DNA from: an uncultured bacterium | GTDB lineage: Bacteria > Vulcanimicrobiota > CADAWZ01 | Length of the DNA: 35,819 bases | Direction: 5' to 3' | Assembly (NCBI GenBank): GCA_902790465.1 | Contig: CADASF010000018.1 | Span: 1-35,819, forward strand | Shown: positions 1-35,819 of the stretch, in pieces | Numbering within the stretch: position 1 is the stretch's first letter | Layout of the letters: every line of letters starts with the position of its first letter | Made by a program: the position numbers and the translations under genes | The notes under the pieces: generated by a model | Seen by the model: only the letters and a program-made list of their open reading frames with translations | What the model was told of the DNA's origin: nothing | Databases searched by the model: none

Positions 1-348
1 ATCATAAGGAGCTTTTTTTCTAACATTGCAAAATAACTGTGAAGGGAGAATAAAAAAGCCCTTCTCGTCTATGATTTCGTCTCGAATCTCCTCTGCCATC
101 TCGTCAGAAATCTTGGCATAATCAAAATTTTCATCACCTGCTTCTATTTCGTCTTTGTTTATATAATTAGTCAAATTTTCAGAAATAAAGCGGTAAAACA
201 TTGTGCTGAGTATGTAGGATTTAAAATCCCAACCATCGACTGCTCCACGCAAATCATCAGCAATAGCCCAAATCGTCTTGTGTAGTTCCTGTCTATTTTC
301 TCCCTCATTGTTTAAATGAAGGGGCGAATCTTTCCTTTCATTTGTCAT
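1..348 (-). CDS. hsdM: Type I restriction-modification DNA methyltransferase subunit M, N-terminal part (runs off the window)
   Basis: I translated the minus strand directly: 116 codons are open from the ATG at 348 to the window edge. The protein contains the typical HsdM N-terminal helical stretch, LHKTIWAIADDLRGAVDGW, followed by FKSYILSTMFYRFISENL. HsdM binds AdoMet and methylates adenine at the site chosen by HsdS. The catalytic motifs lie outside the window. A GGAG sits 8 nt before this ATG. An in-frame ATG at 369 would add seven residues but has no such site, so 348 is preferred. It is the third gene of an operon after hsdR and the AAA-ATPase/nuclease gene, whose stop lies 25 nt upstream. 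hsdS is not visible and may lie beyond the edge. Confidence 0.9.
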   Translation of the reverse strand, partial: MTNERKDSPLHLNNEGENRQELHKTIWAIADDLRGAVDGWDFKSYILSTMFYRFISENLTNYINKDEIEAGDENFDYAKISDEMAEEIRDEIIDEKGFFILPSQLFCNVRKKAPYD

Positions 349-373
349 ATTTTTTTCTCCTGTATTCATTTCA

Positions 374-1948
374 CTATAGTACAATTTGCCTTTTTTCATT
401 ATCTGCCACAAAAACGGCTGTAATTACCTTTTTTCCTTCATTTTTATAACTTTCTGCATATCTTTTTAACTGTTCTTGAGCTTCAGCACGCTTTTTATCT
501 ACTTCTTTTAAATTATTTGCAAATTTAAATTCAATAATAATTATCTTATCATCAAATGGAATTACTAAATCAGAACGCCCATCTTTACTGTAAGATTCTT
601 GAAATGAAGTTATACCTGCACCACCACGAAGTAATACTACAAATAAAGAACGATACCAAAATTCATTTTGATTTTTTGAGAAATCATTATAAGGAATTTT
701 TTCTAAAACACTATTAAATATAGTTACTATTTTTTCAAAATTGCAATCTTGTAATGTTTTTATTGATTCCCAAAGACTATTTCCCAATGGTGCATAATTT
801 TCTATTTGATAAATATCTCTCAAATACAAACGACTTATTGAACTAAGGACTTCTAAATTTGGATAATCAAGAGTTAAAATTTCTTTGTCATTCTTTGCTT
901 CCCATTTTTCAATAGTCAAATAACCTGCTTGGTATAGGAAACTTTCAGAAGTCGCTCTTTCAATTTCATGTTCATCAGCAAAATCTGCTTCTACTTCTAT
1001 ATGTCTAAATTTATCAATATTTGTTATTTTATGTTTTCTAAAATAATCATGAATAAATGAAGGAGAACCTGATAAATACCAATAATTTCTAAATTTATGT
1101 TTATCAAAAAAATTTAATACAGAAAATGGATTATATACTCTTGTTATTCCATCAAATGAAAAACCATCATAATACTGTTTTATTTTAGCAAGTAATTCTT
1201 CTCTGTTCATTGATATTTTTTTTTCAGTATTGTCAAGCCACTCATCAAAATTTTCTTCAAGCTCCTGTTGAGTATATCCAACGATATCATCATATTTTTC
1301 GTCCATAGATATATCATTTAAATTGTTTAATCCAGAAAATACACCTGCTTTGCTAAATTTTGAAACACCTGTTAGCATTACAAATTTTAAATATTCACTG
1401 CAACCTTTTAAAACAAGATAAAATGACCGCAAAAATTCTCGCATTTCTTCTGCTTTTTCTAAATTGTTTATATTATCTGTTATTGGTTTGTCATATTCAT
1501 CTATAAGTACAACAACCTGCCCAAATTGTTTATATAATCTTATTATTAGATTAGATAAAGCAATATCTGCATTGTCGTCTAAATCCATTGTCAAATCATT
1601 TATAGTTAAATAATTTTTAAATTGACTAATAATATAATAATTTAATTGTTCAGAACTATCGTAAGATTTCGAAAATCCCATATCCAATTTAATAACTATA
1701 TTTGGGTGTTTAGCTTGTTCTTTTACCCATTCTTCAGCATAAAGACCTTTAAATAATTCAGCTTTACCTTTAAACATTGCCTCTAATGTTGACAAAGTTA
1801 AAGATTTTCCAAAACGACGAGGACGAGAAAGAAAATAATATTCACCATTTTCTATTAAATTTAAAATTTGTTTTGTTTTATCAACATAAAGGTAATTCTT
1901 TAGACGAATATTTTCAAAATTTTGAATACCTATAGGTAATTTCTGCAT
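374..1948 (-). CDS. AAA-ATPase-like / PD-(D/E)XK nuclease-domain protein (DUF1703 family), copy 1
   Basis: This 524-residue protein has the two-domain layout of the AAA-ATPase_like plus PDDEXK_9 family. The N-terminal ATPase-like part has a P-loop variant, RPRRFGKS, at residues 42-49 and a Walker B-like LIDEYD at 148-153. The C-terminal part has a PD-(D/E)XK signature: D460 in GRSD, then E473 and K475 in IEFKFA. The biological role of the family is unproven; mobility or defence is often suspected. It lies 14 nt after hsdR and 25 nt before hsdM, so it is probably cotranscribed with them. A strong GGAG precedes the ATG. A close paralogue lies at 19876-21507, and the similarity reaches into the ribosome binding site. 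The family assignment is firm; the function is not. Confidence 0.88.
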   Translation of the reverse strand: MQKLPIGIQNFENIRLKNYLYVDKTKQILNLIENGEYYFLSRPRRFGKSLTLSTLEAMFKGKAELFKGLYAEEWVKEQAKHPNIVIKLDMGFSKSYDSSEQLNYYIISQFKNYLTINDLTMDLDDNADIALSNLIIRLYKQFGQVVVLIDEYDKPITDNINNLEKAEEMREFLRSFYLVLKGCSEYLKFVMLTGVSKFSKAGVFSGLNNLNDISMDEKYDDIVGYTQQELEENFDEWLDNTEKKISMNREELLAKIKQYYDGFSFDGITRVYNPFSVLNFFDKHKFRNYWYLSGSPSFIHDYFRKHKITNIDKFRHIEVEADFADEHEIERATSESFLYQAGYLTIEKWEAKNDKEILTLDYPNLEVLSSISRLYLRDIYQIENYAPLGNSLWESIKTLQDCNFEKIVTIFNSVLEKIPYNDFSKNQNEFWYRSLFVVLLRGGAGITSFQESYSKDGRSDLVIPFDDKIIIIEFKFANNLKEVDKKRAEAQEQLKRYAESYKNEGKKVITAVFVADNEKRQIVL

Positions 1949-1962
1949 ATATGTTTTCTCCT

Positions 1963-4900
1963 TTACACCCTATATTCTATTTCTTTCTCTGCTACCATTG
2001 GCAATTCATCTTCTTTGAAAAACTTACCAAAAGCATTTACGCCCAAATTTACATACCTATCAAAATAATCTCGTATCTCTCCCTTGACACTGAGTTTTAA
2101 CTCATTTCTTTTCATTGAATTTTTGTTACCAAAACGAGATGCTTTTGGCAATAACTCATTTAGAAGACTTCCTGTTATTGGAATTTCACCATTTTTAAAC
2201 ATATTGAATATATATTTTAAAGTCTGATCCCTCTTCAGTCCGTATTCACTTATCATATCATCTAAATCAATCTCTTGCTTTTCTTCTACAAAATCTCTCC
2301 AACAATTTAGAACATTATCAACTTTATTTGAATTAATACGAGCCAAAAATTCTTCTATCAATTTTTGCTTAGATCTCAATTCAATACTTGATCTCATCAA
2401 TTTTTCTATCTTAGTTACGATTTCCTTATCTTGGCAATTAGATTCGTGATATTTTTCAACCAACATCAAAATATAGTCAATATTTACTTCCACTTGCTTT
2501 ACAAGTTCCATTTCGAAAACAATATCATCTTCTATGTTTTCTTTGTTTGGTTGTTTTCTATATTTATCATACAGATCATTATACATACCTGTATAATCTT
2601 GAAAATCAAGAGGCTTCAATAAATCGTCAACTTCTTGAAATTCATCAAAACTCGAAAGTATATTTCGCAATTTCAAAATTTGTCCAAAATCAGCTATAAA
2701 TTTTTTCTCTGCTTCTTCGCCAACTATTTTTTCACCCAAAGGGAATTGAGTTAAGAAATCAAGGACACGATTATTATAATTTTCCATATAATAATCGAAA
2801 TTCTTTAAAAGAATTTTACCACTTGCATTTTCATCTCCAAAAAGACCAAGTGCTTCTTCTGTCTCTCTATCAAGATCTCTAAAACAGATTATATTTCCAA
2901 ATGTTTTTACAGAGTTTAAAATCCTGTTTGTCCTTGAAAATGCTTGAATAAGTCCGTGCATTTTTAAATTTTTGTCAACCCAAAGAGTATTTAATGTTGT
3001 TGCATCAAAACCTGTCAAAAACATATTCACAACAAGCAAAATATCTATATCTTTGTTTTTCATTCTCTGTGAAAGGTCTTTATAATAATTTGGAAATTTA
3101 TTCGCAGAAGTATCATAAGTTGTTCCAAATAATTTATTGTAATCTGCTATTGCTCTTTCCAAAAAATCTCTTGAACTTTCATCAAGATTTTCTGTATTAT
3201 CTGAATTTTCATCATCTAAAAATCCATCTGGGTCTTCCTCATTTTGTCCATAACTAAAAATCGTGGCTATTTTCAACTGTCTATTGGGTGGTAGCATTGC
3301 AAGCTGTTTTTTAAATTCTGTGTAATACTTTTTTACAGCTTCGATAGATGAAACGGCAAATATTGAATTAAAGCCATCTAATTTTCTTTTTTCCCTCTGT
3401 TCCTTAGTTTTTTTATTTAAAACCATTTCTTCTATATTAATCAATTTATTAAAAGTATAATAACCACCATTTCTCTTTGTCTTTTGATCAAAATGTTCCA
3501 AAATATATGAAACAACATTTGAAATACGATCATCTGATAAAAGTGCCGATTCCGTGTTTATGGCTTCAACTTTTTTATCATTATTTTCATCTTTTTGGAA
3601 CATCGTCCTTATGTAATCAATTCTAAATGGAAGTACATTTTTGTCATTAATTGCATTTATGATTGTATATGTATGTAATTTATCACCAAATGCCTGTTCG
3701 GTTGTCTTCAAATTTGCCTTTTTACTCGCACCTGCATTTTTTCTAAAAATAGGAGTTCCTGTAAATCCAAAAATGTAATATTTTTTAAAATGCTTTGTTA
3801 TATTTGTGTGCATTTCACCAAATTGGCTTCTGTGGCACTCATCAAATATCATCACAATGGGCTTACTAAATACTTCGCTTTTCTGATTCTTTTTATTTGT
3901 TATAAAATTGTTTAATTTCTGAATAGTCGTTACAATTATTTTGACATTGCTATCTTCGAGTTGTCTGCGTAATATCTCTGAACTTGTATTTCCATTTACA
4001 GAACCTTCTTCAAATCTATTAAATTCTCTCATTGTCTGATAATCTAAATCTTTTCTATCTACAACAAAAAGAACTTTATAAATATAATTCATTTTAGACA
4101 CAAGTTGTGCAGTTTTAAAACTTGTCAGAGTTTTACCACTTCCTGTTGTATGCCAAATATACCCCCCTGCTTTTAATGTTCCCCAGTCTTTGGCATTATA
4201 AGCTATCAAAATTCGTCTCAAAATCTTTTCTGTTGCAACAATTTGATAGGGACGCATTACTAAAAGAAGTTTCTCAACTGTAAAAACACAGTAGTGAGCT
4301 AAAATATTTAAAATAGTATGTCTTGAAAAAAAAGTTCTTGTAAAATCGACCAAATCAGGAATAATGTTATTTTTTTCGTCAGCCCAATAAGAAGTAAATT
4401 CAAAGCTATTACTCGTTTTTTGCAAATTTATTTTATCTGTCTTTTTACTTTCTTTTATAGCTGAAATTCTTGTAGTATTTGAATAATATTTAGATTGAGT
4501 ACCATTTGAAATAACGAATATTTGGACATATTGAAAAAGTTGATCATCTGCCCAAAAACTGTCTCTTTGATAGCGTTCTATTTGATTAAAAGCCTCTTTT
4601 ATAGAAACTCCTCTTCTTTTTAATTCAATATGAACTATCGGCAAACCATTTACAAGAATTGTAACATCATATCTATTTTCATAATTGCCACCATCTGTGG
4701 AATATTGATTTATAACTTGTAAATAATTATTATAAATCCAACCTCTATCAAATATTTTTATATTTTTTGTAAATCCATCATTACGCTTAAAAGGATATTG
4801 AAAATCTTCTTGAAATCTCTTTGTTTTATCTTCTATTTTGTCGGTTTTAGGGCTTATATATTCGTTATAAAATCTCTCCCACTCTTCATCTGAAAAATGC

Positions 4901-5139
4901 GACCATTCAGAATCCTCATTTAATCTCTCAATCTGTTTTCTCAAATTTTTCTTCAAAGAATCAAAATTATGTATTTCAGGGGCATATTCATACCCTTGCC
5001 CTTCTAACAATCTTATAAATTCTTTTTCTAAATCAGCTTCAGATTGATAACGCTCAGAATTTCTACTCGGCTCTGGATTGTATTCTGTAACAACAGTTGA
5101 ATCATTTGTGGAAACTAAAATATTATATGTACTATTCAT
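1963..5139 (-). CDS. hsdR: Type I restriction enzyme subunit R (DNA translocase and endonuclease)
   Basis: At 1058 residues it is close to the length of EcoR124I-type HsdR. In order it has an N-terminal PD-(D/E)XK nuclease domain with D158, E172 and K174 (IELKRRG), then a superfamily 2 motor with Walker A HTTGSGKT (330-337), a DECH box (433-436) and FTGTP (459-463). A helical C-terminal part follows that would contact HsdM. The subunit hydrolyses ATP to pull DNA toward the complex bound at the unmethylated site and cuts at a distance. All visible key residues are intact, so the gene looks functional. GGAG lies upstream of the ATG at 5139. The gene follows a terminator at 5155-5195 and is the first gene of the operon hsdR-nuclease-hsdM. 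Confidence 0.95.
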   Translation of the reverse strand: MNSTYNILVSTNDSTVVTEYNPEPSRNSERYQSEADLEKEFIRLLEGQGYEYAPEIHNFDSLKKNLRKQIERLNEDSEWSHFSDEEWERFYNEYISPKTDKIEDKTKRFQEDFQYPFKRNDGFTKNIKIFDRGWIYNNYLQVINQYSTDGGNYENRYDVTILVNGLPIVHIELKRRGVSIKEAFNQIERYQRDSFWADDQLFQYVQIFVISNGTQSKYYSNTTRISAIKESKKTDKINLQKTSNSFEFTSYWADEKNNIIPDLVDFTRTFFSRHTILNILAHYCVFTVEKLLLVMRPYQIVATEKILRRILIAYNAKDWGTLKAGGYIWHTTGSGKTLTSFKTAQLVSKMNYIYKVLFVVDRKDLDYQTMREFNRFEEGSVNGNTSSEILRRQLEDSNVKIIVTTIQKLNNFITNKKNQKSEVFSKPIVMIFDECHRSQFGEMHTNITKHFKKYYIFGFTGTPIFRKNAGASKKANLKTTEQAFGDKLHTYTIINAINDKNVLPFRIDYIRTMFQKDENNDKKVEAINTESALLSDDRISNVVSYILEHFDQKTKRNGGYYTFNKLINIEEMVLNKKTKEQREKRKLDGFNSIFAVSSIEAVKKYYTEFKKQLAMLPPNRQLKIATIFSYGQNEEDPDGFLDDENSDNTENLDESSRDFLERAIADYNKLFGTTYDTSANKFPNYYKDLSQRMKNKDIDILLVVNMFLTGFDATTLNTLWVDKNLKMHGLIQAFSRTNRILNSVKTFGNIICFRDLDRETEEALGLFGDENASGKILLKNFDYYMENYNNRVLDFLTQFPLGEKIVGEEAEKKFIADFGQILKLRNILSSFDEFQEVDDLLKPLDFQDYTGMYNDLYDKYRKQPNKENIEDDIVFEMELVKQVEVNIDYILMLVEKYHESNCQDKEIVTKIEKLMRSSIELRSKQKLIEEFLARINSNKVDNVLNCWRDFVEEKQEIDLDDMISEYGLKRDQTLKYIFNMFKNGEIPITGSLLNELLPKASRFGNKNSMKRNELKLSVKGEIRDYFDRYVNLGVNAFGKFFKEDELPMVAEKEIEYRV

Positions 5140-5154
5140 CGCATTTTCTCCTAT

Positions 5155-5195
5155 AAAAAAAGTGTGTGCTGATAATTAAATTCACCAACACACAC
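5155..5195 (-). terminator. Rho-independent terminator after the C1 peptidase gene
   Basis: On the minus strand a GTGTGTG/CACACAC stem (5189-5195 with 5162-5168) is followed at once by seven T residues (5161-5155). It lies 14 nt after the peptidase stop codon and before the hsdR ribosome binding site, so it separates the two transcription units. Confidence 0.75.
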
Positions 5196-5208
5196 CATTA
5201 CTTAAAAA

Positions 5209-6645
5209 CTATTTATTCAAATTTTCTCTCATTAAGTCGTATTCAGGAAGAACTATAGGTGTTTTGTTGAGTAGATCGAGAACATCTTTTGAGAGGTATT
5301 TTTTGTTTACAATGAATTGATATACATTGTCATCAACCCAGTTGTCATACATTGTGAAATAACCTGAATCACCTGGTGTTTTGCCCCAGCTATTTTTTAC
5401 ACACCATTTTGTTATCTTACCATTTACTTCATCATAGCCTGTTACGAGCATAGCGTGGTTAGCAATACTTGAACCATACAAATATCTTTCTCTCTTTGGC
5501 ATTTTTGTATTGATTCCGAGAAGTGATGAATAATCATACAAATCCTCATACATAACACCAAGTTTTCTGTCCATATCATGTGAGGCATCAGCAGCGAACC
5601 ATACTGGCTCACCAGCTTTAATTGATGCTTTAGCAGCTGCTTTGAATTTATCCATTTCTATATTGATCATTGGAAGATCTTTTGAGTCATACATATTTCT
5701 ATTGTTTTCAATGACATAATATTCATTGTAGTTCCAAGCTGGATTTGAGAAAATGGATATGTAATCTTTGAGATTTACTCCCAAACTCTTATAAAACTCA
5801 ACAGGTGTTACCATCTTGGATTCTGTAATTTTTTTGTCTTTCTTAGTCTCAAAACGGAGATTAAATTTTTGTGGAGGCTCACCAAGACACATTGAAAGGA
5901 GAGAATAGACTTCTGACAAATCTTTTTCTTTTACTTGTCTGAGTTCATCAACACTCTTACCCTGTTTTGCAAGATCTCTGATTTCAGCAGCATGTTTACG
6001 AAGAAGTCCTTCAAGAACATAGTTCATTGTTGTTGTATTGTTTGAATGTACTGTTTCAGCCATTGCATAATTTGGAACAACACCATATTTTTCGATTATG
6101 TCTGAAGCATAAGTCCAATGTCCACCATCGCTGACTGGGTCTTTCAACCAAATGCGGAGATTTCTATCCATAATATCTCTATCAGCATATTTTATCATCA
6201 TCTCATAAAACATATTTGCTTTTTCGAGTTTATCATAGAATGTATTGTAATTTTGTGAAAATTCAAAATCTGCCACTGCATATTTTTCAACAACCTTTGG
6301 ACTGAGCATACCAAGAGCTGCAAAAAGCCAACATCTTCCAGACCTCTTTTGGTCGCTAACAGCCCCTGTATCTATTTTAGTTGAAAAGAATTTATCTTTT
6401 GACTGAAGAACAGATCTTTTTTCTGACAAATCATTCAAATTTTGTGCAGAAACTGCATTTATTTTTCCATCATAAGGCTTGGAAGCCGAAAACTTTTTCA
6501 ACATATCTGCATTTATTCCACCTACTCCTGATACGATAGAAGTTGATGTTGTAACTGCTGTTGAATTATCGGCACAAAAAGCTGGACATGGAGCTAAAGA
6601 TAAAACCATGCATGCTGTAGTTGCCCAAAGTATCTTTTTAAGCAT
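5209..6645 (-). CDS. Exported C1-family cysteine peptidase, bleomycin hydrolase/aminopeptidase C type
   Basis: From the ATG at 6645 the protein has 478 residues. That start has GGAGG 5 nt upstream and gives a clean signal peptide (MLKKILWATTACMVLSLAPC...); an earlier in-frame ATG at 6657 only adds MEDS. The papain-like catalytic set of the bleomycin hydrolase/PepC branch is present: Q99 and C105 in DQKRSGRCW, H397 in IANHAMLVTGY and N418 in VKNSWG. Members usually are cytosolic hexameric aminopeptidases; the leader here implies a periplasmic or secreted form that trims peptides outside the cytoplasm. It lies 42 nt after the flavoprotein gene and ends at a terminator. It probably feeds peptides to the OPT transporter encoded nearby (inference). 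Confidence 0.88.
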   Translation of the reverse strand: MLKKILWATTACMVLSLAPCPAFCADNSTAVTTSTSIVSGVGGINADMLKKFSASKPYDGKINAVSAQNLNDLSEKRSVLQSKDKFFSTKIDTGAVSDQKRSGRCWLFAALGMLSPKVVEKYAVADFEFSQNYNTFYDKLEKANMFYEMMIKYADRDIMDRNLRIWLKDPVSDGGHWTYASDIIEKYGVVPNYAMAETVHSNNTTTMNYVLEGLLRKHAAEIRDLAKQGKSVDELRQVKEKDLSEVYSLLSMCLGEPPQKFNLRFETKKDKKITESKMVTPVEFYKSLGVNLKDYISIFSNPAWNYNEYYVIENNRNMYDSKDLPMINIEMDKFKAAAKASIKAGEPVWFAADASHDMDRKLGVMYEDLYDYSSLLGINTKMPKRERYLYGSSIANHAMLVTGYDEVNGKITKWCVKNSWGKTPGDSGYFTMYDNWVDDNVYQFIVNKKYLSKDVLDLLNKTPIVLPEYDLMRENLNK

Positions 6646-6687
6646 TGAATCCTCCAATTTTTTAAATTTTAAAAATAGAAATAAATA

Positions 6688-7935
6688 TTATTGACAAGCA
6701 CTCTTTCCTGCAGAATAACCTGTGGAAAAAGCCGCCTGTAGATTAAATCCACCTATATAGCCATCTACATCTATTACTTCACCGACGAAATAAAGACCTT
6801 TAACTATTTTAGATTCCATTGTTCGTGGGTCTAAATCCTTTGTGTCAACCCCACCCTGTGTTACTTCAGCCTCAGACATTCCCCTTGGCTTTGTAATTGT
6901 AAGAGTAAAATTCTTCAATATTTCAACCATTCTATTTTTGTCTTTAGAAGTCAACTGAATACACTGTTTAGAGCCTTGAAGTCCAGATTCTTGAATAAAT
7001 ACAGAAATCAATTTTTGTGGCATATACTCATCGAGCATATTTTTAACAAGTTTCTTTCTATTTTTTTCAATATCGGCTTCAAATCTTGCAAGTAATTTAT
7101 CTTTTGCAACAGCAGGCTTAAAATCAATAGAAATAGTTGTTTTAGATTTTTCAGAAAGGCACACAACAGCACGCCTACTCAAATATAATATAATAGGTCC
7201 AGAAAGTCCGTAAGATGTAAAGACCATCTCACCAAATTTCTGATCAATTACTTTTCCATCTGCCTTTAAAGTCGCCTTTACATTTTTTAAACTAAGCCCT
7301 TCAAGTGCAAAACTTATATGTGATTCTGCAACTTCAAGTGGTACTAAAGAAGCTCTTGGTGTTACAATACTATGACCAGTTTTTCTTGCGAAAATATAAC
7401 CATCTCCTGTTGAACCAGTCCATGGATAACTCATTCCACCAGTTGCTACTATTACCCTTGAACAAGGAATAACTTCTTTTTGAGCAGTTCTTACAGCTGA
7501 GACAGCTCCATTCTCTGTCATTATCTCTATTATAGGCGTATTTAACTTAAAAGTTACATTCTTTTTTGTGAGTTCTTTTACAAGGGTATCTCTAATATCT
7601 CTTGCCTTTTCACTGACAGGAAACATTCTCTTTCCTCTATCAGGCTTACAAGGAACTCCTCTCTGCTCAAAAAATTTCAAAAGATCAGCTGGTCCAAATT
7701 TATTAAAAGATGAATGAAGAAATTGTGAGCCCTTCGGATATCCTTCAAAAAGCTCATCAACTCTTCCAACTTGATGTGTTAAATTACATTTTCCCTTGCC
7801 AGTTACCAAAAGTTTTGTTCCCATTTCTGGCATTTTATCAAAAATAATTACTTTGTTATTAGAATTGGAAGACGCAGATATCCCAGCCATCATTCCTGCT
7901 GGTCCTCCTCCAATTATTACTATTTGTTTGTTCAT
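6688..7935 (-). CDS. BaiN/HI0933-like FAD-dependent oxidoreductase
   Basis: This 415-residue protein opens with a dinucleotide-binding motif, IVIIGGGPAGMMAG (residues 5-18). It also has an internal VATGGMSYPWTGSTGDGY segment and the C-terminal family motif GLYFVGEVIDVDGYIGG, which binds FAD. These are hallmarks of the HI0933/YhiN/BaiN flavoprotein family (COG2081). Substrates are mostly unknown; one member, BaiN, acts in bile-acid dehydroxylation, but that role should not be transferred here. The enzyme is probably cytosolic. A weak AGGT lies before the ATG. A 150-nt gap containing a direct repeat separates it from the MEMO-family gene upstream, so it may have its own promoter. Confidence 0.88.
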   Translation of the reverse strand: MNKQIVIIGGGPAGMMAGISASSNSNNKVIIFDKMPEMGTKLLVTGKGKCNLTHQVGRVDELFEGYPKGSQFLHSSFNKFGPADLLKFFEQRGVPCKPDRGKRMFPVSEKARDIRDTLVKELTKKNVTFKLNTPIIEIMTENGAVSAVRTAQKEVIPCSRVIVATGGMSYPWTGSTGDGYIFARKTGHSIVTPRASLVPLEVAESHISFALEGLSLKNVKATLKADGKVIDQKFGEMVFTSYGLSGPIILYLSRRAVVCLSEKSKTTISIDFKPAVAKDKLLARFEADIEKNRKKLVKNMLDEYMPQKLISVFIQESGLQGSKQCIQLTSKDKNRMVEILKNFTLTITKPRGMSEAEVTQGGVDTKDLDPRTMESKIVKGLYFVGEVIDVDGYIGGFNLQAAFSTGYSAGKSACQ

Positions 7936-7967
7936 ATCTACCTATCTCTTCTGTCTTCAACTCTCGA

Positions 7968-8024
7968 TATTTTTAAAACTCGTCGTGTCGTATCCCATCT
8001 TATATTTTTAAAACTCGTCCTGTC
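7968..8024. repeat. Two-copy 22-nt direct repeat, 35-nt period
   Basis: The segments 7968-7989 and 8003-8024 are identical except for one base (CGTCG against CGTCC); both read TATTTTTAAAACTCGTC at the start. They lie in the 150-nt gap upstream of the flavoprotein gene. They could be a paired regulator site or a small duplication. Confidence 0.7.
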
Positions 8025-8086
8025 TTCTCTTTACGGAAATCAATTTTTGTTATTAATTTTGCAGTTAAATAATTTTCTATACCGCT

Positions 8087-8956
8087 TTATTTTGTAAAAA
8101 GCACTGAGGAATAAGTAACAAAACTTGAATGACGAGTTTCAAAAATATCCCTCACCGCATTACTCGTCGTATAATCTATCAAAACTCCCTTTTCAGCTCC
8201 TAAAGACTTACAAGCTCCAACAGTTGCAGAAATAGCCCCAGCTCCACAAGCACATCTCGTCTTTTCAGCAATATAAAGAAGATCATTGTAATCCATAGTC
8301 TTTAATTTTTCGATAAAGGGCATATCATTTTCTGCCTTAACTTTTTGTTCCGCATCTTCTATATCGCCATAAGGCAAAAAATTATAATTATAACCATAAT
8401 GTGTCATATCTGAAGAAGCAAGAATAAAAAACTTTTTATTCAAATTTTTAAGTGCCTTCCCCAATTCCACTCCAAATTCATATGATGATTTTATTGGAGG
8501 ACAAGCTATTGGAATAATTTTTGCATGAGAAAAAAGATGTGTTATAAAAGGCACTTGAACTTCGATAGAATGTTCTTTTTCATGAGCTCTAGCAGATAAG
8601 AAAGTGCCTAAATTTTTATAAAGATATTCAACTGTTTCAGAATCTATTTCCACATTTCCCAAAGGAGTTTCCCAAGCACCTGAAGGATAAACAGAAATTT
8701 TATTCACTCCATAGTGATGAACAGCTCCAAAAATTATAAAAGTATCTGGAGCATTTTGAGGATCAATACTCATAAGAGCCTTTAAAGCAGTTTTTCCTGA
8801 AAAAACCCAACCTGCATGCGGAACTAAAGCCCCAACGGCATTTGGATCAACTTCAACTTTTCCAATGCTTTTTATAAGTTCTAAAATCAATTCAGAACAG
8901 GAGGAAAAATCACGAGGATAAAACATATCTGCAACTGCACAAGATCTTATAGGCAT
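8087..8956 (-). CDS. amrB: MEMO1-family protein (AmmeMemoRadiSam system protein B)
   Basis: At 289 residues it matches the full length of the MEMO family. Family motifs are visible in order: VPHAGWVFSGK (H47), GAVHHYG (H80, H81), EKEHSIEVQVPF (H129), SSDMTHYGYNY and a late CACGAGAIS. The fold is related to extradiol dioxygenases, and the conserved histidines bind a metal. In many prokaryotes it is encoded with an AMMECR1 protein and a radical SAM protein, but neither is in this window. The gene follows the esterase by 49 nt and probably shares its transcript. The start at 8956 has an AAGGA about 10 nt upstream. The gene symbol reflects the usual prokaryotic name; biochemical function is not established. 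Confidence 0.85.
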   Translation of the reverse strand: MPIRSCAVADMFYPRDFSSCSELILELIKSIGKVEVDPNAVGALVPHAGWVFSGKTALKALMSIDPQNAPDTFIIFGAVHHYGVNKISVYPSGAWETPLGNVEIDSETVEYLYKNLGTFLSARAHEKEHSIEVQVPFITHLFSHAKIIPIACPPIKSSYEFGVELGKALKNLNKKFFILASSDMTHYGYNYNFLPYGDIEDAEQKVKAENDMPFIEKLKTMDYNDLLYIAEKTRCACGAGAISATVGACKSLGAEKGVLIDYTTSNAVRDIFETRHSSFVTYSSVLFTK

Positions 8957-9005
8957 AAACTAATGTCCTTTCTTTAGTCTCTCTTCCCAGAATATAATTA
9001 AATTT

Positions 9006-9872
9006 TTATTTTTTATCTTCTTTCTTTTCTTCTTTCGGCTTATCTTCCTTTTTTTCAAAGACAGACGAAGAAGAACTTGCAAATAAAAATTTCATTATAT
9101 CATAAAATCTTCTTCCCCAACATATTTCATCATGGATACCATTAGGGTCTTCTACATACTTCAAATTTTCATTTAATGAATAGCCTTTTTTCATCAATAT
9201 ATTGACAAAAACCCTACAGAAATTGACTGGATTGTAAATTTCTTTTAAAGTATCATCAATGAGATAAGAGCCTCCACCTTCTTGAAGTCCCATATCTATC
9301 CAAAGTTTTACATCTTTTGAAGCTGCCATATTCCAGTTTCTTGCATATTCAAGCATAATTCCAAAATCCCACCAAAAAGAACTTGACAATGCTCCAAATT
9401 TTGAAAAAGCGTCAAATCTTGTTCTTGCAGCTTCCAATGTCAAAATACCACCGAGAGAAGAACCCATTATAGCTGTATTTAATCTGTCTCCCAAAATTCT
9501 ATATTTTTTTTCAAGAAATGGCTTCAATTCATCTGTAATAAACTGCAAATATTTCTGAGAACCTCCACCATTTTCAACCAAAGCATCATAAGTTGGAGTA
9601 AACTCATATTCTCTTTTACATAGATGAGTAATTCCAACTACTATCATTTCAGGAACAGCTCTTTCTTCATACAATCTCTGCATTACAATATCAACATTCC
9701 ATTTTTTATGCCAATTTCCAACTGTCGAAAAAATATTCTGCCCATCATTCATATATAAAACAGGATATTTAGCTTCTGAAGCATGATATCCAGGTGGGAG
9801 AAGAATATAAATATCACGCTCATTTTGCAATATGTCTGATTTGAATTTTTCAGTTATGATTTCATTTACCAT
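9006..9872 (-). CDS. Putative alpha/beta-hydrolase esterase (esterase D/enterochelin esterase-like)
   Basis: From the ATG at 9872 the protein has 288 residues. An upstream TTG at 9890 directly follows the previous stop codon and has no ribosome site, whereas a GGAG lies 12 nt before 9872. The fold signature is clear: the early strand motif YPVLYMNDGQNIF, the nucleophile elbow MGSSLGG with S139, and a C-terminal GIHDEICWGRRF that supplies the histidine. This is the putative esterase family (COG2382/COG2819). No signal peptide is seen, so it is probably cytosolic. It ends in a lysine/glutamate-rich tail. Its substrate, perhaps acylated sugars or siderophore esters, is unknown. It is probably translated in tandem with the preceding membrane-anchored protein. 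Confidence 0.82.
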   Translation of the reverse strand: MVNEIITEKFKSDILQNERDIYILLPPGYHASEAKYPVLYMNDGQNIFSTVGNWHKKWNVDIVMQRLYEERAVPEMIVVGITHLCKREYEFTPTYDALVENGGGSQKYLQFITDELKPFLEKKYRILGDRLNTAIMGSSLGGILTLEAARTRFDAFSKFGALSSSFWWDFGIMLEYARNWNMAASKDVKLWIDMGLQEGGGSYLIDDTLKEIYNPVNFCRVFVNILMKKGYSLNENLKYVEDPNGIHDEICWGRRFYDIMKFLFASSSSSVFEKKEDKPKEEKKEDKK

Positions 9873-9890
9873 TTTTAAAAAAAACTCCAA

Positions 9891-10514
9891 TTATCTATTA
9901 TTTGATGATATGCCTAAAGCCATTTTATCAATCCAAAATGTTCCAGTTCTTTGAATATCGGATCTAGGGGCTGCAAACTCTATATACGGTGCAAAATCTT
10001 CCTTGGTTAATGAATTAATATTTTCCTTTCCAGAAAAATCAACTGGTTTAAAATCACCAATATTTATTTTATATGAATTCCATTCTGTCGAAATATTTAC
10101 ATTCTTAACAAAAAAAATATCTGGCTTAGAAGCACAACCTATTGCAACTGCAAGCTCCATAGGTTTATCGGCTCTTGCCATAAATGATATATATGTTAAA
10201 TCCCTTGTTTCATAAGCTGTTGTTTTGACTCCAATATTTTTTTTCTTTGAAGTAGTATAATCAACTTGAAGACAGCCCAAAGAATCTTTTACCAATTTAT
10301 CATCAAAAAGAACTGTATGTTCGTAAGATCTGACAGGATCATTTGGACTAAAATACAATAGAGGTGAATCAAAATCATTTGTCTTTACATATTTATAATC
10401 ATTAGATGGTGGAACAATTCCACCCTTAGCTAAGGTATAAGCAAAGGCTAAAAAAAAGACGATAATAAATATAAAAATAGTAGTATTTAAAACTTTTGCA
10501 AGATATGTCTGCAT
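9891..10514 (-). CDS. Membrane-anchored beta-rich protein of unknown function
   Basis: I do not recognise this 207-residue protein with certainty. One hydrophobic segment (residues about 12-31) would anchor it, leaving roughly 170 residues outside the membrane. The outer part alternates short strands and includes phrases such as LTYISFMARADKPMELAV, EWNSYKINIGDF and TGTFWIDKMALG. These resemble galactose-binding-like or carbohydrate-binding beta-sandwich domains. The stop codon lies directly before the esterase reading frame, which suggests tight coupling and possibly a joint role on an acylated or sugar substrate (inference). The ribosome site is weak (AGGTG). Confidence 0.6.
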   Translation of the reverse strand: MQTYLAKVLNTTIFIFIIVFFLAFAYTLAKGGIVPPSNDYKYVKTNDFDSPLLYFSPNDPVRSYEHTVLFDDKLVKDSLGCLQVDYTTSKKKNIGVKTTAYETRDLTYISFMARADKPMELAVAIGCASKPDIFFVKNVNISTEWNSYKINIGDFKPVDFSGKENINSLTKEDFAPYIEFAAPRSDIQRTGTFWIDKMALGISSNNR

Positions 10515-10607
10515 AAAAACACCTATTAAAAAAAAAATTTAATTATTATTTTTAGCTAATACAAAAATAAATCCTGCAAAACCTTCTTAAATCTTTATAA
10601 AGACAAA

Positions 10608-10637
10608 TAAAAAAGGTGTAGAAAAATTTTCTACACC
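10608..10637 (-). terminator. Rho-independent terminator after the OPT transporter gene
   Basis: On the minus strand GGTGTAG/CTACACC (10631-10637 with 10615-10621) forms a stem that can extend inward through A/T pairs. Six T residues follow (10614-10609). It lies 21 nt after the transporter stop. Confidence 0.85.
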
Positions 10638-10657
10638 CAAGAATCAAAATCTAATTT

Positions 10658-12964
10658 TTATTTTTTCGATTTTTTCTTCTTTTTTGATTTTTTAGAAGGT
10701 TCATCAGAAGATTTAGATTCTTCTTCATGTTTGTCTTTCTTGGATTCTTTATCCAATTCAACTTTCTTTGAAGATTTTTTCTCTTCCTCTTCTTTTTCAA
10801 AATCTATAACTTCCTCTTCATCATCTTCGTCTTCTTCTACTGATTTTTTAGATGATTCTTTTTTGGATTTAGATTTTTTCTCTTTTGTTTCTTCTGTATC
10901 TGAGGATTTATCTTCTTTTTTATCACTGCCTATTGAAGCTAACATCTTCTTTACATCATTTATAGGATAAATAGCAAGAACAAATCCAATTATACCGAGA
11001 ACTACAATACTTGGAATAAATGAAGGATGTTCAAAAACAGCTGGAATAGCTTTTCCTGTTAAACCATAGAATGCAAAGAAAAGTCCCATAAGAGCTTCTC
11101 CAGCAATCAAACCTGAAGCAGTGAGAACTCCTGTATTTTCTACTTTTTCCTTCATCTTATCTGTTATCTGTTGTTTATTGAGCCAGAGATCGACAATCCA
11201 TTTTACAATTCCACCGAGGAAAATAGCGGCTGTTGTTTCAAATGGGAGATACATACCTACTGATACAAGCATAGGACTTTTTACTTTTATGAGAATAAAT
11301 GCAATTCCCATAAATGCACCAATTATGATAAGTCCCCAAGTCATATTTCCACCGACAATACCTTGTGCAAGCATTGCCATAAGACCTGCCTGTGGGGCTG
11401 CTAAATTTTTACCACCAAGACCATATAAACTTGGATCAAGATGATTGTTTATTGCATAGTTTATATCACTTGTCTGAAGAGCTCCAATGACAAATACCAT
11501 AGCTAATGCTGAAGGGATAATTCCCATTATATCGCCCCATTGCATTCTGTGTGGAGTACCACCAAGTATATGACCAACTTTCAAATCTTGGAACATTTCA
11601 CCTGCTACGGCAGCTGTTACACAAACTACAGCAGCAACACCTAATACAGCCATAACACCTTCTGAACCTTGTGCCTTAAAGCACCAAGTCATTATTGAGG
11701 CAACAATTACGATTGTGGCAATAGTCAATCCACTTATTGGGTTGTTTGATGATCCGATAAGACCTACCAAATAACCAGATACAGCTGCAAAGAAGAATCC
11801 CAAAACAAACATCATAACTGTTGCTGCAATAGCATGTACTGGATTATGTGTGAATAGGTAGAAAATATATCCAGTAGCACAGCTGGCAAGAACCAACATT
11901 AATAATACTTGTTTGAAATTGATATCTTCTTCTGTTCTAACTTTTTCTTTAGAATCACCAGAAATTTTTGTAATATCTCTTATTGCTCTCTGAAGTCCAA
12001 CGATAAGGTTATTTCTCATATTGTAAAGTGTATATACAGCACTTACCAACATACCACCAATAGCTATAGGTCTAACAATAAATTTCCAAACTTGGAAAGC
12101 CATTGTTCCCATGTCTGAAGAAGGATTACCACCTGAAGCAGTTATGTAATCAGCTAATTGTGGACCTAAAAGCCACATAATCAGTGGAACAAAAAGTCCC
12201 CAAGCTAAGAGACCACCACTGAAGTTAAGACTTGCCAATACTGGACCAATAATAAAACCAACACCCATAAATGAAGGGCTTACACCTGGTGAAGAAGCAA
12301 GGATTCCACCTGTACCATTTACAGCATGTTTTGGTACTCCGTCCTTTAGAGCTAATTCAACTCCTGATGGTGAAAATGGAATAAATTTTTCCCATGTTTC
12401 AGCAAATACTTTAAATGACTTTAATGCCTGAATAAGAGCACCAATTCCCATTGCTTGAAGAAGAACAATAGCTCCTTGTCCTCCCTCACGACCTGCTTTG
12501 TGAATTTCTGAAGCAGCAACAGACTCTGGGAAAGGAAGATCATGGTCTTCTACCATAACTCTTCTCAAGACTGTAACAAAAAGAACACCAAAAAATCCAC
12601 CTAAAAGCAATATCGAAAAAGCTATCCAATAATTTGCTCCACTAAAATCTTTCCAAGAACCTGAAATAATAAATGCTGGAAGAGTAAATATAGCACCTGC
12701 CGCTACAGATTCACCAATAGAACCTATAGTTCTGGCAATATTTTCTTCAAGAATTGTACCCTTGTTCTTGAATAACCTTAAAATAGCCATACCTATGACA
12801 GCTGCTGGATATGTTGCAGCTATTGTCATTCCTGCCTTAAGTCCCAAATATGCGTTTGCAGCACCGAGTACAACGGCCATAACAAGACCTATTACTATGG
12901 CACGTAGAGTAAATTCAAGCATATTTGTCTCAGGAGATACATAAGGCTTAAACTTATTATCCAC
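10658..12964 (-). CDS. OPT-family oligopeptide transporter with a charged C-terminal tail
   Basis: This 768-residue integral membrane protein belongs to the prokaryotic OPT branch. Visible signatures are AYLGLKAGMTIAATYPAAV near residues 43-61, DHDLPFPESVAASEI and SGGNPSSDMGTMAFQ, with about 15 hydrophobic segments up to residue ~675. Members import oligopeptides or metal chelates by proton symport. Residues ~680-768 form an extra tail made almost wholly of K, E, D and S, ending KKSKKKKKSKK; it is likely disordered and cytosolic. The gene lies 28 nt after the M20 peptidase stop, so the two are probably cotranscribed, which fits import followed by peptide hydrolysis. A terminator follows. Confidence 0.9.
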   Translation of the reverse strand: MDNKFKPYVSPETNMLEFTLRAIVIGLVMAVVLGAANAYLGLKAGMTIAATYPAAVIGMAILRLFKNKGTILEENIARTIGSIGESVAAGAIFTLPAFIISGSWKDFSGANYWIAFSILLLGGFFGVLFVTVLRRVMVEDHDLPFPESVAASEIHKAGREGGQGAIVLLQAMGIGALIQALKSFKVFAETWEKFIPFSPSGVELALKDGVPKHAVNGTGGILASSPGVSPSFMGVGFIIGPVLASLNFSGGLLAWGLFVPLIMWLLGPQLADYITASGGNPSSDMGTMAFQVWKFIVRPIAIGGMLVSAVYTLYNMRNNLIVGLQRAIRDITKISGDSKEKVRTEEDINFKQVLLMLVLASCATGYIFYLFTHNPVHAIAATVMMFVLGFFFAAVSGYLVGLIGSSNNPISGLTIATIVIVASIMTWCFKAQGSEGVMAVLGVAAVVCVTAAVAGEMFQDLKVGHILGGTPHRMQWGDIMGIIPSALAMVFVIGALQTSDINYAINNHLDPSLYGLGGKNLAAPQAGLMAMLAQGIVGGNMTWGLIIIGAFMGIAFILIKVKSPMLVSVGMYLPFETTAAIFLGGIVKWIVDLWLNKQQITDKMKEKVENTGVLTASGLIAGEALMGLFFAFYGLTGKAIPAVFEHPSFIPSIVVLGIIGFVLAIYPINDVKKMLASIGSDKKEDKSSDTEETKEKKSKSKKESSKKSVEEDEDDEEEVIDFEKEEEEKKSSKKVELDKESKKDKHEEESKSSDEPSKKSKKKKKSKK

Positions 12965-12992
12965 TTAATATAATTCCTTTCTATTTTTTATT

Positions 12993-14216
12993 TTACAAAG
13001 ATGCTATGTGGGCAAATACTTTAGCATCTCCAATAACATTTGAAATTTTACAATGTTCATTTGACTGGTGAGCTGTATCATTTAATCTCGACCATACAAC
13101 TGCTGGAATGCCTGCTTTTCTTATGTAGGCAGCAACTGTTCCGCCACCAATACCGCAAGCTCTTGGTTCAACAGCATATACTTCTTTTATGGCCTTAGCA
13201 CAGAGTTTTACTGTATCATCTTCAGGGTCTGTCTGTGGAGCAGCTTCCTCTTTTTGTGCATAGTCCATAGAAATCTTTACATCAAAATCTTTTTCAACAC
13301 CATCAGCAATATTTCTCATCTCTTTAATAACATCATCAACTTTGTATGAAGGCAATATACGAGAATCTAAATAAAATACATCTTCGCCAGGTATTGAATT
13401 GATATTTGGAACATTAGCTTCTTTCTTTGTTGGTTCAAATGTACATGTTGGAGGTTCAAAAAGATCATTTTTAGCTCCAAATATCTCGTACAATGTCTGA
13501 AGTCTAACTATCAAATTTGAAGCGGCTTTAAAAGCATTTTTACCATAATTTGGACGACTTGCATGAGCTTGAAGTCCTTTTGTTGTGAATTTCACCCACA
13601 AAATAGATTTTTCTGCAACTTCAATTCTTGAACCGTCTGGTACACCAGAATCAGGAACATATATCATATCAGTTTTTTTGAAAATATCTGGTTTTACTTT
13701 CAAAATGTGCTGTATTCCGTCAAAACTTCCTGTTTCCTCATCAGATATGAACAGCAAAGCTACATCATATTTTGGTTTAATCCCCTCTTCTCTCATTGCC
13801 TTGACAGCTAAAATTGAAGAAACTAATCCCTGCTGATTATCCTCAACACCTCTCCCATATAGGTAATCGCCATCAACTTTGACTACAAATGGATCTGTAT
13901 CCCAAAGTTTTAAATCACCTGCAGGAACTATGTCCATATGGCTCATAATCCATATTGTTCTTGAAGAATCAATACCTTTAAAACGATATACATGATTAGG
14001 GCGTGTCCCCTCTTTCATTGCTTTGCATGGAGCATTGTATTCCTCAAAAGAATCATAACCAATAGAATCCATATATTCTTTTATTTTGTTGGCTTTTTTC
14101 CATTCACCCTCTCCACCTTCATAAGGAGTAAGAGCTGGAAGAGCAGAAAGCTCACTCTGCATTTTTATTACTTCATCCCTATAGGAATCAATTCGAGAAA
14201 AAAGTTTTTCTTTCAT
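12993..14216 (-). CDS. M20-family metallopeptidase (dipeptidase/deacylase type)
   Basis: The 407-residue protein carries the two-metal site of the M20 family: H93 and D95 in SHMDIVPAG, D126 in GRGVEDNQQG, the E160-E161 pair in SDEETGS, D189 in VPDSG and H383 in DTAHQSNEH. Family members hydrolyse dipeptides, N-acyl amino acids or related amides in the cytosol using two zinc or cobalt ions. All metal ligands are present. It starts a transcription unit with the OPT transporter, which supports a dipeptidase or tripeptidase role over desuccinylase activity, though sequence alone does not decide. GGAG lies 7 nt before the ATG, and a TATAAT (14240-14245 on the minus strand) lies just upstream. Confidence 0.88.
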   Translation of the reverse strand: MKEKLFSRIDSYRDEVIKMQSELSALPALTPYEGGEGEWKKANKIKEYMDSIGYDSFEEYNAPCKAMKEGTRPNHVYRFKGIDSSRTIWIMSHMDIVPAGDLKLWDTDPFVVKVDGDYLYGRGVEDNQQGLVSSILAVKAMREEGIKPKYDVALLFISDEETGSFDGIQHILKVKPDIFKKTDMIYVPDSGVPDGSRIEVAEKSILWVKFTTKGLQAHASRPNYGKNAFKAASNLIVRLQTLYEIFGAKNDLFEPPTCTFEPTKKEANVPNINSIPGEDVFYLDSRILPSYKVDDVIKEMRNIADGVEKDFDVKISMDYAQKEEAAPQTDPEDDTVKLCAKAIKEVYAVEPRACGIGGGTVAAYIRKAGIPAVVWSRLNDTAHQSNEHCKISNVIGDAKVFAHIASL

Positions 14217-14314
14217 AATTTCTCCAATTTCTAAAAAAAATTATAATTTGTATGAATTCTTTAAAAAATTAATTTACCCCTGCAAATTAAAAGATTTCAA
14301 TATAAAATATTAAT

Positions 14315-14343
14315 TTGACTTATTCTAAAAAAAATAATATAAT
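14315..14343 (+). promoter_or_regulatory. Sigma-70-type promoter for the HAD-hgdC operon
   Basis: TTGACT (14315-14320), a 17-nt spacer and TATAAT (14338-14343) form a near-perfect housekeeping promoter in the divergent gap. The leader to the start codon would be about 73 nt. Confidence 0.75.
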
Positions 14344-14422
14344 ACTAAAATAATGGCAAAAGTCATTTTTAGAGAATATTCGCTCATTCAAAAAATAAGC
14401 AGAGTGAATAGGGAGAAAAATA

Positions 14423-15067
14423 TTGAAAAAAGTAGTAATTTTTGATTTCGATGGAGTTATAGTAGAATCAGCTCCATATTTTATGGAAAGATACAGAAGC
14501 CTTGCAAAAAAATTTAACAAAAAATTTGATATAAAAAATATGGAAGAATTTAGGGATTGGTATGATTCAAAATGGGAAAATAATTATCTAAAAATGGGAT
14601 TTAGTCCAGAAGAACTATCAAATGCAATATTAAGAACAAGAGCCAAAGTAGATTACTATGATATTCCACACTATCAAGGAATCGAAAAAGTTTTCGAAAT
14701 TCTTTCAAAAAAATATATACTTTCAATAGCTTCTTGTACATACTATGCAGAGCTTGAAAAGAAATTAAAACAAATTGATTCTTTCAAATATATATCATAT
14801 ATATCACCTGGTGATGGACATGGAAGTGATAAAAAAATAATAGTAGGAGATGTTATAAAGCATTTCGATATTCCTCCACAAAATGCAATTATGGTTGGAG
14901 ATACTGAAATGGATATAAAATCTGCCCTTGAAAATGGAATAAAAGGAATAGGAACTGCTTATGGTTGGCAAAATTACAAAAAACTTGAAAAAGCAGGGGC
15001 CGTATCTATTGCCTTTAAACCAGAAGATTTAATAGAATTAGTAGATCGATATTTTGAGAGCTTATAA
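14423..15067 (+). CDS. HAD-superfamily phosphatase (phosphoglycolate phosphatase-like)
   Basis: The 214-residue protein shows the HAD motifs: DFDGV with D8 and D10 near the N-terminus, SIASCT as the motif II region, a lysine in GSDKKI and the acidic motif MVGDTEMDIKSA. A helical cap lies between motif I and motif II. Such enzymes hydrolyse small phosphate esters through an aspartyl-phosphate. The start is a TTG with GGGAG 7 nt upstream; no nearby ATG fits. The stop codon overlaps the next start by one base (TAATG), so it is translationally coupled to the HgdC-like activator. The substrate is unknown. A housekeeping-type promoter lies upstream. Confidence 0.85.
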   Translation: MKKVVIFDFDGVIVESAPYFMERYRSLAKKFNKKFDIKNMEEFRDWYDSKWENNYLKMGFSPEELSNAILRTRAKVDYYDIPHYQGIEKVFEILSKKYILSIASCTYYAELEKKLKQIDSFKYISYISPGDGHGSDKKIIVGDVIKHFDIPPQNAIMVGDTEMDIKSALENGIKGIGTAYGWQNYKKLEKAGAVSIAFKPEDLIELVDRYFESL

Positions 15068-15861
15068 TGGATAAATATGTGATGGGCATTGATATTGGAT
15101 CGAGGACAATAAAAATTGTGATTATGAATCCAAATACAATGCAAATAAAAGATTTTTATGTAACAGACACGACTGCTACCCCTAAAACACAAGCGGAAAA
15201 AGCAATCAAAAAAATATTATTAAAAAATAATATTGACCCTAAAGACATAACATATACTGTTGCAACAGGTTATAGCAGAGAACAATTTCCACATTCAAAT
15301 AAAACTGTAACAGAAATAACCTGCCAAGCATGTGGAATCAACTATTTTTATCCAAATGCCAAAACTATTATTGACATTGGAGGACAAGATAGCAAAATAA
15401 TAAAAGTAGAAAATGGAATTGTATGTGATTTCACAATGAATGACAGATGTGCTGCAGGAACTGGAAGATTCCTCGAAATAGCAGAAAAAATAATAGAAAT
15501 AGAAAGAGATAAAATTTGGGAAACTGTAAAAGATATAAAAAATCCTCTTCCTATAAGCAGTATGTGTGTTGTATTTGCAGAATCAGAAATAATAAGTCTT
15601 ATAGCAAATGGCAAAAATAGAGGCGAGATCTTTGCAGGTGTACTCCTCGCTATTGCAAAACGAACAACAGCACTTGCAGGCAGAATAAATATAGAAGAGC
15701 CCTTGATTTTCACTGGTGGAGTTGCAAATTCAAAAGCAATGACAGCAAGCCTTGAAAAATCACTTGAAATGAAAATAACAACACCTGCAAATCCAACAAT
15801 AACCGCTGCTGTTGGGGCTTCTATAATCGCTGTAAAAAATCTAAATAGGGCTTGTAGGTAA
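15067..15861 (+). CDS. 2-hydroxyacyl-CoA dehydratase activator (BadF/BadG/BcrA/BcrD ATPase, HgdC type)
   Basis: The 264-residue protein has the acetate-kinase/Hsp70-like ATPase fold: MGIDIGSRT at the N-terminus, DIGGQDSK (103-110), and late motifs FTGGVANS and AAVGASI. The cysteines that hold one [4Fe-4S] cluster between two subunits are present: C128 in NDRCAAGTGR and C167 in SSMCVVFAESE. These activators use ATP to send one electron to a 2-hydroxyacyl-CoA dehydratase in amino-acid fermentation, or to benzoyl-CoA reductase-like enzymes. The length matches HgdC. No dehydratase subunits are in this window, so the partner must be elsewhere or the protein is one of the stand-alone relatives. It starts inside the HAD gene stop. 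Confidence 0.88.
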   Translation: MDKYVMGIDIGSRTIKIVIMNPNTMQIKDFYVTDTTATPKTQAEKAIKKILLKNNIDPKDITYTVATGYSREQFPHSNKTVTEITCQACGINYFYPNAKTIIDIGGQDSKIIKVENGIVCDFTMNDRCAAGTGRFLEIAEKIIEIERDKIWETVKDIKNPLPISSMCVVFAESEIISLIANGKNRGEIFAGVLLAIAKRTTALAGRINIEEPLIFTGGVANSKAMTASLEKSLEMKITTPANPTITAAVGASIIAVKNLNRACR

Positions 15862-15872
15862 AAATATTTTTT

Positions 15873-17120
15873 ATGCACAAACATCTATTGTTATTTACAT
15901 CAATATTGACGATTTGTATAATATTTTCAGGTATATATACAGATAAAAGAAGAATTCAACGACCTTCTTATGCATTTTGGGTTGGCAGTGGTTCTAAAAT
16001 AAAGATAAAGCCTAAATATGGTCGACAACTCATGCCTGATAGAGAACTAACTAAAATATCAGAAAATAAACTCCTTTTATTTAGTAATTCCCCAGAAACT
16101 TTAAGAAAAGAATCTCTTCCATGTCTTATATATAAAGCAAATGCAAATAACAAATTTAGATTGCTTTTACATCATAGAAATGGATTAGGATATAATGCTT
16201 TTATGAATATAAAATTTAGAAATCCTAATCCTAAAAATATAAAATTGTGCATTGTAAAATCTTCTAATTGTAAAGTTTCTGAAAATGGCAAAATAAGCTG
16301 TTCAAAAGAAACAATATCTACAGATCCTGCACTTGCAGGAAGAAATGCCTTTATAAGATGGCTAAAAGACGACAACAAAAACAAAGAATCATTTACAATA
16401 AAACCAAATGAAAATATTATTTTAACATTTCCTTTTAAAAACACAACAACTTTAAGTAGTATGAGTGATTGTACAGTTCTTGATGAAACAGGAAAAGAAA
16501 CAAATATAGAAGTATCTGTCTTTGTTACAAAAGATAAAAAAACAGACATAGACAATGATCTAAGTCCTGTAATAGATCCAGTTGTAGCAGAAGACCCCAC
16601 TTCGAGCAGGATAAGAGGAATATTTGACTATACAGAATTAAATGCAGATTTTACATACAGATTATCTGAAACTTCATATTGTGAAATAGGAAGTGCCTCA
16701 GAGGGAATTTATTCTTTTCCAAATCCTGGTGAATACAGAATGAGCTTAAAGGCAAAAGATATGTATCTTCAAAAAGATACAGGTAATTTTGGGGTATGTT
16801 ATAAAATCAATATGCACATAATAAATGATCTTGATACAGAAGGAAATGCTTTTATCTTGGCCTCAGCAGCAGGTGGAAGATCTCTTGTCGTATTAAAAAA
16901 TATGTCAAAAATAGATAAATCGCAAGATGATATCTTTTTTTCTGAACAAATATTGGATTCTACAAATGGAATTCATGAGGCTTGGATTTTTGATCACATA
17001 AAAATAGACAAGGGAAAAGCAGTAAATAAAACTTATTTTTATACTCTTCCCTGTGGTTGTAATGGGCCAGTCAGATTTTATGTTGTTTCTATTTCAAATT
17101 TAAATTCACTTATAAGATAA
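15873..17120 (+). CDS. Exported protein of unknown function
   Basis: I do not recognise this 415-residue protein. The N-terminus (MHKHLLLFTSILTICIIFSG) is a hydrophobic signal peptide or anchor without a clear lipobox. The rest is predicted extracytoplasmic and beta-rich, with phrases such as FRLLLHHRNGLGYNAFMN and YTLPCGCNGPVRFYVV. Several cysteines (for example in IKLCIVKSSNCKVS and PCGCNG) could form disulfides. No catalytic motif stands out. It lies 11 nt after the activator gene, so it is probably in the same operon, though no metabolic link is evident. A weak AGGT precedes the ATG. A structural or adhesion role at the cell surface is possible but unsupported. Confidence 0.6.
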   Translation: MHKHLLLFTSILTICIIFSGIYTDKRRIQRPSYAFWVGSGSKIKIKPKYGRQLMPDRELTKISENKLLLFSNSPETLRKESLPCLIYKANANNKFRLLLHHRNGLGYNAFMNIKFRNPNPKNIKLCIVKSSNCKVSENGKISCSKETISTDPALAGRNAFIRWLKDDNKNKESFTIKPNENIILTFPFKNTTTLSSMSDCTVLDETGKETNIEVSVFVTKDKKTDIDNDLSPVIDPVVAEDPTSSRIRGIFDYTELNADFTYRLSETSYCEIGSASEGIYSFPNPGEYRMSLKAKDMYLQKDTGNFGVCYKINMHIINDLDTEGNAFILASAAGGRSLVVLKNMSKIDKSQDDIFFSEQILDSTNGIHEAWIFDHIKIDKGKAVNKTYFYTLPCGCNGPVRFYVVSISNLNSLIR

Positions 17121-17168
17121 TTTAACTCATTAGCTATATATTAAATTTTAAAAAAGGAGAAAAAAAAC

Positions 17169-17495
17169 ATGGAAGAAATATTTTTCACAATAACAAGTCC
17201 TGAAATCTTAAAGGGCGAATACCAAGACCTTTTCAAAGAAAACATGGAAGTTACACTGATAAAAGAACCTAATAATAAGTATGATCAAGAAGCAATAATC
17301 GCCAAAGTCAGAGGATTTGGAAAAGTTGGTTATGTTGCAAACAGTGTAAAAACAAGACTTGGTGAAAGTAGCAGTTCAGGTAGAATTTATGACAAAATTG
17401 GAGACACAGCAAAAGGAAAAGTTCTACACATACTCGATGATGGAATTTTATGTGAACTCTGTCATGAATCAATTATAAATAAAGAAAATAAATAA
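17169..17495 (+). CDS. Stand-alone HIRAN-domain protein
   Basis: The 108-residue protein is essentially one HIRAN domain: the core motif LIKEPNNKYDQEAIIAKV followed by VGYVANSV matches the family pattern of EPxNxYDxxAI and GYLP-like turns. In eukaryotic HLTF the domain binds 3'-OH DNA ends. Small bacterial HIRAN proteins are common but their role is not defined. A good AAAGGAG precedes the ATG. The gene may be read from the upstream operon (48-nt gap). Its stop codon directly abuts the stop codon of gtrA on the other strand, and its terminator lies within gtrA. Confidence 0.82.
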   Translation: MEEIFFTITSPEILKGEYQDLFKENMEVTLIKEPNNKYDQEAIIAKVRGFGKVGYVANSVKTRLGESSSSGRIYDKIGDTAKGKVLHILDDGILCELCHESIINKENK

Positions 17496-17957
17496 TTAAT
17501 GTTCAGGTTCTGCCTCTGATTTAGTTTCAGGGGCTTTTTTTTCTTTTTTGAAAACAAATAATTTACTAAAAACATAATTGCTAACTATGACGACAATTTG
17601 AGCAATCAATTTTGCTATCTTATCATTCATTTTCAAAACAGTTACTGTCAAAAACATCACAGCCATTTCCATAAAAAGAGTTGCAAGTCGAGATGCAAAA
17701 AATCCTGTCATTTCCCCTATTATATTTTTATTTTTGCTTTCAAAAACATACTTTCTATTTGTAAAATATGCAAATGTTACCGCAAAAATCCATGATATTA
17801 CATTTGCAATCTGAAGTTGAATAGGGTCTAATGGGTCTAAAAAAGTTACAACACAGATATAATATGACAAAATACTTACTACTGTAGTCAATCCACCTAT
17901 TATTAAATAATTTATAATTTCTTTGTACTTTATATATAATGCTTTAATTTTATTCAT
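17496..17957 (-). CDS. GtrA-family small membrane protein
   Basis: The 153-residue protein has four hydrophobic segments (about residues 15-41, 46-72, 83-108 and 114-136) and the GtrA signature INYLIIGGLTTVVSILSYY near the start with FTNRKYVF after segment two. GtrA-like proteins take part in moving lipid-linked sugars across the cytoplasmic membrane for surface glycan synthesis. The C-terminal 17 residues are charged (KKEKKAPETK...); their codons also form a terminator for the opposite strand. No glycosyltransferase lies beside it. An AGGG sits 8 nt before the ATG. An intrinsic terminator lies only 25 nt upstream of the start, so expression may depend on readthrough or attenuation. Confidence 0.85.
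   Translation of the reverse strand: MNKIKALYIKYKEIINYLIIGGLTTVVSILSYYICVVTFLDPLDPIQLQIANVISWIFAVTFAYFTNRKYVFESKNKNIIGEMTGFFASRLATLFMEMAVMFLTVTVLKMNDKIAKLIAQIVVIVSNYVFSKLFVFKKEKKAPETKSEAEPEH
17512..17542 (+). terminator. Terminator of the HAD-HIRAN unit, embedded in the gtrA coding end
   Basis: GCCTCTGA (17512-17519) pairs with TCAGGGGC (17527-17534), eight pairs with one G-T, and eight T residues follow. It terminates plus-strand transcription 17 nt past the HIRAN stop while coding on the minus strand for the gtrA tail. Confidence 0.75.
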
Positions 17958-17982
17958 TTAAAAAACCCTATAATAAATAATC

Positions 17983-18011
17983 AAAAAAAAAGCCTTTCAA
18001 AAGTGAAAGGC
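17983..18011 (-). terminator. Intrinsic terminator or attenuator upstream of gtrA
   Basis: On the minus strand GCCTTTCA/TGAAAGGC (18011-18004 with 17999-17992) with a 4-nt loop is followed by nine T residues. No coding gene on the minus strand ends here, so it either ends a small RNA or acts as an attenuator in the gtrA leader. Confidence 0.8.
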
Positions 18012-18189
18012 CGTAAAAGAGATAGATTTAGACATAAAATGAATTGTACTTTATATAAATATAAAGCCGTGGCAATACTTACAACCAAAGGAACCAAAAA
18101 ACAAATAAAATAAAAGAAAGGAAATTAAAAATGACAAAAACACAAAGCATGCCTATTCATCTACCAAAGTAGAAATTATGTCAAAATCC
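17983..18189 (-). ncRNA. Candidate small RNA or gtrA leader RNA (about 200 nt)
   Basis: A predicted minus-strand promoter (18196-18224) and the strong terminator (17983-18011) define this interval, which holds no convincing protein gene. The RNA would be U-rich, with a perfect CTAC-TTTG-GTAG hairpin at 18161-18172 and a CTTTATA/TATAAAG hairpin at about 18048-18065. I see no match to a known RNA family. A CCUUUC stretch at 18116-18121 could pair with the 3' arm of the terminator, which would allow antitermination. On the plus strand a 13-codon reading frame with a fair ribosome site (18131-18172) competes as an explanation for part of the region. Confidence 0.35.
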
Positions 18190-18195
18190 AGTCTT

Positions 18196-18224
18196 ATTTT
18201 ACAACAAAATTTAAAATAAATCAA
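18196..18224 (-). promoter_or_regulatory. Predicted promoter for the candidate RNA / gtrA leader
   Basis: On the minus strand TTGATT (18224-18219), a 17-nt spacer and TAAAAT (18201-18196) approximate a sigma-70 promoter. The surroundings are very AT-rich, so chance matches are likely. Confidence 0.4.
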
Positions 18225-18306
18225 TAGTTTTTCCAATTTTTTTTAAAAAATCCCAAAAAAAGAAAACTAAAAAAAATATTTTAAAAAAAAATTTAAAAAA
18301 CTATTG
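18222..18306. repeat. Inverted repeat overlapping the tRNA promoter
   Basis: CAATAGTTTTT (18222-18232) is mirrored by AAAAACTATTG (18296-18306) across about 63 nt of nearly pure A/T. The right arm contains the first bases of the -35 box of tRNA-Ser. Confidence 0.6.
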
Positions 18307-18332
18307 ACAAAAAGAAATAAATGTGGTATATT
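18304..18332 (+). promoter_or_regulatory. Promoter of tRNA-Ser
   Basis: Consensus TTGACA (18304-18309), a 17-nt spacer and TATATT (18327-18332) lie 7 nt before the first base of the mature tRNA, so the primary transcript would have almost no 5' leader. Confidence 0.85.
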
Positions 18333-18339
18333 CTTCCAC

Positions 18340-18426
18340 GGAAAGATGGCAGAGCGGTCGAATGCGGCGGTCTTGAAAACCGTTGACGGGGTAACTCGTC
18401 CGGGGGTTCGAATCCCTCTCTTTCCG
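18340..18426 (+). tRNA. tRNA-Ser(UGA)
   Basis: The acceptor stem GGAAAGA pairs with TCTTTCC, and the discriminator is G. The anticodon loop CTTGAAA gives anticodon TGA for serine UCA codons. A long variable arm (about GACGGGGTAACTCGTC) marks a class II tRNA, and the T arm GGGGGTTCGAATCCC is intact. CCA is not encoded. It is flanked by its own promoter and terminator. No integrase or duplicated tRNA end was seen next to it. Confidence 0.96.
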
Positions 18427-18447
18427 TTTTATCTCCTTTGTGAAAAA

Positions 18448-18478
18448 CCTCTTTTGACAATACAAAAGAGGTTTTTTT
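18448..18478 (+). terminator. Terminator after tRNA-Ser
   Basis: CCTCTTTTG (18448-18456) pairs perfectly with CAAAAGAGG (18463-18471), extended by A/T pairs, and a run of seven T follows. It ends the tRNA transcript 22 nt past the tRNA. Confidence 0.9.
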
Positions 18479-18540
18479 GATATTTGAGGAAACAACTGCA
18501 ATCCCCCCTAAATTAGTATGTCAACGAACAATTATTTATT

Positions 18541-19581
18541 ATGATAGAGCAAACAACAATAAAAAAATTAAGTGAAACTTCAAATTTAACAGATATTGAA
18601 CTAAAAGAGTTATTAGAAAATGACTTTTTAGATGAAGAATTATACAGAGAAGCAGACAGAGTTAGAAAAGAAAATTATGGCACCGATGTATATATAAGAG
18701 GTCTTATTGAATTTACCAATTACTGCAAAAACAATTGTTATTACTGTGGACTTAGATATGAAAATAGAGAGATTGAAAGATATAGGCTTTCAAAAGAAGA
18801 TATATTAAATTGCTGTAACGAAGGCTATAATCTCGGTTTTAGAACATTTGTTTTGCAAGGTGGAGAAGACCCTTTTTATACTGATGAAAAACTTTGTGAT
18901 ATAATATCTTCTATAAAAAATTTATATAGTGATATTGCTGTAACACTTTCAATAGGTGAAAAAAAAGATGAAAGTTATTTAGCATTTAAAAAAGCTGGAG
19001 CAGATAGATATCTTTTAAGACATGAAACAGCAAATGAAAATCACTATTCAAAATTACACCCTGCTAATATGAGTTTAGCAAACAGAAAAAATTGTTTAAA
19101 AACTTTAAAAAAATTGGGATATCAAATAGGTTCAGGTTTTATGGTGGGAAGCCCATTTCAAACAACCGAAAACATAATTGAAGATATCAGATTTTTGCAA
19201 GAATTATCACCAGATATGATTGGAATAGGGCCATATATTACACATCACAATACACCTTTTAAAAATCAAAAAAACGGTGATGTCAAATTGACATTAAAAT
19301 TAATTTCAATATTGAGATTGATGTTTCCTTATGCTCTACTTCCTGCAACAACAGCTCTTGGTACCCTATCGCCTAATGGTAGAGAATTAGGTCTAAAAGT
19401 AGGGGCAAATGTTGTTATGCCCAATTTATCTCCAAAAAATGTGAGAAAAAAATACGAAATATATGAAAATAAAATATGTACAGGTGAAGAATCTGCACAA
19501 TGCAAAAGATGTCTTGAAAGAAGAATTGAATCGATTGGATATAAAATAATAATTTCAAAAGGCGATGTAAAAAGAAAATAA
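18541..19581 (+). CDS. hydE: [FeFe]-hydrogenase H-cluster radical SAM maturase HydE
   Basis: The 346-residue protein has the radical SAM motif CX3CX2C at C62, C66 and C69 (NYCKNNCYYCG), and HydE-type segments RGLIEFTNYC, LRHETANENHYSKLHP and GSGFMVGSPFQT. A second cysteine set, C313-x7-C321-x2-C324, matches the spacing of the accessory cluster site of Thermotoga maritima HydE, which is lost in many homologues. HydE acts with HydG and HydF in the cytosol to build the diiron subcluster of the hydrogenase active site. Neither partner nor a hydrogenase is in this window. No clear ribosome site precedes the ATG, which is odd; expression signals lie in the 60 nt after the tRNA terminator. Confidence 0.88.
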   Translation: MIEQTTIKKLSETSNLTDIELKELLENDFLDEELYREADRVRKENYGTDVYIRGLIEFTNYCKNNCYYCGLRYENREIERYRLSKEDILNCCNEGYNLGFRTFVLQGGEDPFYTDEKLCDIISSIKNLYSDIAVTLSIGEKKDESYLAFKKAGADRYLLRHETANENHYSKLHPANMSLANRKNCLKTLKKLGYQIGSGFMVGSPFQTTENIIEDIRFLQELSPDMIGIGPYITHHNTPFKNQKNGDVKLTLKLISILRLMFPYALLPATTALGTLSPNGRELGLKVGANVVMPNLSPKNVRKKYEIYENKICTGEESAQCKRCLERRIESIGYKIIISKGDVKRK

Positions 19582-19618
19582 CTTTTCTTTAAATAGTTTT
19601 TATAAATAAGCAACAAAT

Positions 19619-19653
19619 AGCGTGTGGAAAATTTTCTCCGCACGCTTTTTTTT
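19619..19653 (+). terminator. Terminator after hydE
   Basis: AGCGTGTGGA (19619-19628) pairs with TCCGCACGCT (19637-19646) with one G-T, followed by eight T residues. It closes the hydE transcript 37 nt past the stop. Confidence 0.88.
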
Positions 19654-19739
19654 ATGTAGTCAAAAAAGTTATGAATTGACATTTTCTGTGCTTAGTTTTA
19701 TAATAAAAAAAGAAGAAAAATTAATAATAGGAAGGATTA

Positions 19740-19864
19740 GGAGGCTGTGAAAAAATTAAATAGAATTATATTTTTTTTTCACAACTCCATATAAATAGGA
19801 GCATTTAAGCTCCTTCGAAAAATAAGCTCCTTAATGAAATTAAGGAGAAAAAAATGCGAAGGAG
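19740..19864 (+). promoter_or_regulatory. Structured leader with competing hairpins over the nuclease ribosome binding site
   Basis: This segment fills most of the 294-nt gap between hydE and the second nuclease gene. An imperfect long inverted repeat spans 19740-19788 (GGAG plus TGTGAAAAAA against its mirror). Hairpin A pairs AGGAGC (19797-19802) with GCTCCT (19809-19814). Hairpin B pairs CTCCTTAAT (19827-19835) with ATTAAGGAG (19839-19847). Pairing C joins CTCCTTCG (19810-19817) to CGAAGGAG (19857-19864), which contains the ribosome binding site. A and C exclude each other, while B fits inside C. Confidence 0.5.
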
Positions 19865-19875
19865 AAAAAATATAT

Positions 19876-21507
19876 ATGCAAGATTTACCAATAGGTATTC
19901 AAACATTTGAAGATATTAGAAATGAAGATTTTGTTTATGTTGATAAAACTAAACATTTATTTAATCTTGTTCGAAAAAAAGGAGTTTATTTTCTTTCTCG
20001 TCCTCGTCGTTTTGGAAAATCACTTACAATATCGACATTAGAAGCGATGTTTCAGGGCAAAGCTGAATTATTCAAAGGTCTTTATGCTGAGGAATGGGTA
20101 AAAGAAAAAGCTAAACACCCTAACCCAGTTATAAAACTTGATATGAGTGGTTTAGGAAATTATACAAATATAAGTGAATTAAGTTCTGCCCTTATTGATT
20201 ATCTTGGAGAGATTATAGATGATTATAATTTAAATATTCAATTAAAAGAAAATGCAGGTCGTATATTTGCTAAAATAATAAAAGAATTGTATAAAAAATT
20301 CGGTAAAGTTGTTCTGCTTATTGATGAATATGATAAACCAATTACAGATAATATAAACGATTTAGAAAAAGCAAATGAAATAAGAGATTTTTTTAGAAAA
20401 TTTTATGGTATTCTAAAAAATTCAAGTACAATAGATAATTTACATTTTGTATTTATAACAGGAGTGTCAAAATTTAGCAAAGCTGGCATATTTTCTTGTT
20501 TGAATAATTTAGAAGACATATCAATGACAAGAGAATATGCAGATATAGTTGGCTATACACAACAAGAACTTGAAGAAAATTTTTCTGATTGGCTTGAAAA
20601 AACAGAAAAAAAATTATCTTTTGATAGAAAAGAGTTACTTGCTACAATAAAAAAATATTACGACGGTTTTTCATTTGACGGAATAGTAAGAGTATATAAT
20701 CCATTTTCTGTATTAAATTTCTTTAAACAAGGAAATTTTGGTAATTATTGGTATAATTCTGCACTTTTTTTTCCTCCTTCGAAGAAGGAGCTAAATGTTT
20801 CGTCATTTCTTGCTAAATACTTAAAAAGCCATAAAATCAAAGCACCAAAAGAATATACACAGAAAAAAGTATATGAAGATTTCACAAATTCTCACGAAAT
20901 AGAAAGTACAAGTGTAGAGAGTTTTTTATATCAAGCAGGTTATTTGACAATTTCAGAGAGAAAAGGCAACATACTTATTCTTGATTATCCAAATGAAGAA
21001 GTAAAAAGTTCAATGGACAGGCTTTTTCTTGAAAATTTTTACAATATACAAGATGATGCAGAATTTAGTAATGATATTTGGGAATCTTTGGAAGCAGAAA
21101 ATATTCCACAGGTGGTGAGTATTTTTAACGAGTCATTAAAAGCTATTCCCGAAAACATATTCGCTCCTTCTATCGAAGGAGAAAAAAAACAGGATGATTA
21201 CAAAGATAGAGATGAATCTTGGTATCGTTCATTATTTTTGATGTTACTTAGTGGTGCAAAAATAACATATTTTTCAGAAGTTCATACTTTCAGAGGTCGT
21301 CCAGATGTAGTTGTATCGTTTAGAGACAAATTAGTAGTAGTTATCGAATTTAAATTTGCCCTAACTTCAAAAGATGTAAATAAAAAGCGAAAAGAAGGAG
21401 AAGAACAGATAAAATCGAGAGATTATGCTTCAGCTTATAAGTCGACAAAAAAAATAATAACAGCTGTTTTTGTCGCAGATGATGAAAAACGACAAATTAT
21501 AATCTAA
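19876..21507 (+). CDS. AAA-ATPase-like / PD-(D/E)XK nuclease-domain protein (DUF1703 family), copy 2
   Basis: The start at 19876 (543 residues) is chosen because GGAG lies 11 nt upstream and the protein then aligns from residue 1 with the paralogue at 374-1948; an upstream ATG at 19834 would add 14 unrelated residues read through the leader hairpins. The P-loop RPRRFGKS (42-49), LIDEYD (148-153) and nuclease residues D477, E491 and K493 (IEFKFA) are intact. It has two segments that the paralogue lacks, about 11 residues near ALFFPPSKKELN and about 12 near FAPSIEGEKKQDD. Both coincide with CTCCTTC/GAAGGAG palindromes. It stands alone between hydE and mnmA. Function is unknown. Confidence 0.88.
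   Translation: MQDLPIGIQTFEDIRNEDFVYVDKTKHLFNLVRKKGVYFLSRPRRFGKSLTISTLEAMFQGKAELFKGLYAEEWVKEKAKHPNPVIKLDMSGLGNYTNISELSSALIDYLGEIIDDYNLNIQLKENAGRIFAKIIKELYKKFGKVVLLIDEYDKPITDNINDLEKANEIRDFFRKFYGILKNSSTIDNLHFVFITGVSKFSKAGIFSCLNNLEDISMTREYADIVGYTQQELEENFSDWLEKTEKKLSFDRKELLATIKKYYDGFSFDGIVRVYNPFSVLNFFKQGNFGNYWYNSALFFPPSKKELNVSSFLAKYLKSHKIKAPKEYTQKKVYEDFTNSHEIESTSVESFLYQAGYLTISERKGNILILDYPNEEVKSSMDRLFLENFYNIQDDAEFSNDIWESLEAENIPQVVSIFNESLKAIPENIFAPSIEGEKKQDDYKDRDESWYRSLFLMLLSGAKITYFSEVHTFRGRPDVVVSFRDKLVVVIEFKFALTSKDVNKKRKEGEEQIKSRDYASAYKSTKKIITAVFVADDEKRQIII
20774..20790. repeat. Palindromic element within the nuclease reading frame (first)
   Basis: CTCCTTC (20774-20780) and GAAGGAG (20784-20790) flank a GAA loop. 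It lies in an 11-residue in-frame segment absent from the paralogue. The following GCTAAATG mirrors CATTTAAGC of the leader (19802-19810), which suggests a shared element. Confidence 0.6.
21164..21181. repeat. Palindromic element within the nuclease reading frame (second)
   Basis: CTCCTTC (21164-21170) and GAAGGAG (21175-21181) flank a TATC loop, followed by an A-run like that after the leader copy (19857-19870). It lies in a 12-residue segment absent from the paralogue. Confidence 0.6.
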
Positions 21508-21572
21508 CCCCAAAAGGAAAATTTAATTAAATAGCTATTAATTCAAAAAACTAATACTAAGGCAAAAAAATT

Positions 21573-22670
21573 ATGAACAATAAAAAAGTATTGATTGCAA
21601 TGAGTGGCGGAGTTGACAGCTCTGTAACTGTTTATTTGTTAAAACAACAAGGATTTGACTGCATAGGGACGACTATGCGACTTTACAGAAATGAAACAAT
21701 ATCACAGGGAAATTTTAAAACCTGTTGTTCAGAAAAAGATATGGAAGATGCAAGTGAAGTCGCCTTTGATTTAGATGTTCCTTATGAAATTGTAGATTTT
21801 ACAGATGATTTCCAAAAACAAATCATAGAAAAATTTATAAAAGTTTATGAAAATGGCGGAACACCAAATCCTTGCATAGATTGTAATAGATATATGAAAT
21901 TTGAAAAACTTCTAAATATTGCACTTGAAAAAAAATGCGATCTGATTGCAACTGGTCATTATGCCATAAGTGAATATTCAGAAAAACACGGAAGATATAT
22001 TTTGAGAAAAGCAAAAGATCTCACAAAAGATCAAAGTTATGTCCTTTACAACTTGACACAAGATCAACTTAAACACACTATATTTCCACTTGGCAATTTA
22101 GAAAAAACACAAGTCAGAGAAATAGCAGAAAAACAAGGTTTTGTCAATTCCAAAAAACACGATTCACAAGATATCTGTTTTATCCCAGACGGAGATTATT
22201 TTAAATTTATCAAAAAATACACAGGCAAAACTCCACAAGAGGGAAATTTTATTGATGAAAATGGCAAAATTTTAGGAAGACACAAGGGAATTATAAGTTA
22301 CACTGTTGGTCAGAGAAGAGGTCTTGGAATAGCTTCTGACGCTCCACTTTATGTTAAAAAACTCGATATGGCAAACAACAATGTAATTTTATGTAAAAAT
22401 GAGGGATTATTCTCAAAAACATTGATAGCAGATGACATAAATTTAATATCTGTAGAAAAAATCACAGAGCCGATGAAAATTAAAGCCAAAGTCCGCTATA
22501 GACAAAAAGAACAGCCTGCAACAGTTATTCAAATAGATGAAAACAGAATAAAAGTAGAATTTGACACACCACAAAGAGCTATCACAAAAGGGCAAGCAGT
22601 CGTTTTATATGATGATGATATTGTAGTTGGAGGCGGAACTATTTCCGAAACAGAAAGTGATTTATCTTGA
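21573..22670 (+). CDS. mnmA: tRNA-specific 2-thiouridylase MnmA
   Basis: The 365-residue protein has the PP-loop MSGGVDSS (10-17) that binds ATP, the catalytic cysteine C101 in NPCIDCN and the second redox cysteine C202 in SQDICFIPDG, with the length usual for MnmA. It adenylates U34 of tRNA-Lys, -Glu and -Gln and inserts sulfur to give 2-thiouridine. The 3' end overlaps the cysteine desulfurase gene, which would supply the persulfide. This arrangement recalls the YrvO-MnmA pair of Bacillus, where a dedicated desulfurase serves MnmA directly. An AAGG precedes the ATG at moderate distance. Confidence 0.95.
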   Translation: MNNKKVLIAMSGGVDSSVTVYLLKQQGFDCIGTTMRLYRNETISQGNFKTCCSEKDMEDASEVAFDLDVPYEIVDFTDDFQKQIIEKFIKVYENGGTPNPCIDCNRYMKFEKLLNIALEKKCDLIATGHYAISEYSEKHGRYILRKAKDLTKDQSYVLYNLTQDQLKHTIFPLGNLEKTQVREIAEKQGFVNSKKHDSQDICFIPDGDYFKFIKKYTGKTPQEGNFIDENGKILGRHKGIISYTVGQRRGLGIASDAPLYVKKLDMANNNVILCKNEGLFSKTLIADDINLISVEKITEPMKIKAKVRYRQKEQPATVIQIDENRIKVEFDTPQRAITKGQAVVLYDDDIVVGGGTISETESDLS

Positions 22671-23757
22671 TTATACAGCAAATACGCCTGTTGACAGCGA
22701 AGTATTAAATAAATTTGTAGAAGTTGAAAACAAATTTATTGGCAATCCAAATTCAAATCACCAAGAGGGCAAAAAAGCAAAAGAAGAACTTGCAAAAATC
22801 ACAGAAAATATTGCAAGTTTATTAAATGTCGAACCTTCAGAAATTATTTACACATCAGGTGCGAGTGAATCAAATAACCTTGCAATAAAAGGCATTACAG
22901 ATATTTCACAGGGGAATCATATAATAACAACAAAATTAGAACATTCTTCAGTCTTTGCTCCTATTGAAGAGCTAAAGAAAAAGGGATTTGTTGTTGACTA
23001 TGCCCCACTTGACAAAGACGGGAAAATAAATATTTCACAATTAATAAAGCTAATTAGACCTGATACAGTATTGATTGCAATATGTTTAGTTGATGGTGAA
23101 CTTGGAATAATTCAGCCGATAAATAAAATTGCAGAAGAAATAAAAAAAGTTTCTGATTGTAAAATTCACATAGACGGAACACAGGCTTTAGGAAAAATTA
23201 AAATAGACTTCAAAAATATAGATACAATGAGTTTTTCTGCTCACAAAATTTATGGGTTGAATGGAAGCGGAATCTTATTTAAAAGAGGTCATCTAAAATT
23301 AAATCCTCAGATAAGTGGCGGAATGAGTTCAAGTCTTTACAGAAGCGGAACCCCTACCCTTTCGTTAAATTCTGCCTTTTATGTAGCTGTTAAAAAAGCT
23401 ATTGAAAATCAAGACAAAAGGTTTTCAGATGTACTGGAAAAAAATAAAAATCTGAGAGAATTTTTTAAACAATTTCCAAAAGTAAAAATAAATAGTCCTC
23501 AAAATGCTGTTCCACATATTATAAATTTGAGTGTAGAAGGCATAAAAGGTAGTGTTTTCCAAAGAAAACTCGATTCTTACGGTGTCTGTGTATCTGTAAA
23601 ATCAGCCTGTTCATCTGACGGCTTGCCTTCAAGAGCAGTAACAGCTTTAGGAAATAGTGAAAGAACAGCCCTTTCATCGTGGAGAATTAGCCTTAGCCAT
23701 TTGACAACTTGGGAAGAAATCGAGCAGTTCAAAGAGATCTTTGTAAAGTTAGTGTAA
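22657..23757 (+). CDS. Cysteine desulfurase (NifS/IscS family), probably dedicated to MnmA
   Basis: I place the start at the GTG at 22657, giving MIYLDYTANTPVD, the usual family N-terminus; the longer frame from a TTG at 22627 adds ten residues that match nothing in the family. The protein then has 366 residues. PLP-binding features are H95 in LEHSS, D173 and Q176 in HIDGTQALG, and K197 in SFSAHKIYG. The catalytic cysteine is C318 in KSACSSDGLPSR. The enzyme takes sulfur from cysteine as a persulfide. It overlaps mnmA by 14 nt, which indicates translational coupling and a role in tRNA thiolation; it might also serve iron-sulfur assembly. No Fe-S scaffold gene is nearby. Confidence 0.9.
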   Translation: MIYLDYTANTPVDSEVLNKFVEVENKFIGNPNSNHQEGKKAKEELAKITENIASLLNVEPSEIIYTSGASESNNLAIKGITDISQGNHIITTKLEHSSVFAPIEELKKKGFVVDYAPLDKDGKINISQLIKLIRPDTVLIAICLVDGELGIIQPINKIAEEIKKVSDCKIHIDGTQALGKIKIDFKNIDTMSFSAHKIYGLNGSGILFKRGHLKLNPQISGGMSSSLYRSGTPTLSLNSAFYVAVKKAIENQDKRFSDVLEKNKNLREFFKQFPKVKINSPQNAVPHIINLSVEGIKGSVFQRKLDSYGVCVSVKSACSSDGLPSRAVTALGNSERTALSSWRISLSHLTTWEEIEQFKEIFVKLV

Positions 23758-23816
23758 TGTCTCTTAAATATTATACCACAACTATTAATAGCTGTGTAGT
23801 AATAATCAACATTGAC

Positions 23817-26741
23817 CTAATCCCAATAAATATGTGGATAATGTATAAACTCACTCAAATCTATTTTTCTATCACTATTTGAAACATTTACAGATTTTAA
23901 AGAAGTACAACCATCAAAAATAGCATAACCTTTTGTTATATCACTATCTGGAATTGTTACTGATGTTAAAGAGGTACAACCTTCAAAAGCATTATATCCA
24001 ATGCTTTTTACACTATCTGGAATTGTTATAGATGTCAAAGAACTGCAATCTTTAAAAGCTTCCCTTCCTATTTCTATAACACTATTTGGAATTATTACAG
24101 ATTTTAAAGATGTGCAACCTTCAAAAGCATAATCTCTAATGCTTTTTACACTATCTGGAATTGCTACAGATGTTAAAAAATTACAACCCTTAAAAACATA
24201 ACATCTTATTTCTGTAATTTTATATTTATTGCCATTGTAAGTATAAGTTGAAGGAATAACTAAGTCTGTAACTTCTTTTCCATTTTTATCTATTATTTTG
24301 TTTTCTTTAACTTCATATCCCAATTTTTTGAGAACTTCTTTATTTAATTCAACTTCAAATTCTTTTGAATAATTCAAAGATTTTAAAGAATCACATCCTA
24401 AAAAAGCATTTACCTGTATTTCTTTAATATTTTTTGGAATATTTATTTCTTTTAGAGATGTACAATCTTCAAATGCACTTTCTCCAATGTATTTAATATT
24501 TTCTGAAAGTTGTACTCTTTCTAAAGAAATACAATTACGAAATGCATATTTATCTATTACTTTTACACTTTTGGGAATTGTTATAGATGTTAAAGAAGTG
24601 CAACCCCAAAAAGCACTACGTCCAATGCTTGTAACACTATTTGGAATTGTTACAGATGTTAAAGAAGTACAACGATTAAATAAATTATCTCCAATGTACT
24701 TAATATTTTCTGAAAGTTGTACTCTTTCTAAAGAAGTACAATTACTAAAAGTCCATCCTTCTATTTCTGTAACGCTATTTGGAATTGTTATAGATGTTAA
24801 AGAAGAACAACAATTAAATAAACTACTATTTATTTTAGTAATACTATTTGGAATTACCAATGATGTTAAAGAACTGCAACCACTAAATACACTATGTTCC
24901 ATTCTTGTAACACTATTTGGAATTTGTACAGATGTTAAAGAAGTACAATTACCAAAAGCACCTCTTTCTATTTCTACAACACTATTTGGAATTTGTACAG
25001 ATGTTAAAGAACTACAACCACCAAAAACACCAACTTCTATTTTTGTAACACTATTCGGAATAGTAATAGATGTCAAAGAATCACAATTACTAAAAGCACA
25101 ACTTCCTATTTCTATTACACTATCTGGAATATTTAAAGATGTTAAAGAAGTACAACCACTAAAAGCACCTTCTCCAATAGTTGTAATACTATCTGGAATT
25201 GTTATAGAATTTAAAAAAATGCACTCTTTAAACACTTCATTTCCTATTTCTGTAATTTTATATTTATTACCATTGTAAGTATAAGTTGCAGGAATAACTA
25301 AATCTGTAACGTCTTCTCCATTTTTTCGTAAACAAAATGCATTTACATAATTTCCATTTTTTAATAAATAATCATCTTGTTCTATATCATATCCCAACTG
25401 CTTTAAAACTTGTTTATCAATAGCAACTTCTTCAAACTCTTTTGAATAATTTAAAGATTTTAAAGAATCACATCCTCGAAAAGCATTTAACCTTATTTCT
25501 TTAATATTTTTTGGAATATTTATTTCTTTTAAAGAAGTACAACCATCAAAGGCACTTTCTCCTATACACTCAATATTTCCTAAAAATTGTACTTTTTCTA
25601 AAGAACTACAAGAACGAAAAACACTATCTCCTATTTCTGTAAGACTATTTGAAATAATGACATATTTTAAAGAAGTACATCCCTCAAAAGCACTACCTCC
25701 AATGCTTGTAACACTATTTGGAATTATTATAGATTTTAAAGAAGTACATCTCCAAAAAGCATTACCTCCAATACTTGTAACACTATCTGGAATTGTTACA
25801 GAAGTTAAAAATTTATTATCCATAAAAACATCATAATCAATTCCAGTAATTTTATATTTATTGCCATTATAAGTATAAGTTGCAGGAATAACTAAGTCTA
25901 TAACTTCTTTTCCATTTTTTCTTAGAGGTTCTATTCTAATAAATGTTCTTATACAAGTGATTTTATCAAATGTATCATCCTCATCATCCTTTAAATTTAC
26001 ATCATATCCCAAGTGCTTTAAAACTTGTTTATCAATAGTAACTTCAAATTCTTTTGAATAATTTAAAGGTTTTAAAGAATCACATCCTCGAAAAGCATTT
26101 AAATTTATCTTTTTAATATTTTTTGGAATATTTATTTCTTTTAGAGAAGTACAACCTTCAAAAGCCCTTTCTCCTATTTCTGTAATACAATTAGGAAGCT
26201 CTACGGATGTTAAAGATGTACATTCCAAAAAAGCAATTTTTTCTATTTCTGTTAGACCATCTGGAATTGTTACTGATATTAAAGAAGTACAATCCCCAAA
26301 AACACCAATTCCTATTTTTGTAATAGAATTTGAAATTTGTACAGATGTTAAAGATGTACAATCATAAAAAGCAAATTCTCCAAGTTCAGTAACACTATTT
26401 GGAATTGTTATAGAATTTAGAGAACTACAAAATTGAAAAGCCTCACTCCCTATTTTTGTAACACTATCTGGAATTATTACTGTTCTCAAAGAACTACAAA
26501 ATTGAAAAGCCTCACTCCCTATTTTTGTAACACTATCTGGAATTGTTACTGATCTCAAAGACCAACAAGAAGAAAAAACTTTTTCACCTATTTCTGTAAT
26601 TTTATATTCACTGCCATTGTAAGTATAAGTTGAAGGAATAATTAAGTCTGTAACTTCTTTTCCATTGTTATCTATTATTTTGTTATTTTTAATTTCATAT
26701 CCCAGTTGTTCGAGAGTATTATTATTTAATTTAACATCCAT
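23817..26741 (-). CDS. BspA-like leucine-rich repeat protein (LRR_5), four-module
   Basis: The 974-residue protein is built almost wholly of about 23-residue repeats of the Treponema pallidum/BspA type (CTSLTSVTIPNSVTEIGxxAF). Four larger modules start near residues 1, 231, 438 and 796, each with a header of the form VLKxLGYE and then TYTYNGNKYKITEIG. Such proteins form curved solenoids that often bind host or bacterial surface ligands. Unlike many of them, no signal peptide is present at the N-terminus and no sorting motif at the end (HYPHIYWD), so location is uncertain. GGAGG lies 6 nt before the ATG. It is a single-gene unit, downstream of the glgP terminator. The internal DNA repeats make it prone to recombination. 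Confidence 0.9.
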   Translation of the reverse strand: MDVKLNNNTLEQLGYEIKNNKIIDNNGKEVTDLIIPSTYTYNGSEYKITEIGEKVFSSCWSLRSVTIPDSVTKIGSEAFQFCSSLRTVIIPDSVTKIGSEAFQFCSSLNSITIPNSVTELGEFAFYDCTSLTSVQISNSITKIGIGVFGDCTSLISVTIPDGLTEIEKIAFLECTSLTSVELPNCITEIGERAFEGCTSLKEINIPKNIKKINLNAFRGCDSLKPLNYSKEFEVTIDKQVLKHLGYDVNLKDDEDDTFDKITCIRTFIRIEPLRKNGKEVIDLVIPATYTYNGNKYKITGIDYDVFMDNKFLTSVTIPDSVTSIGGNAFWRCTSLKSIIIPNSVTSIGGSAFEGCTSLKYVIISNSLTEIGDSVFRSCSSLEKVQFLGNIECIGESAFDGCTSLKEINIPKNIKEIRLNAFRGCDSLKSLNYSKEFEEVAIDKQVLKQLGYDIEQDDYLLKNGNYVNAFCLRKNGEDVTDLVIPATYTYNGNKYKITEIGNEVFKECIFLNSITIPDSITTIGEGAFSGCTSLTSLNIPDSVIEIGSCAFSNCDSLTSITIPNSVTKIEVGVFGGCSSLTSVQIPNSVVEIERGAFGNCTSLTSVQIPNSVTRMEHSVFSGCSSLTSLVIPNSITKINSSLFNCCSSLTSITIPNSVTEIEGWTFSNCTSLERVQLSENIKYIGDNLFNRCTSLTSVTIPNSVTSIGRSAFWGCTSLTSITIPKSVKVIDKYAFRNCISLERVQLSENIKYIGESAFEDCTSLKEINIPKNIKEIQVNAFLGCDSLKSLNYSKEFEVELNKEVLKKLGYEVKENKIIDKNGKEVTDLVIPSTYTYNGNKYKITEIRCYVFKGCNFLTSVAIPDSVKSIRDYAFEGCTSLKSVIIPNSVIEIGREAFKDCSSLTSITIPDSVKSIGYNAFEGCTSLTSVTIPDSDITKGYAIFDGCTSLKSVNVSNSDRKIDLSEFIHYPHIYWD

Positions 26742-26794
26742 AATACCTCCATTATAATTTAATTACATTTTCGTTATTTTTATTTTACCACAAC

Positions 26795-26840
26795 AAAATA
26801 AAAAAGCCCTTGCAGATTTTTTATTTTATCCACAAAGGCT
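26795..26840 (-). terminator. Terminator after glgP
   Basis: On the minus strand AGCCTTTG (26840-26833) pairs with CAAGGGCT (26812-26805) with one G-T, with a 20-nt A/T-rich loop and a T-rich tail. It lies 43 nt past the phosphorylase stop. Confidence 0.75.
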
Positions 26841-26883
26841 GAATTTTTTTTAAGTATTTACCAACACACTTTAAATATATGTA

Positions 26884-29409
26884 CTATTTTACGATTTTAT
26901 TTTTCTTGTGTTCTTTGATAAGATTTGTTATCGAATCAACATGCCAAATTTCTTTTGCATATTCAAGGATTGTTCTATCACTTGAGAATTTGCCCATATT
27001 TGCCGAGTTGATAATTGATTTTTCTACCCATTTTTCTTGATTTCTAAATTCTTTTGAAACCTCTTTTTGGCAGGCTATATAAGAATCATAGTCAAGTGTC
27101 AATAGATATTTATCACCAGCATAGAGGAGAGAGCCAATAATTGGCTTGAATATCTCTCTATCACCTTTTGAGAAATAGCCATTTGCAATCATATCAAGGC
27201 ATTTTTTCAATTTTGGATTTTGCTGTACTTCTTCCATTGGATTGAACCCATGGGCTTCTACTTGATCAACTTCTTTTGCTGTAAGTCCGAAGATAAATAT
27301 ATTTTCATCTCCAACTTCTTCTTTGATTTCAATATTTGCACCATCAAGTGTTCCTATTGTCAAAGCACCATTGAGAGATAATTTCATATTTCCAGTTCCT
27401 GATGCTTCTGTTCCTGCTGTTGAAATCTGTTCTGATAGATCGGCTGCAGGGATAATCAATTCTGCAAGAGATACTGAATAATTTTCCAAGAATACAACTT
27501 TCAATTTGTCGCCAATGTCTGGATCGTTGTTTACGACATCTGCTATTGAGTTGATCAATTTGATGATCAATTTTGCCTGATGATAACCAGCTGCTGATTT
27601 TCCTGAGAAAATAATTGTTCTTGGAACAATGTCAGCTTCTGGATTTGCTTTTATTTCATTGTAAAGAGTGATTATGTGAAGTACATTGAGAAGTTGTCTC
27701 TTGTATTCGTGGATTCTCTTTACTTGAATATCAAACATAGAATTTTCGTTAACTTTGATACCAGTTGTTTTTAAAATATATTTTGCAAGGCGTTTCTTGT
27801 TGTTTTTCTTGATTTCAGCCCATTTTTTGACAAACTCTTTGTCTTTCTTGAATTCCAAAATCTTTTTAAGTTCGTCTAAATTTGTTACCCAATCTTCACC
27901 GATTTTGTCTGTGATAAGTTCTGACAATTCTGGATTACTCATCAATAACCATCTACGAGGAGTTATACCATTTGTCTTATTTATAAATTTGTCAGGTTCG
28001 ATTTCAGCAAAATCTCTGAAAAGGCTTTCTTTTAAAATCTTTGAGTGAAGAGCAGCAACACCATTTACTTTGTGACTACCGACTACAGCGAGGTTTGCCA
28101 TTCTTACTGATTTTTCTCCACCTTCTTCGATCAATGACATCTTGCGAAGTTTTTCGTTATTGCCAGGATAAAGTCTTGAAATTTCATCAAGAAATCTTCT
28201 ATTTATTTCATAAATTATCTGTAAATGACGTGGTAAAAGAGTACCGAGCATTGATACAGGCCATTTTTCCATTGCTTCTGGCATAACAGTATGGTTTGTA
28301 TATGCAAATGTATTCTTTGTAATATCCCATGCTTTATCCCAACCATAGCCATATTTATCTATTAATAGACGCATAAGCTCTGGAATTGCAAGTGCTGGGT
28401 GTGTATCGTTCAACTGAATTGCAGCTTTCTCACTTAAATTATCAAGATTTGGATTTACTGCAAGATGTCTTGCAATGATGTCTTGAATTGTTGCAGATAC
28501 GAAGAAATATTCTTGTGTTAAACGAAGCAATTTGCCTCTATATGAATTGTCATTTGGATACAAAACCTTTGAAATTGTCTCTGCAAGACCTTGTTGTTCA
28601 ACAGCTTTTAAGTAGAAACCCTCGTTGAATGCTTCGAGGTCAAATTCGTGTTTTGCTTTTGCTGTCCACAATCTCAAATTGTTAGCTACATCATTTTTGT
28701 AACCTGGAATGAGCATATCGTGTGGGACTGCGACGACTTCCTGTCTGTCAACCCATTCATAATAAATTCTGCCATCTCCATCCATATATTCATTTACTTT
28801 TCCGTTGATACCGATATCATAGGAAATTGCTGGCTTGCTTATTTCCCAAAGGTTGTCATATTTTAGCCATTCATCAGGAGATTCAACTTGATAACCATTT
28901 TTGATTTTTTGGGTGAAAATACCGTACTCATATCTGAGACCATAACCAAAACAAGGGATTCCAAGTGTTGCCATTGAATCCATAAAACAAGCAGCAAGAC
29001 GACCTAAACCACCATTTCCAAGACCTGCATCAGATTCATTTTCCAAAAGTGTATCCATATCAATACCTAAATCGTCAAATACTTCTTTGACCATTTGATA
29101 AATGCCGAGGTTTATCATAGAATTTCCCATAGCTCTACCCATTAGGTATTCCATTGACATGTAATATACACGCTTGACATTGTTTTTATATGTGATGTAG
29201 TTTACATCATTTCCATTTTCAACAAGGTAATCTCTGACAGATAAGGCAGAAGATGAATAAAAATCTCTTTTGCGAGCTATTCTCTCATGGATTGCTAAAC
29301 TGTATTCGAGATGTTCTGCCATTGTTTTAAAGAAAGTGTTTTTATCTCTTTTTCTTCTTTCTTCTACTTTTTCCCATAGCTTATCTACGGGTTTCTTTGA
29401 TTTCGTCAT
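26884..29409 (-). CDS. glgP: Glycogen/starch/alpha-glucan phosphorylase
   Basis: The 841-residue protein is full length for the GT35 family. It shows the N-terminal segment YYMSMEYLMGRAMGNS, GLGNGGLGRLAACFMDS, and the PLP-binding signature EASGTGNMKLSLNG with the lysine at residue 676. It releases glucose 1-phosphate from alpha-1,4-glucan in the cytosol. GGAGG precedes the ATG. It is the last gene of a three-gene unit after the carboxyltransferase and UDP-glucuronate decarboxylase genes (35-nt gap) and ends at a terminator. The product could enter glycolysis or, through UDP-glucose, sugar-nucleotide synthesis; no glycogen synthase is present here. Confidence 0.95.
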   Translation of the reverse strand: MTKSKKPVDKLWEKVEERRKRDKNTFFKTMAEHLEYSLAIHERIARKRDFYSSSALSVRDYLVENGNDVNYITYKNNVKRVYYMSMEYLMGRAMGNSMINLGIYQMVKEVFDDLGIDMDTLLENESDAGLGNGGLGRLAACFMDSMATLGIPCFGYGLRYEYGIFTQKIKNGYQVESPDEWLKYDNLWEISKPAISYDIGINGKVNEYMDGDGRIYYEWVDRQEVVAVPHDMLIPGYKNDVANNLRLWTAKAKHEFDLEAFNEGFYLKAVEQQGLAETISKVLYPNDNSYRGKLLRLTQEYFFVSATIQDIIARHLAVNPNLDNLSEKAAIQLNDTHPALAIPELMRLLIDKYGYGWDKAWDITKNTFAYTNHTVMPEAMEKWPVSMLGTLLPRHLQIIYEINRRFLDEISRLYPGNNEKLRKMSLIEEGGEKSVRMANLAVVGSHKVNGVAALHSKILKESLFRDFAEIEPDKFINKTNGITPRRWLLMSNPELSELITDKIGEDWVTNLDELKKILEFKKDKEFVKKWAEIKKNNKKRLAKYILKTTGIKVNENSMFDIQVKRIHEYKRQLLNVLHIITLYNEIKANPEADIVPRTIIFSGKSAAGYHQAKLIIKLINSIADVVNNDPDIGDKLKVVFLENYSVSLAELIIPAADLSEQISTAGTEASGTGNMKLSLNGALTIGTLDGANIEIKEEVGDENIFIFGLTAKEVDQVEAHGFNPMEEVQQNPKLKKCLDMIANGYFSKGDREIFKPIIGSLLYAGDKYLLTLDYDSYIACQKEVSKEFRNQEKWVEKSIINSANMGKFSSDRTILEYAKEIWHVDSITNLIKEHKKNKIVK

Positions 29410-29444
29410 ATTTCCTCCGAAGATATTTTCAGTTTACAAACAAC

Positions 29445-30386
29445 TTATTTTTCTCGTTTCAATCTTTCAATAAAATAATCTCTTGTTTTTATTATACCTT
29501 CATCAAGTGGGATTATTGGTTCCCAATCGAGTTTTTCTTTTGCTAAACTAATGTCAGGTTTTCTTTTTCGTGGATCGTCATTTGGTAATGGCTTATATAT
29601 TATTTCAGATTTTGAATTGCAAACTTTTATAACTTTTTCTGCAAGTTCTTTGATTGTGAATTCACCTGGATTTCCTAAATTTACAGGACCTACAAAATCA
29701 TCTTGTTCCATCATTTTTATCATACCATTTACAAGGTCTGACACATATTGGAAACTACGAGTTTGTGAACCATCTCCATAAATAGTTATTGGATCGCCTT
29801 TTATTGCTTGAACAAGGAAATTAGAAATAACCCTGCCGTCATTTAATGCCATATTTGGTCCATAGGTATTGAATATTCTTATAACCCTGATTTCTGCTTC
29901 ATGTTGCCTATCAAATTCCATACATAGGCATTCTGCAAGTCTTTTGCCTTCATCATAACAGGCTCTGATTCCTATAGGATTTACATTCCCCCAATAACTC
30001 TCTTTTTGTGGGTGAACCGAAGGATCGCCATATACTTCTGAAGTAGAGGCTTGTAGAAAACGAGCCTTTGTCTTTTTTGCTAAATTTAACATATTCCAAA
30101 CGCCTAATGTAGATGTTTTTATCGTCTGTATAGGCTGATTTTGATAATGGACAGGTGAAGCAGGACATGCTAAATTATATATCTGTTCCGCATTTATTAT
30201 AATTCCGTCCGTGATATCATGTTTTATGAATTCAAAATTTGAATTCTGCAACAAATCTGCAATATTTTCTTTTGAACCAGTATATAGGTTATCTATACAT
30301 ATAACTTCATAACCCTTTTCAAGTAAAGTTCTGCATAAGTGTGAACCTATAAAACCAGCTCCTCCAGTTACAATAACTCTGGTCAT
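29445..30386 (-). CDS. UDP-glucuronate decarboxylase (UDP-xylose synthase), extended SDR family
   Basis: The 313-residue protein has the NAD-binding GGAGFIG (8-14), the UXS-type segment [13 protein letters not shown] (70-82), the active site T115-S116-E117 in [11 protein letters not shown] and the Y144-x3-K148 pair, followed by [10 protein letters not shown] and [11 protein letters not shown]. These motifs are typical of UDP-xylose synthase rather than UDP-glucose 4-epimerase. The reaction makes UDP-xylose from UDP-glucuronate for surface polysaccharide. It lies between the carboxyltransferase (26 nt) and glgP (35 nt). The link to fatty-acid synthesis in the same unit is unexplained; both could serve cell-envelope building. 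Confidence 0.88.
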
Positions 30387-30412
30387 AATACTTAGATTAG
30401 CTCCAATTTTTT

Positions 30413-32164
30413 TTACTTTATAGCTTTTACTGTTTCATAGAAAAATTTAAGATATTTTGTTACTATCTTTTTTACATTTGTTCTTGTTATTATTTCATCA
30501 ACTCCATTTATTGTATAAACAAAATCTGAAATTGTTACTTCAGGCTCAACTTTGATTCCTGCCAGTTGTGTTACACGAGGACCAGCAAAACAAACAAGAG
30601 CATTTTTCTCACCAATATTTATTGTTCCTTGTGTTGCAAAACTTGCCAAAGCTCCACCTGTGCTTGGGTGTGTCATTATTGAAATAAATGGAAGTCCTGC
30701 TTCTTTTAAAAGTGAAACAGCCATATTGGTTTTTGCCATTTGAACAAGTGATACTGTTCCTTCCTGCATTCTTGCACCACCAGAAGCACAAATTCCGATT
30801 AAAGGCAATTTTCTTGAAATACAGAATTGTACGGCTCTGTAGAATTTTTCACCCATTGCTGAACCCATTGAACCGCCAAAGAAATTGAAGTTGGATATTG
30901 CCAAAACAGCTCTGTAATTGTTGATTTTTGCAATTCCAGTTGTGAGTGATTCACCACAACCGCTTTTTGTCTCTGCTGCTTCCAATGCTTCGAGATATGA
31001 ATCTGTAATATCTTCTTTATTTAAAAGCTCTTTTGCAGTTATTTTGTTGTTAAATTCTGTGAATGTGTGGCTATCACATAAAATATCTGTCCATTCATCA
31101 GACATCAATGTCTCGCCTTTTCCACAAATTGGACAGGATTTGTAGTTCTTTTGATATTCATCAAGTGGCACATAGCCGCCACAGCCTCTTCCGTCTTTTT
31201 TCTCACAGAGGACATGTGGTTTACTTAGATCCATGTTTTTACTCTCAAAATATGCACGCTCCAGTGAATTTGACAATTCGTCTGCATTTATGATTTTAGC
31301 TCTTGATTTTCTGCTGACTTGTGAATTTTCGTCTTTGTGGAAGAAATCAACAACTTGTGCGAAAAATCCCTGTTTTTTATAGACACCATAACTCAAAACT
31401 CTTCTTCTTCTTCTCTCAAGAAGTCTGTCAACATCAGTTTTGATAACATCGGAAACTGCTTTAGATATAGCGGATTTTATTGATTTTATGTAACCTTCAT
31501 AATCTGAAATGTCTTCAGGTTCTTTTACTATTTCATCACAAATGCCATAGTATAGCATATCTTTACTTGTTGGTCTTATGAGGTTCAAAGATTCTTCTAT
31601 TTTTGTATTGTCTCTGAAGATGATAGAACCACAGCTTTCAGGAGCTATTACATAGTACATTGCATCTTCCATTATAAGTCTTCTATCTGTAACTTGGAGA
31701 GCCAATGCACCACCAGAACCGCCTTCACCAAGGACGAGTGAAACTGTAGGGGTCTTTACTGTACAAAATTTGCTTATACAGTCGGATATTGACCACGATT
31801 GAAGGTTTTTTGCAGAATCAGAGCTCGGATCGGCACCTGGTGTATCAACAAATGTAACTACTGGCAAATTGTTTGTTTCTGCATATTCGAGAATTTCGAT
31901 AACATGTCTATAACCAATGGGTTTTACCATTCCAAAATTGACTTTACTTGCATAAGCCAAATCATTTCCCTTTGGTTTTTCCTGCCCAATAAATATTACT
32001 TTTTTCTTGTTGATGTAGCCTGTACCACTTATTATTGCATAATCTTTTGCTTTGAAGTAGGCGATGTCTGTGAAAATATTTTTGATGACATCAGAACTTC
32101 TGATTCTATTTGGATTTCTTGTTTTTTCTTTGAAAATTTCAGTTACTGTCTTTTTTGATTTCAT
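30413..32164 (-). CDS. Fused acetyl-CoA carboxylase carboxyltransferase, alpha then beta
   Basis: One 583-residue protein joins an AccA-like half to an AccD-like half. Alpha features: [16 protein letters not shown] (105-120) and [12 protein letters not shown] (145-156). Beta features: a zinc-ribbon with C320, C328, C344 and C347, [14 protein letters not shown], then SGGARMQEG (461-469). The third and fourth cysteines and the 15-residue spacer match E. coli AccD, but the first pair is spaced by seven residues instead of two. The enzyme moves the carboxyl group from biotin to acetyl-CoA to give malonyl-CoA. The biotin carboxylase and BCCP genes are not here. A propionyl-CoA or decarboxylase role is less likely given the AccA/AccD-type motifs. 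The ribosome site is weak (GGA). Confidence 0.9.
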
Positions 32165-32479
32165 TTTTTTTATCCATAACTTTCTAAGTATTTTTATATA
32201 TCAATTCAAAATTGTTATTTTTTTATCCGTTTTTTATCATTTAATAAATTATAAGAATTTCTTTAAAATGCTAATTTTCCCTTTTTTTTAGATTTATAAT
32301 AGAAAAAAAGATTTAGAATATATTTTATTTAAAAGATAAAAAAGGAAAATGAAAAAATACATAGTAATAAAAGAAAATTCTATTATAAAAGGAATATTTA
32401 TATTAAGATAAAATAAAAAAGAGTTGAGACATATTTTGTCGAATAGATAAAAAAAATATACATTATTGATGAGCCAATT
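32165..32479. other. Divergent intergenic region of 315 nt
   Basis: This A/T-rich gap separates the carboxyltransferase operon from the GAF-phosphatase operon and must hold both promoters. TTGAGA (32424-32429) with GATAAA 16 nt later is a mediocre plus-strand candidate. A 20-codon frame (32349-32411) with AGGA just upstream may be chance. I see no clear terminator, RNA motif or repeat here. Confidence 0.4.
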
Positions 32480-34216
32480 ATGAATACTACAAAAAAAGTA
32501 AAAGCCTCTTTGGAGGACAGATATAAATTTTATTATGATATTGGAAGGTTATTTAATTCCAGTTTTAATATCAATTTTCTTCTCGACACAGTTCTTTCAA
32601 AAATTGTAAATGAGATGAATGTTGAGGGAGGGGCTTTTTGGCTTTATGACAATGAAAAAGATAAAACAATTTGTAGTAATTGCATAAATCCTTCTGGAAT
32701 CGTTTTAAGTGGTTTTGAAATAAAAAATGATTTGGGCATAAAAGGTTATTGTATCAGAAATCGAAAACAAATTATGCTTGATGACATCAATAAATTTCAG
32801 GATTATGAAGATGATTTTGAGAGAAAAATGAAACTAAATGTCAGAAGCATTGCCTGTGTTCCAATGATTCACAAAAAAACTTTAATTGGAATGATTGAGT
32901 TGATAAATGGCAATGATGATCCTCCATTTTCAAATGATGATTTAGAACTCCTCGAATTTATTTCAAATACAACTGCTATAGCTCTTAACAAGGCACATCT
33001 TTTTGATGATACATCGGAAAGAGATAGATTAAAAAAAGAACTTGAATTTGCTTCTTTTTTGCAGTCATCTATTCTTCCATTAAAAAAAGTTGAAAATCCT
33101 TTTTTTGAACTCCATGCGACACTTGAACAGACAAAGGAAATGGGTGGAGATTTTTATGATTGGCGTGAACTTGAAGAAAATAAATATTTATTTTTGATTG
33201 CAGATGTCTCTGGAAAAGGTAGCCCTGCGGCAATTTTTATGGCAATTGCAAGAAGTATAATGTGGACAGTCAGTAACTTTTTTCATGATCCAAAGAAAAT
33301 TTTGGAAAAAACAAATGAATTTTTACGAAATTCCAATAGAATAGATATGTTTGTTACAACTCTTTTGATAGTTGTTGATACAAAACAAAAAAAATTAAAA
33401 TATGTTTCTGCAGGTCATAATTCTGGATTTTTGATAAGAAAAAATGGTGATGTTGTCGCATTAAAAACAAAGGGTATGCCACTTGGTGTTGTAGAAAAGT
33501 CAACTTATGAGCAGAAAGAAATATCTATAGAAAAAGATGATCTGCTATTTTTATATACAGATGGTTTGACTGAAACAACGAATAAAAATGGCAAAGAATA
33601 TGGAGAGGCAAAATTAGAGAGAAAAGCAGTAAATCTTCGTCTTAAACCTCTTGCAGAAATATCGGAAAATGTTTTTTCTTCATTAAAAAAATATTCAAAT
33701 GATCAAGTCTCGGATGACAGATGTCTGATGTTACTTCGTTTTTTAGAACCTGGTCCTAAAAAATCACCTATGGATTCATTTGCATTGAATCTTTCCGATA
33801 AAATGGACGATATAACAAAAACTCTTGAATATGTTGAGAGAGTTGCAATAGGTGGCGGATTTAGTGCTGATGATATAAATGATATTTTAATTGCAGTTGA
33901 AGAAATTTGTGTAAATGTGATAATGTATGGATTCCCTCAGTCAAAAGCTAACTACACTGTCGATGCTTGGACAGATGACGAAAAAATAACTGTCGTAATA
34001 AAAGACAAGGGAATTCCATTTGATCCTACAAGGGTTTTAGAATCTCCAGAAGAATTTAATACAAAAAGAGAAGAAGATGGAGGATATGGTCTTCTTCTTA
34101 TCAGAGAACTTATGGATGAAATAAATTATAGATATGACGACGAAAAAGGAAATGTATCTACTTTAATAAAAAGAAAGACTGTTAGAAATGAGGATAACAT
34201 GAGGAAAGATGACTAA
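32480..34216 (+). CDS. GAF sensor - SpoIIE/PP2C phosphatase - RsbW-like kinase fusion
   Basis: This 578-residue protein has three domains. A GAF domain (about 25-172) senses a small ligand or redox state. After a helical linker, a SpoIIE-type PP2C domain (about 205-422) keeps the metal-binding acids D224 (GGDFYD), D242 (IADVSGKG), D361 (YTDGLTE) and D412/D413 (SDDR). The C-terminal HATPase domain (about 435-566) has E475 and N479 (VEEICVNV), D509 (KDKG) and the GGYGL box, as in RsbW/SpoIIAB. It would both remove and add phosphate on a STAS partner, setting release of a sigma factor or other target. The STAS gene lies 0.8 kb downstream. The next gene overlaps by 8 nt. Confidence 0.92.
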   Translation: MNTTKKVKASLEDRYKFYYDIGRLFNSSFNINFLLDTVLSKIVNEMNVEGGAFWLYDNEKDKTICSNCINPSGIVLSGFEIKNDLGIKGYCIRNRKQIMLDDINKFQDYEDDFERKMKLNVRSIACVPMIHKKTLIGMIELINGNDDPPFSNDDLELLEFISNTTAIALNKAHLFDDTSERDRLKKELEFASFLQSSILPLKKVENPFFELHATLEQTKEMGGDFYDWRELEENKYLFLIADVSGKGSPAAIFMAIARSIMWTVSNFFHDPKKILEKTNEFLRNSNRIDMFVTTLLIVVDTKQKKLKYVSAGHNSGFLIRKNGDVVALKTKGMPLGVVEKSTYEQKEISIEKDDLLFLYTDGLTETTNKNGKEYGEAKLERKAVNLRLKPLAEISENVFSSLKKYSNDQVSDDRCLMLLRFLEPGPKKSPMDSFALNLSDKMDDITKTLEYVERVAIGGGFSADDINDILIAVEEICVNVIMYGFPQSKANYTVDAWTDDEKITVVIKDKGIPFDPTRVLESPEEFNTKREEDGGYGLLLIRELMDEINYRYDDEKGNVSTLIKRKTVRNEDNMRKDD

Positions 34217-34961
34217 TATTGATACAGAATCTCTTGTTATGAGCAGAGAACACATGCGATTTTTTTTCAGTATTCTTGACAAGATTGGAATTGCAATATA
34301 TCTTGTCAATCCTGAAAATTATGAGATTATTGCAGCAAATGCCATTGCTGAAAAGTTTTTAGGAAATGATCCCATAGGGAAAAAGTGTTATCAACTCCTT
34401 TTAAAACAGAGAAATTCACCATGTGAAGAGTGTATAAATGAGCAGATTTGCAAAAACAAAAAAGACATAAAAACAATACCATTGGAATTTAAATCAAATG
34501 ACAGATGGTATAAATCTTTGAGTAAAGTTGTAGATTATGGTGAACAATGGGGTGGGCTTTTAAAATTGGAAATCATAATGGATATAACAGAATCAAAGCT
34601 CATGGAAAAAGAAATTAACAGTCTCACTGTTTTTAAAGAAAAAGTTGAGAATCTCCCACATGTTCCAGTTTTTACTTTTGGAAAAAGAGGGAGAATAACG
34701 ATGATAAATGATGCAGCAAGTCAACTATTGGGTTATGATAAAAATTCTACAGATATTCTCCATATATGGCATATTGTTGAGGAAGAGACAAGAGAGAAAA
34801 TATATAATTTGATAGAAGAATTTAGTAATTCCGATAGACAGACTATTGAATGCAAAGTTATTGGAAGAAAAAATACTTTTGATGCGTGGCTTGATATTCT
34901 TTTACACAGAGATGTAAAAGGTACATTCCTTGAAGCTACAGTTTTTATAATAAAAAAGTAA
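34209..34961 (+). CDS. Tandem PAS-domain sensor protein without output domain
   Basis: The 250-residue protein has a first PAS domain (about 15-130) and a second (about 145-248), with no transmembrane segment, kinase, cyclase or DNA-binding part. The first PAS contains a cysteine group, CYQLLLKQRNSPCEECI and then IC, a pattern found in many PAS proteins and possibly redox- or metal-linked. ITESKLMEKEI ends the first domain as the usual PAS-to-helix junction. The start overlaps the phosphatase-kinase stop by 8 nt, with GAGGAAAG as ribosome site, so the two are coupled. It probably feeds a signal to the phosphatase-kinase or the STAS protein by direct contact (inference). Confidence 0.8.
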   Translation: MTNIDTESLVMSREHMRFFFSILDKIGIAIYLVNPENYEIIAANAIAEKFLGNDPIGKKCYQLLLKQRNSPCEECINEQICKNKKDIKTIPLEFKSNDRWYKSLSKVVDYGEQWGGLLKLEIIMDITESKLMEKEINSLTVFKEKVENLPHVPVFTFGKRGRITMINDAASQLLGYDKNSTDILHIWHIVEEETREKIYNLIEEFSNSDRQTIECKVIGRKNTFDAWLDILLHRDVKGTFLEATVFIIKK

Positions 34962-35020
34962 ATGATGTGAAATTTTTAAAATTCCCCAAATTATAGGGGA
35001 TAAAGCTAAGGAGGCTTTGT

Positions 35021-35365
35021 ATGGCGGCTGAAATTCAACAATCGACCGTTAATCCAGATTATACCACAGTAAAATTGACAAAGAGATTTGATGCAACTAT
35101 CTCTGATGAGATTGAAGGCATTCTGAAAAATTTGTGTGAAAGTAAAAAATACGATATAATAATAGATTTTAAGGAATCTAATTATTTGAGTAGTATGGGC
35201 TTGAGAGTTCTTTTTTCAATTTCAAGAATTTTAAGCGAACAGAATAAGAAGTTAAATATAGTAAATGCTGGTTCAACTGTTTTGAAAGTCATAAAGATAG
35301 CTGATTGCTCTTCGCTTTTCAATATATATGAAAATGAAGAGAAAATGGCAGAAGATATAAAATAA
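35021..35365 (+). CDS. STAS-domain anti-sigma-factor antagonist (RsbV/SpoIIAA-like)
   Basis: The 114-residue protein is a single STAS domain. The phosphorylation loop is NYLSSMGLRVL, with S57/S58 as the likely acceptor. Phosphorylated by the kinase domain and dephosphorylated by the PP2C domain of the fusion protein upstream, it would bind a kinase or anti-sigma factor only when unphosphorylated. AAGGAGG precedes the ATG; it sits in the loop of a small AAAGC/GCTTT hairpin (35002-35018). A second hairpin, TCCCC/GGGGA (34983-35000), lies just before. No sigma factor gene is in view. Confidence 0.9.
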   Translation: MAAEIQQSTVNPDYTTVKLTKRFDATISDEIEGILKNLCESKKYDIIIDFKESNYLSSMGLRVLFSISRILSEQNKKLNIVNAGSTVLKVIKIADCSSLFNIYENEEKMAEDIK

Positions 35366-35448
35366 TAGGAGATAAACTTAAGCTTTTAAAAATATATAGT
35401 AAAAAGTGTTAAAATATACTCATATAGATTAAACAGAGGATAAAGAAA

Positions 35449-35819
35449 TTGCTCAATGCCTTCAAAACAGAAATTAATCCAACTGAAGAACAAAAAGAAA
35501 TAATCAAGAAAACTATAGGCACTTGTAGATTTGTGTATAATTTCTATATTGCTCATAATAAAGAACGCTATAATAATGGAGAAAAATTCTTGCATTATAA
35601 AAAATTTAGTGTTTGGCTTAATAATGAATTTATTCCAAATAATCCTGAGTTTAAATGGATTAAAGATGTTTACTCTAAAGCTGTAAAAAAATCACTTGAA
35701 AATGCTTGTAATGCTTTCACAAAATTTTTTAAACATCAAAGTGATTTTCCTAAATTTAAGAAAAAAGGAAAATCAGAAGTAAAGATGTACTTTGTGAAAA
35801 ATAATCCTAAAGATTGCAT
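35449..35819 (+). CDS. tnpB: TnpB, IS200/IS605-type RNA-guided nuclease, N-terminal part (runs off the window)
   Basis: I translated this frame to the window edge: 123 codons are open from a TTG at 35449, with AGAGGA 8 nt upstream. The protein begins (M)LNAFKTEINPTEEQKEII, then GTCRFVYNFYIAHNKERY, and later NACNAFTKFFKHQ and FPKFKKKGKSE. This is the typical TnpB/OrfB N-terminus, with the helix-turn-helix-like segment and the PxFKxKG basic motif. TnpB proteins are guided by RNA from the transposon's right end and cut DNA at the donor site. The RuvC residues and the guide RNA lie outside the window. No tnpA is seen upstream, so the element may be a TnpB-only type. Confidence 0.88.
   Translation, partial: MLNAFKTEINPTEEQKEIIKKTIGTCRFVYNFYIAHNKERYNNGEKFLHYKKFSVWLNNEFIPNNPEFKWIKDVYSKAVKKSLENACNAFTKFFKHQSDFPKFKKKGKSEVKMYFVKNNPKDC

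Follow-up and report, generated by a model that had tools for sequence, protein, structure and literature searches.

Short palindromes inside a protein-coding gene raise the question of whether they belong to the history of that gene or were brought in by a mobile element. We addressed it in a stretch of 35,819 nucleotides from an uncultured bacterium (hereafter the window), where a gene at 19876–21507 on the plus strand encodes an AAA-ATPase_like (PF09820) and PDDEXK_9 (PF08011) protein. The open reading frame has 557 codons, and the ATG at 19876 is its likely true start. A first, sequence-only reading had located two CTCCTTC/GAAGGAG palindromes in this frame, and its coordinates were exact: at site 1 the palindrome CTCCTTCgaaGAAGGAG occupies 20774–20790 (CTCCTTC 20774–20780, GAAGGAG 20784–20790) and at site 2 the palindrome CTCCTTCtatcGAAGGAG occupies 21164–21181 (CTCCTTC 21164–21170, GAAGGAG 21175–21181). 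The half-site motif has eight matches in the window, versus 2.8 expected. The extra residues that this reading had attributed to the two sites were recovered by alignment with a window paralogue (374–1948, minus strand), which is 59% identical to the host gene and empty at both sites; there are 11 at site 1 and 12 at site 2, the latter becoming 13 against closer paralogues. In the DNA, the copy at site 1 (20764–20802, minus strand, opposite to the gene) places 39 nt where the empty site has 6 nt, a net gain of 33 nt or 11 codons, and the copy at site 2 (21151–21192, plus strand, in gene orientation) places 42 nt in place of 3 nt, a net gain of 39 nt or 13 codons. An example of a peptide spanning an insert is ENIFAPSIEGEKK. 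The predicted structure of the protein has a mean pLDDT of 43, and no reading given below rests on it. A lone half-site in the paralogue (1059–1065) is indeed present in the sequence, but it consists of ordinary S-P-S-F codons (TCT CCT TCT TTT) of a kind found at many empty sites, and we rejected it as a remnant of insertion or excision.

The palindromes of this gene belong to a larger family of hairpin-forming sequences roughly 30–60 nt long. Taking reversed-pattern controls as background, CTCCTTC-N0-30-GAAGGAG was found 26 times in the window's own genome (G000, 3.05 Mb in 121 contigs) and never in the control; the relaxed pattern CTCCTT-N3-12-AAGGAG gave 69 sites versus one, and a wider core, AAGCTCCTT-N3-20-AAGGAG, 36 copies versus one. 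The palindrome first noticed is thus genuine, but it represents a single subtype within a broader family whose tip varies, rather than the whole element, and a subtype placed at start codons had been overlooked. The core can be written AAG-CTCCTT-(variable paired tip)-AAGGAG-A-rich, in which the base of the hairpin is constant (CTCCTT/AAGGAG) and the tip changes while remaining base-paired (C..G, GC..GC, AAT..ATT, AAAA..TTTT, AGC..GCT and others). Among the 50 sites listed of the 69 matches to CTCCTT-N3-12-AAGGAG, the first inner tip pair, whose complementarity the search pattern does not demand, is complementary in 27 of 32 distinct tips versus 9.5 expected, a value reached in 0 of 20,000 permutations, and the second in 18 of 29 versus 7.5 expected. 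Outer arms often enclose the core (for example GCATTT..AAATGC or CAATT..AATTG), being complementary in some copies only. The element is polar, with a left flank that is typically ATTTAAG or CAATTAAG and an A-rich right flank, and aligned copies have these flanks in common.

The family has a narrow distribution. The core with its A-tail is present in two of 149 genomes of the phylum, with 30 copies in the own genome, one in a congener (G001) and none in the other 147. The CTTC subtype is absent from this congener and reaches 0–3 copies in other relatives, and its oriented form gave no exact match in a wider contig database that may lack records very close to the own genome. The element family is expanded in its own species and rare in the congener.

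The clearest filled and empty pair, judged by sequence comparison, lies outside the AAA-ATPase family. The PDDEXK_2 (Rpn-like) gene L020 (G000:C49) contains an in-frame insert of 45 nt, AAAGAGAGGAGCATTGAAGCTCCTTCTACGAAGGAGAAAACATAT, preceded by ACAATGTAT and followed by ATGCAA, with the junction ACAATG^TATATGCAA; three empty homologues, each about 92% identical (L208, from the congener, L209 and L211), read ACAATGTATATGCAA at that point. The junctions of L020 share a TATA repeat, which could be a target duplication; no consistent target-site duplication accompanies the other copies, and none is clear at sites 1–3 of the AAA-ATPase genes. In a separate case, a CTCCTT..AAGGAG-like hairpin of varying tip stands at one and the same position in the N-termini of HsdS genes (L024, L257, L258) of the two species, and no empty site was seen in either, which weighs against the mobile-element reading and leaves the L024 copy as no more than a possible insertion.

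In the AAA-ATPase/PDDEXK_9 family, where the AAA-ATPase_like profile matches 36 times in the own genome and 26 times in the congener, both extra segments of the window gene are missing from most other paralogues of the two genomes. The aligned homologues thus include both filled and empty states, among the paralogues and in the congener. In the protein alignment, site 1 is filled in three paralogues (the window gene, L016 and L011), whereas about 40 are empty there, among them the nearest relatives in the congener. Copies at site 2 occupy two slightly offset points: 2a in the window gene, L147_9838 and L018 (L049 is among the genes empty there), and 2b in L007, L022 and L016, with a nested copy in L147_12542 and a decayed copy in the congener gene L156. 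Towards the C-terminus, L017 and L019 carry a copy at a third site, where L139 has a degenerate one. Net gains at the DNA junctions are 33, 39, 30, 36 and 27 nt, all of them stop-free multiples of three, although ascertainment favours intact open reading frames and makes this a biased test of frame retention. In L147_12542 (L147/L206) a 39-nt copy sits, in frame, in the loop of another copy, and its close relative L016 there has only the outer copy. At site 3 of L141 there is an 18-residue in-frame insert formed by a different, GC-rich palindrome (GCCCCacaaGGGGGC), suggesting from its sequence that a second family of in-frame palindromes may exist.

A tree of the paralogues built without the insert columns pairs the window gene with an empty gene of the congener (100/94) as its sister, and likewise L016, which has copies at two sites, with the empty L031 (100/99). 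With filled and empty genes as sisters, either gains that postdate the split of the species or conversions are required. The inserts at site 1 are near-identical in three separated clades, and this suggests that they spread by gene conversion between paralogues. The additional replacement of a few neighbouring bases at site 1 and at site 2 would fit conversion of a variable loop no less well than a fresh insertion.

The data thus comprise dispersal far above the control, a limited distribution, filled and empty pairs, an exact gain of 45 nt, nesting, and in-frame, stop-free insertion at several sites. We consider it very likely that the palindromes form a mobile family, and highly probable that the copies represent a genus-limited, non-autonomous short palindromic mobile element which behaves like the Rickettsia palindromic elements (RPEs) and REP elements and belongs to neither family. 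Its movement would be a transposition-like event needing an enzyme supplied in trans. Copies entering open reading frames would be tolerated because they are multiples of three and, as the open frame implies, would be read through as short hydrophilic peptides such as APSIEGEKK. Within the AAA-ATPase/PDDEXK_9 genes, gene conversion probably spread some of the filled sites later on.

Many copies lie at start codons. The left part of this class A subtype, AGGAGCATTKAAGCTCC, occurs 19 times in the own genome, twice in the congener and not at all in three other relatives or in the control. In about 15 of the 21 copies the end meets a TATATG start codon, and the genes that follow come from about seven unrelated families (AAA-ATPase/PDDEXK_9, HsdS, Rpn-type, BspA-like, MANVxDY, MRISDDK and another), the BspA-like and Rpn-type labels being assigned by eye or from one Pfam match. 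The subtype ends in AAGGAG-A-rich-TATAT immediately before the ATG, with the right arm AAGGAG in the place of a Shine-Dalgarno (SD) sequence, and the left flanks often retain an apparent older SD. The host gene of the window has such a copy at 19797–19875 (plus strand, AGGAGCATTTAAGCTCCTTCG ... CGAAGGAGAAAAAATATAT), directly 5' of its likely start, and the right arm GAAGGAG (19858–19864) stands 11 nt 5' of the ATG, in the SD position. The same core had been reported for this leader, and half-sites at 19810 and 19858 bear this out; it is, however, not a single core but a hairpin nested in a hairpin, with a second copy (AAGCTCCTTAATGAAATTAAGGAG, 19824–19847, plus strand) in the loop of the first, the same arrangement as in the in-frame nested L147_12542. 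No known RNA family matched the leaders or repeats, and the window gave one tRNA only. Elsewhere in the window, an open reading frame of 974 codons (23817–26741, minus strand) has about 24 units of 69 nt and is leucine-rich and BspA-like by eye; a similar-looking protein, L179/L230 of the congener, has a class A copy in its leader.

It is known that hairpins in leaders, such as RNA thermometers, can sequester the SD sequence by pairing it with an anti-SD before the start codon. Like these, our leaders have a CTCCTT able to pair with the AAGGAG that precedes the start codon; unlike them, the unit is repeated, apparently mobile and common to unrelated genes. RNA folding predicts two mutually exclusive hairpins, AGGAGC..GCTCCT and CTCCTT..AAGGAG, which hide or expose AAGGAG, and the predicted accessibility of the SD ranges between copies from 0.00 to about 0.9. 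The leader subtype probably supplies its own SD, which would make an insertion between the old SD and the start codon tolerable, and the two alternative hairpins could set the level of translation. That SD-bearing insertions have a real effect on translation is conceivable, although we lean against it. A fuller model, which we offer only tentatively, would see a mobile ribosome-binding-site hairpin that inserts as TAT^ATG between old SD and start, brings its own AAGGAG at the proper spacing and sets translation through exclusive hairpins tuned by the tip, with the copies inside proteins as a low-cost by-product. Should the leader subtype act as its sequence suggests, an SD-carrying selfish repeat would be an unusual route to harmless or regulatory insertion at start codons; we recognised no similar start-codon or SD-bearing miniature element in titles and abstracts of the open-licence literature.

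Among known systems, RPEs are the closest behavioural match, REP elements the closest in size and MITEs in non-autonomy. RPEs (Ogata et al. 2000) are 105–146 bp long, occur between genes and in frame inside protein genes (reviewed in PMC2229807, PMC10969869) and have CGTC as end tag (PMC3733652). The resemblance to them had been noted from the window, together with the difference in sequence, and it holds in the copy number far above the control, the filled and empty sites, both orientations and the occurrence of intergenic and in-frame copies: both kinds are dispersed palindromic repeats that keep a stop-free open frame within genes. The motif was far above chance frequency, and the same residues encoded by unrelated DNA were not encountered in other species. 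However, net insertions here are 27–45 nt (9–15 residues) compared with the 105–146 bp and longer peptides of RPEs, the sequence is unrelated, the CGTC end tag is absent from the aligned copies, the tip of the palindrome is variable and start codons are the location of many copies; moreover, the host organism appears unrelated to Rickettsia. Bacterial MITEs (NEMIS/Correia, ERIC, RUP) are about 100–200 bp long, with terminal inverted repeats and some in-frame fusions (PMC2229807). Our element shares with them non-autonomy, a TA-rich insertion point at a clean site and some in-frame fusions, whereas here the palindrome is almost the whole element and the outer ends form no clear terminal inverted repeats. 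In-frame palindromic insertions are best known from Rickettsia, and short, clean cases whose empty sites occur within one genome are of value; with paralogous filled and empty pairs, a congener and a nested copy, the cost and fate of such insertions become testable.

REP elements are hairpins of 20–40 nt, tagged with GTAG or CGTC, present in high copy, single or paired, and occasionally intragenic (PMC3733652). A narrower form of the mobile-element reading, which we judge unlikely, is that our copies are REP-type hairpins mobilised by a RAYT or IS200-type HUH enzyme. The hairpin size class of 20–40 nt, the bulged hairpin, the high copy number and dispersal, the single, paired, tandem and nested copies and the occasional intragenic ones are all REP-like, but neither a GTAG nor a CGTC tag is present, no RAYT was found and placement at TATATG start codons is strong. 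No mobilising enzyme could be linked to the element in a search for Y1 transposases in the 121-contig assembly. The own genome has three Y1_Tnp matches, all fragments and two of them at contig ends, and none is flanked by the element, although such a fragmented assembly could miss an intact gene. The congener has an intact IS200-like Y1 transposase (L260) with a GAGCC..GGCTC end hairpin unrelated to the element, and on these matches we set RAYT/IS200 aside as the likely carrier. Membership therefore fails for RPEs because of length and the CGTC tag, and for REPs because of the GTAG tag.

Less probable still is an origin without transposition, in which the palindromes began as an SD-sequestering regulatory hairpin in the leader of a duplicating gene family and reached the genes by recombination or gene conversion of leader hairpin and variable loops. 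Leader and in-gene copies do share their sequence and even the nested form, L199 and L198 fuse leader sequence with regions that lie downstream in genes of that family, and the near-identical filling of site 1 in distant clades suggests conversion between paralogues; yet it is an unrelated PDDEXK_2 gene that shows the exact 45-nt gain, copies stand in leaders of genes from about seven unrelated families, others are intergenic and outside such genes, and the site 1 copy is in opposite orientation. Finally, that terminators and purine-rich codons give apparent palindromes by chance is extremely improbable and already refuted by controls of 0–1, for although two of the 26 palindromes (L003 and L013) have T-runs after the hairpin and look like ordinary terminators, copies share flanks and form filled and empty pairs.

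Two intergenic loci deserve mention alongside the mobile element favoured here. Between pgk and gap (L014/L158) there is a longer repeat with AGGGCGTGTTG-type ends, whose cores differ between the species while the flanks are 96–99% identical, as if the core had been swapped; we rejected the congener locus as a simple empty site, as the element is the core of the longer repeat and the congener repeat has another core. In L021 (3840–4360), a block of about 150 nt made of several different palindromes follows the end of a gene, is absent from the congener (L161) and is flanked by a direct repeat of the last bases of that gene (AAAACTTAGATGGACTGAATAAA).

Follow-up and report, generated by a model that had tools for sequence, protein, structure and literature searches.

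Bacterial acetyl-CoA carboxyltransferases of the AccA-AccD type, such as those of E. coli, S. aureus, and Chloroflexus (PDB 2f9y, 2f9i, and 9m70), are formed from two chains and have the usual C-x2-C first zinc knuckle. A single-chain arrangement is found in AccS, the acetyl-CoA carboxylase of Shewanella oneidensis (PDB 9kkm), a 1517-residue multidomain protein given as AccADCB in its sequence table, in which the alpha half lies ahead of the beta half and carboxylase and carrier parts are also present. Passages of a paper on AccS state that its domain order is unlike that of the eukaryotic enzymes and that AccS-type genes occur in a small group of bacteria (PMC11602165). In passages of the survey by Lombard and Moreira 2011 (PMC3199775), Thermotogales, Spirochaetes, and most Actinobacteria are named as being without both acetyl-CoA carboxylase (ACC) carboxyltransferase subunits and also without an ACC-type biotin carboxylase (BC); because the same groups are named for both, the absence of the carboxyltransferase (CT) subunits and that of BC went together in the groups that these passages cover. 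Among the open-licence papers listed in searches on transcarboxylation to malonyl-CoA, we recognized no case of a bacterial AccA/AccD enzyme without BC.

Here we describe an AccA-AccD fusion encoded in the window, the whole 35,819-nucleotide stretch of DNA that was analyzed. Like AccS (22% identity), the encoded protein is a single chain with its alpha half first, and both of its halves match the two-chain enzymes (beta half, 153.8 bits to 2f9i_B). In contrast to those systems, neither AccC nor a clear AccB was found in the four genomes analyzed from the window's family. The alpha-beta order is already known from AccS, and it is the apparently BC-free gene context of the fusion that is of more interest here.

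The fusion gene and its protein

The initial annotation of this DNA had placed an AccA domain and then an AccD domain in one protein and had described the first cysteine pair of its zinc ribbon as spread to C-x7-C, and both of these descriptions were borne out. The gene is an intact open reading frame (ORF) with an ATG start and no internal stops that encodes 583 amino acids (Table 1). Pfam searches identified ACCA (214.7 bits) and Carboxyl_trans domains, the latter in two stretches of which the best covers residues 392–558, and both scored above their curated cut-offs. These two domains, which are the AccA and AccD domains of a bacterial acetyl-CoA carboxyltransferase, were the only ones identified by Pfam in the chain, so that the BC and BCCP parts of an AccS-like protein are absent from it. 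The NCBIfam models AccA_sub and accD matched residues 14–257 and 328–573, respectively, and the scores of all nine listed families were below the curated cut-offs (213.5 versus 317.45 for accD and 210.1 versus 300 for AccA_sub), which suggests that the fusion is a divergent member that lies outside the accA and accD equivalogs. The beta-like half does not come first, as it does in the actinobacterial acyl-CoA carboxylase beta/PCC type.

An AlphaFold2 model of the fusion chain, built from a 44-row alignment, had a mean pLDDT of 86.4 and a pTM of 0.88, and the mean pLDDT in the ribbon region was 84 to 93 across the four 10-residue blocks of residues 311–350. The alpha half of the model fit the Chloroflexus CT alpha chain 9m70_B with a Z score of 37.3 (rmsd 1.4, 256 residues). 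Among the VIA-align matches listed, 9kkm was the only chain with more than 400 aligned model residues (chain residues 59–923 on model residues 3–583, Z 30.9, 488 residues, rmsd 5.3). When the four proteins from the window's order were aligned, the glycine motifs GEGGSGG and SGGARMQEG were unbroken in the window protein. At the residue that corresponds to window G151, L006, the copy from genome G004, differs from the other three, so that its alpha motif reads GEGGSSG and theirs GEGGSGG; the function of the L006 copy may have drifted, as two further AccA/AccD systems are present in G004.

Table 1. Features of the fusion gene and other reading frames in the window
Feature	Position	Strand	Basis
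Whole alpha-beta carboxyltransferase fusion, 583 aa	30413..32164	-	ORF, Pfam, NCBIfam, alignment, structure model
AccA-like (alpha) half, residues 15-264	31373..32122	-	Pfam ACCA 15-260; fit to 9m70_B
Inter-half linker, residues 265-310	31235..31372	-	Model; partly low confidence (pLDDT <50 at 264-284)
Altered putative zinc ribbon, C320-x7-C328-x15-C344-x2-C347	31124..31207	-	Invariant cysteines; model
AccD-like (beta) half, residues ~311-575	30440..31234	-	NCBIfam accD 328-573; 2f9i_B match 334-579
Fusion, epimerase-type, and glycogen phosphorylase-type gene block	26884..32164	-	
GAF-SpoIIE phosphatase-HATPase protein, then overlapping double-PAS protein; divergent from the fusion gene	32480..34961	+	
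Predicted AAA-ATPase domain plus PD-(D/E)XK nuclease domain	374..1948	-	
ORF similar to that at 374..1948, apparently its paralogue	19834..21507	+	Translation
Type I restriction enzyme R subunit, adjoining the AAA-ATPase/nuclease ORF	1963..5139	-	HSDR_N, SWI2_SNF2, EcoR124_C
BspA-type leucine-rich repeat protein, 974 aa	23817..26741	-	
Long antisense ORF, probably a shadow of the 974-aa BspA-type gene	24487..25278		

A search of the relatives set (78 genomes) found a full-length fusion in one frame in four genomes, namely the window's own (G000), G001 (98%), G002 (79%), and G004 (63%). G000 to G003 are the genomes analyzed from the window's family and G004 belongs to the same order, so the fusion is present in three of four family genomes and in four of the five genomes analyzed from the class; it was not seen in the fifth, G003, which is 69% complete. 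Between the G000 and G001 genes, pN (0.012) is far below pS (0.371, a value that is saturated in more distant pairs), so that the fusion gene is under purifying selection; together with the recurrence of full-length copies in G001, G002, and G004, this speaks against a chance product. Other genomes of the phylum, at the loci read, contained separate accD and accA genes or, in the case of G006 and of a further G004 gene, a beta-alpha fusion. G004 itself thus contains one of each kind: an alpha-beta fusion (L006), a beta-alpha fusion (L034), and separate genes (L038).

The fusion gene is followed by epimerase-type and glycogen phosphorylase-type genes in G000, G001, and G002; this block, which in the latter two lies at L075 5546–10829 and L074 884–6157, has no evident functional reason. 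No biotin carrier gene adjoins the fusion in the window or at the G001, G002, or G004 loci. In G000, a PF03255 profile search matched the fusion gene and one stretch of a 517-aa 12S-like gene, leaving the fusion as the only AccA-type gene found in this genome.

Fusion order and the zinc ribbon among relatives

Twelve loci were recovered when named genome contigs were scanned, and the alpha-beta fusions among them were two of the window type together with L078 and L079. The genomes with these last two fusions and with L098 are referred to here as the Cloacimonadota group, although only the L079 contig carries that name and the L078 contig the name Armatimonadetes; their fusion proteins are 42–43% identical to the window protein and match it from query residue 12 or 13 to 572. 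Of 147 genomes around that of L078, three contained a window-type fusion (L078's own, L079's, and G090), and the same search detected two more distant alpha-beta genes in G227. Six beta-alpha fusions from other genomes also came up.

In trees made for each half, as had been suggested with the initial annotation, the seven distinct window-type fusions formed one group that stood apart from the beta-alpha fusions and the separate genes, with support of 100/99 in the alpha tree (41 rows, with long branches flagged by the program and an odd composition for three window-type rows) and 99/99 in the beta tree (47 rows, likewise with long branches and with a bootstrap that had not settled). Duplicate cores and cores below 170 aa were left out of both trees, and L078 and L079 were entered with a truncated N terminus, the first ATG having been taken. 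The simplest reading of these sequence trees is that the window-type fusion had a single origin, to be followed by transfer or loss.

Several candidates for further alpha-beta fusions were rejected. The two Chloroflexi loci L085 and L087 matched nearly the full query, yet L085 consists of two separate genes, beta then alpha, and only a separate beta ORF was recognized at L087. The three best matches in a plasmid collection (Fusobacterium vincentii, Acetoanaerobium noterae, and [Eubacterium] eligens) all consist of separate genes in which beta precedes alpha and the ribbon has C-x2-C.

The four cysteines of the beta ribbon are all present in the window protein and invariant in the four aligned members of its order, and in a phmmer alignment C328 is matched to the E. 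coli AccD cysteine that lies within 'SCG'. When the ribbon was counted in 47 distinct beta-type proteins (beta match E <= 1e-18, with the longer of overlapping ORFs kept), 40 had C-x2-C-x15-C-x2-C, five had x7, and in two from Chloroflexi the pattern as searched was not seen; compared with this prevailing form, the first knuckle of the window protein has five extra residues. Four of the five x7 proteins came from the window's order and the fifth was L119 of G227. The three Cloacimonadota-group fusions lie inside the window-type clade and have the ordinary C-x2-C, so within this clade it is only for the window's order that the x7 ribbon serves as a marker.

L119, an alpha-beta protein of 748 aa, is encoded next to a 472-aa biotin carboxylase. 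Among 99 genomes around and including G227, 85 had a strong match to L119 (E < 1e-100), six had a weak match only, and eight had none; a strong match is not always a single chain, being split over two frames in G229 and G317 and partial in G244 and G270. With all six frames read, C-x7-C-x15-C-x2-C was found with alpha before beta at 30 of 30 loci of this type, one of which, L156, is a partial match (query residues 220–748). When plasmids were searched for the 748-aa protein, no record covered 80% of it. These carboxyltransferases presumably resemble Desulfovibrio DVU2226.

The 748-aa family thus shares both order and ribbon spacing with the window protein, but its proteins are 165 residues longer and lie far off in the beta tree, and a BC gene adjoins in G227. 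In a beta tree that included this family (10 of its 30 loci, a selection of the separate AccD genes, and a bootstrap that had not settled), the x7 proteins did not group. Forcing them together lowered the log-likelihood by 10.1 and was not rejected at the 5% level (p-AU 0.0635, for a group picked after earlier trees were known). We consider it very unlikely that the window proteins inherited both order and ribbon from the 748-aa family instead of gaining them independently: the identical spacing, the shared order, and the p-AU value fit such an inheritance, but the window proteins cluster with the C-x2-C fusions of the Cloacimonadota group (100/99), the branch that leads to the 748-aa family is very long, and identity to L119 is ~27% compared with ~30–43% to separate AccA and AccD proteins. 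From these comparisons the x7 insertion is likelier to have arisen twice, the alternative being that it is old.

The initial annotation had also proposed that order and ribbon could mark a lineage, and that their recurrence in many unrelated phyla would make them an ordinary variant. As a marker, the order holds for the window-type clade, and the ribbon holds, within that clade, for the window's order alone. The recurrence was found in part: neither feature is unique, since order and spacing recur in the 748-aa family and the alpha-first order is also that of AccS. With alpha-beta chains found in more than one line, the order of the fusion is by itself of less weight.

Biotin carboxylase and biotin carriers in the window's family

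The profile for the biotin carboxylase C domain (PF02785) had no match in the family genomes G000, G001, G002, and G003 (completeness 97.8, 89, 98, and 69%, respectively) and was matched in 69 of the 78 relatives-set genomes; AccC was correspondingly found in zero of the four family genomes and in G004. When only the 68 genomes with a CT match at E < 1e-20 were considered, four had no BC match (G000, G001, G002, and G036). G036 is 72% complete and its relatives of the same genus have BC, which indicates that incompleteness can mimic an absence of this gene. If independence is assumed, the chance of missing BC in all four family genomes by incompleteness alone is ~1.5e-5. In family f13 of the same phylum, G020, G022, G024, and G042 (71–90% complete) had no BC match and a weak CT match only (E 1e-8 to 1e-9), and both BC and CT were matched in their relatives G030, G034, and G040.

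These data bear on whether the fusion is part of an ordinary acetyl-CoA carboxylase whose BC and BCCP exist but were missed, either in assembly gaps or as proteins too divergent for the models. In its favor, all four family genomes are drafts, G000 being in 121 contigs, the absence of BC from G036 is likely to be false, and AccB- and AccC-type genes lie side by side in G004, a member of the same order. We nevertheless regard this explanation as unlikely. In addition to the PF02785 result, TIGR00514 gave only weak matches in the four genomes (at most 52.2 bits versus a cut-off of 626.5), and the two in G000 proved to be a D-Ala-D-Ala ligase (Ddl) and a generic ATP-grasp protein. Even the very divergent BC beside L119 was scored by PF02785 (53 bits versus a cut-off of 32.4, in a direct scan and not a genome search), and no clear stand-alone BCCP was found in G000 to G003.

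The three Biotin_lipoyl matches of G000 are all accounted for, by a 647-aa 5S-biotinyl protein, a 603-aa OadA-like protein, and an RND adaptor, which leaves no stand-alone BCCP among them. In G001 to G003 no Biotin_lipoyl match falls within a short complete frame; the matches there lie in frames of 417–511 aa and in one G003 frame that is truncated at the end of its contig and could belong to any kind of protein. The 647-aa protein of G000 adjoins the 517-aa 12S protein, and the 603-aa protein adjoins the beta subunit of a sodium-pump decarboxylase (552 bits to TIGR01109). G001 and G002 contain neighboring genes that are like the latter pair in size and sequence ends. By gene content, 5S-fused biotin carriers are therefore combined with no detected BC, as in a BC-free system of the transcarboxylase type. 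At L062 6944–9951 (G000:C2), the OadA-like carrier is divergent (316.6 bits to TIGR01108 versus 656.2 for the C1 protein) and the Na+-pump beta subunit beside it is a strong one.

PYC_OADA was matched in nine of nine genomes tested, including all seven in which a fusion of the window clade was seen. Matches were also obtained in the BC-bearing genome G227 and in 7 of the 14 controls, so that this co-occurrence is weak evidence. FabD, biotin ligase, and PYC_OADA were all matched in one control, Thermotoga maritima, which is not among the PF02785-positive genomes and is thus a further bacterium in which fatty acid synthesis genes were seen without a BC match.

Outside the family, the fusion is found together with BC. 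G004 has the fusion, BC, BCCP, separate AccD and AccA, and a beta-alpha fusion, and one BC each was found in G078 and G079 of the Cloacimonadota group. Because these three genomes have both, gene fusion and BC loss were separate events. The fusion thus came about with BC still in place, and its role in G004 may be a different one. The x7 ribbon is not a sequel of BC loss either, as this ribbon and BC are both present in G004.

Possible sources of the carboxyl group

FabD and biotin ligase were each found in all five genomes of the class, and on this gene content the use of malonyl-CoA in the window's family is very likely. Since no biotin carboxylase was found in the family, the carboxyl group is probably not derived from ATP and bicarbonate. 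On the basis of gene content, we consider the balance to be somewhat in favor of the fusion being a single-chain acetyl-CoA carboxyltransferase that would be supplied with the carboxyl group by a carrier charged from oxaloacetate or methylmalonyl-CoA. In such a pathway, a 5S-type domain acting on oxaloacetate, or the 12S protein acting on methylmalonyl-CoA, would work in reverse to charge the biotin on the carrier of 647 aa; alternatively, the OadA-like protein would charge its own biotin. The fusion, in which bacterial-type alpha and beta halves are joined alpha first by a linker of ~45 residues and the first knuckle of the putative zinc site is enlarged, would then hand the carboxyl group from the carrier to acetyl-CoA, providing malonyl-CoA for the FabD-dependent fatty acid pathway.

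The fusion might instead act in the other direction or on another acyl-CoA, for example as a transferase that decarboxylates malonyl-CoA or another acyl-CoA and so charges the OadA-like carrier of the Na+ pump; malonyl-CoA would then be made in some other way, such as from malonate plus CoA. The pairing of the OadA-like carrier with the pump beta subunit in G000, the similar neighbors in G001 and G002, and the retention of the fusion in G004 beside two other AccA/AccD systems are all consistent with such a role. It is nonetheless quite improbable in our estimate, because no AccA-type gene besides the fusion was found in G000, where FabD is present, and because the nearest solved relatives of the fusion are acetyl-CoA carboxyltransferases.

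Transfer of a carboxyl group to acetyl-CoA from a carrier loaded by a metabolite would resemble the working of two known systems, the 12S/5S/1.3S transcarboxylase and the ACC/PC fusion protein of Giardia (PMC8700996), in that biotin carries the carboxyl group between substrates. In the window's family the extra transferase would be an AccA-AccD fusion. To our knowledge, the Giardia protein, for which Jordan et al. 2003 is also cited, is without BC.

For the family as a whole, we place at about even the broader proposal that malonyl-CoA for type II fatty acid synthesis is made by an AccA-AccD carboxyltransferase without any biotin carboxylase. All carboxybiotin would then arise from the decarboxylation of oxaloacetate or methylmalonyl-CoA, and the committed step would be an ATP-free transcarboxylation with a carrier common to the propionate or Na+-pump pathway. 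If this BC-free reading is true, the first step of fatty acid synthesis as given in textbooks, in which ATP and bicarbonate are used on biotin, would be replaced in these bacteria by transfer from a metabolite, and lipid synthesis would be tied directly to the oxaloacetate/propionate branch of metabolism.
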